Shown one piece after another: positions 1 through 64,000 of a stretch of DNA of 64,000 nucleotides. The notes under the pieces are model-generated. The model did not search any database. It was not told where the DNA came from and worked only from the letters and a program-made list of their open reading frames with translations. This DNA comes from Neptuniibacter pectenicola (GTDB lineage: Bacteria > Pseudomonadota > Gammaproteobacteria > Pseudomonadales > Balneatricaceae), in the NCBI RefSeq assembly GCF_001597735.1, contig NZ_LUTS01000002.1, positions 310,001 to 374,000 on the forward strand, written 5' to 3'. The position numbers were made by a program, and so were the translations under genes. Numbering within the stretch: the stretch's first letter is position 1; the number at the start of each line of letters is the position of its first letter.

Positions 1-89
1 TTATTACCTAAAGTTAAAGAACCTACCGTTGGTATTTTGAGTGTTGTCCCTATTCAGGGTGCCATTATCTATTTTTTCTTGGAGCTAGC

Positions 90-626
90 ATGTTTCTATT
101 GAGACTGGAGCAGGTGATCAACAGCTTTTCAGAGCTGATGGGTAAGATCTCTGCAGTCCTATTTGTGTTAATGCTGTTCAATGTCTTTATCGATGTTGTT
201 ATGCGCTACGTTTTTAATGACGTTTCTATCGGGATGCAGGAGATGGAGTGGCATCTTTATGCTGCTGTTTTCCTTCTGGGTGTACCCTATACGCTAAAAA
301 CAGGCGGGCATGTACGTGTTGATATTATTTATGACGGCCTAAGTGCAAAAACTAAATCTATAATCGATATGCTAGGTTGCTTAATACTGTTATTCCCTTT
401 CTGCGCATTAGTGGGCTGGTATGGTGTTGATTTTGCGCGTGAAGCATTTGAACTCGGTGAAACCTCAGGCGATCCAGGTGGTTTACCTTATCGCTGGTTA
501 ATTAAGTCTGTTATTCCTTTCGCTTTCTTCGCTATTTTAATTAGCGGTGTGGGTCTGTTCCTTAAATCTTTAAACGTCTACTTGGGCAATAGCCAAGCAG
601 ATGATTATCAACCACCACAACATTAA
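90..626 (+). CDS. TRAP transporter small permease (DctQ family)
   Basis: Small membrane subunit of a tripartite ATP-independent periplasmic transporter, which pairs with the large permease encoded next. The 178-residue protein has four hydrophobic segments (about residues 17-38, 52-68, 88-110 and 138-160). It shows the DctQ-type stretch RYVFN, then an acidic helix, then GGHVRVDIIYDGL near residue 72. A GGAG ribosome site sits five bases before the ATG. The large permease gene starts 12 bp after the stop, so the two are clearly co-transcribed. The substrate cannot be read from this subunit. Confidence 0.92.
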   Translation: MFLLRLEQVINSFSELMGKISAVLFVLMLFNVFIDVVMRYVFNDVSIGMQEMEWHLYAAVFLLGVPYTLKTGGHVRVDIIYDGLSAKTKSIIDMLGCLILLFPFCALVGWYGVDFAREAFELGETSGDPGGLPYRWLIKSVIPFAFFAILISGVGLFLKSLNVYLGNSQADDYQPPQH

Positions 627-638
627 GAGGCCCTAGTA

Positions 639-1928
639 ATGATTGGTATTGTCATGTTCGCCGTGGCGCTGCTTATGCTGCTTGTCGGCTTCCCAGTTGC
701 TTTTACTTTTGGTGGCGTTGCTTTGCTCTTTGGTGTTTTCGCCGAAGGTGCAGAAATGTTCGCTTTTATGCCATTCCGTATCCAGAGCATTATGGAAAAT
801 ACGGTATTGATGGCGGTTCCCTTATTTATTTTTATGGGGATTGTTTTACAGAAAACCCAATTGGCTGAGCAGTTGCTTGAGTCGATGGGTAAGCTTTTTG
901 GTGGAGTGCGCGGTGGTTTAGCGATCTCAACTGTATTGGTTGGTGCGCTTTTAGCCGCGTCTACAGGGGTTGTGGGTGCTTCAGTGGTGGCGATGGGCTT
1001 GATCTCACTGCCGGTTATGCTGAAGTATAAATACGACAAGTCGTTAGCCTGCGGGACTATTTGTGCATCAGGTACCTTAGGCCAGATTATTCCTCCGTCT
1101 ATTATTCTTATTATCTTAGGGGATGTACTTGGCATTCCTGTCGGTGATCTGTTTAAAGCCGCGGTAGGCCCAGGTTTAATGCTGATCGGTATTTATGTTG
1201 TTTATATCTTGATCTATAGCTATATGAAACCTGAAGCTGCACCAGCACTGCCTTTAGATGATGACGTGAAGAACAAGCGAGAGCAGTATACCAAGGCGTT
1301 AATTGCCATTGTGCCTCCTCTAGCATTGATTTTGATCGTATTAGGTTCCATCTTTGCGGGTATTGCTACACCAACAGAATCATCGGCGTTAGGTGGTGTG
1401 GGCGCTATGATTCTTGCTGCACTTTATCGTCAGTTTAGTTGGAAAATGGTACTGAGCTCCGCGCAAGAAACGGTTAAAGTGACCGCGATGGTTTTCGCCA
1501 TATTGCTAGGTGCTACCGCATTCTCAATGGCCTTCACATATACCGGCGGTGACTACATCGTAGAAGAGGTTCTGTCGGATCTTCCGGGTGGTGCCACAGG
1601 CTTCTTGATTCTTTCAATGTTGGCTATTTTGGTACTAGGCTTCTTTATCGATTTTGTAGAGATTAGCTTTATCATCGTACCGATTCTCGCACCTGTAGCA
1701 GATGCTTTTGGTATCGCACCGGTTTGGTTTGCGATTTTGATCGCCATGAACCTGCAAACGAGTTTCTTAACACCGCCCTTTGGATTTAGCCTCTTTTACC
1801 TTAAGGGGGTTGCGCCACCGCAAGTGACTACAATGGATATCTATCGGGGTGTTATGCCGTTTATCATCATGCAGGTAGCGGTGGTTGTTTCCATTCTGTT
1901 ATTCCCTAGTTTTTACGGCCTATCGTAA
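639..1928 (+). CDS. dctM: TRAP transporter large permease (DctM family)
   Basis: Large, ion-coupled membrane subunit of the TRAP transporter, 429 residues and hydrophobic throughout, as is usual for DctM. Family landmarks include the glycine-rich GVVGASVVAMGLISLPVM segment near residue 110, SGTLGQIIPPSIILI near 145 and TPTESSALGGVGA near 245. It forms the transport channel driven by a sodium or proton gradient and receives substrate from a periplasmic binding protein. The binding protein is probably the one encoded at 2162-3232, although it is separated by a terminator-like hairpin. Confidence 0.95.
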   Translation: MIGIVMFAVALLMLLVGFPVAFTFGGVALLFGVFAEGAEMFAFMPFRIQSIMENTVLMAVPLFIFMGIVLQKTQLAEQLLESMGKLFGGVRGGLAISTVLVGALLAASTGVVGASVVAMGLISLPVMLKYKYDKSLACGTICASGTLGQIIPPSIILIILGDVLGIPVGDLFKAAVGPGLMLIGIYVVYILIYSYMKPEAAPALPLDDDVKNKREQYTKALIAIVPPLALILIVLGSIFAGIATPTESSALGGVGAMILAALYRQFSWKMVLSSAQETVKVTAMVFAILLGATAFSMAFTYTGGDYIVEEVLSDLPGGATGFLILSMLAILVLGFFIDFVEISFIIVPILAPVADAFGIAPVWFAILIAMNLQTSFLTPPFGFSLFYLKGVAPPQVTTMDIYRGVMPFIIMQVAVVVSILLFPSFYGLS

Positions 1929-1964
1929 AGAACATGTGATGGGGCGGGTCGCGCCCCTTTACGT

Positions 1965-1986
1965 AGCGGGCTGATAAACGCCCGCT
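1965..1986 (+). terminator. Candidate terminator after dctQM
   Basis: AGCGGGC and GCCCGCT form a perfect 7-bp stem around an 8-base loop, followed by a moderately T-rich stretch. A second GC-rich hairpin (GGGGCG/CGCCCC, 1941-1957) lies just before it. Together they separate the permease genes from the binding-protein gene, so the latter may have its own promoter in 1990-2160. Confidence 0.5.
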
Positions 1987-2161
1987 TATTGTTTATTCCC
2001 ATTGCCCAATGCTCACGTCAGGGCTAATTGGGCCGCCTCGGTTTCCGGGGCATTTTTTTGTCTCTCGTTTAGGACTCAATGTAACTTCATTTGAGAGGAG
2101 GGGTATTGCGTATTACTATGCAGGCTCTAATCGTTGGATGATGTTTGGAGAGTTTAGTTAG

Positions 2162-3232
2162 ATGGGCATAAAAAGGATAATTTACAGCGTATCGCTGTGC
2201 TGCTGTTTTGTGATGGCACTGCCGAGTCAGGCCGATGATAAAGTCTATCATTTAAAGCTGGCTGAGACTTGGGGTGCAAATACACCACTGTTGGGTGATA
2301 CCACTAAGCGTTTGGCATATCTGGCGAAGACGCTGTCAAACGGCCGCCTTCAGATTAGAATTGATTCGAGTAATAAGCATAAAGCCCCGTTCGGCGTGTT
2401 TGATATGGTAAGGGCCGGCCAATATGATATTGGTCATTCCGCTTCCTATTATTGGAAAGGGAAGTTGCCTAATAGTCTTTATTTTACGACGATGCCGTTT
2501 GGTATGACTGCGCCTGAGCAATACGGTTGGTTTTATTATGGTGATGGTCAGTCGTTAATGAACGAGGTGTATGAACCCTTTGGGCTCTACTCCTTTCCCG
2601 GTGGTAATACGGGGGTTCAGATGGGAGGCTGGTTTCAAAAAGAGATTAACTCGCTTGCCGATGTCCAAGGGTTAAAAATACGTATTCCTGGTTTTGCTGG
2701 AGAGATCTGGGCTAAATTAGGGGCCAAACCCGTCAATATAGCGCCCGGTGATCTCTATACATCCTTAGAGCGGCGTACGATTGACGCGGTTGAGTGGATA
2801 GGCCCTTCCCTTGATATCCAAATGGGTTTTCACAAGATCGCGCCATTTTATTATACCGGTTGGCATGAACCGGCGAGTGAGTTGCAGTTTTTGGTGAATA
2901 AAAAAGCGTTTGCTCGCCTGCCCGCCGATCTACAGCAGATCCTAACAACCGCAATGCGAGTTGTCGCGTATGATATGTATATCCACTTCCAGCATGAATC
3001 AGCCGTTAACTGGGCGAACATGAAACGTGAATACCCAGCTATTCAGGTTAAGTCGTTTCCTAAGGATGTGATTAATGCCATGCAAGCTGCGAATAGCGCG
3101 TTGTTAGCGGCTCATGCAGAGAAAGACCCCTTAGCTAAGCGTATTCAACACTCTCAAGCCAGCTATATGGCAAAAGCACGGGCGTGGACCGAGATTGCAG
3201 ATCAAGCCTATTTAAATAGCATGTCAGAGTAA
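2162..3232 (+). CDS. TRAP transporter substrate-binding protein, TakP-like
   Basis: Periplasmic solute receptor of the DctP family, 356 residues. It has a cleavable signal peptide (likely cut after the alanine at residue 24). The central region has GLKIRIPGFAGE (an arginine in the carboxylate-binding position) and later IDAVEWIGP, then APFYYTGWHEP. These motifs resemble the TakP/2-oxoacid branch of DctP proteins, so a monocarboxylate or 2-oxoacid is the likeliest substrate; that is inferred from motifs only. It lies 233 bp downstream of the permease genes behind a hairpin, which would allow the receptor to be made at a different level from the membrane subunits. Confidence 0.88.
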   Translation: MGIKRIIYSVSLCCCFVMALPSQADDKVYHLKLAETWGANTPLLGDTTKRLAYLAKTLSNGRLQIRIDSSNKHKAPFGVFDMVRAGQYDIGHSASYYWKGKLPNSLYFTTMPFGMTAPEQYGWFYYGDGQSLMNEVYEPFGLYSFPGGNTGVQMGGWFQKEINSLADVQGLKIRIPGFAGEIWAKLGAKPVNIAPGDLYTSLERRTIDAVEWIGPSLDIQMGFHKIAPFYYTGWHEPASELQFLVNKKAFARLPADLQQILTTAMRVVAYDMYIHFQHESAVNWANMKREYPAIQVKSFPKDVINAMQAANSALLAAHAEKDPLAKRIQHSQASYMAKARAWTEIADQAYLNSMSE

Positions 3233-3799
3233 GTTAACCATTCACTAATGACCTACGCATGATCAGTTAAAGGGCAGGGGTGTATTCCATACCTTTGCTC
3301 TTTACCCTTCCGAGTTTTTTCTTTTCCCGTTTGCTTCAGCTGCCTCTTTGACGTCTTTATCGATAGCGATGGGTCATGCCCCGTGCTGCTTTTTTAACCT
3401 TATCGATACAGGTTATCGGTCACATGATTACCTGCGCTAGCAGTATGTTTAAAACAGAGAGCGATTAAGAAATCTAACGAAAAGATGACGCTTTTGTTAA
3501 AAAAAGGAATTTTTCCTATAACGCACAATTAGTTTATGAATATATGATCAAAATGAATGGGGTCATCGATAGTGTCATTAGGCAGAAAGTAATGCCATTT
3601 AGTGAGTTTTGTTAGCCATAACTGGATGTTAACTGTTTAGAAAGATAAAGGCTTGGGAATATTTCCCGAATGTCTTGGGAGGATGGAGCATCCCAAAGTT
3701 TGCGGGGGTTCTTCCTAAATACAATACTCTCAAACGCTATCGGTCACTTACTATGGATATTAGACATGGCAAAAAGTCAGATCTGTAAACTCGCTGCTG
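3233..3799. other. Intergenic region upstream of the filament operon
   Basis: About 570 bases with no convincing gene. Two inverted repeats lie close together: GGGA/TCCC around an AT loop near 3655-3667, and TTGGGA/TCCCAA at 3675-3680 and 3691-3696 around a 10-base loop. They are followed by a G-run. No riboswitch family was recognised. The segment probably holds promoters for the 72-residue gene and the filament operon. Confidence 0.4.
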
Positions 3800-4018
3800 T
3801 TGGCATCTAGAATTACGAAGCAAGGTTGGAGCTGTATTGTGCAAGCTGATAATAAAACCGCTGAGTCGGCTAAACAAAAGTTACTTGAACTATTCGACGA
3901 TGTTCTAAGCCATGATGGTTTTGGCGAGATACGCATTGAAACAAAAATTTTAAAACGGCAGCAAAAAGAGGTGATTTTGCATTGCGGTAAGCAGTACCGT
4001 TTTGTTGTCGACGTATAA
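3800..4018 (+). CDS. Small conserved-looking protein of unknown function
   Basis: A 72-residue reading frame with balanced, soluble-protein composition, ending in HCGKQYRFVVDV. It has no signal peptide or membrane segment. The only in-frame start is a TTG at 3800 without a clear ribosome site. A separate ATG at 3766 opens a 14-codon frame that ends just after that TTG, so translational coupling or a start-site problem is possible. The opposite strand also has an open frame here (3760-4059), but its composition is poor. The gene precedes the filament operon; no function can be assigned. Confidence 0.5.
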   Translation: MASRITKQGWSCIVQADNKTAESAKQKLLELFDDVLSHDGFGEIRIETKILKRQQKEVILHCGKQYRFVVDV

Positions 4019-4130
4019 AAAGAAGAGATATGAGATAAGAGTGCAATGAGGGTTTGCATCTTTTAAAAATTAAATCGAGAAATCCAAAAGTCTGTATGAG
4101 GCAGATGCGGTAAATGTGTTGAGAAAACTC

Positions 4131-5198
4131 ATGAATACTAAAAAAATAAAAAATACGATCGCAAAATTTAAGAAAGCAGACTTGTCTCACGTTAAAGACG
4201 CAGATTTGCGTAGTAAGGGTGAAAAATTACAAGCGAAGCAGGGCGGTTTTACCTTGCTTGAGCTTTTGGTCGTAGTGGCAATCTTGGCCATTATCGCCGG
4301 TGCAGTTATCTCCTCTCTTGATGGTAAAGAGGAAGGCGCTGCCCAAGCAACTGCTGTTCATACCATGGCAACTTTAGAGAGTGGTATGAAGGTATTCAAA
4401 ACTACCGAGAAACGTTTGCTACCGGATGAGCTGGAGTCACTGATCTGTATTGATAATATGGCAGTGGATGCTGATGGCTTAAGTGCAACGCTGGGTGCAG
4501 GAACCGCGACGGGTGCAATTCTTCTTAGTAACAGTGGTGATAACTCAAATGTGTCCCGTGTAAACGGTGGTCTTACCGGTGACATTGCAGATAAGTTAGA
4601 AGTTATTGGTGTCGATGTGGCTGATCCTGTCTGGGATAATATGGCTGATGCTGGCCTTACCGGCCTGCGTTACGCGACGCTGGCTGTTTGTGATGGCGTT
4701 GTTACAGCTGGTGCCATTGCAACCGGTGTTGATGATGTTGCGCTAGTTGATATTACTAAACCCAATCTTATTTTTCGTGACCCTTTGATTGATGGAACGG
4801 AATGGGAATACGGAGCGGGTGCTTTAGTTGATTTTAATAACGCAGCTTCTGGAGCAGTTGCTCCTATCGCATTTTTTGATGAGCCTGCAGAGATTGGTGG
4901 TGATGAGGGTGACGTCGTTGCTGTCTTTGGTATCGGTCCAGATTCTAGCCTGATTAATAACATCATAGGTCGTGCACCAAGTGACGGTAATGTTGGTCCA
5001 GATAAGTATGGGCACTTCTCTATAGCAGTTAAAGTCGCAGAGTGTACTGATGGTACAGCAGAGTTTGGGGATACTGATTGTGATGCATCTGACGAATGGA
5101 CTGTAGATGAGTCAGCTGAAATTCTAGCAGTGCTGGATGCTGGCGGCGATGCTTACGATGACGAAATTGCCGAAGCAAAAGGTAATGAAGAAGAGTAA
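4131..5198 (+). CDS. Prepilin-like protein 1, large acidic C-terminal domain
   Basis: Type IV filament subunit. The processing site is GG followed by FTLLELLVVVAILAI near residues 38-39, with glutamate at mature position 5. A long N-terminal hydrophobic helix and a 300-residue acidic globular domain follow, the latter containing four cysteines and ending in an acidic tail. The start used here is ATG 4131 (GAGA six bases upstream); GTG 4116 is possible. Either gives an unusually long leader of 39 residues or more, whereas TTG 4206 would give a 14-residue leader. At 355 residues it is far larger than typical GspG or PilA (about 140-160). It is the first filament gene and is followed by a strong hairpin, which suggests it is the most abundant subunit. 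Confidence 0.85.
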   Translation: MNTKKIKNTIAKFKKADLSHVKDADLRSKGEKLQAKQGGFTLLELLVVVAILAIIAGAVISSLDGKEEGAAQATAVHTMATLESGMKVFKTTEKRLLPDELESLICIDNMAVDADGLSATLGAGTATGAILLSNSGDNSNVSRVNGGLTGDIADKLEVIGVDVADPVWDNMADAGLTGLRYATLAVCDGVVTAGAIATGVDDVALVDITKPNLIFRDPLIDGTEWEYGAGALVDFNNAASGAVAPIAFFDEPAEIGGDEGDVVAVFGIGPDSSLINNIIGRAPSDGNVGPDKYGHFSIAVKVAECTDGTAEFGDTDCDASDEWTVDESAEILAVLDAGGDAYDDEIAEAKGNEEE

Positions 5199-5212
5199 TC
5201 ACTCCTGATGTT

Positions 5213-5243
5213 GGCAGGGGGGGGAGCCCTCCTGCCTTTTTTC
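5213..5243 (+). terminator. Terminator or attenuator between first and second prepilin genes
   Basis: A G-run (from GGCAGG) pairs with CCCTCCTGCC in a roughly 10-bp stem with one G-T pair, and TTTTTTC follows. It lies 15 bp after the first prepilin stop and 110 bp before the next gene. Because the rest of the operon is tightly packed, it probably acts as a partial terminator that raises transcript of the first prepilin relative to the assembly genes. Confidence 0.75.
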
Positions 5244-5355
5244 TTATTTAATTGGGTAGCTAGGTTACTTAGATATTGATTAAAAAATTAACAGAAAAAC
5301 TGACTAGTTAGCTCTAGTCATCATTATAAAAACAATAAAAATGATGTGGTAGTAA

Positions 5356-6207
5356 ATGTATTTTGTAGACAGATGTACAAGCTGTGGTGTATCAGACCGT
5401 TTTTCTAAAAGTGTCAGGGACGATGCTTTTAGGAAAGCGGTTTTCCGTTATCAGTCGGGTTTTACCTTATTAGAAATGTTAGTTGTTGCGGCGCTGCTGT
5501 TAGTCATCGCTGGTGGTGTTGTCACATCGTTTCGTGATGTGGGCTCTGATGCCACAGAGCAAGCGGCACGTTACCAGATGCAACAACTGGGTGACGCTAT
5601 TGATGCTTACTATACCGATACCGATTTTATCCCTTCCCGTGACACCCCTGCTGACCTTTCTTTCCTTTTTATTAAGCCAGCCTCAGCCGCAGACTGGAGT
5701 ATTGATTACCGGCGTGGTTGGCGCGGACCTTATTTAAGTGGCCATAAATACCTTTATGTGGATATAGGTGATGATTTGGCGGCCAATGGAACCAGCGTCG
5801 ATGATAGCAGCAGTGCTGGTGAACCTAACCTAATTGCTTCAGGTGGCGACGTCATCGAGTCGGTTATTGCCATTGCCGATCCGTTTGATCATTACCCCGT
5901 GGATAATGGCGTTAGTCGCAGCCGTGATGGATGTCATACCTTAGACTGTCTATTTCAATGGCGAAAAATTGAGGATGGCTCGCCTTTAGATCGCTTTGGC
6001 CGGCCTTATCTGGCGATAGACCTTGAGCTTTTGCAGGATAATAGCATTGTGCCAGGGGCTGCCCGTTTAGTGAGTTTAGGGGGGAATGGGATTTATGAGC
6101 CGAATAGCTGTGACTACGCTGAAACGGATGACGAGGAAGACGGTTATTGCAGTCAAGATCTTTTATGTAGCAGTAGTGGGGATGATATTGTTTTATGTCT
6201 ACGTTAA
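5356..6207 (+). CDS. Prepilin-like protein 2, GspG-like features
   Basis: Type IV filament subunit of 283 residues. The processing site SG followed by FTLLEMLVVAALLL lies after a 35-residue leader, with glutamate at mature position 5. No alternative ATG, GTG or TTG shortens the leader. The globular part contains RRGWRGPYLSG and later DPFDHYPV and RFGRPYLAI. These resemble the GPYL and DPWG-Y landmarks of GspG-type major pseudopilins, whose loop binds calcium. Several cysteines occur near the C terminus. The 3' end overlaps the next gene by 13 bp, so the two are translationally coupled. Confidence 0.85.
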   Translation: MYFVDRCTSCGVSDRFSKSVRDDAFRKAVFRYQSGFTLLEMLVVAALLLVIAGGVVTSFRDVGSDATEQAARYQMQQLGDAIDAYYTDTDFIPSRDTPADLSFLFIKPASAADWSIDYRRGWRGPYLSGHKYLYVDIGDDLAANGTSVDDSSSAGEPNLIASGGDVIESVIAIADPFDHYPVDNGVSRSRDGCHTLDCLFQWRKIEDGSPLDRFGRPYLAIDLELLQDNSIVPGAARLVSLGGNGIYEPNSCDYAETDDEEDGYCSQDLLCSSSGDDIVLCLR

Positions 6208-7199
6208 TGCCCACTTTATCGATTAACAACGATCCGCGTTGCACTCAGTTTAAGCAGCAAGGTTTTACATTGCTTGAGTTGGTTTTAGTGATGCTCATTA
6301 TTGGCTTAATCGCGAGTACTCCATTAGCCTTTATTGATAACCAAGACAATCAGCTTCGTTATGATGAAACCGTAGCGAAAATGAAGCTCATTAAACGGGC
6401 TGTTTATAATCAATCGACCTACCAAAACCAGCCACTGTTATCTGGCTTTGTTGTTGATAACGGGGTTTTACCGCCCACCAGTGGCACGCCGTCGCAAGAC
6501 CCGTCTGAGCTATTTCCGTTAATTGGGAAAAATGATGTGTGGAATCTTGATGGCGCGAATGACTGGGACACGTTTGGCGGGATAAAACCTTATCTTAAAC
6601 TTACAGGTGCGGGTGATTTTGAGGTTCCGCCGAGGTATACACAATTGAAAGGCTATCGTGGCCCTTATCTACAAGAGGGTGTCGATAGTGACGGTGCATT
6701 TTTAGATGGTTGGGGTGTAGGGTTCGAGGTCAGTAGTACTGCTGTAGGGGATTACCGATTTACTTATACCGGGGATGATGGTTCGCATCCAGCTCCATTT
6801 AATACGCTTGTTTCTGGGGCTGTTTCTAGTTTGGATTGGCAGGTGCCTTTAAGCCAGCTCAATATTAATGTGACTAACTATAAGCTGACAGCGCAAGAAG
6901 TAGCTATAGCGGTTTTCCAGAATAAAGCAGCCAGCGATGATGAACGCTGGACAACCTATTACTTTTCCATCGCGGCGGCCTCTGGTGGTGTCCCCTCTAT
7001 AGAGCGCACGCTTACCTTCTCCTCTTCAGAGTGGCAGAAAAAGGGGGTAGGTTCTATTTCTAACCCCGAAACAACCTATATTCCTGCGGGTCAGCATCCC
7101 ATATTTGTCGTTGATAGCGGCTCGGTCGTTAATGCTTATGACCGTCTTTTGGTTATTCCACGTTCAACGCAACCCGCTTTGCAGCTTGAGGTTAAATAA
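6195..7199 (+). CDS. Prepilin-like protein 3
   Basis: Third filament subunit, 334 residues. The cleavage motif QQG then FTLLELVLVMLIIGLI follows a 23-residue leader (start ATG 6195; ATG 6207 is an alternative). Glutamate 5 is present, so this is not a GspK-like tip subunit, which lacks it. The globular domain has YRGPYLQEGVDSDGAFLDGWG, again recalling the GspG loop, and a beta-rich C-terminal part. Its TAA overlaps the ATG of the next gene by one base. It may be a minor pilin or a second structural subunit; the sequence does not decide. Confidence 0.82.
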   Translation: MSTLMPTLSINNDPRCTQFKQQGFTLLELVLVMLIIGLIASTPLAFIDNQDNQLRYDETVAKMKLIKRAVYNQSTYQNQPLLSGFVVDNGVLPPTSGTPSQDPSELFPLIGKNDVWNLDGANDWDTFGGIKPYLKLTGAGDFEVPPRYTQLKGYRGPYLQEGVDSDGAFLDGWGVGFEVSSTAVGDYRFTYTGDDGSHPAPFNTLVSGAVSSLDWQVPLSQLNINVTNYKLTAQEVAIAVFQNKAASDDERWTTYYFSIAAASGGVPSIERTLTFSSSEWQKKGVGSISNPETTYIPAGQHPIFVVDSGSVVNAYDRLLVIPRSTQPALQLEVK

Positions 7200-8941
7200 T
7201 GTTGTCTTTCCTGAATAAAAAAACAGCGGGAAAAGGAATTCTTGTTCTTAAGGTGAACGGTTTTGATCTAAAGGCGACCGTGATTAACGGTAGTCGTAAT
7301 GAGTTGAAAGTAACGGTCTCTGTTACATCACATAAAGTTGAGCCTGATGCTGCATTGAAAGATGTCTTTGAGCAGCTGCAAAACGTACTGGGTAAAAATA
7401 TACCGAGTAATGTTCTATTACTGCATATTAGTGCGATCTCTGGCCTGGTTGAAGTCACCGACAGTTTTGATTCCGCAGACAGCAGTAATTTGTTGGAAAT
7501 GCTGCGCTGGGAGATGGAGGGTATTGTTGCGTCTCAATCTCCCCATTGGGATTTAGGCTGGCTGTTGATGGGACGTGGGTATATTAGCGCTGCTCAACGT
7601 GAAGAGCTGATTGTTTTAGCCATGGAAGAAAAGCAGCGCACGCACCAGACGGGCGATCCAAGCCCAATGCGGTTTGGTGAGGTCGCCATGCGTGAACAGA
7701 TGGTGTCAAGAGAACAGATTGCTGAGTGTTTACATATTCAGCAAAAACTACAGCTTTCGGACCAGCGATTACTGACCCAGTGGCGTCCACAAGTAACCCC
7801 GTCGGCGGATGACAGCGATCTGTCTGGTAGCCGTGATATGGCGAATAAGTATCTGTGTACGGCCATGCCGATTGTACAACATCAGCAGTGGTTGGATGCG
7901 GTCAAAAAAATCAGTGGGTCAAATGGCATTCCGCGCCTAAATTTAAGACAGGTTTACCCTTTTGCGGGCTCAACCATCCCCTTAATTGGCGATAGCTCCG
8001 AGACGATTTTATTGACTGAATTTCATCAAGCGTATGTGTTATGTGCCGTGCTGTCGAATCACAGTGTTATCGATACGGTCATGATTAAGTGTTCCGGTAA
8101 GCAGTTAGATATTACAGCGGTTGCTGATGTTATGGGGCAGGGTGCGTTTGTTGATATCGAGCGCTGGGTCGTGGCGGATGTTGATCAGGTTTATGCGGAG
8201 CAGATTGAATATCTTGAATCGGTATTTCAGCTTACCCCAGAGCCGTTAGCGCGTCACACCTCACTTGATGTAGCAGAAGGGAGTGAGGCTCTTTTATGTG
8301 AGTTGGGTGCCGTACAGCACTTTTTGGGGCTTTCGCCATTGTTGGTTACACCACTAGCCGGGATGCCCCCGCCTGATCCTTTTTATCGTAGCCCGCGTTT
8401 TAAGGTTGCTATGGCCTTGCTAGCTGTTCCTCTGTTTATTGCTTCTTATGAGGGGTATTACTATTGGAAACTTGAACAGCTAACCCAGCAGTTGGTTGCA
8501 AAAGAGGAGCAATTAAATCGTTTTAAAGCCTCTAAGAAAGAGCAGCGTAAAGAGTACGGTGAGGCACAGAAGAACATTGCGTTGTATGAAGAAAAACAGA
8601 AAGACCTAGGGCTCCTTCAATCGGAAAAACAGTTAGTGGAACAGGTTATCGTCAAGCGCCAATCCTTTATGTCGCGTTTGCTGCCGGTACTGTCAGAAAG
8701 CATTAATGATGGTGTTGTGTTAGAGAGCATAAAAGAGAATCAGTGGTATGAGTTCTCGTTGACAGGGAAAGCGGTCGACCAAGCCAGTATTGATGATTTT
8801 AATCAGGTGTTATCTATCAGCTTAGAATCACTGCATATGTATATCGATAAAAGCCCGAGTAACTTCAGCGGTGATGCTGCACGGATGCAGAACGGTGTTT
8901 ATGCGTTTGAGTTTTTGCTTAAACGTCAGGAGGCTCAATAA
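7199..8941 (+). CDS. GspL/PilM-PilN-like assembly protein with inserted MshEN-like module
   Basis: Inner-membrane assembly protein of 580 residues. Residues 1-110 and about 215-390 look like a split actin-like PilM/GspL cytoplasmic domain. One membrane helix follows (about 402-418), then a coiled coil and a PilN-like periplasmic domain to the C terminus, so PilM and PilN functions appear fused as in GspL. Residues about 118-187 are extra: LGWLLMGRGYISAAQ followed by RFGEVAMREQMVSREQI repeats the RLG-x2-L-x3-G-I-x3-Q pattern of the two halves of MshEN domains. Those domains normally sit at the N terminus of GspE/PilB-type ATPases and in some cases bind cyclic di-GMP. The module could carry a nucleotide signal to the platform; ligand binding is inference. 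Confidence 0.8.
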   Translation: MLSFLNKKTAGKGILVLKVNGFDLKATVINGSRNELKVTVSVTSHKVEPDAALKDVFEQLQNVLGKNIPSNVLLLHISAISGLVEVTDSFDSADSSNLLEMLRWEMEGIVASQSPHWDLGWLLMGRGYISAAQREELIVLAMEEKQRTHQTGDPSPMRFGEVAMREQMVSREQIAECLHIQQKLQLSDQRLLTQWRPQVTPSADDSDLSGSRDMANKYLCTAMPIVQHQQWLDAVKKISGSNGIPRLNLRQVYPFAGSTIPLIGDSSETILLTEFHQAYVLCAVLSNHSVIDTVMIKCSGKQLDITAVADVMGQGAFVDIERWVVADVDQVYAEQIEYLESVFQLTPEPLARHTSLDVAEGSEALLCELGAVQHFLGLSPLLVTPLAGMPPPDPFYRSPRFKVAMALLAVPLFIASYEGYYYWKLEQLTQQLVAKEEQLNRFKASKKEQRKEYGEAQKNIALYEEKQKDLGLLQSEKQLVEQVIVKRQSFMSRLLPVLSESINDGVVLESIKENQWYEFSLTGKAVDQASIDDFNQVLSISLESLHMYIDKSPSNFSGDAARMQNGVYAFEFLLKRQEAQ

Positions 8942-9579
8942 TGATGACTGCGTTTGCGGCAATGGCTCCCCGAGAGAAAATATTACTTCTGGCTCTGTGT
9001 TTGGTGTTGGTTGTTGGCGGCTACCTTTTTACACGTGGGGCTGAGTTAAATACTCAGGTGCTGATTTTAGATGATCAGCTGACCTCCATGGATAAAAAGC
9101 TTTCGAAAGAGCGAAAAAACACTAAAAGTAAGGCGCTGCCGGAGCTGGATGGTAAGTCGATTCGCACTAAAGATGTTAAAAAACTTGAACGCTTAATTGA
9201 AGAAGAGCAGGCGCTGCTGTCGGGCTTTGGCCACGTGTTTGTCGACCTACGCGATAAAACTCAAGTGGCCAAATTAGTCGGAGAGGTTAACCGCAATGCC
9301 AAAGACAATAACCTTCAATTACTGTCTAAAGTGCAAAGTGAGGCAAACCTTATGCAATTTGTCTCTAAAAAGGCAAGAAAAACGGCGGCCTCCTCTTTGA
9401 ATAGACCCCTGTATGAGCTTCATTTACAAGGCGGCTACAGCGCGTTGTATGGTTTTATTCAAAAGTTATCTACGCTGGAATTTTCTGTTGTGCCTATCAA
9501 AATCCAGGTTAGCAGAACGGAGCGCACAGCCATCGGTGGTGGACGTGTTTTAGATATTCAAATAACACTGGCCTTGTAA
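8941..9579 (+). CDS. PilO/GspM-like assembly protein
   Basis: A 212-residue bitopic inner-membrane protein: short cytoplasmic start, one membrane helix at about 14-31, a charged coiled-coil region (about 35-95), then a compact periplasmic domain. The C-terminal pattern PLYELHLQGGYSALYGFIQ followed by a beta strand is typical of PilO/GspM ferredoxin-like folds. It overlaps its neighbours by one base on each side (TAATG junctions). It is expected to dimerise with the periplasmic part of the GspL-like protein upstream. Confidence 0.78.
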   Translation: MMTAFAAMAPREKILLLALCLVLVVGGYLFTRGAELNTQVLILDDQLTSMDKKLSKERKNTKSKALPELDGKSIRTKDVKKLERLIEEEQALLSGFGHVFVDLRDKTQVAKLVGEVNRNAKDNNLQLLSKVQSEANLMQFVSKKARKTAASSLNRPLYELHLQGGYSALYGFIQKLSTLEFSVVPIKIQVSRTERTAIGGGRVLDIQITLAL

Positions 9580-10667
9580 TGAATAGTCATTCCTATACAC
9601 AGCAGTTCGAAACGCTATTGGCTTGTATGTTGGCGCAGGGCGCTTCTGATATGCATGGCTCTGTTAATGTTGCTCCTGTGTTACGTATTCAGGGGGATTT
9701 GGTCGAGCAAGTGCAGTTGCCCGTTTTAGAAAAACATACCCTATTAGGGATGGCTGAAGCGATCTTATCGGTAGAGCAGTTTGAGCATCTAACCCACCAA
9801 CGTAGCTGTGATTTAGGTTATAGCAACCAAAACGGTGAAAGGTTCCGCTTAAATTTTTATTTTGAACGGGGCAACTTAGCCTTTGCCGCACGGGCATTGA
9901 ACAATGCTTTTTGTACGTTTGAGGAGTTAGGTCTGCCCGCGCAGTTAGCGGTGATCGCCGGCCAAAAAGATGGTCTGGTTTTGGTGACGGGCACAACAGG
10001 TAGTGGTAAATCCACGACCTTAGCGAGCATGATCAATAAGATAAATGAAGAACGTGCGTGTCACATTTTAACGATTGAAGACCCCATCGAGTTTGTTCAC
10101 ACGAATAAAAAAGCGGTGGTACACCAGCGGGAAGTCGGGGAAGACGTTCTATCCTTTGCCGACGCTATTCGCAGTGCCATGCGAGAAGACCCTGATGTGA
10201 TGTTATTGGGCGAAATGCGTGACCTTGAAACGATGCACGCCGCTATTACGGCTGCGGAGACGGGCCACCTTGTATTTGCGACCTTGCATACCAATGATGC
10301 CGTGGGAGTGATTGATCGTCTGGTGGGGATGTTCCCCGGTGATTTGCAAAACACGGTGCGTCAGCAGCTATCGATGAGTTTACGTGCTGTTGTTACGCAA
10401 ACCCTTGTGCAATCAGCTGATGGTGTAGGGCGTATACCGGTTAATGAGATTTTAATGGTTAACCCTGCTGTTTCTAATCTTATTCGTGAGCAAAATTCGT
10501 CACAGATTCGTTCTGTGATGGAAACTGGGCGGGCACAAGGTAATCAAACCCTTGAATATGCGTTGGCATTACGGGTTAAAAGTAAGTTGATTACGCGTGA
10601 GAAAGCCTTGCAGTTAACCTCTAGAAAAGAGCAGTTTGAAAACGCGCTCAAGGTGTTAAATAGGTAG
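9579..10667 (+). CDS. PilT-like retraction ATPase
   Basis: Hexameric cytoplasmic ATPase of the PilT/PilU class, 362 residues, the usual PilT length. It has Walker A GTTGSGKST at 138-146, an Asp box IEDPIEFVH at 166-174, Walker B DPDVMLLGEMRD at 205-215, the His box HLVFATLHTND at 230-240, and a C-terminal SNLIRE motif matching the AIRNLIRE element needed for PilT function. PilT proteins power filament disassembly and retraction. Such an ATPase is not part of standard type II secretion operons, so its place between the PilO-like and GspE-like genes is informative. A sister paralogue such as PilU cannot be excluded. Confidence 0.9.
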   Translation: MNSHSYTQQFETLLACMLAQGASDMHGSVNVAPVLRIQGDLVEQVQLPVLEKHTLLGMAEAILSVEQFEHLTHQRSCDLGYSNQNGERFRLNFYFERGNLAFAARALNNAFCTFEELGLPAQLAVIAGQKDGLVLVTGTTGSGKSTTLASMINKINEERACHILTIEDPIEFVHTNKKAVVHQREVGEDVLSFADAIRSAMREDPDVMLLGEMRDLETMHAAITAAETGHLVFATLHTNDAVGVIDRLVGMFPGDLQNTVRQQLSMSLRAVVTQTLVQSADGVGRIPVNEILMVNPAVSNLIREQNSSQIRSVMETGRAQGNQTLEYALALRVKSKLITREKALQLTSRKEQFENALKVLNR

Positions 10668-10671
10668 CGCT

Positions 10672-12300
10672 ATGAGCATTCGAGGAAAAGGGCTGCTTGA
10701 GGCAGCGATTAATCAAGGTTTAATAACGGCTGAGCAGCAAGCGGATGCGCGCTTAATGGCCCGTCGTTTTAAGTTGGATGATGTAACCGCGCTTTGCTAC
10801 CAGCAGCGGTTATCCCTGAGCAGTTTTTATCATGCCTATGCGAGTGAGCGTGATATGTTGTTTGTGCGCGCGTCTCAGGTTCGTATACATAGAAAACAAC
10901 TGAAATTAATCCCCCAGAGTTTTATTACGCAGTTCCGTATTTTACCGATTGAGCTGGTGAGTGATGAGCAAGAGGTGATTTATGTGGTTACCGACTCGCC
11001 TGAAAATCCAGCCTTAGAAAAGCAACTTCAACGGATCTTTAAAACCGATATTAAATTATGCGTCACTGATCCTGAAACGTTTGAAAGTTGCTTACGCATA
11101 GATTTAGAGATCCATACCCCCGAGACCGGTTTTGATGCGGTGGATGCGTTTAAACAGTTGTTAAATGCAGCCTATATGCACCGAGCATCTGATATTCATA
11201 TCGAGCCGCAAACTGACCATTACCTCATTCGTCTTCGTATTGATGGCCGCTTGCAGCAGTTTGGTAAACGGTTTTCCTTGGCCGAAGGCAGCTCACTGGT
11301 AAGCCGAATTAAAGTGATGTCCCATCTGGATATTGCGGAAACGCGTATGCCTCAGGATGGCGGTGCGGATTATGTAACGCCGGTAAATATCGAATTTGAA
11401 ATGAGGGTCGCAACCGCACCTACGAAGCACGGAGAGCGCGTCACCCTGCGATTATTAGGCACTGACAATCAGCTCTTAACGTTAACGCAACTGGGAATGT
11501 CATCCGAAAGCTTACGTCAGTTTAGTCGCGTGATCGCGCAACCCCACGGTATTGTGCTTATCACCGGCCCAACCGGTAGTGGTAAATCGACCACACTCTA
11601 TGCCGCATTAACGCAGCTTAAGTCAGAAAGTACCAATATACTCACGGCGGAAGACCCTGTGGAGATGGTGGTTGAAGGCGTTTCTCAAGTACAGATGAAT
11701 GCCAAAGTAAACTTTGCTTCCGCGTTACGTAGTTTTTTACGCCATGATCCCGATGTGATTATGGTGGGGGAGATACGTGATGTGGAAACAGCAGAGATCG
11801 CGCTTAAAGCTGCGACAACCGGTCATATGGTACTGTCCACTCTGCATACAAACTCCGCCATTGCCAGTGTGACACGATTGAAAAATATCGGTTTAGAACC
11901 CTTTATGATCGCCTCCAGCTTGCAAGGAATTGTTGCGCAGCGTTTGGCGAGAAAGCTATGCCAACATTGTAAATTGGAGATGGAAGCTGATTTTGCTGAA
12001 CTGGATTCTCTTGGCTTAGACAGCGATCAAACCGTTATGCTTTCCCACCCTCAAGGGTGTTCATTGTGTGACGGAACGGGTTTTAAAGGGCGTATAGCGT
12101 TGTTTGAAACCTTATGGGTGGATGATCCACTTCGTGAGTTGATCACACAGGGCGCTGACGAACAGAAATTACGTCAACATGCGCAATATTATGTCAGCCT
12201 CGCCCATGATGGGTGTGAGAAAGTTATTCAGGGGCTCACCACCTTAGATGAACTTAAGCACTTAGGGTTAGTAAATCAGTTAGTGGAGGCGGCTAGATGA
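10672..12300 (+). CDS. GspE/PilB-like assembly ATPase
   Basis: Filament extension ATPase of 542 residues. The N-terminal domain (GKGLLEAAINQGLITAEQQ at 6-24) is the T2SSE_N/MshEN type. ASDIHIEP at 172-179 and RIDGRL at 189-194 mark the second N-terminal domain. Walker A GPTGSGKSTT is at 299-308, Walker B DPDVIMVGEIRD at 359-370 and the His box STLHTN at 389-394. Four cysteines (430, 433, 463, 466) form the zinc-binding C-terminal subdomain found in GspE and PilB. It starts 4 bp after the PilT-like gene and its stop overlaps the platform gene (ATGA). Confidence 0.93.
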   Translation: MSIRGKGLLEAAINQGLITAEQQADARLMARRFKLDDVTALCYQQRLSLSSFYHAYASERDMLFVRASQVRIHRKQLKLIPQSFITQFRILPIELVSDEQEVIYVVTDSPENPALEKQLQRIFKTDIKLCVTDPETFESCLRIDLEIHTPETGFDAVDAFKQLLNAAYMHRASDIHIEPQTDHYLIRLRIDGRLQQFGKRFSLAEGSSLVSRIKVMSHLDIAETRMPQDGGADYVTPVNIEFEMRVATAPTKHGERVTLRLLGTDNQLLTLTQLGMSSESLRQFSRVIAQPHGIVLITGPTGSGKSTTLYAALTQLKSESTNILTAEDPVEMVVEGVSQVQMNAKVNFASALRSFLRHDPDVIMVGEIRDVETAEIALKAATTGHMVLSTLHTNSAIASVTRLKNIGLEPFMIASSLQGIVAQRLARKLCQHCKLEMEADFAELDSLGLDSDQTVMLSHPQGCSLCDGTGFKGRIALFETLWVDDPLRELITQGADEQKLRQHAQYYVSLAHDGCEKVIQGLTTLDELKHLGLVNQLVEAAR

Positions 12301-13511
12301 AGTTCTCCTATAACGGCATCAGTACCTCAGGCGAAGCCCGTAGCGGCAGTATTTCAGCGGTCGACCATGATGCAGCCATTGCCAAGTTACAGCAAAAAGG
12401 GATCTATATTACTGACATTCGTGAAAGCGCATCGAAACAGGGAAAAGCGCAACCTAGTGTGGGTTTATGGGATGAGATAAGTGCGTTTTTACCGATTAAA
12501 AATTCACAAAAAATCTTTTTCTTCCGACAGTTTGCATTAATGCTTCGCTCGGGGCTTTCCGTGTCAGAAGGCTTGGATATTTTGCGTGGCATACAGCGTG
12601 GAGGTATGCGCCGAATCATCGATGATATGAATGACCATATCAGTGCGGGTCGATCGTTTTCACAAGCGATGGAAAAACATGAAGGGGTGTTCACACCTTT
12701 AGCCTTACATATGATCCGTAGTGCTGAAGCCAGTGGTGAACTTGAGCCGGCACTAGTGCGTATTGCCGATTTTATGGAGCGACAGGCGGAGATTAAAAGT
12801 CAATTAATCTCAACCATGACCTACCCTGCGGTGGTGTTACTCATGACGGTAGGTGTATTTGTGTTTTTGATGACGACCGTTATCCCTAAATTTGCGGCAT
12901 TCTTTGAAAAAACAGGGCGTATCCCGCCGACTGAAATGCTACAAATGATAGGTATTTCAAGTTTTATCCACCAATATTGGTGGCTCATTATTGTCGTTCT
13001 GACGGTGATATCCATCTCGATCTACCTTGTGTATAAACACCCGAAAGGGCGGCTATGGATCGATTTTATTTTATTAAAAACGCCTCTTATCGGTTCAATG
13101 ATTTCGGCAACGGCGATGTCCCAAGTTACGTGGGGTTTAACCAGTATGCTCCAGAGCGGCATATCGGTTGTGCAGTCGTTGCAGATTATCAGTTCGTTAA
13201 TTAGTAACAAGGTGATTGCACGGGATATCTCTCAAGCTGCAGATGATATTTTGTGCGGTGATGATATGGGGAAAAGTTTTCGTAAACCCTATATCGAAGG
13301 GCTGATTCAAGAGATGACGTTAGTGGGTGAGCGTACCGGTAATATGGTGCAAGTAATGGAAGATGCTGGCGGTTTTTATGAAGAGCGTGTGCGTTCTATT
13401 ACTAAGGCCTTAGCTGGCGCAATGGAGCCTATATCAATTTTATTGATCGGTGGTGTTGTTGGGTATGTCTATTATGGCTTCTTTAAATCAATGTTTGCTG
13501 TATCAGGTTAG
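12297..13511 (+). CDS. GspF/PilC-like inner-membrane platform protein
   Basis: Polytopic platform protein, 404 residues, close to the family norm. It has two T2SSF repeats: one with FFRQFALMLRSGLSVSEGL (about 75-93) and one starting near MSQVTWGLTSMLQSGISV (about 270). Membrane segments lie at about 178-200, 220-240 and 378-398. It couples the assembly ATPase to filament growth. The ATG overlaps the ATPase stop. Upstream, a short soluble domain (MKFSYNGISTSGEARSGSI) matches the usual start of GspF/PilC proteins. Confidence 0.93.
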   Translation: MKFSYNGISTSGEARSGSISAVDHDAAIAKLQQKGIYITDIRESASKQGKAQPSVGLWDEISAFLPIKNSQKIFFFRQFALMLRSGLSVSEGLDILRGIQRGGMRRIIDDMNDHISAGRSFSQAMEKHEGVFTPLALHMIRSAEASGELEPALVRIADFMERQAEIKSQLISTMTYPAVVLLMTVGVFVFLMTTVIPKFAAFFEKTGRIPPTEMLQMIGISSFIHQYWWLIIVVLTVISISIYLVYKHPKGRLWIDFILLKTPLIGSMISATAMSQVTWGLTSMLQSGISVVQSLQIISSLISNKVIARDISQAADDILCGDDMGKSFRKPYIEGLIQEMTLVGERTGNMVQVMEDAGGFYEERVRSITKALAGAMEPISILLIGGVVGYVYYGFFKSMFAVSG

Positions 13512-13517
13512 GTGCTT

Positions 13518-13925
13518 ATGAATTGGTTTGTTTTGTTAATGACGCTGGTTTGTTTTAACACAGTGCATGCGGCAGAGGTTCTTGTTATGAGAGATCCCTT
13601 TAGTGCGCCGCAAACACTGCAAAATACAGATGAAGCGGGTGGCGTTAATGGACTACTTAATGCGTTTGGACGTGGTTTTCGTAGTACGCCCGATGATGTA
13701 AAGGTGCCAGCACTGCTGTTCAAAGGCTATGTGGACAGAGGGGCAAACCTGCCACCGATGGCATTGATCCAGATTGCGGGCAGCCGTGTGCATATGGTTA
13801 AAGAGGGGGATGAGATTAATATTGATCCAACCAACCCCAGACATGCAATCAGAATTACAAAGATATCTCGGTTAAGCCTCACGATTGAGGCTGGGACTTT
13901 AGGGCAGATGAAGGTGCTTCGCTAA
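13518..13925 (+). CDS. PilP/GspC-like periplasmic connector
   Basis: A 135-residue protein with an N-terminal signal peptide or anchor (hydrophobic to about residue 19, HAAEV). A RDPFSAP motif, common near the start of PilP/MshK-type proteins, follows, and then a small beta-rich domain resembling the GspC homology region or PilP. Such proteins link the inner-membrane complex to the N0 domain of the secretin. ATG 13518 has an AGG site close upstream; GTG 13512 would add two residues. The stop overlaps the secretin ATG. It lacks the lipoprotein box expected of classical PilP. Confidence 0.75.
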   Translation: MNWFVLLMTLVCFNTVHAAEVLVMRDPFSAPQTLQNTDEAGGVNGLLNAFGRGFRSTPDDVKVPALLFKGYVDRGANLPPMALIQIAGSRVHMVKEGDEINIDPTNPRHAIRITKISRLSLTIEAGTLGQMKVLR

Positions 13926-15736
13926 TGGGTAATATGTTTAAAAAAATAGTGTTGGGCTTAGTGCCCTTTGCCTTCGCTTGTTATGCTTCTGCGGCTGCGA
14001 CGATTTCCGAAATAGAGTTTTCAGAAACACGGCTGGGGGATGTGGTTAGGGTCCTATCTGAGTTATCACAATCAAATATTATTGCCACGCCCAGTGCGAT
14101 CAATAAAAGTATCACTATACACCTTAAAAATGTTTCGGAGATTGATGCAATTAAGTCGATCTGCCGAATTAGTGATCTGTGGTACCGCTATGATGAGGAT
14201 ACCCGTACTTACCGTATTATGGGGCGTGAAGAGTACACCCGCGACCTTGTTGTACGAGAGAGCCAACGGATTGAGGTATTTAGATTACGTAATGCGAATG
14301 TGCAAATTGTTGCCCAAGCGATTGAAGATCTTTATGGCGACCGTGTCGAGTTATCGCTAGGTATTGAAGCAGGGCAGTCCACATCGACATCGAGCCGAAG
14401 CAGCAGTCGTTCAAATAGCACATCCGGTCGATCTTCAAGCCGATCTTCAAGCAATTCGTCACAGCAACGCTATGGTAGTAATGGCGATGCGAATACGTCG
14501 GATTTTTCGGTGGCACAGATCGAACAGCTAACAAGGGAAGGTACCGGCAGCAGTGTGGTGCCATTAGATCCTAATAAAATTCAAGCGGTTACCTTACAGC
14601 CTCAGCCGATCTATGTAACCGTGAATAACGAGCATAATATGATTATCGCTCGAACAGATGATGATAAAGTGCTGACCTCCATAGCTAGTTTAGTCAAGCA
14701 GATGGACATTCCTGTTCCCCAAGTGATGTTGGAAATGAAGATCCTCAGCATCTCGTTGGGCGAAGATTTTAACTCTATCTTTAATTTCGAATTGGCCCCT
14801 TTTGGTAGCAATGATTCACTAACACCGACCTCGTTTGGTAATAATGGCCTCTTAAATTCAGGCTCATTCCTTTACGAATATCTGAATGACCGTTTACGCG
14901 CCAATATTGAGTTTCTTGAAGAAAATAAGCGTTTAAAAGTACTCTCCAATCCGATGGTCTTGGCGTCTAATCATCGAGAGGCTGACCTCTTTATTGGTGA
15001 AGAAAATATTATGACGCGTGGTTTTACATATAACCCAGCGACAATAGACAGCGGCGTTGTTATCTCGCCGGCTTATATTGAGACGCAAACGGAACTCAGA
15101 GAGATCGGTATCTCGTTAAAGATTACGCCGCGTATTAACTCAGATGGTTCTGTCTTATTAGATTTAGAGCAAGAGAGCTCAACCTTGAATCCGGGCGGTG
15201 GAACCGTGCCTGTGACGGATGGTACAGGTAATGTGGTAAACCTTTCGATAGATACAATTAACACCTCTCGGTTAAGAGGGATTGTTGCCGCTCAAAATGG
15301 TTTGACGGTGGCGGTGGGTGGTTTAATCCGCTCGACGGTTTCAAACAACGAACGTAAGGTTCCCTTTTTAGGCGATGTACCTGTTTTAGGTGCGGCTTTC
15401 CGTAGTACGATTGAAGAGGAAGAGGAAACTGAAATGGTGTTGTTAATTACTCCGCGTATTTTGAATACCCCCTCGAGTAGCCAAGAGTTAGAAAGAAGTA
15501 ATAACCGTTTTTATCAGCAGTATAATCAGGGCTTTCCTGCGCTGAAGGAGAAGGAAAAACGCTTTTTTAAAGAGGAAAAGAAAGCACTAAGCGTACCGAC
15601 TCCACAACCTGCGCCGTTACCAAGGGCAACCTCTAATGCAGAGTACACGCCGGAACCCGCGGAGCCGTTAAAGCAACCGAATGCTACAGAGAAATGGTGG
15701 GATGCCACCGATGCGGTTATGTTTGATGCAGGTTAA
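13925..15736 (+). CDS. Secretin of the type IV filament system (GspD/MshL/PilQ-like)
   Basis: Outer-membrane multimeric channel, 603 residues. A signal peptide (cut near ASA/AAT, residue 23) precedes an N0/STN-like domain (about 27-100) and an N1-like domain. A Ser/Arg-rich low-complexity linker (about 150-185) is followed by the C-terminal secretin domain, with NPMVLASNHREADLFIGEE, VAVGGLI and KVPFLGDVPVLGAAF near 465-500. The TPRILN strand closes the barrel. The C-terminal 90 residues are charged and proline-rich. No separate pilotin gene is seen. It ends the operon and is followed by a strong terminator. Confidence 0.93.
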   Translation: MGNMFKKIVLGLVPFAFACYASAAATISEIEFSETRLGDVVRVLSELSQSNIIATPSAINKSITIHLKNVSEIDAIKSICRISDLWYRYDEDTRTYRIMGREEYTRDLVVRESQRIEVFRLRNANVQIVAQAIEDLYGDRVELSLGIEAGQSTSTSSRSSSRSNSTSGRSSSRSSSNSSQQRYGSNGDANTSDFSVAQIEQLTREGTGSSVVPLDPNKIQAVTLQPQPIYVTVNNEHNMIIARTDDDKVLTSIASLVKQMDIPVPQVMLEMKILSISLGEDFNSIFNFELAPFGSNDSLTPTSFGNNGLLNSGSFLYEYLNDRLRANIEFLEENKRLKVLSNPMVLASNHREADLFIGEENIMTRGFTYNPATIDSGVVISPAYIETQTELREIGISLKITPRINSDGSVLLDLEQESSTLNPGGGTVPVTDGTGNVVNLSIDTINTSRLRGIVAAQNGLTVAVGGLIRSTVSNNERKVPFLGDVPVLGAAFRSTIEEEEETEMVLLITPRILNTPSSSQELERSNNRFYQQYNQGFPALKEKEKRFFKEEKKALSVPTPQPAPLPRATSNAEYTPEPAEPLKQPNATEKWWDATDAVMFDAG

Positions 15737-15753
15737 GCCTCTGTGTTAAATAT

Positions 15754-15788
15754 AAAAAGCGAGTCGCTCGTGATACGACTCGCTTTTT
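15754..15788. terminator. Bidirectional terminator between secretin and hugZ
   Basis: AAAAAGCGAGTCG and CGACTCGCTTTTT form a perfect 13-bp stem with a 9-base loop, with T-runs on both strands. It terminates the rightward filament operon and the leftward heme-use genes. Confidence 0.92.
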
Positions 15789-15810
15789 TAGGCGGCGTTC
15801 TCAAATAGGG

Positions 15811-16335
15811 CTAGGCTGCATCCCTTTTTGTATGTCCGCCCGTCATATGCTGAACCTCACTACCGGTTAGCCCCTCTCCCGCCAAGGTATAAGCTTTACC
15901 AAAACCTTTAACATAGCGCCCACCTGTGGGGGTTAACTTAAAGAGTTTAAAGTCAGATAGTTGGCTGAGTTTATTGATTCTGTCCCCATGCCGTTCAGCC
16001 AGTGTATTAATACCCAAGGTCCAATTTTCATTGTCATAGCTTAATAGCTCAGCGTTTATCGAGTAGTTAATCCGCTTACGGGCAAACAGTTCTTTTGCAT
16101 CATCTTCGTCCTGAATAATCAGTACCGACGCCGCTGAGTTTTCTTGCAGATTTGTGGCGTGTACGGCCATTTCACTCAGCAAAACATATAAACAATCATC
16201 GCCGATTGCGAACGGTGAGTATGACGCATAAGGCTCACCATTTTTTCCAGATGTCGCCAGCTGTAGGCTTTTACGACTGTTGATAAAGGTTAAGACCTCT
16301 TCTTGCACGCGGGTTTGTAGTGAGTCTTTATTCAT
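15811..16335 (-). CDS. hugZ: HugZ/HutZ-type heme utilization protein
   Basis: Cytoplasmic protein of 174 residues with the split-barrel fold of pyridoxamine-phosphate-oxidase-like proteins. HugZ and HutZ bind heme and degrade it in a heme-oxygenase-like reaction to release iron. The N-terminal half has SRKSLQLATSGKNGEPYASYSP, and the C terminus has GRYVKGFGKAYTL with a histidine-bearing tail (HMTGGHTK) as in HutZ. It sits 9 bp after hutX and in the same direction as the heme receptor gene, so the three form one unit. Confidence 0.85.
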   Translation of the reverse strand: MNKDSLQTRVQEEVLTFINSRKSLQLATSGKNGEPYASYSPFAIGDDCLYVLLSEMAVHATNLQENSAASVLIIQDEDDAKELFARKRINYSINAELLSYDNENWTLGINTLAERHGDRINKLSQLSDFKLFKLTPTGGRYVKGFGKAYTLAGEGLTGSEVQHMTGGHTKRDAA

Positions 16336-16344
16336 GGGGCATTC

Positions 16345-16746
16345 CTACAGGTTTTTTAAACTAAGCTGTTGTTGGATGTGTTTAAAGCGACTGACTTGGT
16401 CGGCGATTAACGTACCGTCCTCGTTTCGTCCTAAAAATACTTTGAATATATTGTTATCGTCTTGGTCTTGGAAATTAAAGGCGTAACTTGCTTGGCCTCG
16501 GTGGGGCTTATCTTGAAAGTTAATATGATGAATCCCATTTAAATTGATATGTCCGTGGAAGCCTGGAATCGGGCCTGTTAGGTTGTAGTAACCATGGCCA
16601 ATTTCACCCTTAGGAAAGGGGCCTTTAAACTCAAATACAGACCCACCATGTAAAATGATCGTCGTGGTATTTCCCCACGTCGCAAGCTCGCTTAATAGGG
16701 CTTCGGCAAGATCGCCGGGGAGGTTTGATCCGTCTTCTCTATTCAT
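16345..16746 (-). CDS. hutX: HutX-like cytosolic heme carrier, short form
   Basis: HutX/HugX-family protein that hands heme to HutZ/HugZ. The core WGNTTTIILHGGSVFEFKG, GEIGHGYYNL and FKVFLGRN is clear. At 133 residues it lacks the N-terminal stretch of about 35 residues found in typical HutX. The frame cannot be extended because an in-frame stop lies 5 codons upstream of ATG 16746. Heme-ligand residues in the core are therefore present but the N-terminal helical part is missing. It is 9 bp from hugZ, and a hairpin separates it from the receptor gene. Confidence 0.8.
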   Translation of the reverse strand: MNREDGSNLPGDLAEALLSELATWGNTTTIILHGGSVFEFKGPFPKGEIGHGYYNLTGPIPGFHGHINLNGIHHINFQDKPHRGQASYAFNFQDQDDNNIFKVFLGRNEDGTLIADQVSRFKHIQQQLSLKNL

Positions 16747-16770
16747 GACTATGATGCTCTAGGTTAAGTA

Positions 16771-16810
16771 TTAACAGGGCGATTCGAAGGGGGGAGAACC
16801 GCCCTGTTAA
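16771..16810 (-). terminator. Hairpin between heme receptor and hutX
   Basis: TTAACAGGGCG and CGCCCTGTTAA form an 11-bp perfect stem with an 18-base loop, directly after the receptor stop. There is no long T-run, so it may attenuate transcription or protect the receptor mRNA rather than fully end it. Confidence 0.55.
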
Positions 16811-16824
16811 TTGAACGCCTTTCG

Positions 16825-18792
16825 TTAGAACTTATACGTGGCAGCGAGGGATACTTCGCGGCCCGCTTCATATAGCTCAGCCCATGCCCGACGGTAATAT
16901 TCGTCCGTGGCATTATTAATTGTGAGGTTGAGCGTTAAGTCCTTAATGGCTTTGGGTTGCCAAGCCGCATAGATATCAGTAATGGTGTAGTCGTCATACA
17001 CGTCACCTGTGGACAAGTTTTGTTCTTCCGCATATAAGACGCGTACGCCTGCTTTTAGCTGATTATTCAAGAAGCTAGAGCTTAGATCAGCGGACCAAGT
17101 ATCGGCTGGAATATTGTTAAGCGGGTCGCCTGTCGCTAGATCTTTACCTCGAGTTTGGCCGTAACCTAAGGCTAAATTAATATCGTTTTGGCTGTATACC
17201 GCGCTAATTTCAAACCCATGTAGTTTTGCTTTATCAACATTTTCCCAATAGGTATTACCCGGGAAAGGGGACATGGATACGGTCTGCTCAATAAAGTCAT
17301 CTACACGGTTTTCAAAGATAGAGGTTTTTACCGTCCATGCCTGATTAATCGCCAGTTTCGCAATCAACTCCGTATTGGCCGCTTTTTCTGCGTCTAGCTC
17401 TGGGTTGGGTAAAAAGGTGTTACACATACCCGGTCCCATACAAAAATGGGTGCCCGTGCTGTAAAGCTCCTCCGCGGTTGGCGCACGAAATGCCCGATCG
17501 TGGCGTAGGGTAAGCTCTAGGTTGTCGGTTGTTTGCCAGATCAGCGCGGCAGAAGGGGATAGCTCATTATCAGAGCGACTTTGACCTAAGTTTTTGGCCT
17601 CCGTTGAAAAATGATCATAACGAGCGCCTAACTCTACAGACCACTTAGGAGATAAGGGGATAATACCTTGGGTAAATGCACCCCATATATCCATAGTTGC
17701 GTCCGGTGGGGTCGGGCGGTCAGTACCGCTGCGTTGTGCCGAAAAATTACTGTGTGATCCATCAACACCGTAGAGTATCGAGATGTCGCCAAATTGGGAT
17801 AAGTTATTGATATTGAGTCCGTATGTATCTTTTTCGGTGCTATCTGCACGATTGTCGCTGACTCGGGACTCATCCACTTCAACACTATTCCAGTACGCCA
17901 TGATCTGTGCATTTAAGAGCGGTGACGCTGTATCGATTCTGTAGTCGGCGGAGACGCTGTTATTCACTTGGTCTTTATCAATTAAGAAAACACTACTGCC
18001 ATTAACTTGGGAGGCGCCATTAGAGGGAACACCGCCTTCGACGGTTGCATGGCGCATATTAAATGCAATGGATTGATCTTCATTAAGCTGCCAAGTTAAC
18101 TTAGCCAGTGCCCCTTGGTCTTCTGACGCGGAGTTACCCAGCGGCTCACCGTTACCTAGCTCTATATCATTAGAATCGCGGCCATAACCGCTGATTAGCC
18201 AATCAAGGGTATCGGTACGGCCAGCGATAACTGCTGTCGTGGTAAGCTGATCATTGTTGAAGTTGAAACCGCTTTTGATGAGGCCGCCCACATCATTATC
18301 GCTGTCTAAAATATCTTCTGCATCAATGGTGGTTTGCGCGACCACACCGCCTAATGCACCGGAACCCCATAGGGTGCTGGCAGGCCCTTTCACCACTTCA
18401 ACCGATTTCATTATGACCGGGTCTAAAAAGTAACTGGCGCGGTGTCCAGATTCAAAATCTTGTCGTACACCATCAACGGTTTGTAACACGCGGTTATTGC
18501 CTAATCCGCGAATATTAATGGTTTGAAAGCCCGGTCGGGAACCGCCTTCAATCAATATATTAGGTTCATTCGCCACCACCTCAGCGACTGACTGAGGCTG
18601 AATGCTGTCGATGGTTTCCTTATCAATAATGGTGATCTGGCGTGAAACCTCATCTGACTTCTGTTCCATGCGTGTGGCGTTTACCACCACTTCACCCACA
18701 TTAAAGACTGGGCTGTTATCAGCAGCAGATGCCGCCATCGCAGGCATTGAAATGATGCCACTAATAAGCACCGCTAAAGGTTTAGGTTTCAT
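16825..18792 (-). CDS. TonB-dependent heme/hemoglobin receptor
   Basis: Outer-membrane receptor of 655 residues from ATG 18792, chosen because AGGGGA lies six bases upstream and a signal peptide ending AASA follows. A further in-frame start at 18867 lacks these. A TonB box-like stretch (VGEVVVNATR), the plug domain (INIRGLGNNRVLQTVDGVRQ) and a 22-strand barrel follow, ending in the usual aromatic ATYKF. FRAPTAEELYS followed by NPELDAEKA matches the FRAP and NPNL motifs of heme receptors. It is divergent from tonB, with Fur-like boxes in between, and precedes hutX and hugZ. Confidence 0.92.
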   Translation of the reverse strand: MKPKPLAVLISGIISMPAMAASAADNSPVFNVGEVVVNATRMEQKSDEVSRQITIIDKETIDSIQPQSVAEVVANEPNILIEGGSRPGFQTINIRGLGNNRVLQTVDGVRQDFESGHRASYFLDPVIMKSVEVVKGPASTLWGSGALGGVVAQTTIDAEDILDSDNDVGGLIKSGFNFNNDQLTTTAVIAGRTDTLDWLISGYGRDSNDIELGNGEPLGNSASEDQGALAKLTWQLNEDQSIAFNMRHATVEGGVPSNGASQVNGSSVFLIDKDQVNNSVSADYRIDTASPLLNAQIMAYWNSVEVDESRVSDNRADSTEKDTYGLNINNLSQFGDISILYGVDGSHSNFSAQRSGTDRPTPPDATMDIWGAFTQGIIPLSPKWSVELGARYDHFSTEAKNLGQSRSDNELSPSAALIWQTTDNLELTLRHDRAFRAPTAEELYSTGTHFCMGPGMCNTFLPNPELDAEKAANTELIAKLAINQAWTVKTSIFENRVDDFIEQTVSMSPFPGNTYWENVDKAKLHGFEISAVYSQNDINLALGYGQTRGKDLATGDPLNNIPADTWSADLSSSFLNNQLKAGVRVLYAEEQNLSTGDVYDDYTITDIYAAWQPKAIKDLTLNLTINNATDEYYRRAWAELYEAGREVSLAATYKF

Positions 18793-18808
18793 GAATTCCC
18801 CTATTACG

Positions 18809-18827
18809 TTAATGAGAATTGATTGTC
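18809..18827. promoter_or_regulatory. Fur-like box proximal to receptor gene
   Basis: TTAATGAGAATTGATTGTC contains the AATGAGAAT half of Fur boxes followed by an ATT half. It lies 17 bp upstream of the receptor ATG, where a repressor would block leftward transcription under iron sufficiency. Confidence 0.6.
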
Positions 18828-18950
18828 TAGCGTTGGCCTGTTGCTGCAAATGATTGTTGATCAGCAAGGGTTATTCGCCCGTTAAAGTTAGGGATTTTTA
18901 TCCCCTTTAGGTCCTGATGGTGGGGATGCTACTATTTATAAAACTTAATG

Positions 18951-18969
18951 TAAATGATAATGACTTGTA
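18951..18969. promoter_or_regulatory. Fur-like box proximal to tonB
   Basis: TAAATGATAATGACTTGTA includes the ATGATAATGA core of the Fur consensus and lies about 110 bp before tonB in the divergent promoter region. Both Fur-like sites flank the region where the two promoters must lie. Confidence 0.6.
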
Positions 18970-19063
18970 TTTGCATTACTATGTTTGCTGTTTTATTATT
19001 GCTGCCAATTCATAGATTGATGTGAAGATTTTGTGTTGTATAAGGTTAAGGTGGCTTAAATTT

Positions 19064-19864
19064 ATGACCCAGTACGTTACAAAAAAATGGGGGCTGTTGA
19101 GCTGGAGGCTGCTGTTTGTCTGTGGGCTTCTGGTGCTGCAAGAGTGGGCGTTTGCTGCGTTGGTAAAACCTAGCGTTATGGGCGGCGCGTCTGGCGATGA
19201 TAGTCATGTATCGCTTGCGATCTCCTTTAAGCAGCCACCAAAAAAGCGGGTAGAGGATAAGACTGTCGTAGAAAATACCGCTGCGGTGATGCCCAGCGAT
19301 ACGGCTACCCCGCCGCCTAAACGTGAGGTATCACCTGTACCTGCAGTATCTTCTATGCCCGATACAAGGGTGACTAAGTCGACCCCCATTGATAAGAGAG
19401 CGACAGAGCTTAGCGAACGCCCTAAGCCTCCATCTAAGCCGAGCTCTTCTTCTAAAACGCAAGATCATCTTCCAGTTAAAACGCCTGAGGTTATCAAGGA
19501 GGCCCCAACGACATCGCTGGCCGATGTGAAAGCGAAGGCCCCAGCATCAACACAGGCTCTGGCCGACCCGTTAGATAGCCATGAAACGATTATTACTAAG
19601 CCCATTTTTGCGGTGCAGCCCACGCCGCCCCGTTACCCGAAAGTTGCGCGTAAACGGGGGCAAGAGGGGACGGTATGGTTAGATATTTGGTTGGATGAAA
19701 AAGGTAATAAATCAAAATTGGAGATAACCCAGAGTTCAGGCTTAACCCTGCTGGATCAATCGGCGTTGAAGGCGGTATCTGGGTGGAAATTTAAGCCTTC
19801 TGAAAAGAACGGTATTCGTGTTGCTTCACGGGTTCGAATTCCGGTTGTTTTCTCACTTAACTGA
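19064..19864 (+). CDS. tonB: TonB energy transducer
   Basis: Inner-membrane anchored periplasmic protein that passes energy from ExbB-ExbD to the outer-membrane heme receptor. From ATG 19064 it has one N-terminal membrane helix (about 11-31), a Pro/Lys/Ser-rich spacer (about 55-165) and a C-terminal TonB domain with PPRYPKVARKRGQEGTVWL and SSGLTLLDQSALKAVSGWKF. GTG 19022 would add 14 residues but has no ribosome site. It is the first gene of a rightward heme-uptake operon (tonB-exbB-exbD-hutBCD). Confidence 0.92.
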   Translation: MTQYVTKKWGLLSWRLLFVCGLLVLQEWAFAALVKPSVMGGASGDDSHVSLAISFKQPPKKRVEDKTVVENTAAVMPSDTATPPPKREVSPVPAVSSMPDTRVTKSTPIDKRATELSERPKPPSKPSSSSKTQDHLPVKTPEVIKEAPTTSLADVKAKAPASTQALADPLDSHETIITKPIFAVQPTPPRYPKVARKRGQEGTVWLDIWLDEKGNKSKLEITQSSGLTLLDQSALKAVSGWKFKPSEKNGIRVASRVRIPVVFSLN

Positions 19865-19886
19865 TTTTTAGGTTTTAAAACGATAC

Positions 19887-20441
19887 ATGATGAATCTCTT
19901 TGTTTTAACGCAGCAGTACTTGGGGCCTTTAGGTATTCCGTTATTAATCTGTTCCGTGCTGACCTTATTAATTCTACTCGAGCGGATAACGGTACTGTGT
20001 TACCACAGTCTTCAGCGGCGATTGCCTACAGCGGGTATGGCCTTACTTAATCAGCATGCGGATCAGACACGGACGATGCGCACGGATATTGCGGCCATAT
20101 GGTTGCACAACCGCCAGCGCAAACTGAGCCACGGTATCCGTATGCTACAAATCATCGCACTCATTGCACCCTTGTTGGGGTTGCTCGGTACCGTTATCGG
20201 CTTAATTCAAGTGTTTGATGCCTTAGGTGATCATCAGGGGCCGATTAACCCCTCCATGATGGCTGAAGGGTTAGGTATCGCGATGAAAACAACCGCCGCA
20301 GGATTGATCATTGCGGTTCCCGCTGTCATTGGAGCACATGGCTTTCAGCTGTGGGTCGACCGTCTAATCGCCATAACCGAGCAGGTGCTTAATGTGGGCA
20401 ACCTGCGTATCGAAGGTGTGTGCACTGAGGCATTAAAATGA
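19887..20441 (+). CDS. exbB: ExbB proton channel subunit
   Basis: MotA/TolQ/ExbB family protein, 184 residues, shorter than E. coli ExbB (about 244) as in many heme-linked TonB2-type systems. Three membrane helices are visible (about 13-30, 84-107, 128-152). The conserved IALIAPLLGLLGTVIGLI is followed by GLGIAMKTTAAGLIIAVPA. It forms the proton-driven motor with ExbD, whose gene overlaps it by 4 bases. Confidence 0.93.
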   Translation: MMNLFVLTQQYLGPLGIPLLICSVLTLLILLERITVLCYHSLQRRLPTAGMALLNQHADQTRTMRTDIAAIWLHNRQRKLSHGIRMLQIIALIAPLLGLLGTVIGLIQVFDALGDHQGPINPSMMAEGLGIAMKTTAAGLIIAVPAVIGAHGFQLWVDRLIAITEQVLNVGNLRIEGVCTEALK

Positions 20442-20857
20442 TCCGAATGCAGCAAAAGGCAGCGCTAAATAGCAGTTTAGAGCTAACGCCATTAATCGAT
20501 ATTATTTTTATCGTTGTGGTTTTTTTACTGTTAACGGCAAATACGCGTTTACTCGCATTACCGGTTGACATACCGGACAGTGATAGTGATATCAGTGTGC
20601 ATGAAAATACCGTTGCGCCGCTCAGTATTAGTTTATTGGAAGAGGCACCTATTTATGGGATTGGCGAACAGCGATTTTATGAATGGGCTGAGTTTAAACA
20701 AGCGCTGTTGACTCATATTGCCGATCAAAAGGAGCGCGCGCTCTCCATTGCCGCCGCGCGGGATTCCGACGTAGCGCCGTTGCTCAAACTCTTAGCGCTC
20801 CTGAATGAACAGCAAATCACTAACACTCAAATTTTAATGGAAGACGCCCAACCATGA
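20438..20857 (+). CDS. exbD: ExbD proton channel subunit
   Basis: A 139-residue ExbD/TolR protein with one N-terminal membrane helix containing LTPLIDIIFIVVVFLLL; the aspartate in this helix is the conserved proton-carrying residue. A periplasmic domain follows. The ATG overlaps the exbB stop (ATGA) and its stop overlaps the start of hutB. Confidence 0.92.
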   Translation: MIRMQQKAALNSSLELTPLIDIIFIVVVFLLLTANTRLLALPVDIPDSDSDISVHENTVAPLSISLLEEAPIYGIGEQRFYEWAEFKQALLTHIADQKERALSIAAARDSDVAPLLKLLALLNEQQITNTQILMEDAQP

Positions 20858-21756
20858 TTAGATTGCCGTTTCTCTTTTTTGCTCGGACAAAAATTACGTT
20901 GTCAGCGTTCGCTTGGCTAAAGGTGATTGTGTTAATGCTCGCCCCAGTTGCACTTTACGCTGACGAACGCCCACGCTTAATTAGTACCGATGCGGGGGTT
21001 ACCGAGCTGATTTTTGCGTTGGGGTTTGAGGATGACCTGATCGCTATTGATGTCACTAGCCAGCTTCCTGAAGGTTTTCCCGCACTGCCAAGTATTGGTT
21101 ATCACCGTACTTTATCAGCGGAAGGCTTAATGAGTTTAAACCCATCGGTTGTGATTGGGAGTGAACATATAGGTCCCCCATCAGTTGTGAGTGCACTTAC
21201 ACAGGCGGAGGTTAAGTTTGTGCAATTACGCAGTGCTAAAAGCAGCGATCAATTACGTGACAATGTGCTGACCTTGGCTGACGCGTTAGATCAAAAAGAA
21301 AAAGGTCTGCGCTTACTCACAACGGTTGATGCAAAGTTGGCCGAACTGGATAGGACTAACTTAGCGGGTGAGCGCATCGCGTTCTTACTGTCGATGGACG
21401 ATAGTAAACTGCGTTTGGCCGGTGAAGGAACCAGTGGCCAGTCATTTATTGAACTGATGAAGGCGCAAAATGTCGCTGATTTTAAAAACTATCGAAACAT
21501 CTCTGCAGAGTCCCTATTTGAGATGCAGCCTTCAGTCATTATTGTTGCTGGTAGTGATGTTGAAAGCGCAGTGCAGAGCTTACTTGACGCAAACCCGGTA
21601 TTAACCCATACACCGGCGGTAAAACAGAAGCGGATCATTGCGGTGAATGGCGCTACGTTGGTTGCTGGGTTGAGTGTGTCAGCGATTAATGAAGCGATCC
21701 GTTTAACGCAGGCGTTATCTAATGCACCGGCGCTTGTTGTGCAGGCAAACAACTGA
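20854..21756 (+). CDS. hutB: Hemin ABC transporter periplasmic binding protein (HutB/HmuT)
   Basis: Type III periplasmic binding protein of 300 residues with an N-terminal hydrophobic export signal (ending near ALYADE). Conserved elements include RLISTDAGVTELIFALG, SIGYHRTLSAEGLMSLNPSV and, near the C terminus, KRIIAVNGATLVAGL. The Y-H-R segment matches the heme-coordinating region of HmuT/HutB. It delivers heme from the receptor to the HutC permease. ATGA overlap with exbD and one-base overlap with hutC show one operon. Confidence 0.88.
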   Translation: MIRLPFLFFARTKITLSAFAWLKVIVLMLAPVALYADERPRLISTDAGVTELIFALGFEDDLIAIDVTSQLPEGFPALPSIGYHRTLSAEGLMSLNPSVVIGSEHIGPPSVVSALTQAEVKFVQLRSAKSSDQLRDNVLTLADALDQKEKGLRLLTTVDAKLAELDRTNLAGERIAFLLSMDDSKLRLAGEGTSGQSFIELMKAQNVADFKNYRNISAESLFEMQPSVIIVAGSDVESAVQSLLDANPVLTHTPAVKQKRIIAVNGATLVAGLSVSAINEAIRLTQALSNAPALVVQANN

Positions 21757-22778
21757 TGCAACGGTCTGTTTCCCTTTGCGCCTTAGCCCTAGCTAGCCTT
21801 TTGATTGTGTGCGCACTGTTATCGCTTGTGCTCGGGGCCATGAATCTACCGGTATACGACAGTTTACTGATTGTGGTGGATAAGCTATTTGGCGCGAACT
21901 TGAGTCAACTTGAGGATTACCAACAGATAGTGGTGTTGGAGCTGCGTTTGCCAAGGCTCCTTTTAGCGGTGTTTGTCGGGGCGATATTGGCCCAATGTGG
22001 CGCCGTTGTGCAGGGGTTATTCCGTAACCCGTTAGCGGATCCCGGTATTATCGGCGTTTCGTCCGGTGCCGCGGTGGGTGCTATTGTTGCTATTGTTGTG
22101 TTCCCAGCGGTGTGGGGGAGTTGGACGATCCCTACAATGGCGTTTGTGGGTGGTTTACTGACGACGTTGCTGGTCTACGGTTTAGCTCAATCCAAAAGCG
22201 GCACCTCAGTCTTAATCTTATTACTGGCGGGGGTAGCGATATCCGCTTTTGCGGGTGCGGCCATTGGTTTCTTAAGTTATTTTGCAGATGATGCCAGTTT
22301 ACGCGAGCTAAATGTGTGGCAGATGGGGTCATTAACCGGAGCCAATGATGCTAATTTATGGTTAGCTTTTACCACTATGGTGCTGTTAATGATTGCTTTC
22401 CAGCGGCGAGCCCAAGCCCTTAATGCGTTACTTTTAGGTGAGCCGGAAGCGCGCCACTTAGGGGTCGATGTTGAGCAGTTAAAGTTACAGATGATTATCC
22501 TTACCGCTGTCGGTGTCGGTGTTGCGGTGTCTTGCTCAGGCATCATCGGCTTTGTGGGTTTAGTGGTTCCCCATTTGGTACGTTTAGCGACTGGGCCTAA
22601 TCACCATTTTTTACTGCCGTTATCTGCGCTATTAGGTGCCGTCCTGCTGATGTGTTCTGATCTATTAGCGCGTTTAGTGGTGCAGCCAGCTGAACTCCCT
22701 GTGGGCTTAGTCACTGTATTACTTGGCGCGCCATTCTTCTTGATTCTGTTAATCCAGCAGCGTAAAAATTGGAGTTGA
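21756..22778 (+). CDS. hutC: Hemin ABC transporter permease (HutC/HmuU)
   Basis: FecCD-family permease, 340 residues with about ten membrane helices. Typical motifs are LRLPRLLLAVFVGAILAQCGAVVQ, RNPLADPGIIGVSSGAA and GFVGLVVPHLVRL near residue 265. It transports heme across the inner membrane with the HutD ATPase. The stop overlaps the ATG of hutD. Confidence 0.92.
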   Translation: MQRSVSLCALALASLLIVCALLSLVLGAMNLPVYDSLLIVVDKLFGANLSQLEDYQQIVVLELRLPRLLLAVFVGAILAQCGAVVQGLFRNPLADPGIIGVSSGAAVGAIVAIVVFPAVWGSWTIPTMAFVGGLLTTLLVYGLAQSKSGTSVLILLLAGVAISAFAGAAIGFLSYFADDASLRELNVWQMGSLTGANDANLWLAFTTMVLLMIAFQRRAQALNALLLGEPEARHLGVDVEQLKLQMIILTAVGVGVAVSCSGIIGFVGLVVPHLVRLATGPNHHFLLPLSALLGAVLLMCSDLLARLVVQPAELPVGLVTVLLGAPFFLILLIQQRKNWS

Positions 22779-23539
22779 TGATGTTACAACTGACGAATGT
22801 CAGCTTTAAACCACAGGGCAAGCTGCTACTTAATCAAGTGTCTATTTCGGTCAAGGCGGGTGAAGTGTATGGCTTGCTAGGAGCAAACGGTGCGGGTAAA
22901 ACAACCCTGTTAAAAGCGATTAGTGGTGATATTAAAGCCAGCGGTTCGATCACGCTTTATGGCAAAGCGTTAGCGCAATGGAACCGCCGCGAATTAGCGA
23001 AACATCTGGCGGTGTTGCCCCAGTCGAGCCAGTTAACCTTCCCATTCAGTGCGCGAGAGGTCGTCGCGCTGGGGTTAACCCCGCTCTCCCTATCGAAAGC
23101 CCAGGCCGCTAGTTTGATCGATGAAAAAATGCATGCCACGGACTGTTATAGCTTTGCGGATCGTGCCTATCCTTCGCTTTCCGGCGGTGAAAGGCAGCGG
23201 GTTCAGTTGGCGCGGGTATTATTACAACTCAGTCAAGCCCGCCACTCGCCGCTGTTGCTGCTTGATGAGCCCACCTCTGCACAAGATTTAGGGCAGCAGC
23301 ATAATCTCTTAAGGTTGACCCAAACGCTGGTGAAAAAGGAGGGATTTGGCGTTGTTGCTATTTTGCACGACCTTAACCAAGTGCTGCGCTATTGTGATCG
23401 CTGTTGTTTGTTAGATCAGGGGCGGGTGAGCGCAGTCGATAGTCCCGATAAGCTTCTCTCTGATGAGCGAATACAGCAGCATTGGCAATATCAGCCACAA
23501 CGGGTTGTCTTAGGTAATGGCCAAACTGCGTTAATCTGA
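22778..23539 (+). CDS. hutD: Hemin ABC transporter ATPase (HutD/HmuV)
   Basis: ABC ATPase with Walker A GANGAGKTTLL, a Q-loop at LPQSSQ, signature LSGGERQRV, Walker B LLLLDEPTSAQD and H-loop AILHDLN. Two adjacent ATGs (22778 and 22781) follow GGAG; the first overlaps the hutC stop. It powers heme import. Its last 9 bases overlap the convergent Ap4A phosphorylase-like gene, an unusually tight convergent junction with no terminator. Confidence 0.92.
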   Translation: MMLQLTNVSFKPQGKLLLNQVSISVKAGEVYGLLGANGAGKTTLLKAISGDIKASGSITLYGKALAQWNRRELAKHLAVLPQSSQLTFPFSAREVVALGLTPLSLSKAQAASLIDEKMHATDCYSFADRAYPSLSGGERQRVQLARVLLQLSQARHSPLLLLDEPTSAQDLGQQHNLLRLTQTLVKKEGFGVVAILHDLNQVLRYCDRCCLLDQGRVSAVDSPDKLLSDERIQQHWQYQPQRVVLGNGQTALI

Positions 23540-24427
23540 CCCGTGGCGGGTTGAACTCACCGCCGTTAATGCGTTGGCCAACCCTGCATCAATGATCTGT
23601 TGGGCTTGGGCCTCACTTTTTACCAAAATGGACCCACTAAATGCTAAGGCGTTAAGTGATAGGCCGGCAAAGCACTCCTCCGATCGGGGTATCATCAGCA
23701 TCCAATCAGGGGTTATGAGTAGATTGTAATCGCTTGATACCTTGTCCTCTTTTTTCTCGATCCCCAGCGTCATCCTCAGTCTGTCATAAAGCTGTTTTAA
23801 TTGGGTCGCGTTATCGTTGTTATACATATGTTCTGCCGCAAATAGGTTGGGCGGTAGGGCGAGTGCGGCGTGTCGAAATGGCAGGTCAGCTAAGGTTCTA
23901 GGCACTTCATCATGCAGTGCGGATAACTGTGGGTAAAACGCGATAAGCTGCTCCGGTTGATCGGGTAGCTTGACCAATTGTAAATGCTTATGACGCTGGC
24001 TTGCACCGGCGGTTTGGCCACTATTATAAAAGGCTAAGGCTGGGGCTGCGCAGAGGCATTGCTGTAGTGCGTTAAAGTCGGCTTGGTTTAGCACGTTACT
24101 TTGCTCTTCAAAGGCTTGGGTAACGAGCAAAATATGGTCATTTAATACATTATATTTATTTAATAAACATTTATGGGTGTCACCGACTTGGCTGACAAAC
24201 AGGGCCTGTTCATGGGGCAGAAAGGGGTCAGTATCAGGTTGGCGCTGGCTATTGGTATCCGTAGGTTCGAGCCGTGGCTTATTTTTTAGGTTCTTAAGTA
24301 TATGAATATGGAAGGTAAGCTCACCGTCCTGTTGGGTCCGTACGGATGTGTTAAGCGTTTCTAATGCGCCGACCGTAATTGCCTTTTGTGTGACTTGCGC
24401 GACATTGTCCCATAACGTAAAAACCAT
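23531..24427 (-). CDS. Ap4A phosphorylase / ATP adenylyltransferase-like protein
   Basis: A 298-residue protein of the HIT superfamily branch that includes Apa1/Apa2. The catalytic segment GASQRHKHLQL places histidines at 146 and 148 and glutamine at 150, matching the H-x-H-x-Q triad. The C-terminal region NLLITPDWMLMIPRSEE is also typical. Relatives convert diadenosine tetraphosphate plus phosphate to ATP and ADP, limiting signalling dinucleotides. The gene is leftward, separate from the heme operon it abuts; no functional link is evident. Confidence 0.82.
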   Translation of the reverse strand: MVFTLWDNVAQVTQKAITVGALETLNTSVRTQQDGELTFHIHILKNLKNKPRLEPTDTNSQRQPDTDPFLPHEQALFVSQVGDTHKCLLNKYNVLNDHILLVTQAFEEQSNVLNQADFNALQQCLCAAPALAFYNSGQTAGASQRHKHLQLVKLPDQPEQLIAFYPQLSALHDEVPRTLADLPFRHAALALPPNLFAAEHMYNNDNATQLKQLYDRLRMTLGIEKKEDKVSSDYNLLITPDWMLMIPRSEECFAGLSLNALAFSGSILVKSEAQAQQIIDAGLANALTAVSSTRHGSD

Positions 24428-24563
24428 CGGGTGTTCTCCGTAAGACTGCTTTATACTGATTGCGTCAGTGCTTATTAAGCATAGGGATCTATTGGTTAGC
24501 AGCCCGCTGCTTTGTCGTTATCGACTGCGCTATGTTGCCAGTCACTCATTATAATAATTTACT

Positions 24564-25919
24564 ATGAAACGCGTCACGACCTCGTTAAAAGCCAAAATAC
24601 TGCTGCTGTCTATATTGCCACTGATTATTGTGACGATCGCTATTACTATGATCAGCCTTAATCAGGCACATATTCTTTCTGAGCAAGAGATTAAAACCTT
24701 CGAAGAAAACCTCCTTCACTCTAAGCATCAAGAGCTACAACATTATGTCGCGTTGGCCATGAACGCGATAGAGGAGATTGTTGAAGAAGCGGAACCCGGC
24801 GATAAAAACGCTGAGAAAGAAATAAAGAACATGCTGCAAAACCTCATCTATAGCAGTGATGGCTATTTCTTTGTATATGACATGGCAGGCGTTAACTTAG
24901 TTCACCCCATCCAACCCGAGTTGGTCGGGCAGAACTTAATAGAGCTGCAAGATACCAATGGGAAGTATGTCATACGTGATTTGATTAAAATTGCGGAAGA
25001 GGGGGGCGGCTTTTATCGTTACTTATGGCGTAAACCTTCGGAAGGCCACCAAGAAAAAAAGCTAAGCTATGTGGTTAAAATCCCTAAATTTAATTGGATG
25101 ATGGGAACCGGTCTCTATATTGACGATATCGCTAAAGAGGTAGCGAATACCCGCCTTAAAGTGACACGTAATATCCGAAATACTTTCTTTACGGTGGTGG
25201 TCATTCTGTCTGCGACAATCATTGTTATTGCGCTCATCGGTGTCGCCATTAACATGCACTCATCACAGCTAGCGGATGTACGTCTACGCGAGCTAGCCCA
25301 TCGATACGTCCAATTTCAAGTGAGTCAACGGCGTAACTTTGCGCGTGAACTGCATGATGGCATTAACCAATTAATGGTATCGGTGAAATTTAGGTTAGAG
25401 CTGGCCCGAGATAAGCTTTTAAAAGGTGACGAAAGCGCGGTCCATGATATTACAAAGGGCTGCGATGTCCTTAATATGGCGATTCAAGAAGTACGCCGGA
25501 TCTCCCATGATCTAAGACCGATACAGCTTGATGACCTAGGGCTGGAATCAGGGTTATACAGTATGACCAGTGAGTTTTCTGAGCGTACCGGCATACAGAT
25601 GAATGTCAGAATAACCCTGCCAGAACAACGTTTACCTGATGACATTGAGATATCACTGTATAGAATAGCGCAAGAAACACTGACCAATATTGAAAAACAC
25701 GCGCAAGCTCAACATGTTGGTTTAAAAATATGGTCTGGTGAAGGCCACCTTTGGTTAGAAGTCTCAGATGATGGTAGAGGGTTTAATCCAGAGAAGACGG
25801 GAACAGGTATAGGTCTGCTTAACATGCGTGAACGTACCGAGTTACTCAGTGGCCGTTTTAGTATAAAAAGTCGTTTGGGTGTAGGCACACGTATTAAAGT
25901 CGGTTTCGCAATTTTATAG
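24564..25919 (+). CDS. Cache-domain histidine kinase (NarX/LuxR-system type)
   Basis: Membrane sensor kinase of 451 residues. It has an N-terminal membrane helix (about 12-32) and a periplasmic single-Cache domain (about 35-200; SSDGYFFVYDMAGVNLVHP, NWMMGTGLYIDDI). A second helix (about 208-230) leads to a HisKA_3 domain with FARELHDGINQLM, where histidine 264 is the expected phosphorylation site. The HATPase domain has TLTNIEKHAQA, DDGRGF and GTGIGLLNMRER. Cache domains of this type often sense small organic acids. It pairs with the response regulator 17 bp downstream. Confidence 0.9.
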   Translation: MKRVTTSLKAKILLLSILPLIIVTIAITMISLNQAHILSEQEIKTFEENLLHSKHQELQHYVALAMNAIEEIVEEAEPGDKNAEKEIKNMLQNLIYSSDGYFFVYDMAGVNLVHPIQPELVGQNLIELQDTNGKYVIRDLIKIAEEGGGFYRYLWRKPSEGHQEKKLSYVVKIPKFNWMMGTGLYIDDIAKEVANTRLKVTRNIRNTFFTVVVILSATIIVIALIGVAINMHSSQLADVRLRELAHRYVQFQVSQRRNFARELHDGINQLMVSVKFRLELARDKLLKGDESAVHDITKGCDVLNMAIQEVRRISHDLRPIQLDDLGLESGLYSMTSEFSERTGIQMNVRITLPEQRLPDDIEISLYRIAQETLTNIEKHAQAQHVGLKIWSGEGHLWLEVSDDGRGFNPEKTGTGIGLLNMRERTELLSGRFSIKSRLGVGTRIKVGFAIL

Positions 25920-25935
25920 GGGGTAACAACGTCTA

Positions 25936-26592
25936 ATGTCGACTGTAAACAAGATCCGCGTATTACTGGTTGATGATCATCCTCTCGTACTCGACGGGAT
26001 CAGTGCTCGTTTAGAAAGCGAAGCATTGCTTGAGATCGTGGGTATGGCCAATGATGGCCTACAAGCCTTGGAGTTAGCGGCTCAGCTTAACCCTGACGTG
26101 GTACTGATGGACATATCCATGCCGGTCATGAACGGGTTTGAAGCCTCAGAACGATTCCGCATTGAGCAACCCGACGTCAAAGTCTTAATTTTGAGTATGC
26201 ACGACAACCGCGAATATATTGTTAAGCTGATCAAATGCGGCGCGGCGGGTTATGTTTTAAAAGACGTTTCATCTAGTGAACTCATCTCGGCCATTGAAAC
26301 CGTCTATGGTGGCGGGACATACTTTAGCTCAGGGGCATCTCAAAGTTTATTTAGTCAGTTTGAGCAAGAGGGCGGGCAGGCCAGTGCTCAGGCACAGGAA
26401 GAGCTCACCGGTCGTGAAAAAGATGTATTAATCTTGGTGTCTGAAGGTAATAGTAATAAAGAGATTGCCCGAGAACTCGATATCTCGGTACGTACCGTCG
26501 AAACCCACCGACAAAATATTAAGCAGAAATTAGATATACATACGGCCGCAGGGCTCACTCGTTATGCGATAGAACATAAGCTGGTGGATTGA
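25936..26592 (+). CDS. NarL/LuxR-family response regulator
   Basis: A 218-residue regulator. The receiver domain has DDHP (13-16), phospho-acceptor aspartate 59 in VLMDISMP, and lysine in YVLKDVS. The C-terminal LuxR helix-turn-helix reads LTGREKDVLILVSEGNSNKE then ISVRTVETHRQNIKQKL. It is co-transcribed with the kinase. Target genes are not evident; the alanine, TRAP or chemotaxis genes in the window are possibilities only. Confidence 0.93.
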   Translation: MSTVNKIRVLLVDDHPLVLDGISARLESEALLEIVGMANDGLQALELAAQLNPDVVLMDISMPVMNGFEASERFRIEQPDVKVLILSMHDNREYIVKLIKCGAAGYVLKDVSSSELISAIETVYGGGTYFSSGASQSLFSQFEQEGGQASAQAQEELTGREKDVLILVSEGNSNKEIARELDISVRTVETHRQNIKQKLDIHTAAGLTRYAIEHKLVD

Positions 26593-26606
26593 GCGTGAGA
26601 CCGTTA

Positions 26607-26646
26607 GAGCATATGAAAATCATCACTGATGATTGTTCATATGCTC
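26607..26646. terminator. Long hairpin between response regulator and chemoreceptor
   Basis: GAGCATATGAA pairs with TTCATATGCTC (11 bp) and inside it AATCATC pairs with GATGATT (7 bp) around a 3-base loop, with a single G bulge. The 40-base structure lies between convergent genes. It lacks a strong T-run on either strand, so it is a candidate bidirectional terminator or RNA-stabilising element. Confidence 0.6.
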
Positions 26647-26681
26647 GGGTGTTACTCGGTTTGCCAATGAAAGGGTTCTGT

Positions 26682-28313
26682 TTAATTTACACGAAATTTA
26701 GTGATCATCGCTTTAAGCTCGTTGGACAGCGCGTTAAGCTCCGCACTCGATAATGATATTTTTTCCGCACTATGGCTCGAGGTATTAGAGGCATTGTGCA
26801 GGTTAATCAGTGATTGATTAATCTCTTCAGAGACGCTGGCTTGCTCATTGGATGCGCTAGAGATGAGGGCATTCATATCCGTAATACTCAAGACCGCTGT
26901 TGATATATCTTCTAAAGCACGGCCCGCTTCAGTGGCTTTAGCGCCTGTTATCTCGGCTTTTTCTTGGCCTTCGTCCATGGCCGTTACGGCGTCAGAGATC
27001 CCCGATTGCAAACGTTCAATCGCTTCTTGTATCTCTTGTGTAGAGACCTGGGTACGTTGCGCGAGTGTACGTACTTCATCGGCTACAACGGCAAACCCAC
27101 GGCCTTGATCGCCTGCACGGGCTGCCTCGATTGCAGCATTAAGCGCAAGTAAGTTGGTTTGCTCGGCAACACTTTTGATCACATCAATAATGGAGCCTAT
27201 GTTCTCGCTATCGGATTCCAGTGTTTTAATTTTACCGGATACACTTTGTACATCGGTCACCAGTGCATTGGTCGCTACAACCGCTTGATTGACGATTGTA
27301 GACCCTAGCTGAGCCTTGTCTTTTGTGTTGCGTGCATCCGTATCGGCTTGCTCGGCATTGCGTGAGATCTCTTGCGATGTTGCCGCCATTTCGTTCATCG
27401 CGGCAGACACTTGTTCTATCTCTGCACGTTGGGTATTAATACTCGACTTTGTTTCAACACTGACATTTGTCATATCGGTCGCAGCGTTGGCCAGTCGATT
27501 GGTCGCGGATGATATTTGGCTCACCATCTCACGTACTTGTGCAATCATGGTATTAAAGCTTCGGCTGATCGTGCCTAACTCATTTTTACCTTCAGTATGT
27601 AAGGTGAGGGTTAAATCAGATGACTCAGAAATACGCTCAATGGTTTCCTGCATATGTGACAGTGGAGTCATCATGGAGCGGTAGATATAGGTTGATATGG
27701 CAATCAGTAGCACCATAATCACTATTGATAAGACCGACAGCATCAGAACACTTTCTGCATACACCTGTTGAATAGTTTCATATTCCTGCTTAGCAACGCG
27801 CAGTTGTAAGTTAATTAACTCCGTCACTTTCTCACTAATCGGGTCTATATGGGCGTAAAGTGGGCCGTCCAACGCGTCAAGCTGCCCCTCTGGGCTTCCT
27901 GATATACGGTTGAGGGTTTGCAGTGCATTATCGATAGCGGTGTTTGCTGACACGAAAAGGGTTTGTGCTTCATTCGCGAGCTGCCTTTCCTCATCGGATA
28001 GACCGGTCGCGAGATACGCTTGCCACTTTAGGTCAATCTCCTGTTTAGAACTCTCAATATCTTTTATTGTCTGCGTTAACGTAAAAATACCAGCATTCGC
28101 TTTATTGATCGCGTCGATAACGAGCACCGCATAGTCATCGGCAATAATCTTTAAATCTTCGAGTGGGACAACCCGATCATGATAAATCCGTTTAGAGCCA
28201 GCTTCCGTTAACTTCAGCTCTTGCAGTGCAAATAGCGTAATAAATATCAATCCAATAACAGGCAGAGCCACCATAATGGCTAATTTTGTTTTGATGGAAA
28301 CATCTTTAAGCAT
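26682..28313 (-). CDS. Methyl-accepting chemotaxis protein
   Basis: Chemoreceptor of 543 residues with membrane helices at about 11-31 and 188-210. The periplasmic domain is helical and of four-helix-bundle type. A HAMP domain with [12 protein letters not shown] follows, then the long signalling coiled coil with the hairpin tip [20 protein letters not shown] and [17 protein letters not shown]. No C-terminal CheR-binding pentapeptide is present (it ends KFRVN). It is transcribed toward the kinase-regulator pair. The ligand is unknown. Confidence 0.95.
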
Positions 28314-28655
28314 AGGGTCTGCCTCTTTTTTGCATCGACATGGTTGCGTATGCGTGGATAAATGTCTGATTGATGGGAGTACTGAGTTTCATGGCAGTAA
28401 GCGCTGCATTGTAGAGCTGAGGCTATCCAGATCATATGGATAGAAAGGAAAGCACCTCGCAGAAACCCTTACAAAGAGATCGCTAACTACTCATCGTATG
28501 TACTGCTCTCGCAGGTCGTACCTCGCATGACCTCCCACTGGATGTATTCTAGTTTGCTTAGGTCTAATCATAAAGTGAGGAATGACATCTAATGGTAGAT
28601 ATCTCTGGTTAGAGTGGTGTTAATGATTATTTTTAGAAAAAATATCAAAAATATA
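28314..28655. other. Intergenic region between chemoreceptor and tRNA gene
   Basis: About 340 bases without a plausible gene. The right-hand part (28590-28655) is very AT-rich, as expected upstream of the tRNA promoter. No sigma-28-type promoter was recognised for the chemoreceptor gene. Confidence 0.4.
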
Positions 28656-28683
28656 TTGAACTGGTTAAACAGCGTTGTATACT
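28656..28683 (+). promoter_or_regulatory. tRNA promoter
   Basis: TTGAAC (28656-28661) and TATACT (28678-28683) are separated by 16 bases. A GC-rich discriminator, typical of stable-RNA promoters under stringent control, and the tRNA start (28699) follow. Confidence 0.7.
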
Positions 28684-28698
28684 GCGCACCACCTATTT

Positions 28699-28775
28699 AG
28701 GACTATAGCTCAGTTGGTTAGAGCACTTGCTCGACATGCAAGGGGTCGTCAGTTCGAATCTGACTAGTCCTACCA
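28699..28775 (+). tRNA. tRNA-Val (GAC), with C at position 33
   Basis: A full cloverleaf of 77 bases including encoded CCA. The acceptor AGGACTA pairs with TAGTCCT, the D stem GCTC with GAGC, the anticodon stem CTTGC with GCAAG and the T stem GTCAG with CTGAC around TTCGAAT. The anticodon at 28733-28735 is GAC (valine). The base before it (28732) is C where nearly all elongator tRNAs have U33, needed for the U-turn. Either this copy is compromised or the lineage tolerates C33. Confidence 0.9.
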
Positions 28776-28958
28776 AATACAAAGAAGCCTCGCGAATGCG
28801 GGGCTTTTTGCTATCAGGACTAGCAGATGAGAACTGCGCAGTTTGAGCCGAGCGCAGCGAGACCACATCGGAGCTTGCGACGATAGCCCGAAGGGGAATA
28901 ATCTGACTAGTCCTACCAAATACAAAGAAGCCTCGCGAATGCGGGGCTTTTTGCTATC
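28757..28958 (+). repeat. 59-bp direct duplication of tRNA 3' end plus terminator
   Basis: Bases 28757-28815 and 28900-28958 are identical over 59 bp. Each carries the tRNA T-loop/acceptor 3' part, CCA and the terminator. Between them, AGGACTA at 28816-28822 repeats the tRNA 5' acceptor strand, and the following 77 bases (28823-28899) are unrelated to a tRNA body. The second unit (28816-28918) could still close an acceptor stem, so it looks like a decayed tandem tRNA copy or the scar of an element that inserted at the tRNA 3' end. Confidence 0.85.
28785..28810 (+). terminator. Terminator after tRNA-Val
   Basis: AGCCTCGC pairs with GCGGGGCT (one G-T pair) around a GAAT loop, followed by TTTTT. 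A second identical copy lies 143 bp downstream inside the duplicated segment. Confidence 0.88.
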
Positions 28959-29000
28959 TGAACTATATCGATGCTGTCCGGTCGTTTTTCCATCTTGCAT

Positions 29001-29082
29001 AAAATCAACTCATTAGTTTAATTTATTGTAAAATAAATCTATTAGTTTATATTTAAGTAAAGTAAATAGATAAGTTGATTTT
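29001..29082. promoter_or_regulatory. Operator-like repeats upstream of hipB
   Basis: AAAATCAACT (29001-29010) and its exact complement AGTTGATTTT (29073-29082) bracket an AT-rich segment holding two direct copies of ATTAGTTTA (29012-29020, 29041-29049). The layout, just before the antitoxin ATG, fits multi-site autoregulation by a HipB-type dimer. Confidence 0.5.
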
Positions 29083-29084
29083 AT

Positions 29085-29447
29085 ATGCGTTTTCCAGAAC
29101 AGGTTGGTCAAGAGGTTGCTAAATACCGTAAAGCTAAAGTCGGTCCGCAAAATGCGATGCAGGCGCTTACGGGGATGAAGACTCAGCAATATAACCGATT
29201 AGAAAATGGAGCGGATGTTCGGCTGTCTACGTTATTTCGTGTGACTGATGCACTCGCGCTTGAAATGGCGCTGGTGCCGCGTGAACGTATGTTGTTGGTG
29301 GATATGATTCTTAATGCTTCTGAAGCGCAGTTGGAAACTTACAAGCAATTTATGCTTCAGCAACTTCAGTATGAAGAGGATCCATCGAAGGCTTTATCAT
29401 CAGCAACAGGGATAAATGCATTAATGCAGGAACTTTCAGATGAGTGA
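29085..29447 (+). CDS. hipB: HipB-like antitoxin / XRE-type regulator
   Basis: A 120-residue helix-turn-helix protein. Residues about 5-60 (GQEVAKYRKAKVGPQNAMQALTG) resemble XRE-type DNA-binding domains, with QQYNRLENGADVRLSTLFRV covering the recognition region. HipB-family proteins bind HipA, neutralise it and repress their own operon. The 3' end overlaps hipA by 8 bp, typical of toxin-antitoxin pairs. The longer C-terminal tail (about 60-120) exceeds that of E. coli HipB. Confidence 0.8.
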   Translation: MRFPEQVGQEVAKYRKAKVGPQNAMQALTGMKTQQYNRLENGADVRLSTLFRVTDALALEMALVPRERMLLVDMILNASEAQLETYKQFMLQQLQYEEDPSKALSSATGINALMQELSDE

Positions 29448-30690
29448 TAAACGCCATGAGAGGGTGGCTGCCCTGAGTATTACTCTCCATGGTACACAGG
29501 TGGGTATATTAGTTAATTACGCTAATTCAAAAAATATTTTGGTATTTTCGCCTGAATATCAAAAGCTTCATCCCGCCTTAAAGCCTACCGTTTCCCTTGC
29601 GCAGATAGATGCCCCGCAATTCCTTGCGAACCCTCAAATGACATCAATTCGCTTGCCCCCTGTTTTATCGAATTTATTACCTGAGGGAGCATTAAGAAAA
29701 TGGATGGCGCAGGGGGTTAAAGTCAGCGAGGAGAATGAGTTTCCTTTACTGGCGTATGTTGGGGACAATCTACCGGGTGCGATTAGGGCTATTCCACTGG
29801 CTGCGAATGAGGTGCCGCCTTGGGCGCTTATTAACCGTGAACAGGCTGAGCCTATACTGATGGATCTTGGCGCGAAGTCTCGTCAGTTTTCCCTTGCGGG
29901 TGTGCAGATCAAGTTTTCATCGGCCTATAAAGATGGGCGTTATAACATCGATTCGGGGATTGAGGGAGATAATTGGATTATAAAAACGCCCTCGACGATT
30001 CACCTCTATGTGCCCGAAAATGAATACACCGTTATGCGGTTGGCTGAATCTATAGGTGTCGATATACCAGAGATTAAATTAGTGGAGCTTGCTGATTTGA
30101 ACGGGCTACCGGATATAGCGCTCCCGAATGAATCATATGCTTACGCCATTAAACGCTTTGATCGAACGGAGCAGGGTAGAGTACATACGGAAGATTTTGC
30201 TCAGATTTTCAATCTATATGCCAGTGATAAATATGATAAGGCTAATTATGAAATGATAGGCCGAACGCTGTTTAAATATTCAAGTATTCGTGATGTTCAG
30301 CAGTTGGCGGTTCGTCTTTTAGCAAATATTTTATTGGGCAACGGTGATGCTCATACAAAGAATTTCTCTGTAATTTATCCAGACCATATTAACCCTGAAT
30401 TATCACCCGCATACGATATTGTGTTCACTGCTGCATACATTCAGGGAGAGCGAAAAACTGGGTTGAATATGGCGAAAGAGAAAGATTGGTATCGACTATC
30501 ACTCGCTCATTTTGAGGTGTGGTCGAATAGAATCGGTGTGCCGTGGATCGCGGTTAGAGAGTCGTTGTATCATGCAATCGAAAAATCTAAGCTATGGCCT
30601 GAGTTATTGACGGATTTACCTATGCATGAAGCTCATAAACAACGTTTGAGGGCGCATTGGGCGAAACTTCAGGATGATTTTAAGCTGTAA
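29440..30690 (+). CDS. hipA: HipA-family serine/threonine kinase toxin
   Basis: A 416-residue HipA protein. Kinase-fold motifs are SLAGVQIKFS (151-160, P-loop-like), the IIKTP lysine at 182, YAIKRFDR (235-242), the catalytic loop NGDAHTKN with aspartate 303 (301-308) and the metal-binding aspartate in AYDIV (326). HipA kinases phosphorylate targets such as glutamyl-tRNA synthetase and slow growth. All expected catalytic residues are present, so it is predicted to be active. It is coupled to hipB and lies next to a disturbed tRNA locus, a common site for such modules. Confidence 0.9.
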   Translation: MSDKRHERVAALSITLHGTQVGILVNYANSKNILVFSPEYQKLHPALKPTVSLAQIDAPQFLANPQMTSIRLPPVLSNLLPEGALRKWMAQGVKVSEENEFPLLAYVGDNLPGAIRAIPLAANEVPPWALINREQAEPILMDLGAKSRQFSLAGVQIKFSSAYKDGRYNIDSGIEGDNWIIKTPSTIHLYVPENEYTVMRLAESIGVDIPEIKLVELADLNGLPDIALPNESYAYAIKRFDRTEQGRVHTEDFAQIFNLYASDKYDKANYEMIGRTLFKYSSIRDVQQLAVRLLANILLGNGDAHTKNFSVIYPDHINPELSPAYDIVFTAAYIQGERKTGLNMAKEKDWYRLSLAHFEVWSNRIGVPWIAVRESLYHAIEKSKLWPELLTDLPMHEAHKQRLRAHWAKLQDDFKL

Positions 30691-30733
30691 ACGTGATCTC
30701 CCTCTTTCTGTTTTTCTAGGGTTATATTGATGT

Positions 30734-30758
30734 AAAAACCGCTATGATGGCGGTTTTT
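30734..30758. terminator. Terminator between hipA and mscS-like gene
   Basis: AAAAACCGC and GCGGTTTTT form a 9-bp stem with a 7-base loop and T-runs on both strands, between convergent genes. Confidence 0.88.
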
Positions 30759-30802
30759 TTATGTGTATAGATTAGCGTTTAAACCAGACCTTTTTTAAAG
30801 GT

Positions 30803-31684
30803 TTAGTGCTCTTTTAGTGTGCGGACTTCGTCTGTCACTTTTGTTGCTAGGCTGCGAAGGTGTAGGTCCCGTTGTGGAAAGGGAATCTCTATTTTGTATT
30901 TTCTAAAGGCATCGTCAATCGCCCATAAGTAATCAGACATGATGGCGGTAGGGCGTTTGACTTGATCGGCTGTTACCCAAACGCCTAGAGTAAAATCTAA
31001 GCTGCTATCGCCGAAGCCGGTCATCCATACGATAGGTTCTTTTCCTTTGAGTGTTAGGGTGTAAGGGACGACCGCCGCGGCCTCTAACATCGCTTGTTTG
31101 ACTAGGTCTTTATCGCTGCCATAAGCAACGCCCACAGGGATACGAAAGCGGCGGATGGATTCTTCTAGGGTCCAGTTGATCACGTTACTGTTGGTGAGGT
31201 CGGCGTTGGGGATCAGGATATCAACATTATCATTTGTGCGGATGAGTGTTGCTCGCATGTGGATCTCCATCACTTCACCGGTGATCCCCGTGTCTAGCTC
31301 AATAAAGTCGCCGACTTTTAGGCTGCGTTCAAGCATGATCGCGACCCCAGAGACAAAGTTGTTGACGATTCCCTGTAGCCCTAACCCGATACCTATACCT
31401 AATGCACTGGCAATGAGTGCTAGTTTACTAATATCAATGCCTAACGAGGCAACTGCCATCAGTAAGCCCGCCACGATAATGACGTAATGGGCTAAGCGTA
31501 CAATGATGTACATCTGGTCGTGGGAGAGAACAGCTCTGGTTTTGGCGAGGTATTTGAACCACTTTTTAACAAAGGAGGCGATAACAAAGGTTAAGATAAT
31601 GATGGTGATACAGATCACCAGTTGATTGGCGAGTAACTGGTACTCGCCGACATTCAGCAGTGGATAATTCCAAAATTCAGTCAT
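30803..31684 (-). CDS. MscS-family mechanosensitive channel
   Basis: A 293-residue small-conductance mechanosensitive channel protein. It has three membrane helices; the third, pore-lining helix reads ALGIGIGLGLQGIVNNFVSG, followed by IMLERSLKVGDFIEL, the classic start of the cytoplasmic beta domain. IRTNDNVDILIPNADL continues the family pattern. It releases solutes during hypo-osmotic shock. It is the last gene of a leftward series. Confidence 0.93.
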   Translation of the reverse strand: MTEFWNYPLLNVGEYQLLANQLVICITIIILTFVIASFVKKWFKYLAKTRAVLSHDQMYIIVRLAHYVIIVAGLLMAVASLGIDISKLALIASALGIGIGLGLQGIVNNFVSGVAIMLERSLKVGDFIELDTGITGEVMEIHMRATLIRTNDNVDILIPNADLTNSNVINWTLEESIRRFRIPVGVAYGSDKDLVKQAMLEAAAVVPYTLTLKGKEPIVWMTGFGDSSLDFTLGVWVTADQVKRPTAIMSDYLWAIDDAFRKYKIEIPFPQRDLHLRSLATKVTDEVRTLKEH

Positions 31685-31720
31685 TTTTAATAGCCCTTGC
31701 TGATAACGGTTGAGCCGAAG

Positions 31721-32665
31721 TTAGATCCATTTTTTACGCTTAAAGAGTACGATCAGTGAAACGGATATGAAGAGCATACTGCTAAGTAGAATGTAGTAAG
31801 CGTTAGGGTGGTGTAATTCTGGGATATTTTCAAAGTTCATCCCGTATAACCCTGCTAAGAAGCTTAAGGGTACAAAAATAGCGGTAATAACGGTCAGCAC
31901 CCGCATAGACACATTCTGTTGATGTGAGCTTATGGAGATGTAGCCTTCGACCATATCAGAGCACATCTCATAATACAGGCAGGATAAGCTGTAGATCCGT
32001 TCAAAACGTTCATAAACATCGGTGAGGTAGTGTTCATGTTTTGACAGTTGAATAAAGGATTCACTGTTATCGTTTGCGTGGGAGCAAAACTCTGCAAACA
32101 TCTGCTGGTGGTAATTAAAGATACGTTTTAGGCGAAGCAGTTTTATACGGTAACCCGCTAATGCGGCCATATGTTTTTCGCCTTCACCGGCCAATAGCGC
32201 GTCTTCCTGTCGTCCTAAGACGTCTTCAAATTCCAGCATATTGGATAGGTAGGTATCGGATGAACGATGCATGATCTTTAGGGCCAGAAGCATCGGCTCT
32301 TCTACGTATTCTGGCAACTCATCAGCCAGCAGAATCTGACTAATCCCCATCGAATGCTCAGGGTGTACCGTTACAAGGTAGCGATCATTGATAAAAAAGC
32401 CGATCTGTTGGTGGTCGTATTCCAGTTCATTAATGACTTCGGAAATACCACGGTACAGGATAAAGGTCTGATGTTGGAAAAGCTCTATTTTGGGGGGGTG
32501 GCGTGTTCGCAGTACATCTTTAACCGCAAGCGCATTGCAGTTTAAAGAGGCGAGTAGCTCGCCCACCCGGTGTTGATCCATGTCGCTATATTGGATATCA
32601 ATCCAAATAAAGCTCGATGGGTCATCTAGCCATGCGGCGATCTGGTCATCATTACCGATGCTCAT
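31721..32665 (-). CDS. corA: CorA-family divalent metal transporter
   Basis: CorA/ZntB-type pentameric channel. The large cytoplasmic N-terminal domain is followed by two C-terminal helices, the first ending in the signature YGMNFENIP, with the periplasmic loop and KRKK tail after it. ATG 32665 is preferred because AAAAGG precedes it by seven bases; ATG 32701 would add 12 residues without a ribosome site. The substrate is probably magnesium, but ZntB-like zinc export cannot be excluded. Confidence 0.88.
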   Translation of the reverse strand: MSIGNDDQIAAWLDDPSSFIWIDIQYSDMDQHRVGELLASLNCNALAVKDVLRTRHPPKIELFQHQTFILYRGISEVINELEYDHQQIGFFINDRYLVTVHPEHSMGISQILLADELPEYVEEPMLLALKIMHRSSDTYLSNMLEFEDVLGRQEDALLAGEGEKHMAALAGYRIKLLRLKRIFNYHQQMFAEFCSHANDNSESFIQLSKHEHYLTDVYERFERIYSLSCLYYEMCSDMVEGYISISSHQQNVSMRVLTVITAIFVPLSFLAGLYGMNFENIPELHHPNAYYILLSSMLFISVSLIVLFKRKKWI

Positions 32666-32720
32666 CGCATGACCTTTTCTTTTCCAATATGTTGTAACCA
32701 TTTAACCGGCGATCCTGTGT

Positions 32721-33746
32721 TTATCGATTAAGTTCATCAGATAGATCTTCTTGGAACTCATCAACTTTAGCTTCAATCTCTTCAATGTCACCAAAACGAG
32801 CAATGTGGTAAAGCGCATCACCTTCGTTGACGAGAGGGAGGTTGGTTTTGCCAATAATAATTCCGCTATAGGGGGAGGTGATTTGTGCTTCTTTTTCCCC
32901 AAAGGGATCAGATACAACACCGAGTAGGGTGCCTTTGCTTACACGGCCGCCTAAGGGGATAAGTGCACGTAAAATACCGCTGTCTGAGGCTCTTACCCAT
33001 GAGCTAGAGCGGGCAACAACCGGTTCTTTATACGATTTGCTGGTGCCACGGGAGGGCGGAAGCATACCTAATGAACGCATGACATTCACAATCCCTTTAA
33101 CACCGGCTCTAATCGCCATCTCGTCAAAACGTAGTGCTTCACCTGCCTCATATAAAAGCATAGGTATGCCATGTTCGGCGGCGGCTTCCCTAAGTGACCC
33201 GTCCCGTAGGTTAGAGGAGATGATCACTGGAACATTAAAGGCCCGTGCGAGTCGCTCGGTCTCCTCATCATCCAGGTTGGCACGAATTTGAGGCAGGTTT
33301 GTACGATGTACTGCGCCCGTATGAAGGTCGATGCCGTGGGTACTTTGACAGACAATCTCTTCCATAAAAAGGTGCGCAATACGTGCAGCCAGTGAGCCTT
33401 TTTCGCTACCGGGAAAGGAGCGGTTGAGGTCGCGGCGGTCGGGTAGGTAACGGGAGTGGCTAAGTAAGCCATGTACGTTAACGATAGGCACTGCGATCAA
33501 TGTACCTTTAAGACGCTTGAGCGCCGGCAACGTTAATACACGCCGAATAATCTCAACGCCATTAATCTCATCCCCATGAATAGCGGCACTGAGAAACAGC
33601 CTAGGTCCACCCCGTTTGCCGTTGACCACGTGAACGGGGATTGTCATGGGTGTATGGGTATATAGCCGCCCGGCAGGCAGTTCAATCGTTGTTCGCGTGC
33701 CGGGGGCGACATGTGTTCCGTTAATTGTGAATGTGGTATCTGCCAT
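32721..33746 (-). CDS. Succinylglutamate desuccinylase/aspartoacylase-family metallohydrolase
   Basis: Zinc-dependent M14-type hydrolase, 341 residues. Zinc ligands are visible in AAIHGDEINGVE (His57, Glu60) and GIDLHTGAVH (His142), with DLNRSFPG (106-113) for substrate binding. The C-terminal part (about 240-330) resembles the barrel-sandwich domain of this subfamily (LLGVVSDPFGEKEAQITSP). It is 5 bp downstream of the RimK-like ligase gene and so is likely to hydrolyse an amide or peptide bond related to what that ligase makes; the precise substrate is unknown. Confidence 0.85.
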   Translation of the reverse strand: MADTTFTINGTHVAPGTRTTIELPAGRLYTHTPMTIPVHVVNGKRGGPRLFLSAAIHGDEINGVEIIRRVLTLPALKRLKGTLIAVPIVNVHGLLSHSRYLPDRRDLNRSFPGSEKGSLAARIAHLFMEEIVCQSTHGIDLHTGAVHRTNLPQIRANLDDEETERLARAFNVPVIISSNLRDGSLREAAAEHGIPMLLYEAGEALRFDEMAIRAGVKGIVNVMRSLGMLPPSRGTSKSYKEPVVARSSSWVRASDSGILRALIPLGGRVSKGTLLGVVSDPFGEKEAQITSPYSGIIIGKTNLPLVNEGDALYHIARFGDIEEIEAKVDEFQEDLSDELNR

Positions 33747-33751
33747 AGGGA

Positions 33752-34657
33752 TTAACCTTTACCCCGTGTTTTTGTACGGTGCGGCTTAGCATTTTTTTCA
33801 ATAAATTCGATGATCATGCCAGCTATATCTTTGCCGGTTGCCGCTTCAATACCTTCTAGTCCAGGTGATGAGTTAACTTCCATCACTAAAGGCCCGCGCT
33901 CAGAGCGTAATAGATCAACCCCTGCCACATTAAGCCCCATGATTTTGGCAGCATTGACTGCGGTGGCACGTTCAGCCGGTGATATTCTAATCAGTGAGGC
34001 ACTACCACCACGGTGGAGGTTAGAACGAAATTCACCTTCCATCGCTTGGCGTTTCATGGCTGCAACAACTTTATCGCCAATCACTAAACAGCGAATATCG
34101 GCACCGCCCGCTTCTTTAATATATTCCTGTACCATGATGTTAACTTTTAAACCCATAAACGCTTCTAATACACTTTCAGCCGCTTTTTGGGTTTCGGCTA
34201 ATACAACCCCAATACCTTGGGTACCTTCAAGCAATTTGATAACAAGGGGCGCGCCGCCCACCATTTTAATCAAATCGCCGATATCATCAGGGTTGTTGGC
34301 AAAGCCGGTGAAGGGCATGCCTACGCCTTTGCGTGAGAGTAGCTGCATGGTGCGAAGCTTATCTCTCGAGCGTGAGATTGCGACCGATTCGTTTAACGGG
34401 TAAGACCCCATCATTTCAAACTGACGTAAAACCGCCGTACCATAAAAGGTGATGGAGGCACCAATACGGGGGATGACCGCATCAAAATTAGGCAGTGGCT
34501 CACCTTTAAAGTGAGCTTGTGGTTTATTGGATGCAATATCCATATAGGTTCTTAATGCATCAACTACCATCGGTGTGTGGCCGCGTTGCTCGCAGGCTTC
34601 AACTAAGCGGCGAGTCGAGTATAGCTTTCGGTTACGTGAAAGGATGGCGATATTCAT
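33752..34657 (-). CDS. rimK: RimK-like ATP-grasp ligase
   Basis: ATP-grasp carboxylate-amine ligase of 301 residues, the usual RimK length. It has an N-terminal pre-ATP-grasp domain ([18 protein letters not shown]), ATP-binding segments ([36 protein letters not shown]) and the magnesium-binding [12 protein letters not shown] near 265. RimK adds glutamates to the C terminus of ribosomal protein S6. It overlaps the protease gene upstream by 4 bases and is followed by the aspartoacylase-like gene, a recurrent trio. Confidence 0.9.
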
Positions 34658-35127
34658 TTTTCGGCCTTTTGGGGTGAGTTATCTATAATGTCGTCAGGCC
34701 CACCTAATAAAAATGTTGCGGCAGGGTCAACGATGAGTCGTCCGTCAATTGCAGAGTGACCTAGGAGTAAGCGGAACGTCATGTCATCCATATTGGTGAT
34801 GACAAGCTCGACAGGCCATTGTTGTTGCCCCATCTGTATGGTTGTGCGGATTAAGTAATCATTATCCGGATCGCCGTGTTTATTTGTACCTTCATATTTA
34901 CCAAGGATCGGCGCTTCGCACATGATGGCGTCGGAGTGATCGTTTTGTTTTGGATGAATGCAAAAGCGAACATACACTTGCTCATCTCGCTCAAACTCTT
35001 CTGTCATAAAGGCGTGTAGAGTCGATGTTTGTCTGCCGGAATCTATTTTTGTTTGTAACGGTGGTAAGCCAAGTTCGGGCAGTAGGGCCCATTCTTGCCA
35101 ACCTGTTGCAATGCGTTCTTTACCCAT
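34654..35127 (-). CDS. rimB: RimB-like retropepsin-type aspartic protease
   Basis: A 157-residue protein often labelled ATP-dependent zinc protease. The motif [13 protein letters not shown] (27-39) has the D-S/T-G core of retropepsins at 29-31. In Pseudomonas, RimB works with RimK to edit polyglutamate tails on S6. Most relatives have D-T-G-A; here the residue after the glycine is arginine, a noticeable deviation. It is the first gene of the trio and overlaps rimK by 4 bp. Confidence 0.82.
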
Positions 35128-35497
35128 AGTGCATACCTATTAATCGATTAACCTAATTTTCCGTTGGCGTGCTAGTAAAGTAAAAATGCAGAAGAGTTTA
35201 GGCTATTTTTACATCTCTTCTTTTACCAAGGAACATAGGGCATTGCACCACATTTCAGTGCGCTCCCCCCATTTAGTTCTGTTTGGCCTTTGGCTGGGGT
35301 TAAACGGTGTGTAGACGCCGAAAAAAAGCCCTATGTTAACTTTAGGTAGGGATCCCTATTTTGTCGACTAATCGGGGTGGCTCTGCACTGTTTATTGCAG
35401 ATAACAGCCTAATTATATGCGCGATCTAGTTGTGTTCGCTATACTTAACAGATGTCTCTTTACTGCCAGTGTGCTTATGTTGCGGTTGTTTGTTTTT
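35128..35497. other. Divergent intergenic region
   Basis: About 370 bases between rimB (leftward) and the solute-binding protein gene (rightward). Nothing was recognised beyond AT-rich stretches suited to promoters. The open frame upstream of 35498 is taken as untranslated because the signal peptide begins at 35498. Confidence 0.4.
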
Positions 35498-36262
35498 ATG
35501 CGTTATTTATTACGTTGCCTCTGTTTATGGTGCGTTATGTTTGTGCCTGCGTCTTTTGCCGAGCATATTTCAATTGCGGCCGATCGTTGGTGTCCTTTTA
35601 ACTGTGAAGCGGGGTCGGAACTGCCGGGGTTTATGGTAGAAGTGGCCGAGCGGGTGTTTTCTAAACATGGTTATGAGGTTGAATATATTGAGATGAACTG
35701 GTCTCGGGCTATTCAAGAAGCACGTAAGGGTGAAGTTAACGCTATTATGGGGGGCTTTAAGAGTGATGCTCCCGACTTTGTTTATCCTAAAGAGGAGCTT
35801 GCTGTTTTAGAGAATAGGTTCTTTGTGCGTAAAGAGAGCGATTGGGTCTATAAAGGAATCGATTCCCTTAAAACCGTACAGCTAGGTGCCATTCTTGGGT
35901 ATGACTATGGCAATGAGTTAAGGGCATATATTCAAGAAAGCGGTGCGGAAGAGGTGACTATACTTAACGGTGATTATCACCCCCTCTCCCATGGTATTAA
36001 ACTGCTCAAGCGGCATCGTATTGATGTGCTGATCGAAACAGGCCCCGTGTTTTGGTATAACGCTAAAAAGCTTGGATTAGCGGATGAATTTAAGGTGGTT
36101 GGCCTCACCAAAAAAGCCGCCCCCGCGTATATCGCTTTTTCTCCTGCGCTTGAGGATTCTTCGCGCTATGCCCAGATACTTTCTGAAGGGATAAGAGGAT
36201 TAAGAGCCTCGGGAGAGCTGGCGAGTATCTTAGCTAAATATGGTTTAGAGGACTGGAAATAA
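35498..36262 (+). CDS. Periplasmic solute-binding protein, family 3
   Basis: Secreted protein of 254 residues. ATG 35498 starts a good signal peptide (MRYLLRCLCLWCVMFVPASF, cut near FAEH). Upstream in-frame starts to 35417 would bury it. The mature protein has the bilobal SBP_bac_3 pattern: DRWCPFNCEAGSELPGFMVE, then GFKSDAPDFVYP, GAILGYDYGNELRAYI and DVLIETGP. Similar stand-alone proteins bind amino acids or serve as sensors; no permease genes are adjacent, so the partner is unknown. Confidence 0.82.
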   Translation: MRYLLRCLCLWCVMFVPASFAEHISIAADRWCPFNCEAGSELPGFMVEVAERVFSKHGYEVEYIEMNWSRAIQEARKGEVNAIMGGFKSDAPDFVYPKEELAVLENRFFVRKESDWVYKGIDSLKTVQLGAILGYDYGNELRAYIQESGAEEVTILNGDYHPLSHGIKLLKRHRIDVLIETGPVFWYNAKKLGLADEFKVVGLTKKAAPAYIAFSPALEDSSRYAQILSEGIRGLRASGELASILAKYGLEDWK

Positions 36263-36287
36263 CCACCGGTTTCTAAATCACTAAAGC

Positions 36288-36308
36288 TAAAGGGTAAAGG
36301 GTAAAGGG
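36288..36308 (+). repeat. Short tandem repeat, TAAAGGG x3
   Basis: Three exact copies of TAAAGGG, preceded by a partial copy, lie between convergent genes. It is a simple repeat that could vary in copy number; no role is evident. Confidence 0.75.
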
Positions 36309-36337
36309 TAAATGCTTTTGAGTGGTTTAATCGGTTA

Positions 36338-38167
36338 TTACTCCTCACCTAAAAATCCCCCCGTTTGATGGGCCCATAACTGAGCGTAGATGCCTTTTTT
36401 CTGGATGAGCGCCTGATGGGTTCCCTGTTCCACTATTTCACCTTTATCAAGTACAACCAGCCGATCCAAGGCTGCAATTGTGGAAAGGCGGTGGGCAATC
36501 GCAATAACGGTTTTGTTCTCCATTAAACTATATAAGCTTGCTTGGATAGCGGCTTCCACCTCTGAATCTAATGCTGAGGTGGCTTCATCCAAAATAAGGA
36601 TCGGCGCATCCTTGAGTAATACACGGGCTATGGCGACACGCTGACGTTGCCCGCCGGACAGTTTAACGCCTCGTTCACCCACATGGGCATCATAGCCTTT
36701 ACGACCGGCTTGGTCGGTTAAGCCTAAAATAAATTCATGGGCTTGGGCTTTTTTCGCCGCACTAATCATCTCCTCTTCGGTTGCATCAGGGCGGCCGTAT
36801 AATAGATTTTCACGTACTGAACGGTGGAGTAAGGCGGTATCTTGGGTCACCATACCAATATGGGCACGAAGGGAATCTTGGGTTGTTTCGCGGATATCTT
36901 GTCCATCTATTTTTACTGCGCCACGCTCTACATCAAAAAAGCGCATAAGTAGGTTAACGATGGTGGATTTTCCTGCGCCAGAGCGGCCGACGAGGCCTAT
37001 TTTTTCACCCGGTTTGATGGATAGGTTCAGCTGCTTAATGACGGTTTTCTCTTCGCCATAGTTAAAACCAACCTCCTCAAACTGGATCGCACCTTTTGAC
37101 ACAGTAATCGGTTTGGCGCTGGGATTATCTTGAATCTGGAGCGGTTTTGATAGGGTTTCCATACCATCAGCAACGGTGCCAATATTCTCAAACAGAGCGC
37201 TAACCTCCCACATGATCCAGTGGGCCATACCGTTGAGGCGTAAGGCTAAGGCAATAGAGATAGCGATGGCGCCTACCGAAACCGCATTCTCAAGCCAAAG
37301 CCAGATGGACAAAGTGGCGACGGAGAAGGAGAGCAGGTAGTTGATGCACTGCACGCTTATATTTAAGCCGGTGCCAAGGCGCATCTGTTTGTGTACGGTT
37401 TCTAAAAAGGTATCCATACCTTCTTTTGCATACTCCGCTTCACGTTGGGTATGTGAGAACAGCTTGATCGTTGCAATATTGGCGTAGGAATCAACAATCC
37501 GTCCAGTCATGGTTGAACGGGCATTGGCTTGTTCGGTGGCGATTTTTTTAAGGCGAGGGACAAAGTAAATTTGAATCCCTATATAAAACCCTAACCAGAC
37601 CGCCATCGGTAAGGTGAGTCGCCAATCGGATTGAGCAACTAACACCAGCATGGCAAAGAAGTAGACGACAACGAACATCATGACATCGAGCAGTTTCATG
37701 ACGGCTTCACGCACAGAGAGTGCGGTTTGCATGACTTTGGTTGAGATTCGCCCGGCAAAATCATCGGCATAAAAAGAAACGCTTTGCTTTAAAAGATAGC
37801 GATGGGCTAGCCAGCGTATAGACATGGGGTAATTACCCAATAAGGTTTGGTGGGTAATTAATGAGTGGAGTAAGCCAGCAATGGGGAGGGCAACCAGTGG
37901 CACTAAACTCATTAGGAGTAGTTGGTCGGCTTCTTGGGCTAGAAAAGTTGCACGATCTTTAGTGGATAACCAATCCACAAGCTGCCCCATAAAGCCAAAC
38001 AGGGTGACTTCTAATATAGCAACGGTGGCCGTGAGTAGGGACATAAATAACAGCGGCCATTCTGCCCCCTTTGTGTAGTGGCGACAAAATGCATAAAGCC
38101 CTTTAGGTGGCTGACGAGGTTCGGCAGGGGGAAAAGCGGGAATAAGCTTTTCAAAAAATGAAAACAT
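36338..38167 (-). CDS. MsbA-type ABC transporter, permease-ATPase fusion
   Basis: Half-transporter of 609 residues. Residues about 30-330 form six membrane helices, and the C-terminal nucleotide-binding domain has Walker A GLVGRSGAGKSTI, signature LSGGQRQRVAIARVL, Walker B ILILDEATSALD and the H-loop IAIAHRLSTIA. It should work as a homodimer exporting a lipid, peptide or drug. It differs from lipid-A MsbA by length and context, and the substrate is not known. It is a lone leftward gene. Confidence 0.92.
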   Translation of the reverse strand: MFSFFEKLIPAFPPAEPRQPPKGLYAFCRHYTKGAEWPLLFMSLLTATVAILEVTLFGFMGQLVDWLSTKDRATFLAQEADQLLLMSLVPLVALPIAGLLHSLITHQTLLGNYPMSIRWLAHRYLLKQSVSFYADDFAGRISTKVMQTALSVREAVMKLLDVMMFVVVYFFAMLVLVAQSDWRLTLPMAVWLGFYIGIQIYFVPRLKKIATEQANARSTMTGRIVDSYANIATIKLFSHTQREAEYAKEGMDTFLETVHKQMRLGTGLNISVQCINYLLSFSVATLSIWLWLENAVSVGAIAISIALALRLNGMAHWIMWEVSALFENIGTVADGMETLSKPLQIQDNPSAKPITVSKGAIQFEEVGFNYGEEKTVIKQLNLSIKPGEKIGLVGRSGAGKSTIVNLLMRFFDVERGAVKIDGQDIRETTQDSLRAHIGMVTQDTALLHRSVRENLLYGRPDATEEEMISAAKKAQAHEFILGLTDQAGRKGYDAHVGERGVKLSGGQRQRVAIARVLLKDAPILILDEATSALDSEVEAAIQASLYSLMENKTVIAIAHRLSTIAALDRLVVLDKGEIVEQGTHQALIQKKGIYAQLWAHQTGGFLGEE

Positions 38168-38208
38168 AACTCTCTCTAATCGTAAAAGGGCGGTGTGTCG
38201 GTTATCGC

Positions 38209-38718
38209 TTAAAACAGGTCTTGTTGTGTATTTAATACGTCTACGCTGTCACCGAGTTTGATCTCACCGGATTTAATGATTTTACAGCATAAACCGCCAT
38301 GACCTAGCATGGCGCTGACGCCGCCATGGCCTAATACGGCTTCCATTCTTGAGCAGGGATGACATAAGGCAGAGGCTTCAAAAATGGCATCCCCTATGCG
38401 AAATTGTTGGTATCTTAACGCATTAAGATTGATCCCTGATACTACCAAATTTCTGCGTAATAGCGCGGGCGCTATACTGTTTTTGTTGCAGTAGTGGGCT
38501 ATCTGCTGAATAAACTCTTCAGAGATAAGAGTGACTTGTCGTGCTGAGTCCGGTGTCTTAATACAGCGGTGATCACCTTCTAACCCTTTATGTTTGATCG
38601 CCATCACCTTATCAAGCGCAATCAGCGGTTGTTTCTTTTCCGGGCGCACACCGATCCATTTAAGAGTGCCTGAGGGTAGGGTTATTGCGTACCGTAAAAA
38701 TAAACGGTGCAGGCTCAT
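38209..38718 (-). CDS. MOSC-domain protein
   Basis: A 169-residue single MOSC domain, as in the C terminus of molybdenum cofactor sulfurase and in YiiM-type proteins. The conserved cysteine lies in CHPCSRMEAVLGHGG near 118-132. MOSC proteins handle sulfur or bind molybdenum cofactor and often reduce N-hydroxylated compounds. It lies 13 bp downstream of the CPXCG mini-protein gene and likely shares its transcript. Confidence 0.85.
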   Translation of the reverse strand: MSLHRLFLRYAITLPSGTLKWIGVRPEKKQPLIALDKVMAIKHKGLEGDHRCIKTPDSARQVTLISEEFIQQIAHYCNKNSIAPALLRRNLVVSGINLNALRYQQFRIGDAIFEASALCHPCSRMEAVLGHGGVSAMLGHGGLCCKIIKSGEIKLGDSVDVLNTQQDLF

Positions 38719-38731
38719 AAACTCATTATCC

Positions 38732-38911
38732 TTATTCCCACTCTTGTTTGGCGTCTACATAGATCTGTTGGTCATGTTCTGTGATTAAAAGTTCAATGGG
38801 CTGGCAGCACACTTCACAATCTTGGATCATCTGTTGGTCAATATCATAGGCGGGGTCAACCTCTATGCTATTAGGTGCCATACAGTATGGGCATCCGAAG
38901 GATAGGAACAT
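38732..38911 (-). CDS. CPXCG-motif cysteine-rich mini-protein
   Basis: A 59-residue protein found by direct translation of the minus strand. It starts MFLSFGCPYCMAPNSIEVDP and contains CPYC at 7-10 and CEVCC at about 32-36, giving two cysteine pairs for a zinc-ribbon-like site. This matches the small CPXCG-motif family of unknown function, common in gammaproteobacteria. ATG 38911 and the spacing to the MOSC gene support it. Confidence 0.88.
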   Translation of the reverse strand: MFLSFGCPYCMAPNSIEVDPAYDIDQQMIQDCEVCCQPIELLITEHDQQIYVDAKQEWE

Positions 38912-39062
38912 TACACCTCTTTGTAGCGGATTCTGGATATGTGGTTGCTTATCGTGACGATAAAAGCAGCGTAGTTCACAGGGTATTATGGTCTGGGTTT
39001 TCTGATTATGGAAATGCTGTGTGTATTAAGTTCGCTAAGAGGGGCCGGTTAGTGGGCTTCAT

Positions 39063-39557
39063 TTAGTAATCCGGATTAATGACCGCGTCTATTACCTCGA
39101 AGGGGCTGGCGTGGTTTTCGTGCGCGATATCGTTCAAGCTAAGTTCTACTGAGCTGACCGAGTAATGGGCGATCTCTAAATCGACCAGTAATTGTTCTAT
39201 GGTGCGGTTTTCAAACGCGGCGATCTGTTCTAACGATTTGTCAGAATAGTGCTCGACCAGTTGCTTAGTGGGCTGTGCTTTTTTATCCGGTGCTGTTAAG
39301 GCGATAGCACTGCTGGCCAGTAGAATACCGATGATCACGGTTATGCCCGATTTTTTGGTGAAGTAGCGTTTAAAGGCGCGCCAGTGAAATTGAATATGCA
39401 GTAATACGCCCACGGCCATTACAAGACCAATCCACTCATGCATCAGTTTGACCAGATCTTTTTCCAGGTGGAAAAACATCATAATGCCACTCACAGTAAT
39501 GACTAAGCCGCTGGCCATAATCATGGGTGTTGAAAAGTTACGGTGGTTGTATTTCAT
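39063..39557 (-). CDS. DUF4405-like membrane protein
   Basis: A 164-residue protein with three hydrophobic segments (about 11-30, 41-57, 69-86) and paired histidines in LMHEWIGLVMAVGVLLHIQFHW, resembling DUF4405 or cytochrome b-like bundles that may bind heme. A soluble acidic C-terminal domain (about 90-164) follows. Its function is unknown. It stands alone between the CPXCG gene and the dad cluster. Confidence 0.75.
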   Translation of the reverse strand: MKYNHRNFSTPMIMASGLVITVSGIMMFFHLEKDLVKLMHEWIGLVMAVGVLLHIQFHWRAFKRYFTKKSGITVIIGILLASSAIALTAPDKKAQPTKQLVEHYSDKSLEQIAAFENRTIEQLLVDLEIAHYSVSSVELSLNDIAHENHASPFEVIDAVINPDY

Positions 39558-39666
39558 AACAGCAGTCCGATACGTTAGTGCTCTTTATCGAAAGTATGCT
39601 GCGGGAGAGCGTTAAATAGGGTTTATAAACTGTAAAGAAAAGTAAACGGGCGAGGGAAGAGCTAAA

Positions 39667-39687
39667 AAAGGGCGCTGAGCGCCCTTT
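39667..39687 (-). terminator. Terminator of the dad gene cluster
   Basis: AAAGGGCGC and GCGCCCTTT form a perfect 9-bp stem with a 3-base loop. On the minus strand it is followed by TTT, at the end of the leftward alanine-catabolism genes. Confidence 0.88.
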
Positions 39688-39713
39688 GTTATTATTTTTG
39701 TGCTATCGCCCGG

Positions 39714-40061
39714 TTAATAGGCGGCAGTTACACTAAATTCTACTAGAATCTCTGGGCGAGCCATACGGGCTTCAACGCAGGCGCGTGCAGGCTTTTCACT
39801 GTCAGCGACCCATGCATCCCAGACGGCATTCATGGCTGCAAAGTCTTTCATGTCACGAATGTAAATAGTGACAGATAAGAGTTGATTGCGGTGGCTCCCT
39901 GCTTTCTCAAGTAGGGCGTCGATCTTATCTAGGCAGCGTTGTGTTTGTTCTGCAATATCCCACTGTGCTTCGCCAGCCGTTTGGCCACAAAGGTAAACGG
40001 TATTGTTATGCTTAACGATACGGCTCATGCGTTCGGTAGACTCAATGCGTTCGATGCTCAT
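39714..40061 (-). CDS. RidA-family protein (second copy)
   Basis: A 115-residue Rid/YjgF family member. ATG 40061 is chosen because the family fold starts at [16 protein letters not shown]; an in-frame extension to 40187 overlaps the racemase gene and reads unlike protein. RidA enzymes hydrolyse reactive enamine/imine intermediates from amino-acid metabolism. The C-terminal [17 protein letters not shown] includes the arginine typical of active Rid proteins. It lies 10 bp after the racemase gene, so it likely belongs to the dad operon. Confidence 0.88.
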
Positions 40062-40071
40062 CGGTGTTTCC

Positions 40072-41148
40072 TTAACTATATTTTTTATGTACGCGGCGAG
40101 TAATACCGGTAAACAAGGTGTAGGGAATAGTGTCGCAATAGGCAGCGACTTCAGCGGCGGGCAGGTTCTCTCCCCAGAGCTCGACATAGCTGCCTACGTT
40201 TGCATCAGGAATGTCAGTGAGGTCTACCGCTAACATATCCATAGATACGCGCCCAATAATTTGGCTTTTATGCCCGTCAACGAGGACCGGTGTCCCATTT
40301 TTAGCGTGACGAGGGTAACCATCGGCATATCCCATGGCGACGGTGCCTACGCGAGTAGGTCTGTCACAGACCCATGTTGCGCTGTAGCCTACGCTCTCAC
40401 CCGGCTGGATCTCGCGTACCGCAATGACTTCTGAGCTTAATGTCATCGCTGGCTTGAGTTGATCCGCTAACGGATGGGCACCCGCAAAAGGGGTTGCACC
40501 GTAAAGGATAATACCTGGGCGCTGCCAATCTCTGCGTGCGTTCGCATGCTCAAGTGTTCCGGCTGAGTTAGCCATACTGATAGGGGCGTTAAGTTCAGCG
40601 GCCAGTGTATCTAAGAGATTAATCTGTTCTGCGGTGGTGCTAAGTTCTGGCTCATCCGCGGCAGAAAAGTGGCTCATTAAGACAACATGTTCAACTTGAG
40701 GTAACGCAGATAGTTTAGTGAACGCAGCTTTATATTCGCTGGGTGCAATGCCTAAACGATGCATGCCGTTATCTAGCTTTAACCACGCGGTGATTGGCTT
40801 GTTAAGTTGAGTGTTAGCTATAATGTCTATCTGTTCTGCGCTGTGGACGGCACACCATAAATCAAGGTCGCTGATGATGGGGAGTTCATCCGGGGTGAAA
40901 AAGCCTTCCAGTAGTAAAATGGGTAAACGAATACCCGCTTCCCTAAGTTCAACGGCTTCCTCTATGCAAGCAACGCCAAACCCATCAACATCCTTGCTGA
41001 GCGCGTTGGCAACTTCAACGGCGCCGTGGCCATAAGCATTGGCCTTAATAATGGCTAATGCACCCTGTTCAGGGGCAACCGATTTTGCCAAAAGGTAGTT
41101 GTGACGAATCGCGTCTAAGTGAATTGTAGCGGTGGCTGCACGTGCCAT
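40072..41148 (-). CDS. dadX: Alanine racemase (catabolic, DadX-like)
   Basis: PLP-dependent enzyme of 358 residues converting L- and D-alanine. [12 protein letters not shown] near residue 31 carries the PLP-binding lysine, and the C-terminal domain has the second-base tyrosine in GYSATW. The arrangement with dadA indicates a catabolic role: L-alanine is racemised so that DadA can oxidise the D form. ATG 41148 has AGGAG six bases upstream. Confidence 0.94.
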
Positions 41149-41223
41149 GATGACTCCTAATCAACGGTACTATTGGTGATTAAAACAGGGGTGTAATTAT
41201 AGTAAACGCTCTGTAATCTAGCT

Positions 41224-41607
41224 TTATACAACCATAATTGCTTCGATTTCGATATCAGCATCTTTAGGCAGTGCTTTGACCGCATAGGCTGCACGTGCAG
41301 GATAAGGTGCTTGAAAGTACTTTGCCATGATTTCGTTTACTTGACCGAAGTAAGAGAGGTCAGATAGCAGAACGGTGATTTTAACAAAATCGTTTACGTT
41401 GCCGCCAGCGGCTTCGGCTACGGCGGTTAGATTTTCAAATACTTGTACCGCTTGGGCTTCAAATGATTCGGTTACCATCTCCATTGTTTCTGGATTTAAT
41501 GGGATCTGGCCAGATAGGTAAACGGTGTTGCCTGCTTTTACTGCTTGAGAGTATGTGCCGATCGCCGCTGGTGCTTTATTGGTAGAGATAATTGATTTGT
41601 TGCTCAT
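41224..41607 (-). CDS. ridA: RidA-family 2-iminobutanoate/2-iminopropanoate deaminase
   Basis: A 127-residue canonical RidA. It has [23 protein letters not shown] and the C-terminal [22 protein letters not shown], in which the arginine contacts substrate. It hydrolyses 2-iminopropanoate, the direct product of alanine oxidation by DadA. This explains its place between dadA and dadX. ATG 41607 lies six bases after AAGGA; ATG 41613 is too close to that site. Confidence 0.93.
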
Positions 41608-41685
41608 GATCATTCCTTCAGGGTAAAGAGAGGTTGGCCAGTGAGCTGATCAACCTCGATATGTTAAGTGTTATTGCGCGTGTGA

Positions 41686-42942
41686 TTAGCTGTAGCGGGC
41701 TACAGATAAACCTTCGTTATCGATATCCGGTGTTTTTTGGCTGATGACATCAGCAACGTATTTGCCTGAACCTAATGACATGGTCCAGCCTAAGGTGCCG
41801 TGACCTGTATTTAAGAAAAGGTTGGAGATATTCGTTTCACCTAAAATGGGGGTGCCGTCCGGTGTCATGGGGCGTAAGCCTGTCCAGAACTCGGCTTGCT
41901 CTATATCGCCACCGCCGGGAAAGAGATCGTTAACGACAAATTCAACATTAGCGCGACGTTTTTCTTCGAGCTCTTTATTGTAGGATGCGATCTCTGCGGT
42001 GCCGCCCACACGAATACGATCATCAAAACGGGTAACCGCTACTTTGTAAGTCTCATCCATAATGGTTGAGGTAGGGGCTTTTGATGGGTCGATAATCGGA
42101 AGCGTTAGGGAGTAGCCTTTAATGGGGTACACGGGGACTTTTAGGCCGATTTTAGACAGCATGAGCGTTGAGTAACTGCCGAGTGCAACAAGGTAAGCGT
42201 CCGAGGTCATTTTACCGCGTGACGTACTTACGTTGACCACTTCACCCCCATCGGTATTGATGTTGAGAATGTCGGTTTTCATTTTGAATTTAACGCCCAT
42301 CTTTTTGCACTCTTCCGCAAGGGCATTGGTGAATTTGAAGCAATCACCGGTTTCGTCACCGGGCAACCTAAGGCCACCTACGATTTTTTCTTTTACTGCG
42401 GCGAGGGCGGGTTCATAGTCAAGACAGCCGTCAGTATCTAGGACTTGGAAATCGACTCCACACTCTTCCAGAACGGAGATGTCTTTTTTAGAATCGCTCA
42501 CCTGTTTATCGGTACGGAAAAGTTGCAGGGTACCTTTACTGCGTTGTTCGTAATCAATATCGAGTTCTTGGCGCAGATTAATAAAGCAATCACGGCTATA
42601 TTCAGCTAAACGCATCATGCGTGCTTTATTGGTATGGTAAGCACCCTCAGTACAGTTGGTGAGCATTTTAGTCATCCAGCCGAGGGTCTGTGTATCGATC
42701 TCTTTTCCGCTAATCATAAACGGAGCGAGGTCTTGCATTAACCATTTAATCGCTTTAAGGGGGATGCCAGGACCAGCCCAAGGCGCAGAGTATCCAGGGG
42801 ATATTTGTCCTGCATTGCCATAACTTGTTTCTAAGGCGACATCTACTTGGCGATCGATTATAGTTACTTCATGGCCTGCTTTGGCTAAATACCAAGCACT
42901 TGTAACGCCAACCACGCCTGCACCTAAAACCAATACTTTCAT
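41686..42942 (-). CDS. dadA: D-amino acid dehydrogenase small subunit
   Basis: FAD flavoprotein of 418 residues that oxidises D-alanine to pyruvate and ammonia and feeds electrons to the respiratory chain. The N terminus MKVLVLGAGVVGVTSAWYLA is the FAD dinucleotide-binding motif, with acidic residue in VTIIDRQ. YGNAGQISPGYSAPWA and the C-terminal GHGTLGWTMSLGSGKYVAD are diagnostic of DadA. It is the first gene of the leftward dad operon and is divergent from an Lrp-type regulator. Confidence 0.95.
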   Translation of the reverse strand: MKVLVLGAGVVGVTSAWYLAKAGHEVTIIDRQVDVALETSYGNAGQISPGYSAPWAGPGIPLKAIKWLMQDLAPFMISGKEIDTQTLGWMTKMLTNCTEGAYHTNKARMMRLAEYSRDCFINLRQELDIDYEQRSKGTLQLFRTDKQVSDSKKDISVLEECGVDFQVLDTDGCLDYEPALAAVKEKIVGGLRLPGDETGDCFKFTNALAEECKKMGVKFKMKTDILNINTDGGEVVNVSTSRGKMTSDAYLVALGSYSTLMLSKIGLKVPVYPIKGYSLTLPIIDPSKAPTSTIMDETYKVAVTRFDDRIRVGGTAEIASYNKELEEKRRANVEFVVNDLFPGGGDIEQAEFWTGLRPMTPDGTPILGETNISNLFLNTGHGTLGWTMSLGSGKYVADVISQKTPDIDNEGLSVARYS

Positions 42943-43083
42943 TGTGTGACCTCATTTATTAAATTTATTTTGCTAATGAGAAAACACCAGTTTATTGGCT
43001 TTTTAGTATTAAATGGCTTTGAATTTTCTTATAATTAAGAAATATAACCTAGTTTATGTTAATTTTTTAGTGGATTATTTTGG
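42943..43083. promoter_or_regulatory. Divergent dadA/lrp promoter region
   Basis: A 141-bp AT-rich segment with A and T tracts between divergent genes, the usual setting for wrapping by an Lrp/AsnC-type regulator that controls its neighbour. No exact operator was defined. Confidence 0.45.
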
Positions 43084-43578
43084 ATGTCTAACAACAAAAA
43101 GCGCGCATTAGATCGGCTGGATATCAGTATACTCCGCACCTTGCAGGTTGATGGGCGGATTAGTTACGTTGATTTAGCAGAAAAGGTGGGTTTAAGCTCT
43201 ACCCCGTGTATTGAGCGGGTTAAGCGGTTGGAAAAAGAGGGATATATCGAGGGTTACCATGCCCGATTAAACCCTCAGTTGCTGGACTACAATATGTTGG
43301 TCTTTGTTGAGATCTCGTTGTCTTATCAAACCCCTGACGCGTTCCAGATGTTTAATCGTGCGGTGTGTGATTTACCTTATATACTTGAGTGCCACTTGGT
43401 ATCGGGTGATGCCGATTACCTACTCAAGGCGCGTATTAACGATATGTCGGAATATCGAGCGCTGTTAGGGGATATGTTACTCACATTGCCCGGTGTGAAA
43501 AACTCTAAGAGTTATATAGTGATGGAAGAGGTAAGGGAAACCCATGCTTTACCTATTGAATATAAAGCGGGCAGTTAA
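43084..43578 (+). CDS. Lrp/AsnC-family transcriptional regulator
   Basis: A 164-residue regulator. The N-terminal helix-turn-helix has LDISILRTLQVDGRISYVDL, then VGLSSTPCIERVKRLEKEGY, and the C-terminal RAM ligand domain contains HLVSGDADYLLKARI. Its divergent position beside dadA suggests it is the alanine-responsive activator of the dad genes (DadR-like). This is an inference from context. Confidence 0.93.
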   Translation: MSNNKKRALDRLDISILRTLQVDGRISYVDLAEKVGLSSTPCIERVKRLEKEGYIEGYHARLNPQLLDYNMLVFVEISLSYQTPDAFQMFNRAVCDLPYILECHLVSGDADYLLKARINDMSEYRALLGDMLLTLPGVKNSKSYIVMEEVRETHALPIEYKAGS

Positions 43579-44347
43579 TCAAGGTATTCGTGCTATAGCC
43601 GTTTGTGTGTAAAGCGCAGCGTCCGTCGGGTTTTACGACTGGTGCGGGCCAGCCTTGCCTTATACCTATTTTCTGTTTTTTAATTTAAAAGTCGCCGCTT
43701 TTTCTAGGGCCATTTCTACGTTCCTAGTTACCCCGCCATTCCGCGCGCTATTTCATGCCTAGATAGTAAGCCTCTTAAATGTTTTTATGCGGCCTTTATC
43801 GTTGCTGCAGATGAAGATGTGTTCGATATATACAGAAAATAGCCTGTTATTATTCTTAATTTAAAGCGAACGCTATTGAATACGTCCTCTTTGTAGTGAA
43901 AACGTCTGATTATGTGTGGATTTTCCCAATAGATCGCTATAAATACGATTAATTCTCTATTAAATAGCATATTTCCCTTTTATGAGGGGGTAATTAAAGT
44001 TATTTATTCGGAATATCCGTTAATTTCAAAGCCATTATCTAGTTGAATTAACTTATCTTATGGGTAACTACTATGTGTTGTAATTAAGCTATCGCTGTTT
44101 TAGGGCCGTTTCTTTTTGGCAGAAGCATAGGTAATTTCGAGCAATACTCGCTTGTGCTGTGATAGCTGAGGCCTGCATCTTGCGCGAAATTATCAAGTCG
44201 GTCAGCAGTTATGCTGTTTTCACACCTAAGAGTTAACTGTTCTTTTGCGATCACAAACGCATTTGAAGTACAGTATTGGATGTTCTAATAATAAGACTCT
44301 CAAGAGTAAACAAACCTCAATTAAGACAACAATATCGAGGAATAATA
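43579..44347. other. Long leader region before the alanine symporter
   Basis: About 770 bases, AT-rich, with no convincing gene on either strand (a 61-residue minus-strand frame has poor composition). No glycine riboswitch signature was found. It probably holds promoter and regulator sites for the symporter gene. Confidence 0.45.
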
Positions 44348-45721
44348 ATGGAAGCATTAACCAATTTTATCAATATGGTTAACGGCATTGTATGGGGTCC
44401 CATGATGCTGGTATTGATTCTAGGTGTAGGCCTGTTCTTGCAACTAGGATTAAAACTGATGCCAATCTTTAAGCTTGGCACTGGTTTTAAACTTATGTGG
44501 AGCGGCCGTAAAACGCCTGACTCTGAAAAAGAAGAGGGTGATATATCGCCGTTCCAAGCGTTGATGACAGCGATGTCGGCAACGGTAGGTACAGGTAATA
44601 TTGCAGGTGTAGCTACTGCTGTATTCCTAGGTGGTCCTGGTGCACTGTTCTGGATGTGGTGTACTGCACTGGTGGGTATGGCGACTAAATTTTCAGAAGC
44701 TGTACTGGCGGTTAAATACCGTGAAGTAGATGAAGAGGGAAACCATGTGGGTGGCCCGATGTATTACATCAAGAATGGCCTAGGTAAAAAATGGGCTTGG
44801 ATGGGTACGTTATTCGCTATTTTCGGTACCATCGCTGGTTTTGGTATTGGCAACACAGTTCAATCTAACTCGGTTGCATCCGTTCTTGAATCTAACTTCG
44901 GTACACCGTTGTGGGTTACCGGTGTTGTTTTAATGGTACTTACGGCTGCTGTGTTACTTGGCGGTATTAAACGTATTGGTGCTGTTGCCGGCTCCCTTGT
45001 ACCGTTGATGGCGATCAGTTATCTTGTTGCTGGCCTTGTTGTATTGGCGATTAATGCTGATGCGATTCCTCATGCTCTTGATCTTATTTTTACGTATGCA
45101 TTTACTGAATCCGCTGCTGAAGGTGGTTTTGCTGGTGCTGCGGTATGGGCGGCTATCCGCTTTGGTGTAGCGCGTGGTGTATTCTCAAACGAAGCGGGCT
45201 TAGGTTCTGCACCTATTGCTCATGCGGCGTCTCAAACTAAAGATCCTGTTCGTCAGGGTTTAATCGCGATGTTAGGTACGTTCCTCGATACTATCATCAT
45301 CTGTTCGATTACCGGTTTAGTGATTATTACATCGGGTGCTTGGACTTCAGGTGAGTCCGGTGCAGCATTGACCTCTGCGGCTTTTGCTCAGGCACTTCCT
45401 GGTGTTGGTAACTATATTGTCGCAATCGCTTTGGCTATTTTTGCTTTCACAACTATTTTGGGGTGGAGTGTTTATGGCGAACGTTGCGCAGAGTACCTGT
45501 TTGGCGTGAAGATTATTGTACCTTTCCGCATCCTTTGGATCCTTGCTGTTCCTGTGGGCACAATGGTTGGTTTAGAGTTTGTATGGTTGCTGGCTGATAC
45601 GCTTAATGCGTTGATGGCGATCCCTAACTTGGTAGCCCTTGCGCTATTGAGTCCTGTTGTATTCCGCTTAACACGTGAGTACTTTGAAAAGCAGGCCGCG
45701 GCGTCTTTAGCGGGTAAATAA
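44348..45721 (+). CDS. Alanine/glycine:cation symporter (AGCS family)
   Basis: Sodium-coupled amino-acid transporter of 457 residues with about eleven membrane helices. ATG 44348 follows GAGG by seven bases; the in-frame TTG at 44276 is not supported. Landmarks: SPFQALMTAMSATVGTGNIA near residue 55, GGPMYYIKNGLG near 135 and SNEAGLGSAPIAHAASQTKD near 280. It likely imports alanine for the adjacent dad pathway. Confidence 0.93.
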   Translation: MEALTNFINMVNGIVWGPMMLVLILGVGLFLQLGLKLMPIFKLGTGFKLMWSGRKTPDSEKEEGDISPFQALMTAMSATVGTGNIAGVATAVFLGGPGALFWMWCTALVGMATKFSEAVLAVKYREVDEEGNHVGGPMYYIKNGLGKKWAWMGTLFAIFGTIAGFGIGNTVQSNSVASVLESNFGTPLWVTGVVLMVLTAAVLLGGIKRIGAVAGSLVPLMAISYLVAGLVVLAINADAIPHALDLIFTYAFTESAAEGGFAGAAVWAAIRFGVARGVFSNEAGLGSAPIAHAASQTKDPVRQGLIAMLGTFLDTIIICSITGLVIITSGAWTSGESGAALTSAAFAQALPGVGNYIVAIALAIFAFTTILGWSVYGERCAEYLFGVKIIVPFRILWILAVPVGTMVGLEFVWLLADTLNALMAIPNLVALALLSPVVFRLTREYFEKQAAASLAGK

Positions 45722-45780
45722 AGGCGACAGTAAGCCAAGACGGCACAGCCGTTATTGTTTTAAAATTCAATAAGTTAGTT

Positions 45781-45807
45781 AACCGGGCCTTGGCCCGGTT
45801 TTTTTTG
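45781..45807 (+). terminator. Terminator after alanine symporter
   Basis: AACCGGGCC and GGCCCGGTT form a 9-bp stem with a 2-base loop, followed by a run of T. Confidence 0.92.
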
Positions 45808-45926
45808 TCTATTTTTCGTTATTTGTTTACATAACTTTACAGATAAATGCTTAATATTAGATTATTCTTACGTAGTACGATGATATTATTATGTCTGATG
45901 ATTAAATCAGTGAGGAGAGTCTAACA

Positions 45927-46400
45927 ATGGAAAAGTTTATTAAAGCAGCATTATGCGCGACGGTATTGGCGACAACCGTTTCACCTGTTATGGCAGAAGA
46001 TTTCCCTTTTGAAGACCAGATTGAAGGCCGTCAAGGTTACTTCCAGATGGTTAAATTCAATATGGGTGTTTTGGGTGCAATGGCAAAAGGTGAACGTGAT
46101 TATGATGCCAAATTAGCGCAAGCAATTGCCGATAACCTTAAAAATGCAGCTTTAATGGATAATGCGCTTATGTGGCCAAAAGGGTCTGATATGGACGCTG
46201 AGGGTTTATCCGGTAAAACAAAAGCTAAAGCCGCTATCTGGCAGGAAGGTTCAGATATTGGTGAGAAGCATGAGAACTGGGTTGCAGCAGTCAATACTAT
46301 GGCTGAAAACGCAGGTCAGGGTGTTGGTGCACTACGTGGTGCGATTGGCCCGCTAGGCAAGTCATGTAAAGCATGTCATAAAGAATATAAAGCTAAATAA
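45927..46400 (+). CDS. Cytochrome c' (class II cytochrome c)
   Basis: Periplasmic heme protein, 157 residues. A signal peptide (cut near VMA/EDF) precedes a four-helix domain beginning with RQGYFQMVKFNMGVLGAM. The heme-binding CKACH motif lies near the C terminus (CKACHKEYKAK), the hallmark of class II cytochromes. Members bind nitric oxide or transfer electrons. The cytochrome b gene 75 bp downstream is a frequent partner. Confidence 0.93.
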   Translation: MEKFIKAALCATVLATTVSPVMAEDFPFEDQIEGRQGYFQMVKFNMGVLGAMAKGERDYDAKLAQAIADNLKNAALMDNALMWPKGSDMDAEGLSGKTKAKAAIWQEGSDIGEKHENWVAAVNTMAENAGQGVGALRGAIGPLGKSCKACHKEYKAK

Positions 46401-46475
46401 GTGACTGTTAGGCAGCTTTATTCTTCAATGAAGCTGCCGTTATAATTTTTTAAGGGCACAAGGAGTATCAAATTA

Positions 46476-47129
46476 ATGGTTAAGATTTGGGATCTACCAA
46501 CTCGGATTTTCCATTGGGTGCTTGTCTCGCTATTTGTCTTTCTTATCTATAGCGGTAATTGGGATGACAGCTTCATGAAATGGCACTTTTATAGTGGCTA
46601 TTTACTGTCGGGTTTGATTCTGTTTCGTGTTTTATGGGGGATAGTTGGTACGTACTATGCCCGTTTTTGCTCTTTCGTCGTTTCGCCTATCAAAGGGCTT
46701 ACCTATTTAAAATCGATGTTTAAGGGTAATTCAACACATTTTTATGGTCACAACCCAGCGGGTGCCATGATGGTTGTGATGCTTATTTTATTGCTGATGT
46801 TGCAGGTAGCGTCCGGTTTAGTCACGTCTGATGAAGTGTTATGGGATGGACCTTTTTATGCCAGTGTCAGTGATGAATTAGCCAGTTTAGGTGCTGAAAT
46901 TCACCATAAGGTACAGCTGATATTACAGTGTTTAGTCGGGCTACATATTCTTGGTGTCGTTGCCCACAGTGTCCTCTTTAAGGAGAAACTGGTGGCGTCT
47001 ATGATCACGGGGAATAAAAAGGATTTAGGGAACGCGAAACCACGGGGTTCTATTAATCCAGTGGCTTTGTTGATGTGTGTCGCAGTAAGCGTTGCCTGGG
47101 TGTATTACTTATTTGGTTTACCTATCTAA
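46476..47129 (+). CDS. Cytochrome b (b561-type) partner of cytochrome c'
   Basis: A 217-residue integral membrane di-heme cytochrome b. Histidines lie in RIFHWVLV, KWHFYSGY and HHKVQLILQCLVGLHILGVVAHS, spread over four or five helices. It is probably a quinol-oxidising or redox-relay protein for the cytochrome c' encoded just upstream; the physiological acceptor is not known. Confidence 0.88.
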   Translation: MVKIWDLPTRIFHWVLVSLFVFLIYSGNWDDSFMKWHFYSGYLLSGLILFRVLWGIVGTYYARFCSFVVSPIKGLTYLKSMFKGNSTHFYGHNPAGAMMVVMLILLLMLQVASGLVTSDEVLWDGPFYASVSDELASLGAEIHHKVQLILQCLVGLHILGVVAHSVLFKEKLVASMITGNKKDLGNAKPRGSINPVALLMCVAVSVAWVYYLFGLPI

Positions 47130-47146
47130 GCGCCATCTTTGGGTGT

Positions 47147-47170
47147 TAAGGGAGAGGACGCTCTCCCTTA
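47147..47170. terminator. Bidirectional terminator, cytochrome b / fumC
   Basis: TAAGGGAGAG and CTCTCCCTTA form a perfect 10-bp stem around GACG between convergent genes. Confidence 0.75.
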
Positions 47171-47194
47171 GTTATTACTTATCTGGTGTGCACT

Positions 47195-48565
47195 TCATGT
47201 TAGATTTTTTGGGTTAAGCAGTCGACTTAGCTCATCCCCATCCATACCTGTGACTTCTATTGCGACCTCCAATACGGTTCTTTTTTCTGCATACGCACGT
47301 TTAGCGATTATAGCGCCTTGTTCATAGCCAATGACTTGGTTTAATGCGGTAATTAGGATCGGGTTGAGGGCGAGGGTCGATTCTATTTGGGCGGTATTGA
47401 TTGTCATTTCCGAGATGGCGCTGTCTGCAAGTAATAACGCACTGTTACTTAACAGCTCAATACTTTGCGTTAAATTATGGGCGACTAGGGGGAGCATGAC
47501 ATTGAGTTGGAAATTACCTGATTGCCCTGCAAGGGTGATGCAGCAATCGTTACCGATGACTTGAGTGGCGGCCATCGCTACGGCTTCTGGCGCAACAGGG
47601 TTTACTTTGCCGGGCATGATACTGCTACCCGGCTGTAATACCGGTAAGCTGATTTCACCTAACCCCGCTAAGGGGCCGCTGTTGGCCCAGCGTAGATCGT
47701 TGGCAATTTTGATTAAGGCGACAGCTAAGGTCTTTAACTGTCCACTAAGTTCTACGGCGGTATCTTGGCTGCTGAGTGCGGCGAAGTGATTATGGGTTAC
47801 GTCTAGTGGCAATTGGGTGAGCTGGCTTAACTCGGCACAAACCGCTGTTGCAAAGCCTTTAGGTGTGTTGATACCGGTGCCCACGGCGGTACCGCCAATC
47901 GCAAGCTGATACAGCCGTGGTTGAACAGCCTGTAGTCGCTCTTTTGCTTGATCAAGTTGAGCTTTCCATCCACTGAGCTCTTGCGCATAAGTTACGGGCA
48001 TCGCATCCATTAAGTGCGTTCGACCGGTTTTTACAACGTGGGTTAAGGTTGCTGCCTTATCATCAATAACTTGGATGAGGTGGTCTAGCGCCGGTATAAG
48101 TTGGTCGTTAAGCAATAGGGCGGCACTCAGATGAATGCAGGTGGGGATTACGTCGTTGGAGCTTTGGCTCATGTTAACCTGATCATTAGGGTTAACGGGG
48201 ATGCCGAGCTGTTTAGAGGCTAGATGGGCGATCACTTCATTAGCGTTCATGTTGGTACTGGTGCCGGAGCCGGTTTGGAAGACATCGAGAGGGAATTCTC
48301 GGTCGTAGCACCCTTGGCTAACGTCCATTGCTGCGTGTTGAATCGCCACTGCTACATCTGGCGCAAGCGTACCTAGCTGGGCATTCGCGCGGGCGCAGGC
48401 GGCTTTGACTAACCCTAATGCACGGATAAAAGCCCGCGGCATGGCGATACCGCTGATGGTAAAGTTATCCACTGCGCGTTGGGTCTGGGCCCCATAAAGG
48501 GCATTGATGGGAACTTGTACCTCGCCGAGCGAGTCGCTTTCTATTCGATAGTTGTTTTTATCCAT
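47195..48565 (-). CDS. fumC: Fumarate hydratase class II
   Basis: Iron-free fumarase, 456 residues. The signature GSSIMPGKVNP near 310 and SGNFQLNVMLPL near 350 distinguish it from aspartase. TGSGTSTNMNANEV near 98 forms part of the active site, and GRTHLMDAMPVT near 180 holds the catalytic histidine. It interconverts fumarate and malate in the citric acid cycle. As a class II enzyme it works under oxidative or iron-poor conditions. Confidence 0.95.
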   Translation of the reverse strand: MDKNNYRIESDSLGEVQVPINALYGAQTQRAVDNFTISGIAMPRAFIRALGLVKAACARANAQLGTLAPDVAVAIQHAAMDVSQGCYDREFPLDVFQTGSGTSTNMNANEVIAHLASKQLGIPVNPNDQVNMSQSSNDVIPTCIHLSAALLLNDQLIPALDHLIQVIDDKAATLTHVVKTGRTHLMDAMPVTYAQELSGWKAQLDQAKERLQAVQPRLYQLAIGGTAVGTGINTPKGFATAVCAELSQLTQLPLDVTHNHFAALSSQDTAVELSGQLKTLAVALIKIANDLRWANSGPLAGLGEISLPVLQPGSSIMPGKVNPVAPEAVAMAATQVIGNDCCITLAGQSGNFQLNVMLPLVAHNLTQSIELLSNSALLLADSAISEMTINTAQIESTLALNPILITALNQVIGYEQGAIIAKRAYAEKRTVLEVAIEVTGMDGDELSRLLNPKNLT

Positions 48566-48728
48566 GATTTCACCTAATTAGCGGGCTGGTTCCCACTTTA
48601 AGTTTAGTCTAAGCGTGGATGAGTATAGGTTATGTTTTAACGATGACTGGCAATGTCAAGATATGTCTCGGGGATCGATCAGCCTTTAAGTAAGGTAAGG
48701 GCTGATCGCTCTGTTTTTTTGCTGGCCT

Positions 48729-50360
48729 TTAGCCTGCGGTTAACTCAATGCTTTGGTCCTGTGTGGCGGTGAAATGAAGCTCATGGCTGCTGCATATGAT
48801 GATTTTATCGGACCAGTGGGTTCTTAATTCTCGGTAGATCTTTTCCGCGAGGGCGCTATCTAGACCTGCAGTCGGCTCATCTAGCAAGATTAGTTTAGGG
48901 TCTTGGAGTATTAGGCGTGCTAAGCCGATACGCTTACGTTCACCACCTGAGGGTTGCCACTCACCTTCACCTAGCCATGTATCTAACCCTTGGGGGAGTC
49001 GTTTCGCCCAATGATCTAACTCAACAAGCTGGAGCGCGCGCCAGAGAGCGGGCTCGTTGATAGTCAGGTTAAGTGTAAGGTTATCCCTGAGCGTAGTACG
49101 GAGTATGTCGATCCGTTGCGGCATTAAACGGATCTGTTCTGCGCTGATGCCATTAACGTCGATCGTGCCATTCTTAGCCTTGAGTTGACCATAAATGAGC
49201 GCTAAGAGTGTGCTTTTTCCTACACCGCTATGTCCGCTGAGCCATACCCAACCGGGCCCCTTAATCTGCGCGCTGAACTGTTCAAATACAGGGCGGTGTT
49301 GCTGTGGATAACTGTATTCAAGATGATTAATCTGTACGCTTAGTTTAGGGCTACTTGTGTGGTTAAAGTGCCGCGTGTCAGGTTGTTCGGGGGTAGCTAT
49401 CAAGCTGTGTTGTAAGCGTCCTAAGGCGGCTAATCCCAGACCTAGATTGGCCAAGGCTGGGCAGTTACTTAGCAGTACTTCAGCGCTACCTAAGGTCAGT
49501 AAAAGGAGCATAAAGGCATATGCGCCGTCGAGTTGCTCGTGTTGAAAGGCGAGTAAGCCCTGCCAAAATACCAATACGGTCATTATGATTAAAATGAGTT
49601 GAGTCAGTAGCAATACTGCTTGTTGACGTTGTACTGCAGTGGCTTCCTCTTGATCGGTTTCTTGTGCTTGTTGTTGCAGGAAGTGCCCGCTGTCTCGCAA
49701 GCGTTCAAATAGGGTAAGTGTTCTCATGCAGCTTAAGAGCGCACTGGCCGAGAGCCATTGTTGACTGTGTTGTTGGTGTAATTTGGTTTCCGAGGCTAAA
49801 ACTCGATGGCTGTATAGCCAAGGCATTACAAACGTTGCAAAGAGCAGGGGAACAATGACCCACGGCAGTAAGCTGGGCAGCACTATATATAAGGTGATGA
49901 GGTAAGCGATCATCACTAAAAAGCTAACAGCGGCGGGGAGAATAGCTGAAAGATAGATGGCTTCGATATTTTGAATGTCTTGTAACAGGCGGCTGGAGGT
50001 TTCGTGACGGTTAAGTTGCTGCTCACTCCAGCTCATTCGGCTAATTAAACGAAAGAGGTTAGCCCGTAAGTGAGAGATGATACGAAAAGTGGCTTCATGG
50101 CTACTTAAGCGCTCGCCATAACGCCCAGCAGTACGGGATATAGAGAGCCCGCGCACGATGGCTCCAGGGGCGAAAAAGTTAAATGCGTGGGCGGCTACAG
50201 CGCTGAGTCCCGCCAACGCGGCTGCGCTAATAAACCAGCCAGATACTGCTAAGAGTGCGATACCGGAATAGGCGGTTAATACCGCCAGAATAATCCCCAA
50301 TAGCGCCATCTTACGTTCCTGTAACAGCAGCTTTAGATAAAGCCGTTTTACATTAGGCAT
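48729..50360 (-). CDS. cydC: Thiol-reductant ABC exporter subunit CydC
   Basis: ABC half-transporter of 543 residues: six N-terminal helices and an ATPase domain with SGHSGVGKSTLL, PSGGERKRIGLARL and LILLDEPTAGLD. With CydD it exports glutathione/cysteine and is needed to assemble cytochrome bd. The motif MSWSEQQLNRHETSSRLLQD after the second helix is typical of CydC. It overlaps cydD by 8 bp. Confidence 0.92.
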   Translation of the reverse strand: MPNVKRLYLKLLLQERKMALLGIILAVLTAYSGIALLAVSGWFISAAALAGLSAVAAHAFNFFAPGAIVRGLSISRTAGRYGERLSSHEATFRIISHLRANLFRLISRMSWSEQQLNRHETSSRLLQDIQNIEAIYLSAILPAAVSFLVMIAYLITLYIVLPSLLPWVIVPLLFATFVMPWLYSHRVLASETKLHQQHSQQWLSASALLSCMRTLTLFERLRDSGHFLQQQAQETDQEEATAVQRQQAVLLLTQLILIIMTVLVFWQGLLAFQHEQLDGAYAFMLLLLTLGSAEVLLSNCPALANLGLGLAALGRLQHSLIATPEQPDTRHFNHTSSPKLSVQINHLEYSYPQQHRPVFEQFSAQIKGPGWVWLSGHSGVGKSTLLALIYGQLKAKNGTIDVNGISAEQIRLMPQRIDILRTTLRDNLTLNLTINEPALWRALQLVELDHWAKRLPQGLDTWLGEGEWQPSGGERKRIGLARLILQDPKLILLDEPTAGLDSALAEKIYRELRTHWSDKIIICSSHELHFTATQDQSIELTAG

Positions 50361-52059
50361 CGGATAAGGCCTCCATCGTAATCACTTTGTTGAAAAAGTG
50401 CCGGTCAGAGGGCCGGTGACTGGTCATGATGAGCATGCCACCCTGTTCACTATACTGGGCAAGTTGCTGCATGAAGGCCTGCGCTGTGGCGTCATCTAAA
50501 TTTGCGGTAGGCTCATCCAGTAGTAATAGCTTGGGCTTATGTAAAAATACCCGGGCGAGGGCGATACGTTGTGCTTGACCGCCGGATAGGTAGCCTCCGG
50601 CGTCACTGATGAGGTAATCCAGCCCACCGGTGAGGGACATGACAAGGGTATCTATCTGCGCATCGTTAAGTGCTTTTAGCAGGGCCTCATCGCTGAAATT
50701 ACGTCCTAGGCAAAGGTTCTCTCGTATAGTGGCGAATAATAGCTCCGGTGTCTGGGTCATATACCCGATGTGCTTTCGCCAGTGTGGGTTTTGGTAGAGG
50801 GTGTGCTCAATACCATTGATTTTGATGGCTCCATAGTGGAGTGGGTAGAGTCCGGCCAATGTATCTAATAGGGTGGTTTTACCTGACCCAGACGGGCCGC
50901 TGAGTAGGATCTTATCGTTGGCTTCTAGCTGTATGGAGAGCGGGTGGTGTAACGCCTTATCTTTATCGCCAGACTGCACGGCCTCGATATATATGTGATG
51001 AACCTCAGGCAGGGCTTCGAGGGTCGAGTTGAGGTCAGTACTCGTTCTGTCATCGGCGAGTTGGTTTAAGGTGAGTAGGTGTTCGGCTACGCTGGTGGCG
51101 TCCGCTTTGGCGTGATATAGAGTTCCTAAGCGGCGTAAAGGAAGATAAAACTCTGGCGCAAGCATCAGTAGAAATACACCTTGGCTTAGTGAGAGATCAG
51201 TGCTCCAGCTTCCCAGTTGATATTTATCGAGGAAAAACAGGCCAAGATAAACAGCGACAAGCGCAACGCTAATGGCACTAAAAAATTCCAGTAAGGTATT
51301 TGATAGAAACGCTAAGCGTAATACACGCATGGTGGCTTCCCGGAAGGATTCCGATCGTCGAAATAATTTATCCGCTTCCTGTTCCGTTGTGCCAGCAAGC
51401 TGTAAGGCTTGTAGGTTCTTGAGTCGGTCGGAAATTAAATTGCCAAGTCGATTCAATTGTTTAAGGTTATCTCGGCTGGCTTGTCCCGCTTTGTGGCCTA
51501 CCAAAATCATAAACAAGGGCACGAGTGGTGCTGTGATTGCTAAAATGAGCGGGACCAACCAATTAACGGTCGCAGACGCTAAAATGACGGCGATCGGCAT
51601 GAGTACCGCTAAATATTTATAGGCACTGTAATCAGCAAAATAGAGCCGTAGGCTATTGATTTCGGTGCTAAGTAGGTTGCTGAGTTCAGCACTTTTAAAG
51701 GTAGGGAACAGACGGATATTAAGGGAAAAACAGCGTTCGAGGGCAAATTGACGTAAGTGGTTGCGTATTTTAATACTGGCCTGATTGGCAACGTTATTTT
51801 GCAGGTAGGTCGCTACGGCTTTTGTCACCAAACTGAGCGTTAATATCAACCAGGTTTGCCCATCGGGTAGCGTGCTGTCGGCTTGAAATAGGGCCTGATC
51901 TAAAATGCCCGCGACCATAAAGGCAAACAAGATCGTCATTGTGATCTGAACCAAACCTAGCAATACCGATAAGCGGTTTTCCCGTTTACCCTGTTGGCTA
52001 AATTGGCGAAGTAGATCGGCCGCGTTGTTGAACTGCATTTTTTGAGGCACTTTACCCAT
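50353..52059 (-). CDS. cydD: Thiol-reductant ABC exporter subunit CydD
   Basis: Partner of CydC, 568 residues. The ATPase domain has SGPSGSGKTTLL, YLSGGQAQRIALARVF and LLLLDEPTANLD; the N-terminal half is a six-helix exporter domain. ATG 52059 is used (ATG 52038 is an alternative). It is divergent from the sigma-54 activator gene, which lies between cydDC and the cydABX operon. Confidence 0.92.
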   Translation of the reverse strand: MGKVPQKMQFNNAADLLRQFSQQGKRENRLSVLLGLVQITMTILFAFMVAGILDQALFQADSTLPDGQTWLILTLSLVTKAVATYLQNNVANQASIKIRNHLRQFALERCFSLNIRLFPTFKSAELSNLLSTEINSLRLYFADYSAYKYLAVLMPIAVILASATVNWLVPLILAITAPLVPLFMILVGHKAGQASRDNLKQLNRLGNLISDRLKNLQALQLAGTTEQEADKLFRRSESFREATMRVLRLAFLSNTLLEFFSAISVALVAVYLGLFFLDKYQLGSWSTDLSLSQGVFLLMLAPEFYLPLRRLGTLYHAKADATSVAEHLLTLNQLADDRTSTDLNSTLEALPEVHHIYIEAVQSGDKDKALHHPLSIQLEANDKILLSGPSGSGKTTLLDTLAGLYPLHYGAIKINGIEHTLYQNPHWRKHIGYMTQTPELLFATIRENLCLGRNFSDEALLKALNDAQIDTLVMSLTGGLDYLISDAGGYLSGGQAQRIALARVFLHKPKLLLLDEPTANLDDATAQAFMQQLAQYSEQGGMLIMTSHRPSDRHFFNKVITMEALSDA

Positions 52060-52115
52060 GGTTACTCTGTTAACTCTAATGTTTGGCTATTTATGCTAGC
52101 TCTAAATATGGGTTT

Positions 52116-52142
52116 TTGTCATTATTGACAGATGTTTGACAA
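52116..52142. promoter_or_regulatory. Inverted repeat TTGTCA-N15-TGACAA at the activator start
   Basis: TTGTCA (52116-52121) and TGACAA (52137-52142) flank 15 bases in the cydD/activator divergent region. A similar TTGTCG-N14-CGACAA lies upstream of cydA (56515-56540). The shared form suggests a common regulator, possibly the adjacent activator, though the spacing differs by one base. Confidence 0.4.
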
Positions 52143-52150
52143 ATGACGAG

Positions 52151-53488
52151 ATGGTATCGATGACCCACACCAGCTGGCTTGCCTCTATTACCAATGTGTT
52201 GGATAGCTACTCTGAACCCGCAGTGCTGTTGGATGAAGAGTATAATGTAGTGGCGACAAATCAACACTACGATCATCGTTTCAAGCAGCATTCGAGTAAA
52301 GGCTTGAGAAAGTGCTATGAAATTTCGCATGGTTATAAGCAGCCCTGTGATATGGAAGGCGAAAGCTGTCCATTGAGGGCGGCGGCTGATAGTGGCTCTA
52401 CTTCCAGTGTGTTGCATATTCACAATACGGCTCAAGGCAAAGAGCATATGCGAATAGAAACCACCCCGGTGACAGATGAGCAGGAGCGCTGTTATTTTAT
52501 CGAGGTAATGAAACCGGTTAGTGAGGTCAGTGCCGAACCGATTGCAAATAAAATGATTGGTCGAAGCCCAGCGTTTAATGCGTTGGTCGATCGCATTCAG
52601 CGTGTAGGTAAGACCGAAACCAATGTATTGCTGACCGGACCATCGGGTAGTGGTAAAGAGCTTGCCGCTTTGGCTTTGCATGATGTTAGCCAAAGAACAC
52701 GGAAGCCTTTTGTGACCGTTGAATGTTCGGGGTTGGCTGATTCGCTGTTTGAAAGCGAAATGTTTGGTCATGTTAAAGGGGCCTTTACCGGCGCGATCAG
52801 TAACCGTAAAGGGCTGGTTGAGTCTGCTCGTGGTGGAACACTGTTTTTGGATGAAGTGGGCGACATTCCTATGCATCAGCAAGTTAAGTTGCTGCGCTTG
52901 ATTGAAACGCGAACGTTTCGTCCGGTGGGGGACAGTCAAGCTTATGAAGCGGATTTTCGCCTTATCTGTGCGACCCACAAAAACCTGCCCGCCATGGTTG
53001 AGGCGAATGAGTTTCGTGAAGACCTTTATTACCGTATTAGTACATTCCCAATTCGATTGCCTTCGCTTGCTGCGCGTAAAGCAGACCTGCCGTTGTTGGT
53101 TCAAAGTATTTTGTTGCGAATCGATAGTCATACCCCTTTTAATCTGGACTCTGAAGCGATGAGCCTGCTGGCAGAACAGCCGTTTAAAGGGAATATACGG
53201 GAACTGAAAAATATATTGGAACGGGCTACTGTGTTGAGCGATAAGCCTGATATTACCGTTGATATTATGCAGCAGGCACTGGATTTGAGTACGTTTCCAG
53301 ATGTGGCTGAAAATACTGTAGCGAGGGGCTTGCTGGGGCTGGCTCAAGCAAAACTGAGTTTGGAGGCGCTTGAGCAGGCGTATATTAAACAGCTTCTGGC
53401 GCATTACAGCGATAAGTCCGAGGTTGCTAACATTGCGGGGTGCAGTTTACGTACGCTCTATCGCAAGTTAAAAGTAGGTAATGATTAA
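52151..53488 (+). CDS. Sigma-54-dependent activator with a Cys-rich sensor domain
   Basis: Enhancer-binding protein of about 445 residues. The N-terminal PAS-like domain (about 8-125) contains cysteines 55, 66 and 73 ([13 protein letters not shown], then ESCPL), spaced as a possible metal or redox site. The AAA+ domain has [13 protein letters not shown], the sigma-54 contact loop GAFTGA, and Walker [12 protein letters not shown]. The C terminus is a Fis-type helix-turn-helix ([17 protein letters not shown]). ATG 52151 is used; TTG 52136 and ATG 52160 are alternatives. It lies between cydDC and cydABX and probably activates the sigma-54 promoter at 56490-56505. Confidence 0.9.
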
Positions 53489-53572
53489 GTTTCATTGACC
53501 TAGGTTGAGTGCGTAGTGCTGTCCTGGCAAATACGCATTGAGTAACCCTTCGTATTAAAGGGGAAGAGGTAG

Positions 53573-53593
53573 GGGCTAACACTGGGTTAGCCC
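53573..53593. terminator. Hairpin between activator and cydX
   Basis: GGGCTAAC and GTTAGCCC form a perfect 8-bp stem with a 5-base loop between convergent genes. Lacks a long T-run, so termination strength is uncertain. Confidence 0.6.
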
Positions 53594-53608
53594 TCTTAGT
53601 CCTGCTTT

Positions 53609-53704
53609 TTATTCTTCGTCGAAGTGGTTTTCTAGCCACATGGCATTAATAATGCCAAAACTGCACGCCAGTAATACCCCTAAGATCCAAGTAAAATACC
53701 ACAT
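53609..53704 (-). CDS. cydX: Cytochrome bd oxidase small subunit CydX
   Basis: A 31-residue single-helix protein found by direct translation. It begins MWYFTWILGVLLACSFG and ends with acidic residues (HFDEE), matching the CydX family that stabilises the bd oxidase hemes. It lies 9 bp after the cydB stop in the same direction, as in many gammaproteobacteria. Confidence 0.93.
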   Translation of the reverse strand: MWYFTWILGVLLACSFGIINAMWLENHFDEE

Positions 53705-53713
53705 CGTGCTCTC

Positions 53714-54850
53714 CTAATAGTTTGAAACGCTATTCTGTTCAATAAACTCAGGCTCAATTCTTCGCCACATTTTGTAATAGCCCCATAAGGTATAAATCAA
53801 AATGAGGGGAACAAAGAACATCGCCACCCAGAACATGATCTCTAACGTGAGTGCGCTTGATGTGGCATCCCACAAGGTTAAGCTGCTTGCCAAGTCCGTT
53901 GATGATGGCATGACAAACGGGAATAGCGTAGAGCCCGCCAGCAAAATAACGACAGCAATATTGACTGCACTAACGGTAAATCCCCATCCAGCTTTGCCAC
54001 ATTTTGCCAAGATACTAACCAGTAGCGGTAAGACGATGCTTCCCGCAGCTAACAGCCATAATGCGGGCAGGGTGGCGAAGTTACCTAACCAGCTGTCCGT
54101 TAATGCAACCTCTTTACTCAATGGGTTTGAGCTAGCATCGGTGACAAGGGTAGAGACAATCTCATAACCTGGGATCATCCATATGATAGCGGCACCCGCT
54201 ATTAACATAAGTACAGCGAGTACAGGGCCGAGTAATGATGCGTATTTCTTTGCCCGCATCTCTACATCACCCCCTGCACGCATCTGTAGCCATACCGCAC
54301 CGTGTAGTAACAACATTGTGACACTCGCAAGGCCGCAGATTAAGGCGAACGGATTGAGTAGCGCCCAGAATGAACCGGTGTAAGTTGAGCGTGTTAGCTC
54401 ATCAAAGTGGAAAGGTACCCCTAAAAACAGATTACCAAAGGCCACACCAAACACTAATGAGGGCACAAAAGAGCCGAGGCATAAGCCAAGGTCCCAGTTA
54501 TTACGCCAGCGCTGGCCATCCATCTTACTGCGATACTCAAAACCGATAGGGCGGAAGAATAAGGCAAAAAGGACAAGCAGCATGGCCCAATAGAAGCCCG
54601 AAAACGCCGTTGCATAAACTAAGGGCCAAGCCGCAAAAATGGCGCCGCCTGCGGTGATAAACCACACTTGGTTACCATCCCAATGGGGACCGATAGTATT
54701 AATGACAACACGTCGTTCCGTATCTGTTTTACCGATGATGGGGAGCAGCATCGCCGCCCCCATATCGAAACCGTCAGTGACTGCAAAACCGATCAGTAAT
54801 ACACCGATCAGGAGCCACCACATGAGTCGCAGCGTTTCGTAATCAAACAT
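53714..54850 (-). CDS. cydB: Cytochrome bd ubiquinol oxidase subunit II
   Basis: Integral membrane protein of 378 residues with eight or nine helices. The N terminus has [21 protein letters not shown] and the first third [20 protein letters not shown], both highly conserved in CydB. It pairs with CydA to reduce oxygen without proton pumping. The gene overlaps cydA by 8 bp and is followed by cydX. Confidence 0.96.
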
Positions 54851-56426
54851 AGTGAGCAGCTCCTTTATCTTCGTTCAGAGAAGGCTCGTTATCATAACGT
54901 CCAGTGCCAAGCGCACTTGGGCCTTTGCGGATGTACTTGACCATGAGGAATACTTCGATCACAAGGAAGAGTGAGTACAGTGCTGCGAACCCAGCAATAC
55001 TCATCCATAGATCCGTTTCGCTTAGGGTTGAGGTCGCTACATAGGTGGGTAAAATTTCACCAATCGCCCATGGTTGACGTCCAAACTCGGCAACAAACCA
55101 GCCCATTTCATTTGCGATCCAAGGTAGAGGGAGTGCAAACATTGCGAATTTAAGTAACCAACGTTTTTTGTACTCTTGGCGACGGGCTGTGTAGTAAAAC
55201 GATAGAGAGAACAGCAGCAGCATTGTAAAGCCACAAGCCACCATTACGCGGAAGGTCCAAAACATTGGCGCTACTTGCGGGATAGTGTCTTTAGCGGCTG
55301 CTTTTATTTGTTCTTCTGTCGCGTCCACAACATCGGGTGTGTAGCGTTTTAGGAGTAGGCCATAACCAAGGTCATGATTAACGGCAGAGAAGGCCGCTCG
55401 GTTTTCTGGCGTGTCTTCACCATTACGCAGCTTCATCAAGAGGGCATAAGCGTTGATACCGTTACGGATTCGGCCTTCGGCGTGTTCCGTTAACTCTTTG
55501 ATCCCCATGATCTCTTCATCGAGCGATCGTGTTGCGATTAGGCCGAGTGCGTAAGGGATACGTACTGCCATGTCGGTTTCTTGGGTTTCTTGGTTAGGTA
55601 AGCCAAAGAGCGTGAAAGGTGCCGGGGCTTCATGGGTTTCCCATTCAGCTTCCATGGCGGCAAGTTTCACTTTCTGTACTTCGCCCACTTCATAGCCACT
55701 CTCATCACCTAAGAGAATAACAGACATGACAGAAGCAAGGCCGAACGCTGATGCGATTGCAAAAGAGCGGCGGGCAAAGCCAACATCTTTATTTCTCAAC
55801 ATGTAGTAAGCACTAATGGAAAGAACAAAGATGGCACCGGTGACATAGCCACCTGATACGGTATGCACAAATTTAACTTGTGCTACTGGGTTAAAGATCA
55901 CTTCTGCAAAGCTGCTCATCTCCATGCGCATCGTTTCAAAATTGAAATACGCACCGACGGGGTTTTGCATCCAGCCATTAGCGATCAAAATCCATAGGGC
56001 TGAGAAGTTGGAGCCTATGGCAACAAGCCACGTCACCCCTAAATGCTGTACTTTGGTTAGGCGATCCCAGCCAAAAAAGAATAAACCAACAAAGGTCGAT
56101 TCAAGGAAAAAGGCCATTAACCCTTCTATTGCTAAGGGGGCGCCAAAAATATCACCTACATAGTGAGAGTAATAAGCCCAGTTAGTACCAAACTGAAATT
56201 CCATTGTGAGGCCGGTAGTGACACCTAGCGCAAAATTGATCCCAAAGAGCTTACCCCAGAAGCGGGTCATATCTTTGTATACTTGCTTATTGGTCATCAC
56301 GTAAACAGATTCCATGATGGCTAGCAAGAAGGCGAGTCCCAACGTTAAGGGGACAAAAAGGAAGTGGTATAGCGCGGTTAAGGCAAATTGCCAGCGCGAT
56401 AGTTCCACGACAGTTTCAGATACCAT
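54843..56426 (-). CDS. cydA: Cytochrome bd ubiquinol oxidase subunit I
   Basis: Catalytic subunit of 527 residues carrying hemes b558, b595 and d. Histidine 21 in [15 protein letters not shown] is the b595 ligand position, and [14 protein letters not shown] near 443 is the conserved quinol-binding-side motif. The long loop between helices 6 and 7 (about 250-390) places it in the long-Q-loop class like E. coli CydA. It is the first gene of cydABX and lies 64 bp downstream of a sigma-54 promoter. Confidence 0.96.
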
Positions 56427-56489
56427 AATTAATACCTTTTACTTATTACCGATTTATTCGGCATGTGCAGATGTTGTCAACCATAGTAA

Positions 56490-56505
56490 AGCAGAAGTCG
56501 TGCCA
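56490..56505 (-). promoter_or_regulatory. Sigma-54 promoter of cydABX
   Basis: Read on the minus strand: TGGCACGACTTCTGCT, giving GG-N10-GC at the -24/-12 positions, the exact sigma-54 spacing, with only one deviation from the TGGCAC-N5-TTGC consensus. The predicted start site is near 56479, leaving about 50 bases of leader before cydA. Confidence 0.8.
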
Positions 56506-56514
56506 GTTATTTTC

Positions 56515-56540
56515 TTGTCGCTGAATAAGCTAAACGACAA
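56515..56540. promoter_or_regulatory. Inverted repeat TTGTCG-N14-CGACAA upstream of the cydA promoter
   Basis: TTGTCG (56515-56520) and CGACAA (56535-56540) lie just upstream of the -24 element. It may be an activator site; it is closer to the promoter than typical enhancer sites, so another regulator is possible. Confidence 0.4.
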
Positions 56541-56660
56541 AAGTATACGCCCTGCCACTTTGGGCCGAATAGTCTTTTTTTTGGATATATTCCGCGCCAA
56601 TGTTCCTTTATTTTTCCCTTTTACTTAAGGTCAGTGGGCCCTTCATATTTGCTCTATTCT

Positions 56661-57974
56661 TTAAACGGGAGTGTAGCCATGCAGCATCACATCATATACA
56701 GGGCGTATAAGTGATTTCTCCATCACCCAAGCCAGCTCGCTTTTATCCAGCGGGTCTACTACCTGAATAGGTAGGGTCGTCATAGGCTCAAGGCTGTAAT
56801 CAAACTCCCATAGCATTGCGTGGCCAACATCTAAAATCATCGGGCAAGAGGTGTACCCGTTCCAGTGGGCCGTTAAGGGTTGGTCGGTAATAAGTGACTG
56901 CAAATTGCTGGCAACAATCGATAATTGGGATTTAACCGATGCGGCTGTTTTACCTATAGGTGTGCCTACGGTGTCGCCAATACCAAAAACATTGGGGTAT
57001 CGTTTATGTTGCAGTGTGTATTTATCAACCTCTAAATAGCCTTTAAAGGTGGTTTCATCAATTAACTCAGATTCCCGTAAGCTTTTGACCGTTGTCATGG
57101 GGGGGACTACATGTATAAAGTCCCAATCCATGGTGCGTTGAGCGTTGTCGGCCAAGGTAAAGGTTGCTGTTTGGGCGGCACTGTCTAGGGAGGTTAGCGT
57201 GTGCTCATAATTCGGCGTAATTTGCCGCTCGGCCCAAATCTCCTGGAGTCGTTGGTCAAATGCTTTGACAGAAAATAGCTGGTTCTCAGCGGTGCAGTAT
57301 TCAAAATTAAAAGCGTCTCGTTGCCCTGCTTGGCGCACAAAATACTCTATGAGATTGGTTGCTTTCATCGGAGCGCCTGCGCATTTTATGGCCCCCTGTG
57401 GACGCGTAAATAGGGCTTGTCCGCCTTTGCTTTGGGCAAATGTTAGTGCTTGTTGATGGCTCGCAATACCGGCCTCGGGGCTTAGGTAAATACTGGCGAT
57501 GTTCCCTTGGCCAATTTCATTCGTGTCGAGACCTTCAATCATGTCGTAGCGTAACTCTAAGCCTGTGGCGACAATCAGATAGTCATAGTTTAGTACCTGT
57601 CCTGAGGTTGTAGTGATCTGGTTATTATCAGGGTTATAGGCTTCTACACCCGCTTCAATCCATTTAACTTGGCTGTCTAAATAGGTGGCATTATCTTCGA
57701 TGACTTTACTTTTGCTTTTATAAGCACCGGCCAAAAGTAATGTTTGCCCCGGTTGATACCAGTGGTAGCCACGCGGGTCTACGATGGTGATCTCTGCGCC
57801 ACTAAAATAATGGAGTAGTTTGTTTGATAGGGCGAGTCCGCCTGCGCCACCACCGGTAATGAGAATCTTTGCTTTTGTATTGGTTTTGTTGAGTTCCCAA
57901 GCCCCGAGACCAAAGGCACCTGCGATACCTAACGTTGCGCCAGTCTTGAGGAGGTTTCGACGATTAATTGACAT
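56661..57974 (-). CDS. Sulfide:quinone reductase-like flavoprotein with Tat-type signal
   Basis: FAD oxidoreductase of 437 residues. The N terminus NRRNLLKTGATLGIAGAFG carries twin arginines before a hydrophobic stretch. FAD motifs are ILITGGGAGGLALSNKL and the C-terminal GIGDTVGTPIGKTAASVKSQ. Cysteines in GAIKCAGAPMK and GYTSCPM correspond to the region of the redox cysteines of sulfide:quinone reductases and flavocytochrome c sulfide dehydrogenases. It may oxidise sulfide or a related sulfur compound into the quinone pool; substrate is inferred. ATG 57974 follows AAGGTG by seven bases. Confidence 0.82.
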   Translation of the reverse strand: MSINRRNLLKTGATLGIAGAFGLGAWELNKTNTKAKILITGGGAGGLALSNKLLHYFSGAEITIVDPRGYHWYQPGQTLLLAGAYKSKSKVIEDNATYLDSQVKWIEAGVEAYNPDNNQITTTSGQVLNYDYLIVATGLELRYDMIEGLDTNEIGQGNIASIYLSPEAGIASHQQALTFAQSKGGQALFTRPQGAIKCAGAPMKATNLIEYFVRQAGQRDAFNFEYCTAENQLFSVKAFDQRLQEIWAERQITPNYEHTLTSLDSAAQTATFTLADNAQRTMDWDFIHVVPPMTTVKSLRESELIDETTFKGYLEVDKYTLQHKRYPNVFGIGDTVGTPIGKTAASVKSQLSIVASNLQSLITDQPLTAHWNGYTSCPMILDVGHAMLWEFDYSLEPMTTLPIQVVDPLDKSELAWVMEKSLIRPVYDVMLHGYTPV

Positions 57975-58387
57975 GGTTATCACCTTTTTGAAAATACCTT
58001 AGAGACTCTTTAGGGCGTTGAGCGTCTATGGTTAATAGACGTGCCTGCTTTGGTGGATCGGGCTGTTACCTGTTGTCTTTAAGGGATGAAAGTAGATTAC
58101 ATACCCGCTATGTTTTTTGGTTATTTACATCAATGGGAAAATGTTTTATCGAGTGTTCTGCCAATTTCATCCGTCTATGTTAACGGCTATCTATTAACTT
58201 TGTGACATATGTGACAAATTTTTTGTCATATAGTGTTTTTTTCGCGCTCGATGTGATGCTTATTGCGGCACACTGTTTAAGTGAACGCTATATAGTAGAG
58301 TCCACTTTATCGTCAATGTGTCTTATATTAATAATATCTTATATAGCTGGGCATGGGAATGCGTCTAGGTATGGGGGGAGTGAGGGG
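57975..58387. other. Intergenic region with a palindromic site
   Basis: About 410 bases without a supported gene (a 62-residue plus-strand frame looks spurious). TGACAAA-TTT-TTTGTCA at 58212-58228 is a perfect 7-bp palindrome, preceded by the direct repeat TGTGACA-TA-TGTGACA (58201-58216). It is a likely operator for an unidentified regulator. Confidence 0.5.
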
Positions 58388-58417
58388 TAAACTGGGCCTG
58401 TGATTTGACCCAGTTTA
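58388..58417 (-). terminator. Terminator after ferric-reductase-like gene
   Basis: TAAACTGGG and CCCAGTTTA form a 9-bp stem around a 12-base loop just beyond the leftward gene ending at 58432. Confidence 0.65.
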
Positions 58418-58431
58418 TCCAGGACACACTG

Positions 58432-59766
58432 TTAGCGCATATCGAATAACTCTTGATGGAAATCTTTTGAGGCGACTCCTTTCGCTTTAAAGTCCTTACG
58501 TAAGAGTTGGCCTAAGGCCATGGGTCCGCAGTACCAAAGACTGGCTGAACGCCAATTAGGCACAGCTTCGCGAATTTTTTCAGGGGTTAAGCGCCCATCT
58601 TTTGGTGTTACGATGAGGTGTAAGTTAACGCCTGCGGCTTTAGCATCAGCGCAAAGTTTATCGATGGCGGTTTGGTCAAAATCACTTGTGGCGTGAAAGA
58701 GATCAATGTTCTGTGTCCCAGGGGTTTTGGCGAGGTACTTCATGCGGGCAATAAAAGGTGTAATGCCGATACCGGCGCCGACCCAGATTTGATGTGAACA
58801 GTGATCACGAAAATCGAAACAACCGTAAGGGCCTTCAACTGTAACGGGCAGGCCAACCTTGAGCCAATCGCGTAGGCGACTGGTCCAGTCGCCTAGCTCT
58901 TTAGTGATAAAGGTCAGGGTGTGTTGTTCTGCATCCCAAGCCGAGGCAATGGTATAGGGGTGTGCACCTTCGCGTTTTTTTGACGTAACAAACGCAAATT
59001 GGCCCGGCGTGTGGCCTTTCCAATCGGGGTTTACATCAATGGTACATTCAATCACTTTTAGGTCGGGGTAATAGGTGAGTGAGTCAACGACTCCTTGTGT
59101 TTTTCGCCCTTGTCCTACGCGGCCAGTCAATACGAGCAGGGCCGAGAGTGTGCCACTGATCAGCAATAGCGCGGTGACCAAGCCGATAGGCTGGAGCCAG
59201 TAATCGAACTTAGTTAACACGAGGGTGTGGAAAACTAACACTAAATAAGCAACGGCAATCCAATAGTGAACCTTTCTGAATAGGTGGTAGGGGAAGTGTT
59301 TGATCAATGCCAAAATGATTAAAATAACAGCGGCATAAAAAGCCCATTCGCCTAATGACTCGGCTAAGTGGCGCTGATCCCTTAACCATTGTTCTAATGT
59401 AGGTAGGGCTTCGGGGCTGAGTTTGTTTCGTTCAGGTTTGGTTAGCCAGCCCCAGCCTACCATCCATTTTGTTCCGGTTGCCCACCACCAGTGCAGTGTT
59501 GCGGTTACCAGCGCGGCGATACCTAACCATTTATGTAAACGGTACATCTTATCGAGTCCGTGCAGCTGCTTTTCCATCCATGTCGAGCGCATCGTCAACA
59601 GCATAGCAATGCTCATTGCGCCGATGGCGATTATGCCGGTGTATTGAATAAATACAGAGCGGAATGAGAAGTAGGTCAAAGGTTCGGGCATAAAAGTGTC
59701 AGCAAGTAACCATAAGGCGGTTAATGCAAGCAACGTACCCCAGAAGCTAATTTTTAATGCGTTCAT
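58432..59766 (-). CDS. Ferric reductase-like transmembrane flavoprotein
   Basis: Membrane oxidoreductase of 444 residues. Six helices carry heme-ligand histidines (HKWLGIAALVTATLHWWW, HYWIAVAYLVLVFHTLVL). The C-terminal FAD domain has HPYTIAS and the NAD(P) domain GIGITPFIARM and YCGPMALG. Such proteins reduce ferric iron or act as NADPH-oxidase-like enzymes. ATG 59766 has AAGGA seven bases upstream; ATG 59793 would add nine residues. Confidence 0.9.
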   Translation of the reverse strand: MNALKISFWGTLLALTALWLLADTFMPEPLTYFSFRSVFIQYTGIIAIGAMSIAMLLTMRSTWMEKQLHGLDKMYRLHKWLGIAALVTATLHWWWATGTKWMVGWGWLTKPERNKLSPEALPTLEQWLRDQRHLAESLGEWAFYAAVILIILALIKHFPYHLFRKVHYWIAVAYLVLVFHTLVLTKFDYWLQPIGLVTALLLISGTLSALLVLTGRVGQGRKTQGVVDSLTYYPDLKVIECTIDVNPDWKGHTPGQFAFVTSKKREGAHPYTIASAWDAEQHTLTFITKELGDWTSRLRDWLKVGLPVTVEGPYGCFDFRDHCSHQIWVGAGIGITPFIARMKYLAKTPGTQNIDLFHATSDFDQTAIDKLCADAKAAGVNLHLIVTPKDGRLTPEKIREAVPNWRSASLWYCGPMALGQLLRKDFKAKGVASKDFHQELFDMR

Positions 59767-59828
59767 GTTGAATCCTTCCAGTAACGCTAACAATTGATGG
59801 GATGGTTAATAAAGGTGTGTTTAGGGCT

Positions 59829-60293
59829 CTAAGGCATGCAGGATGACATGCTGTAATTGACTAATGGTTGTCCCCTTAAATGCACGATGTTTTTCTGTAG
59901 GCATGTAAAACCGTGTTGTTTAAAAAAAGGCATGGCGATTCGGCTCGCCTCTACAGTGAGGGTCGTCAGGCCTTTTTGGTCGGCGATTGTGCGCACCTGT
60001 TGTAGCAGTTGACTGGCGACCCCGGCTCGTTGGTAAGTCGGATGGACATACAAACAATCAATGTGGCCATCTTTTTCTAATTCGATAAAGCCAATGAGGG
60101 TATTGTTTTTTACGGCGACAAAAGGTTTTTTTACGCTAAGGCGTGACGCCCACTCAGTATAATTGGGGGGCGTGGGTGCCCAAGCATCTCGTTCCTCTTT
60201 TGAATAGATCGTCTCAGGAATCGCGTGCACTGCCGCGTGAAATAGGTCGGCTATCTCTGTGTGATCGGATGGCTGGTAGGGGCGAATTTTCAT
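59829..60293 (-). CDS. GNAT-family N-acetyltransferase
   Basis: A 154-residue GCN5-type enzyme. MKIRPYQPSDHTEIADLF opens the fold, and LYVHPTYQRAGVASQLLQQ near residue 85 has the acetyl-CoA-binding Q/R-x-x-G-x-A pattern. The substrate is unknown. Confidence 0.88.
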   Translation of the reverse strand: MKIRPYQPSDHTEIADLFHAAVHAIPETIYSKEERDAWAPTPPNYTEWASRLSVKKPFVAVKNNTLIGFIELEKDGHIDCLYVHPTYQRAGVASQLLQQVRTIADQKGLTTLTVEASRIAMPFFKQHGFTCLQKNIVHLRGQPLVNYSMSSCMP

Positions 60294-60395
60294 GGGAACT
60301 ATTGATGCTAGTATTGGATTAAGTATAAAACCATAGTGGGGATGCTGTCTTGGTCATTATTTGCTATAGCTCAATGTAAGTTAAATTAAGGAAGG

Positions 60396-60417
60396 ACGCC
60401 CTGATGGATCAGGGCGT
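60396..60417. terminator. Hairpin downstream of cytochrome b561 gene
   Basis: ACGCCCTGA and TCAGGGCGT form a perfect 9-bp stem with a 4-base loop. Few T residues follow; possible weak terminator. Confidence 0.5.
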
Positions 60418-60522
60418 GTCTGTAGTGATGTCATCTACCCGTTAGCTGCTTCACTCTCTTTTTTTCGCACGCCACGCCACGTCGCGGTTTAGCGGTTGTG
60501 GTGCTTACATTGGATCGTGATA

Positions 60523-61113
60523 TTAGGATTTGTCGATGGTCATTTTACGTAATGTTCTATCGCGTTTTATCCGATGGTGGTATAGCGCGGCTAAGGCGTG
60601 TCCTGCAATTAAAATCCATGCTAACCATGCGCCGAGTATATCTTTGTGGATAAAATCGATGGGCTTCTCAAACGCTTTAAACGTTAGGCCTAAGCCATCC
60701 TGCACAAGGGAGGTAAAGAGTTGGGTATCTTCAAATTTTGGTATATCAAATAGAAAGAAGTATTCGGTATTTGCGCCAGTCCCTAAATAGCCTGTGAGAG
60801 GCATGATGATCATTAGGGCGTAGAGCGCATAATGGCCTAGGTGGGCTGCTAGGTGTTCCAGTTGTGTGCCGGGTTCTAACGTCGGTTGGCGGTTGGTTAA
60901 GCGCCAGACAACGCGCAATACAACGATAACGGCGATGGTTACGCCAATTGAAAAGTGGAGTTGTAATGCGTTCCAGTTTTCAGGTGTTTTCGCTTCAGTA
61001 AACCAGTGTCGATAATACACGCTCATATAAGCGCCTAAAAAAAGCAGAGCGGTCATCCAATGTAACCATTTTGCTATGGAACCGTAGTTGTCGGCGGTGT
61101 TTCTAATGCTCAT
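60523..61113 (-). CDS. Cytochrome b561
   Basis: A 196-residue four-helix membrane cytochrome. Histidine pairs lie in KWLHWMTALLF, QLHFSIG, HLGHYALYALM and GHALAALYHH, consistent with two b-type hemes, and a superoxide:quinone or redox-relay role is typical. ATG 61113 follows GGAGG by five bases, which rules against TTG 61125. Confidence 0.9.
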   Translation of the reverse strand: MSIRNTADNYGSIAKWLHWMTALLFLGAYMSVYYRHWFTEAKTPENWNALQLHFSIGVTIAVIVVLRVVWRLTNRQPTLEPGTQLEHLAAHLGHYALYALMIIMPLTGYLGTGANTEYFFLFDIPKFEDTQLFTSLVQDGLGLTFKAFEKPIDFIHKDILGAWLAWILIAGHALAALYHHRIKRDRTLRKMTIDKS

Positions 61114-61505
61114 GTAATCCTCCAATGGGGTGGGAGTCTGGCGCTATAGGTCAAGATGCAGTCGGTTGTATGGCTTGATCTAATATAGGGCTGTGATGGA
61201 TACGCCTTATTTTATGGAAATAGTCATGTCATTAATAGAATGTAACGGGCAACAGTCGATAACGTTTAGTTAAACAATCGCATCGTCGCGATGGTTGAGG
61301 TGTTGTTGCTCAAGGGGTGCTGCTTTGGCGCTAACGGGTCATGTTGGCTGAATATGAGGTGATCCGGGGCGAGAGTGCGCCAGTTTCCTGCTTTAACGAA
61401 TGAGTGTGTCTAGCCGTCGGAGAAACGTGGCATGAGGCGCAATGTCTAGTTACGCTTATCTGCCACGTTACTTAATGGTTTCATTACATGGACCGATTTA
61501 AGTTG
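61114..61505. other. Intergenic region with nested hairpin
   Basis: About 390 bases without a supported gene. AACGTGGCA (61424-61432) and TGCCACGTT (61461-61469) form a 9-bp stem with inner AGGCG/CGCTT pairing. It lies 37 bp past the stop of the leftward cytidylyltransferase gene and may terminate it or form a small structured RNA. Confidence 0.45.
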
Positions 61506-61949
61506 TTATGCCACTGCTGTTGATAAGTTTTGAGCATTATTCACTTGTGCGACAACATTTTGTTTGATGGTCGTTGATGAGGTGCGTGGGTTATACAGTA
61601 CCTGTCGGATCTGTTTGCCTGCTGATTTTAAATAGGATTCAACGGCAAGGTTATGGGGGGCTTTTCCCCAGTCTTCGCCAATAACAAAAATATCTGCCTT
61701 TAATGCTTCACAGCCAGAGACATATTCAAGTTCATCATAAGGCCGGACAATATCAACGCAGCGCAGTGCGCTTAACATTTCCATGCGCTGCTCAAGTGGA
61801 ATAACCGGCACGTTGGGTTTGTACGAGTTAACAACGCGGTCAGATGCAACGCCCACAGCCAGAACGCCGCCGAGCGATTTGCAATACTCAAGTAACGCTA
61901 AGTGCCCTACGTGTAATAAATCAAACGTACCTACAGTGTAAACAATCAT
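61506..61949 (-). CDS. TagD-like cytidylyl/adenylyltransferase
   Basis: A 147-residue nucleotidyltransferase. The N terminus MIVYTVGTFDLLHVGHLALL contains the HxGH nucleotide-binding motif, and NPRTSSTTIK near 125 resembles the RTEGISTT motif of CTP:glycerol-3-phosphate cytidylyltransferases. It activates a phosphorylated alcohol as a CDP derivative. It lies 72 bp downstream of a CDP-alcohol phosphotransferase gene on the same strand, so the two probably act in sequence. Confidence 0.85.
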   Translation of the reverse strand: MIVYTVGTFDLLHVGHLALLEYCKSLGGVLAVGVASDRVVNSYKPNVPVIPLEQRMEMLSALRCVDIVRPYDELEYVSGCEALKADIFVIGEDWGKAPHNLAVESYLKSAGKQIRQVLYNPRTSSTTIKQNVVAQVNNAQNLSTAVA

Positions 61950-62021
61950 GTTTTATTTAACCTTTATAAAATTATTAATCAGTGTCGGGTAAGCGACAGG
62001 GGACTCTCTGTGCAGCGACGT

Positions 62022-62675
62022 CTATAACAGCTTGTAAGCATAAATAGCTGTTATGCCAAGGGTGTACAGTGCAAGTAAAACCACATGGAGAGGGGTGCCA
62101 GAGAGTTTAGGTGTTTTGATCTGAGAGACATTGAGCGCAGCTAAACCTAAGGCGCTGGCGTAGAGAATACCTGCGAAAATAGTGTTTGGAATAATGCCCT
62201 CTAGTAAAAAGATAAAAACTAATAAGATGTTGTTGTTATCGAGTGCCAGCCCTGTGTATTTAGATGTATCTGACAAACCGAAGGTGCTGAAGTAACTCAA
62301 ACGTATTGCGCTGGCCGCGAGCATGAAAAACGCTATAGGTAGCAATAGAGGGTCGAAATGGCCATAGCTTAATATAAGAATCGCAGGTGTAACGCCATAG
62401 CTGACAATGTCGATGACTAGATCAAGTTGGCCGCCAAACATACGGTCATTGCCGGTACGTCCCTTCATCTTGCGAGCGACTAGCCCATCAGCCCAATCAA
62501 ATGCAACAGCCCAGATCATGCCGATCATCGCTGCGTAATAGATGCCAATAATACTAAAATAAAGCGCGAGTACTGTGCAGGCTAACCCTGCGAGTGAGCA
62601 TAGGTTGGGCAGGTCTTTTACATAGGAAATTATAGCAGGTTGGACTGCGTGGGCGTTTTCAGTATCTGTAGTCAT
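62022..62675 (-). CDS. CDP-alcohol phosphatidyltransferase
   Basis: A 217-residue membrane enzyme with six helices. The catalytic motif DGLVARKMKGRTGNDRMFGG continues QLDLVID, matching D-G-x2-A-R-x(n)-G-x3-D-x3-D, but with 12 instead of the usual 8-9 residues between AR and G. SYGVTPAILIL after it resembles phosphatidylserine synthases. It transfers a phospho-alcohol between a CDP donor and an acceptor; the exact lipid or sugar is unknown. AGGAG precedes ATG 62675. Confidence 0.85.
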   Translation of the reverse strand: MTTDTENAHAVQPAIISYVKDLPNLCSLAGLACTVLALYFSIIGIYYAAMIGMIWAVAFDWADGLVARKMKGRTGNDRMFGGQLDLVIDIVSYGVTPAILILSYGHFDPLLLPIAFFMLAASAIRLSYFSTFGLSDTSKYTGLALDNNNILLVFIFLLEGIIPNTIFAGILYASALGLAALNVSQIKTPKLSGTPLHVVLLALYTLGITAIYAYKLL

Positions 62676-63142
62676 GGTGCTCCTAATAAAGATAGGTATA
62701 AATCAAGGATGCACCGGCATCACGTTAAAAAGCGTGAGCAACATCACTGTGTTCTAACGAACAGAGCTACGCTAAAAATCTGGTTGTTCCCATGGAGAGA
62801 GAAACGCAAACAGCAGGTGCAAGAAATCTGCTCTAGCTGCTTGTCGCAACTAAAGGATCAATAAGGAGGATAGAGGCGTGTTGGCCAGTAGGCTCGATAG
62901 AGGGGGGTGTACCCAGCCACTATACGCTTTATTTGTTGGGAGGCACAGACTTTGTTGTTTAATCCCTCGCCCCTGAGGGTTAGGTCGGGGCTTCATATCC
63001 CTGCATGAGCAGCATACTGGCACTTCGCGGCTTATATAGCAGTGAACGGCTTTTTTAATGGGCTACTGTCATTTCTTTTGCAATTCTCATGCAGGCATTC
63101 ACTTATCGCTTGTTTTTGAATGGGGGAGGTGACTTATTGTAT
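62676..63142. other. Intergenic region
   Basis: About 470 bases. A plus-strand 74-residue frame (62640-62864) overlaps the promoter side of the lipid gene and has poor composition. No RNA gene or strong hairpin was recognised. Confidence 0.4.
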
Positions 63143-63553
63143 CTACCCTGCAAATGGGTGATTTTTTTCCTCATGTTCATCATCTTCGCCTTCATCATTA
63201 ATCCAGCGAAGGGCTTCTAACAGTTGAGTGATTTTATAGTGGCGAATTTCGCCGTCCATAAAACATTCGGCGACATTGCTAATCCATTCCATCCACTCGG
63301 AGCCGCCGACGATGGCGATACGGTAGAAGTCCTTGGCGTGTGTGCTGCCAAATTTCAGATCTTCCCATAGTGCACCGGCTTCAAATCCTTCAAAGCCTGG
63401 GGCGAAGGTGATCAGTAAACGTACGGTTGGGTGGGTGTTTTTTACATGCTCAAAGAGGGGGATAAAGGTCTGGGTATAATCGTCTTGAGTGAGCGATTCG
63501 TTCGCTTGTAAAACGATAATGTCGCCAGTTGTTTCAGGAAGTACATAGAGCAT
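63143..63553 (-). CDS. STAS/SpoIIAA-like protein
   Basis: A 136-residue SpoIIAA-like domain protein with alternating strands and helices (LPETTGDIIVLQANESLTQDD, RLLITFAPGFEGFEAGALWED, RIAIVGGSEWMEWI) and an acidic, histidine-rich tail. The family is often annotated STAS/SEC14; function is unknown. It is a lone leftward gene. Confidence 0.82.
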   Translation of the reverse strand: MLYVLPETTGDIIVLQANESLTQDDYTQTFIPLFEHVKNTHPTVRLLITFAPGFEGFEAGALWEDLKFGSTHAKDFYRIAIVGGSEWMEWISNVAECFMDGEIRHYKITQLLEALRWINDEGEDDEHEEKNHPFAG

Positions 63554-63827
63554 AGTGATTATCTTTTATCTATGGATTTAGGTTTATTATAAAGGCAAAA
63601 GGGGGTGAGGGTGAATGGATCATGTTTGCCTGTACAAAATTCATAGCAAAGCGAAAACTACTCAATTGCAAAGCGTTGATTGCATGGGTATTCTTATCGG
63701 CTTATCTTGCCGCATGTAAGTGCAGATTGGGCGTTTTTTTAAGCCTCTGATCTGGGAAGTTGGTGCGCCCCAAGCCATGGTTGGCTAATGGTAATCCCAA
63801 CACTGCCCCCGCAACGGTAAATTGGTT

Positions 63828-64000
63828 AGATTATTTCGTTATACCACTGCATTCGCTGTTTAGCTTTGTTAAGTGCAAAGTTGCCTAAGTTAATGTGGGA
63901 AGGTGAAGTAATTGAGATTACGTATTTCATGTCAATGCGCTCTCGCCAATGAGTCCGGATACCAGCTAGATAAACATTTTTTACCATGGTGTTGCGGAGG
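63828..64000 (-). CDS. Partial open frame at the window edge
   Basis: A minus-strand frame is open from the window end to a TAA at 63828-63830, 56 codons so far, and contains a methionine at 63985-63987. The residues (VYLAGIRTHWRERIDMKY, then SPSHINLGNF) have protein-like composition but no recognised family. It may be the 3' part of a gene outside the window or chance. Confidence 0.3.

Follow-up and report, generated by a model that had tools for sequence, protein, structure and literature searches.

A RimK-linked AstE-type hydrolase and a divergent RimB in one gene trio: a possible eraser of glutamate tags

Why should the gene of an AstE/aspartoacylase-type hydrolase be packed against those of the glutamate ligase RimK and the retropepsin-like protease RimB, and what does this RimB do, given that it differs from its family at otherwise invariant positions? 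Both questions are raised by a gene trio (Table 1) in the 64,000-nucleotide stretch of Neptuniibacter pectenicola DNA analysed here (the window). As described in PMC11957791, RimK adds α-linked glutamates to the S6 C terminus or makes free poly-Glu. RimB of Pseudomonas, a retropepsin-like endopeptidase, shortens the tail and also activates RimK, and the two proteins can occur fused as RimBK. RimB leaves 4–5 glutamates on S6, and S6 tails are lost independently of RimB in stationary phase; the authors postulate a second protease that would "reset" S6 tagged by RimK, and assign no enzyme to this step (PMC7343187).

Layout and surroundings of the trio

The preliminary description had called the trio tightly packed, and it is: the RimB and RimK ORFs overlap by 4 bp (ATGA), a gap of 5 bp separates RimK from AstE, and the proteins match the Pfam models of the three families.

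Table 1. The trio (minus-strand ORFs spanning window positions 32721–35127), the RimB active site and the gene that follows
Feature	Position	Strand	Length	Basis or remark
RimB-family retropepsin-like protein, divergent (A32R, R90D, R113M, R124H)	34654..35127	(-)	157 aa	PF05618 match
RimK, alpha-L-glutamate ligase	33752..34657	(-)	301 aa	NF007764 match
AstE/aspartoacylase-type zinc hydrolase, RimK-linked group	32721..33746	(-)	341 aa	PF24827 match
RimB active-site residues D29-S30-G31-R32-Q33	35029..35043	(-)		translation
CorA-type transporter gene	31721..32701	(-)		PF01544; 19 bp downstream of trio

CorA-type and MscS-type genes follow downstream on the same strand (30803–32701). By synteny, CorA lies directly 3′ of the trio in two congeners, but this placement is not seen in the two closest genomes from other genera; it is probably a neighbour rather than a member of the module. 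The EAL domain characteristic of rimA is absent from the seven proteins scanned with Pfam (the trio and four neighbours, 30803 to 38167); in Pseudomonas, too, some of the operons have no rimA. Promoter-like sites show no excess (8, against a shuffle mean of 10.0), and terminator-like sites number 12, against 5.4 in shuffles; neither count is used as evidence here. Two overlapping plus-strand ORFs at 29085–30690 presumably encode a HipB-HipA-like toxin-antitoxin pair.

The ligase is conventional. It matches PF08443 at 226.9 bits (cut-off 21) and passes the curated S6-glutamate-ligase equivalog NF007764 at 476.4 bits (cut-off 331). Its nearest solved relatives are 7qyr and 7qys, which we take to be Pseudomonas RimK structures, and it is 76–78% identical to RimK of 15 genomes that we label Pseudomonas-like because two RimK proteins of the group match 7qyr and 7qys best.

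The S6 of the same genome ends in AAE. We sought S6 in 30 relatives and found it in 28; with the host genome this gave 29 loci, of which 27 were readable, the start motif being absent from the other two. Across these 27, the S6 C terminus speaks neither for nor against S6 as the target of RimK, or as one target among several, as the preliminary description had suggested: S6 ends in Glu in 6/6 genomes read that have no RimK match (at E 1e-60), and it does not do so in 5 of the 21 RimK-bearing genomes read. At two loci, L103 (genome G093) and L078 (genome G130), S6 ends in Val and Ser, respectively, and both genomes carry the full RimB-RimK-AstE trio, a hint that S6 is perhaps not the RimK target there.

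The RimK-linked hydrolase

The third protein belongs to the superfamily PF24827 (AstE_AspA_cat; 138.7 bits, cut-off 25). It scores well below the cut-offs of the functional models for DoeB (TIGR02994; 79.6 bits, cut-off 402.7), aspartoacylase (NF002601; 25.4 bits, cut-off 180) and succinylglutamate desuccinylase (NF003706; 20.5 bits, cut-off 170). The earlier label "zinc amidohydrolase" was loosely worded; the Pfam match and the fold instead support an AstE/aspartoacylase-type metallohydrolase.

Residues H57, E60, R99, N108-R109, H142 and E200 are invariant in 35/35 aligned AstE-type sequences. From the roles of their counterparts in the family, we take H57, E60, H142, N108-R109 and E200 to be putative zinc-binding or catalytic positions. 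In this fold the Asn-Arg pair presumably grips the departing residue by its free carboxylate, which would give the polarity needed for removing C-terminal residues added by RimK. Three further arginines, R148, R155 and R186, show little or no variation (Lys replaces R148 in 3 of the top 80 named loci, taken from at least 577 relatives) and are absent from DoeB; they would fit an acidic substrate. They do not form a RimK-specific signature, being present in 10/10 AstE-family proteins unlinked to RimK. R181 and Y199 separate the linked from the unlinked proteins better, and R206 does so in part (Arg in 5/10 unlinked). A second AstE-type group (loci L192–L201), 36–45% identical to the window protein, lies away from RimK and has the same extra arginines.

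The predicted structure (pLDDT 90.7) is closest to DoeB and 3cdx (Z 34–35), followed by the cyanophycin dipeptidase CphZ (Z 28.3 over 298 residues, 14–15% identity) and true succinylglutamate desuccinylases (Z 18–19). The fold also resembles that of M14 carboxypeptidases, and the model aligns with the deglutamylase CCP5 at Z ∼16 over 213 residues and 14–16% identity, a likeness of fold that shows no function. The neighbours DoeB, CphZ and CCP5 act on acylated or dipeptide substrates.

Linkage ties this protein to RimK. The preliminary description had proposed checking co-occurrence of the three families, and the check came out clearly in favour of an association. Among 144 related genomes, the host included, 75 AstE matches were divided at ∼326 bits into 54 trio-type and 21 weaker ones. 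The 54 trio-type copies lie in 53 of the genomes; RimK or a fused RimBK is present in 53/53 of these, and 45/54 copies adjoin RimK on the same strand. Gene orders around the 54 copies, counting RimB-type matches down to ∼E 9e-12 and excluding weaker RloA-like rows, are RimB-RimK-AstE (28, the window included), RimK-AstE (11), RimK-AstE-RimB (6) and AstE alone (9); an order that recurs in 28 of 54 cases argues that the arrangement in the window is not due to chance. Conversely, 33 of the 86 RimK-bearing relatives have no trio-type AstE, and 58 genomes have neither gene (Fisher p 7e-17 for co-occurrence, uncorrected for kinship). For none of the 21 weaker AstE-family matches is there a same-strand RimK at a distance of 3 kb or less.

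The association extends well beyond close relatives. With the AstE alignment alone as query, the top 80 named loci, out of at least 577 relatives, include 59 in which RimK lies on the same strand at most 400 bp away and 6 in which it lies elsewhere in the flanks; in the other 15 the flanking DNA available shows no RimK, some of these contigs being short. Carriers of RimK-adjacent AstE within these best 80 include Gamma- and Alphaproteobacteria, Nitrospirota, Desulfobacterales, Mariprofundus and relatives of Arcobacter, as well as a planctomycete and the archaeon Methanolobus bombayensis. In a phylum-wide sample, the AstE search alone gave matches at E 1e-60 in 94 of 398 genomes. On these counts the RimK-AstE pair is the steadiest element of the module, while RimB may precede it, follow it or be supplied from elsewhere, and the linkage evidence that the trio forms a coherent module is strong.

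RimB-RimK is an already known system; the AstE-type third gene is an overlooked and widespread partner. We found no description of the RimK-AstE pairing in the literature searched, whose coverage leaves out most subscription journals. A 2009 survey by Iyer and colleagues, devoted to amidoligases of the ATP-grasp type, may already have noted such neighbourhoods. The words "aspartoacylase" and "desuccinylase" do not occur in the main text of PMC11957791, PMC10092738, PMC7343187 or PMC4741518.

It is possible, if on the unlikely side, that the AstE-type protein deacylates small molecules, as DoeB, AstE and aspartoacylase do, rather than being a protein deglutamylase, either supplying free glutamate for RimK or degrading an N-acyl-amino-acid or N-acyl-glutamate that RimK makes. 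Its best sequence and fold matches are indeed DoeB and proteins of the AstE/aspartoacylase type, the nine solitary copies lie away from RimK, and in mammals the NAAG synthetases, presumably RimK-family ligases, act on the same small metabolites as aspartoacylase (PMC5756261). However, all three functional models that would name such an enzyme score far under their cut-offs, the window RimK is of the S6-ligase type, and the superfamily also holds dipeptidases, CphZ among them.

Could a hydrolase that erases glutamate tags be the postulated reset protease? The trio-type gene is absent from 15/15 RimK-bearing Pseudomonas-like genomes, where the best match (4.6e-20, 28% identity) occurs in a single genome. 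We therefore reject the idea that the AstE-type protein performs the reset in P. fluorescens itself, and reset activity in that group needs another enzyme. Outside the Pseudomonas-like genomes the AstE-type protein is a candidate for this role.

A RimB with altered polyglutamate-binding positions

Family membership of the window RimB is clear from PF05618 (85.7 bits, cut-off 27). Against the RimB equivalog model NF052261, for which the window protein alone was scored, it reaches 102.7 bits and stays under the cut-off of 200. Its retropepsin-like fold matches RloA (9g58; Foldseek E 5.9e-11), 2pma and RloA2 (9g59), and the catalytic Asp of the D-[ST]-G motif (D29-S30-G31) is present, as is K27. 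The preliminary description had singled out D-S-G-R in place of the usual D-T-G-A. The reading is correct (D29-S-G-R-Q), and its unusual element is Arg32, not Ser30. Among 120 other distinct RimB-type sequences (matches that score 60 bits or more and extend over >110 residues of the query; 13 of the sequences are RimK fusions), 17 have Ser after the catalytic Asp, an ordinary variant, whereas position 32 is Ala in 120/120.

Two further positions, R90 and R113, are invariant in 120/120 of these sequences and are Asp and Met in the window RimB. The changes A32R, R90D and R113M are common to the three genomes, out of 11 of the genus searched, that carry a trio in RimB-RimK-AstE order. By alignment and by the 23-residue spacing in the solved structure 9g59, a mapping made by hand, R90 and R113 correspond to R114 and R137 of RloA. 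The paralogue RloA grips polyglutamate through R114 and R137, among other basic residues, and alanine mutants of these two show the strongest loss of cleavage and do not rescue growth in vivo (PMC12239564). Trimming by the window RimB is doubtful because it has lost the two arginines whose RloA equivalents are needed for polyglutamate cleavage. A fourth change, R124H, weighs less. R124 was invariant in an earlier set and had been considered a polyglutamate-binding residue; it is Ser or Ala in 13/120 sequences, every one Pseudomonas-like, and so looks dispensable.

These substitutions argue strongly that the window RimB would no longer handle polyglutamate in the normal way, a conclusion weakened in that Arg32 could partly replace the lost arginines. 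Since the catalytic Asp and the fold are kept and the residues that grip polyglutamate are gone, we propose that the protein has probably been re-aimed to another target or turned into a regulator of RimK.

The history of the gene bears on this proposal. In trees of 28 loci, with six loci of a different RimB subgroup excluded, the stem branch measures 1.81 substitutions per site for RimB, 0.087 for RimK and 0.119 for AstE; the RimB stem is 4.5× the length expected from the RimK tree and 8.4× that expected from the AstE tree. Within the genus, RimB is 81–82% identical at 98% RimK identity, where three comparable pairs average 86%, and on these figures its rate is near normal. RimB dN/dS is ∼0.04 with synonymous sites saturated; the closest pair, in which they are not saturated, gives 0.11 (3 against 7 changes). 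As far as these comparisons indicate, the gene is under purifying selection. The pattern suggests an episode of rapid change that later gave way to constraint, rather than decay. Elsewhere in the sample, the RimB matches of genomes G022 and G002 contain a stop codon, which in G022 looks like the natural gene end overrun by the alignment.

The host genome also encodes, on another contig (L001:487-1980), a fused RimBK of 497 aa that keeps D-S-G-A-K and both key arginines; the gene beside it is presumably a LysR-like regulator. A fused RimBK is present in all three genomes with the divergent RimB. Redundancy with RimBK is not a sufficient cause of the divergence: genomes G081 and G122 combine a fused RimBK with a trio in RimB-RimK-AstE order, yet their RimB is normal.

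Three other accounts of the divergent RimB can be weighed against this record. The long branch might reflect replacement of the gene from an unsampled lineage rather than accelerated change in place, which we regard as rather unlikely: the divergent RimB does group apart from the relatives that its RimK and AstE join, but long branches are placed badly and the gene order has been kept. Replacement is compatible with the other readings and, if it happened, would leave the functional inference on RimB unchanged. It is unlikely that the protein is still an ordinary polyglutamate protease in which Arg32 and the other changes compensate for the lost arginines. The retention of D29, G31, K27 and the retropepsin fold, the low dN/dS and the apparent dispensability of R124 would suit that account; the strict invariance of R90 and R113 elsewhere, the loss of cleavage in the RloA alanine mutants and the disproportionate stem speak against it. 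Decay of a gene made redundant by RimBK is very unlikely, for although RimBK accompanies every divergent RimB, dN/dS is low, the frame is intact, identical changes are fixed in three genomes, and G081 and G122 keep a normal RimB beside RimBK.

A proposed module and its known counterparts

Taken together, the data favour, at a probability of about 0.4, a RimK-centred poly-α-glutamylation module in which the AstE-type protein removes glutamate and RimB, in this genus, acts as a regulator or as a re-specified cutter. RimK would write α-linked glutamates onto a protein C terminus (S6, perhaps others) or as free poly-Glu. The AstE-type metallohydrolase would work from the C-terminal end, taking glutamates off singly or converting short Glu oligomers to glutamate; there are good grounds for supposing that it would erase glutamate tags. 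A normal RimB, as known in Pseudomonas, would serve as endo-cutter and RimK activator, whereas in this genus RimB may regulate RimK or cut a different sequence, and the separate RimBK with its normal residues could do the ordinary polyglutamate cutting. A narrower version, in which the RimK-linked AstE is the missing eraser, a C-terminal exo-deglutamylase, and RimB was re-aimed or became a regulator after RimBK took over cutting, is more speculative still. The preliminary description had envisaged a module that adds, trims and removes amino-acid tags. Such a module fits the type of RimK, the literature on RimB and the conserved linkage of AstE to RimK, with the AstE-type protein as a putative remover; the trimming step is in doubt here, with R90 and R113 lost.

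If this narrower version is right, RimB-RimK-AstE would constitute a complete cycle of writing, trimming and erasing that parallels TTLL and CCP in bacteria: the AstE-type exo-deglutamylase would strip RimK-tagged proteins back to their unmodified form and recycle the oligomers. Control of S6 by RimK and RimB was worked out in Pseudomonas, whose relatives in our sample are without the third gene; a conserved neighbour of RimK whose fold is suitable opens the reset question to testing in the many bacteria, and at least one archaeon, that carry it. The divergent RimB, in turn, offers a natural experiment on the residues that set specificity in bacterial retropepsins.

The closest known systems are the Pseudomonas rimABK and rimBK operons, which likewise encode a RimB-family protease together with RimK; the window differs in having no rimA, an added AstE-type gene and changed RimB residues. 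The RimBK hybrid protein described in PMC11957791 joins the same two domains, but 0/23 fused copies in the 144 genomes adjoin AstE. RloA-RloB-RloC also places a retropepsin-like protease, with a fold matching that of the window RimB, beside an ATP-grasp protein. In contrast to the trio, this system has an exported protease (RloA) and an inactive transglutaminase (RloB), and the word "aspartoacylase" is absent from the main text of that report (PMC12239564).

The cyanophycin cycle follows the same logic, with a polymer-making ATP-grasp ligase (CphA), a first cutter (CphB) and an AstE-family dipeptidase (CphZ), as set out in PMC12661447 and PMC10206079; the polymer and the cutter are different, however, and the 14–15% identity to CphZ is low. 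A ligase and a hydrolase acting on linked substrates are also found in mammals. There, RIMKLA and RIMKLB are, we assume, RimK-family ligases, and aspartoacylase is presumably kin to the aspartoacylase-family hydrolase considered here. The mouse NAAG synthetases Rimkla and Rimklb have been studied together with aspartoacylase in N-acetylaspartate metabolism (PMC5756261). Unlike in the trio, the substrates are small brain metabolites and the genes are unlinked, and the window protein falls short of the aspartoacylase model. Eukaryotic TTLL and CCP, finally, pair a glutamate-ligase writer with an M14-fold eraser, and CCP5 (Z 16) shares with the window AstE-type protein only its fold, at 14–16% identity.
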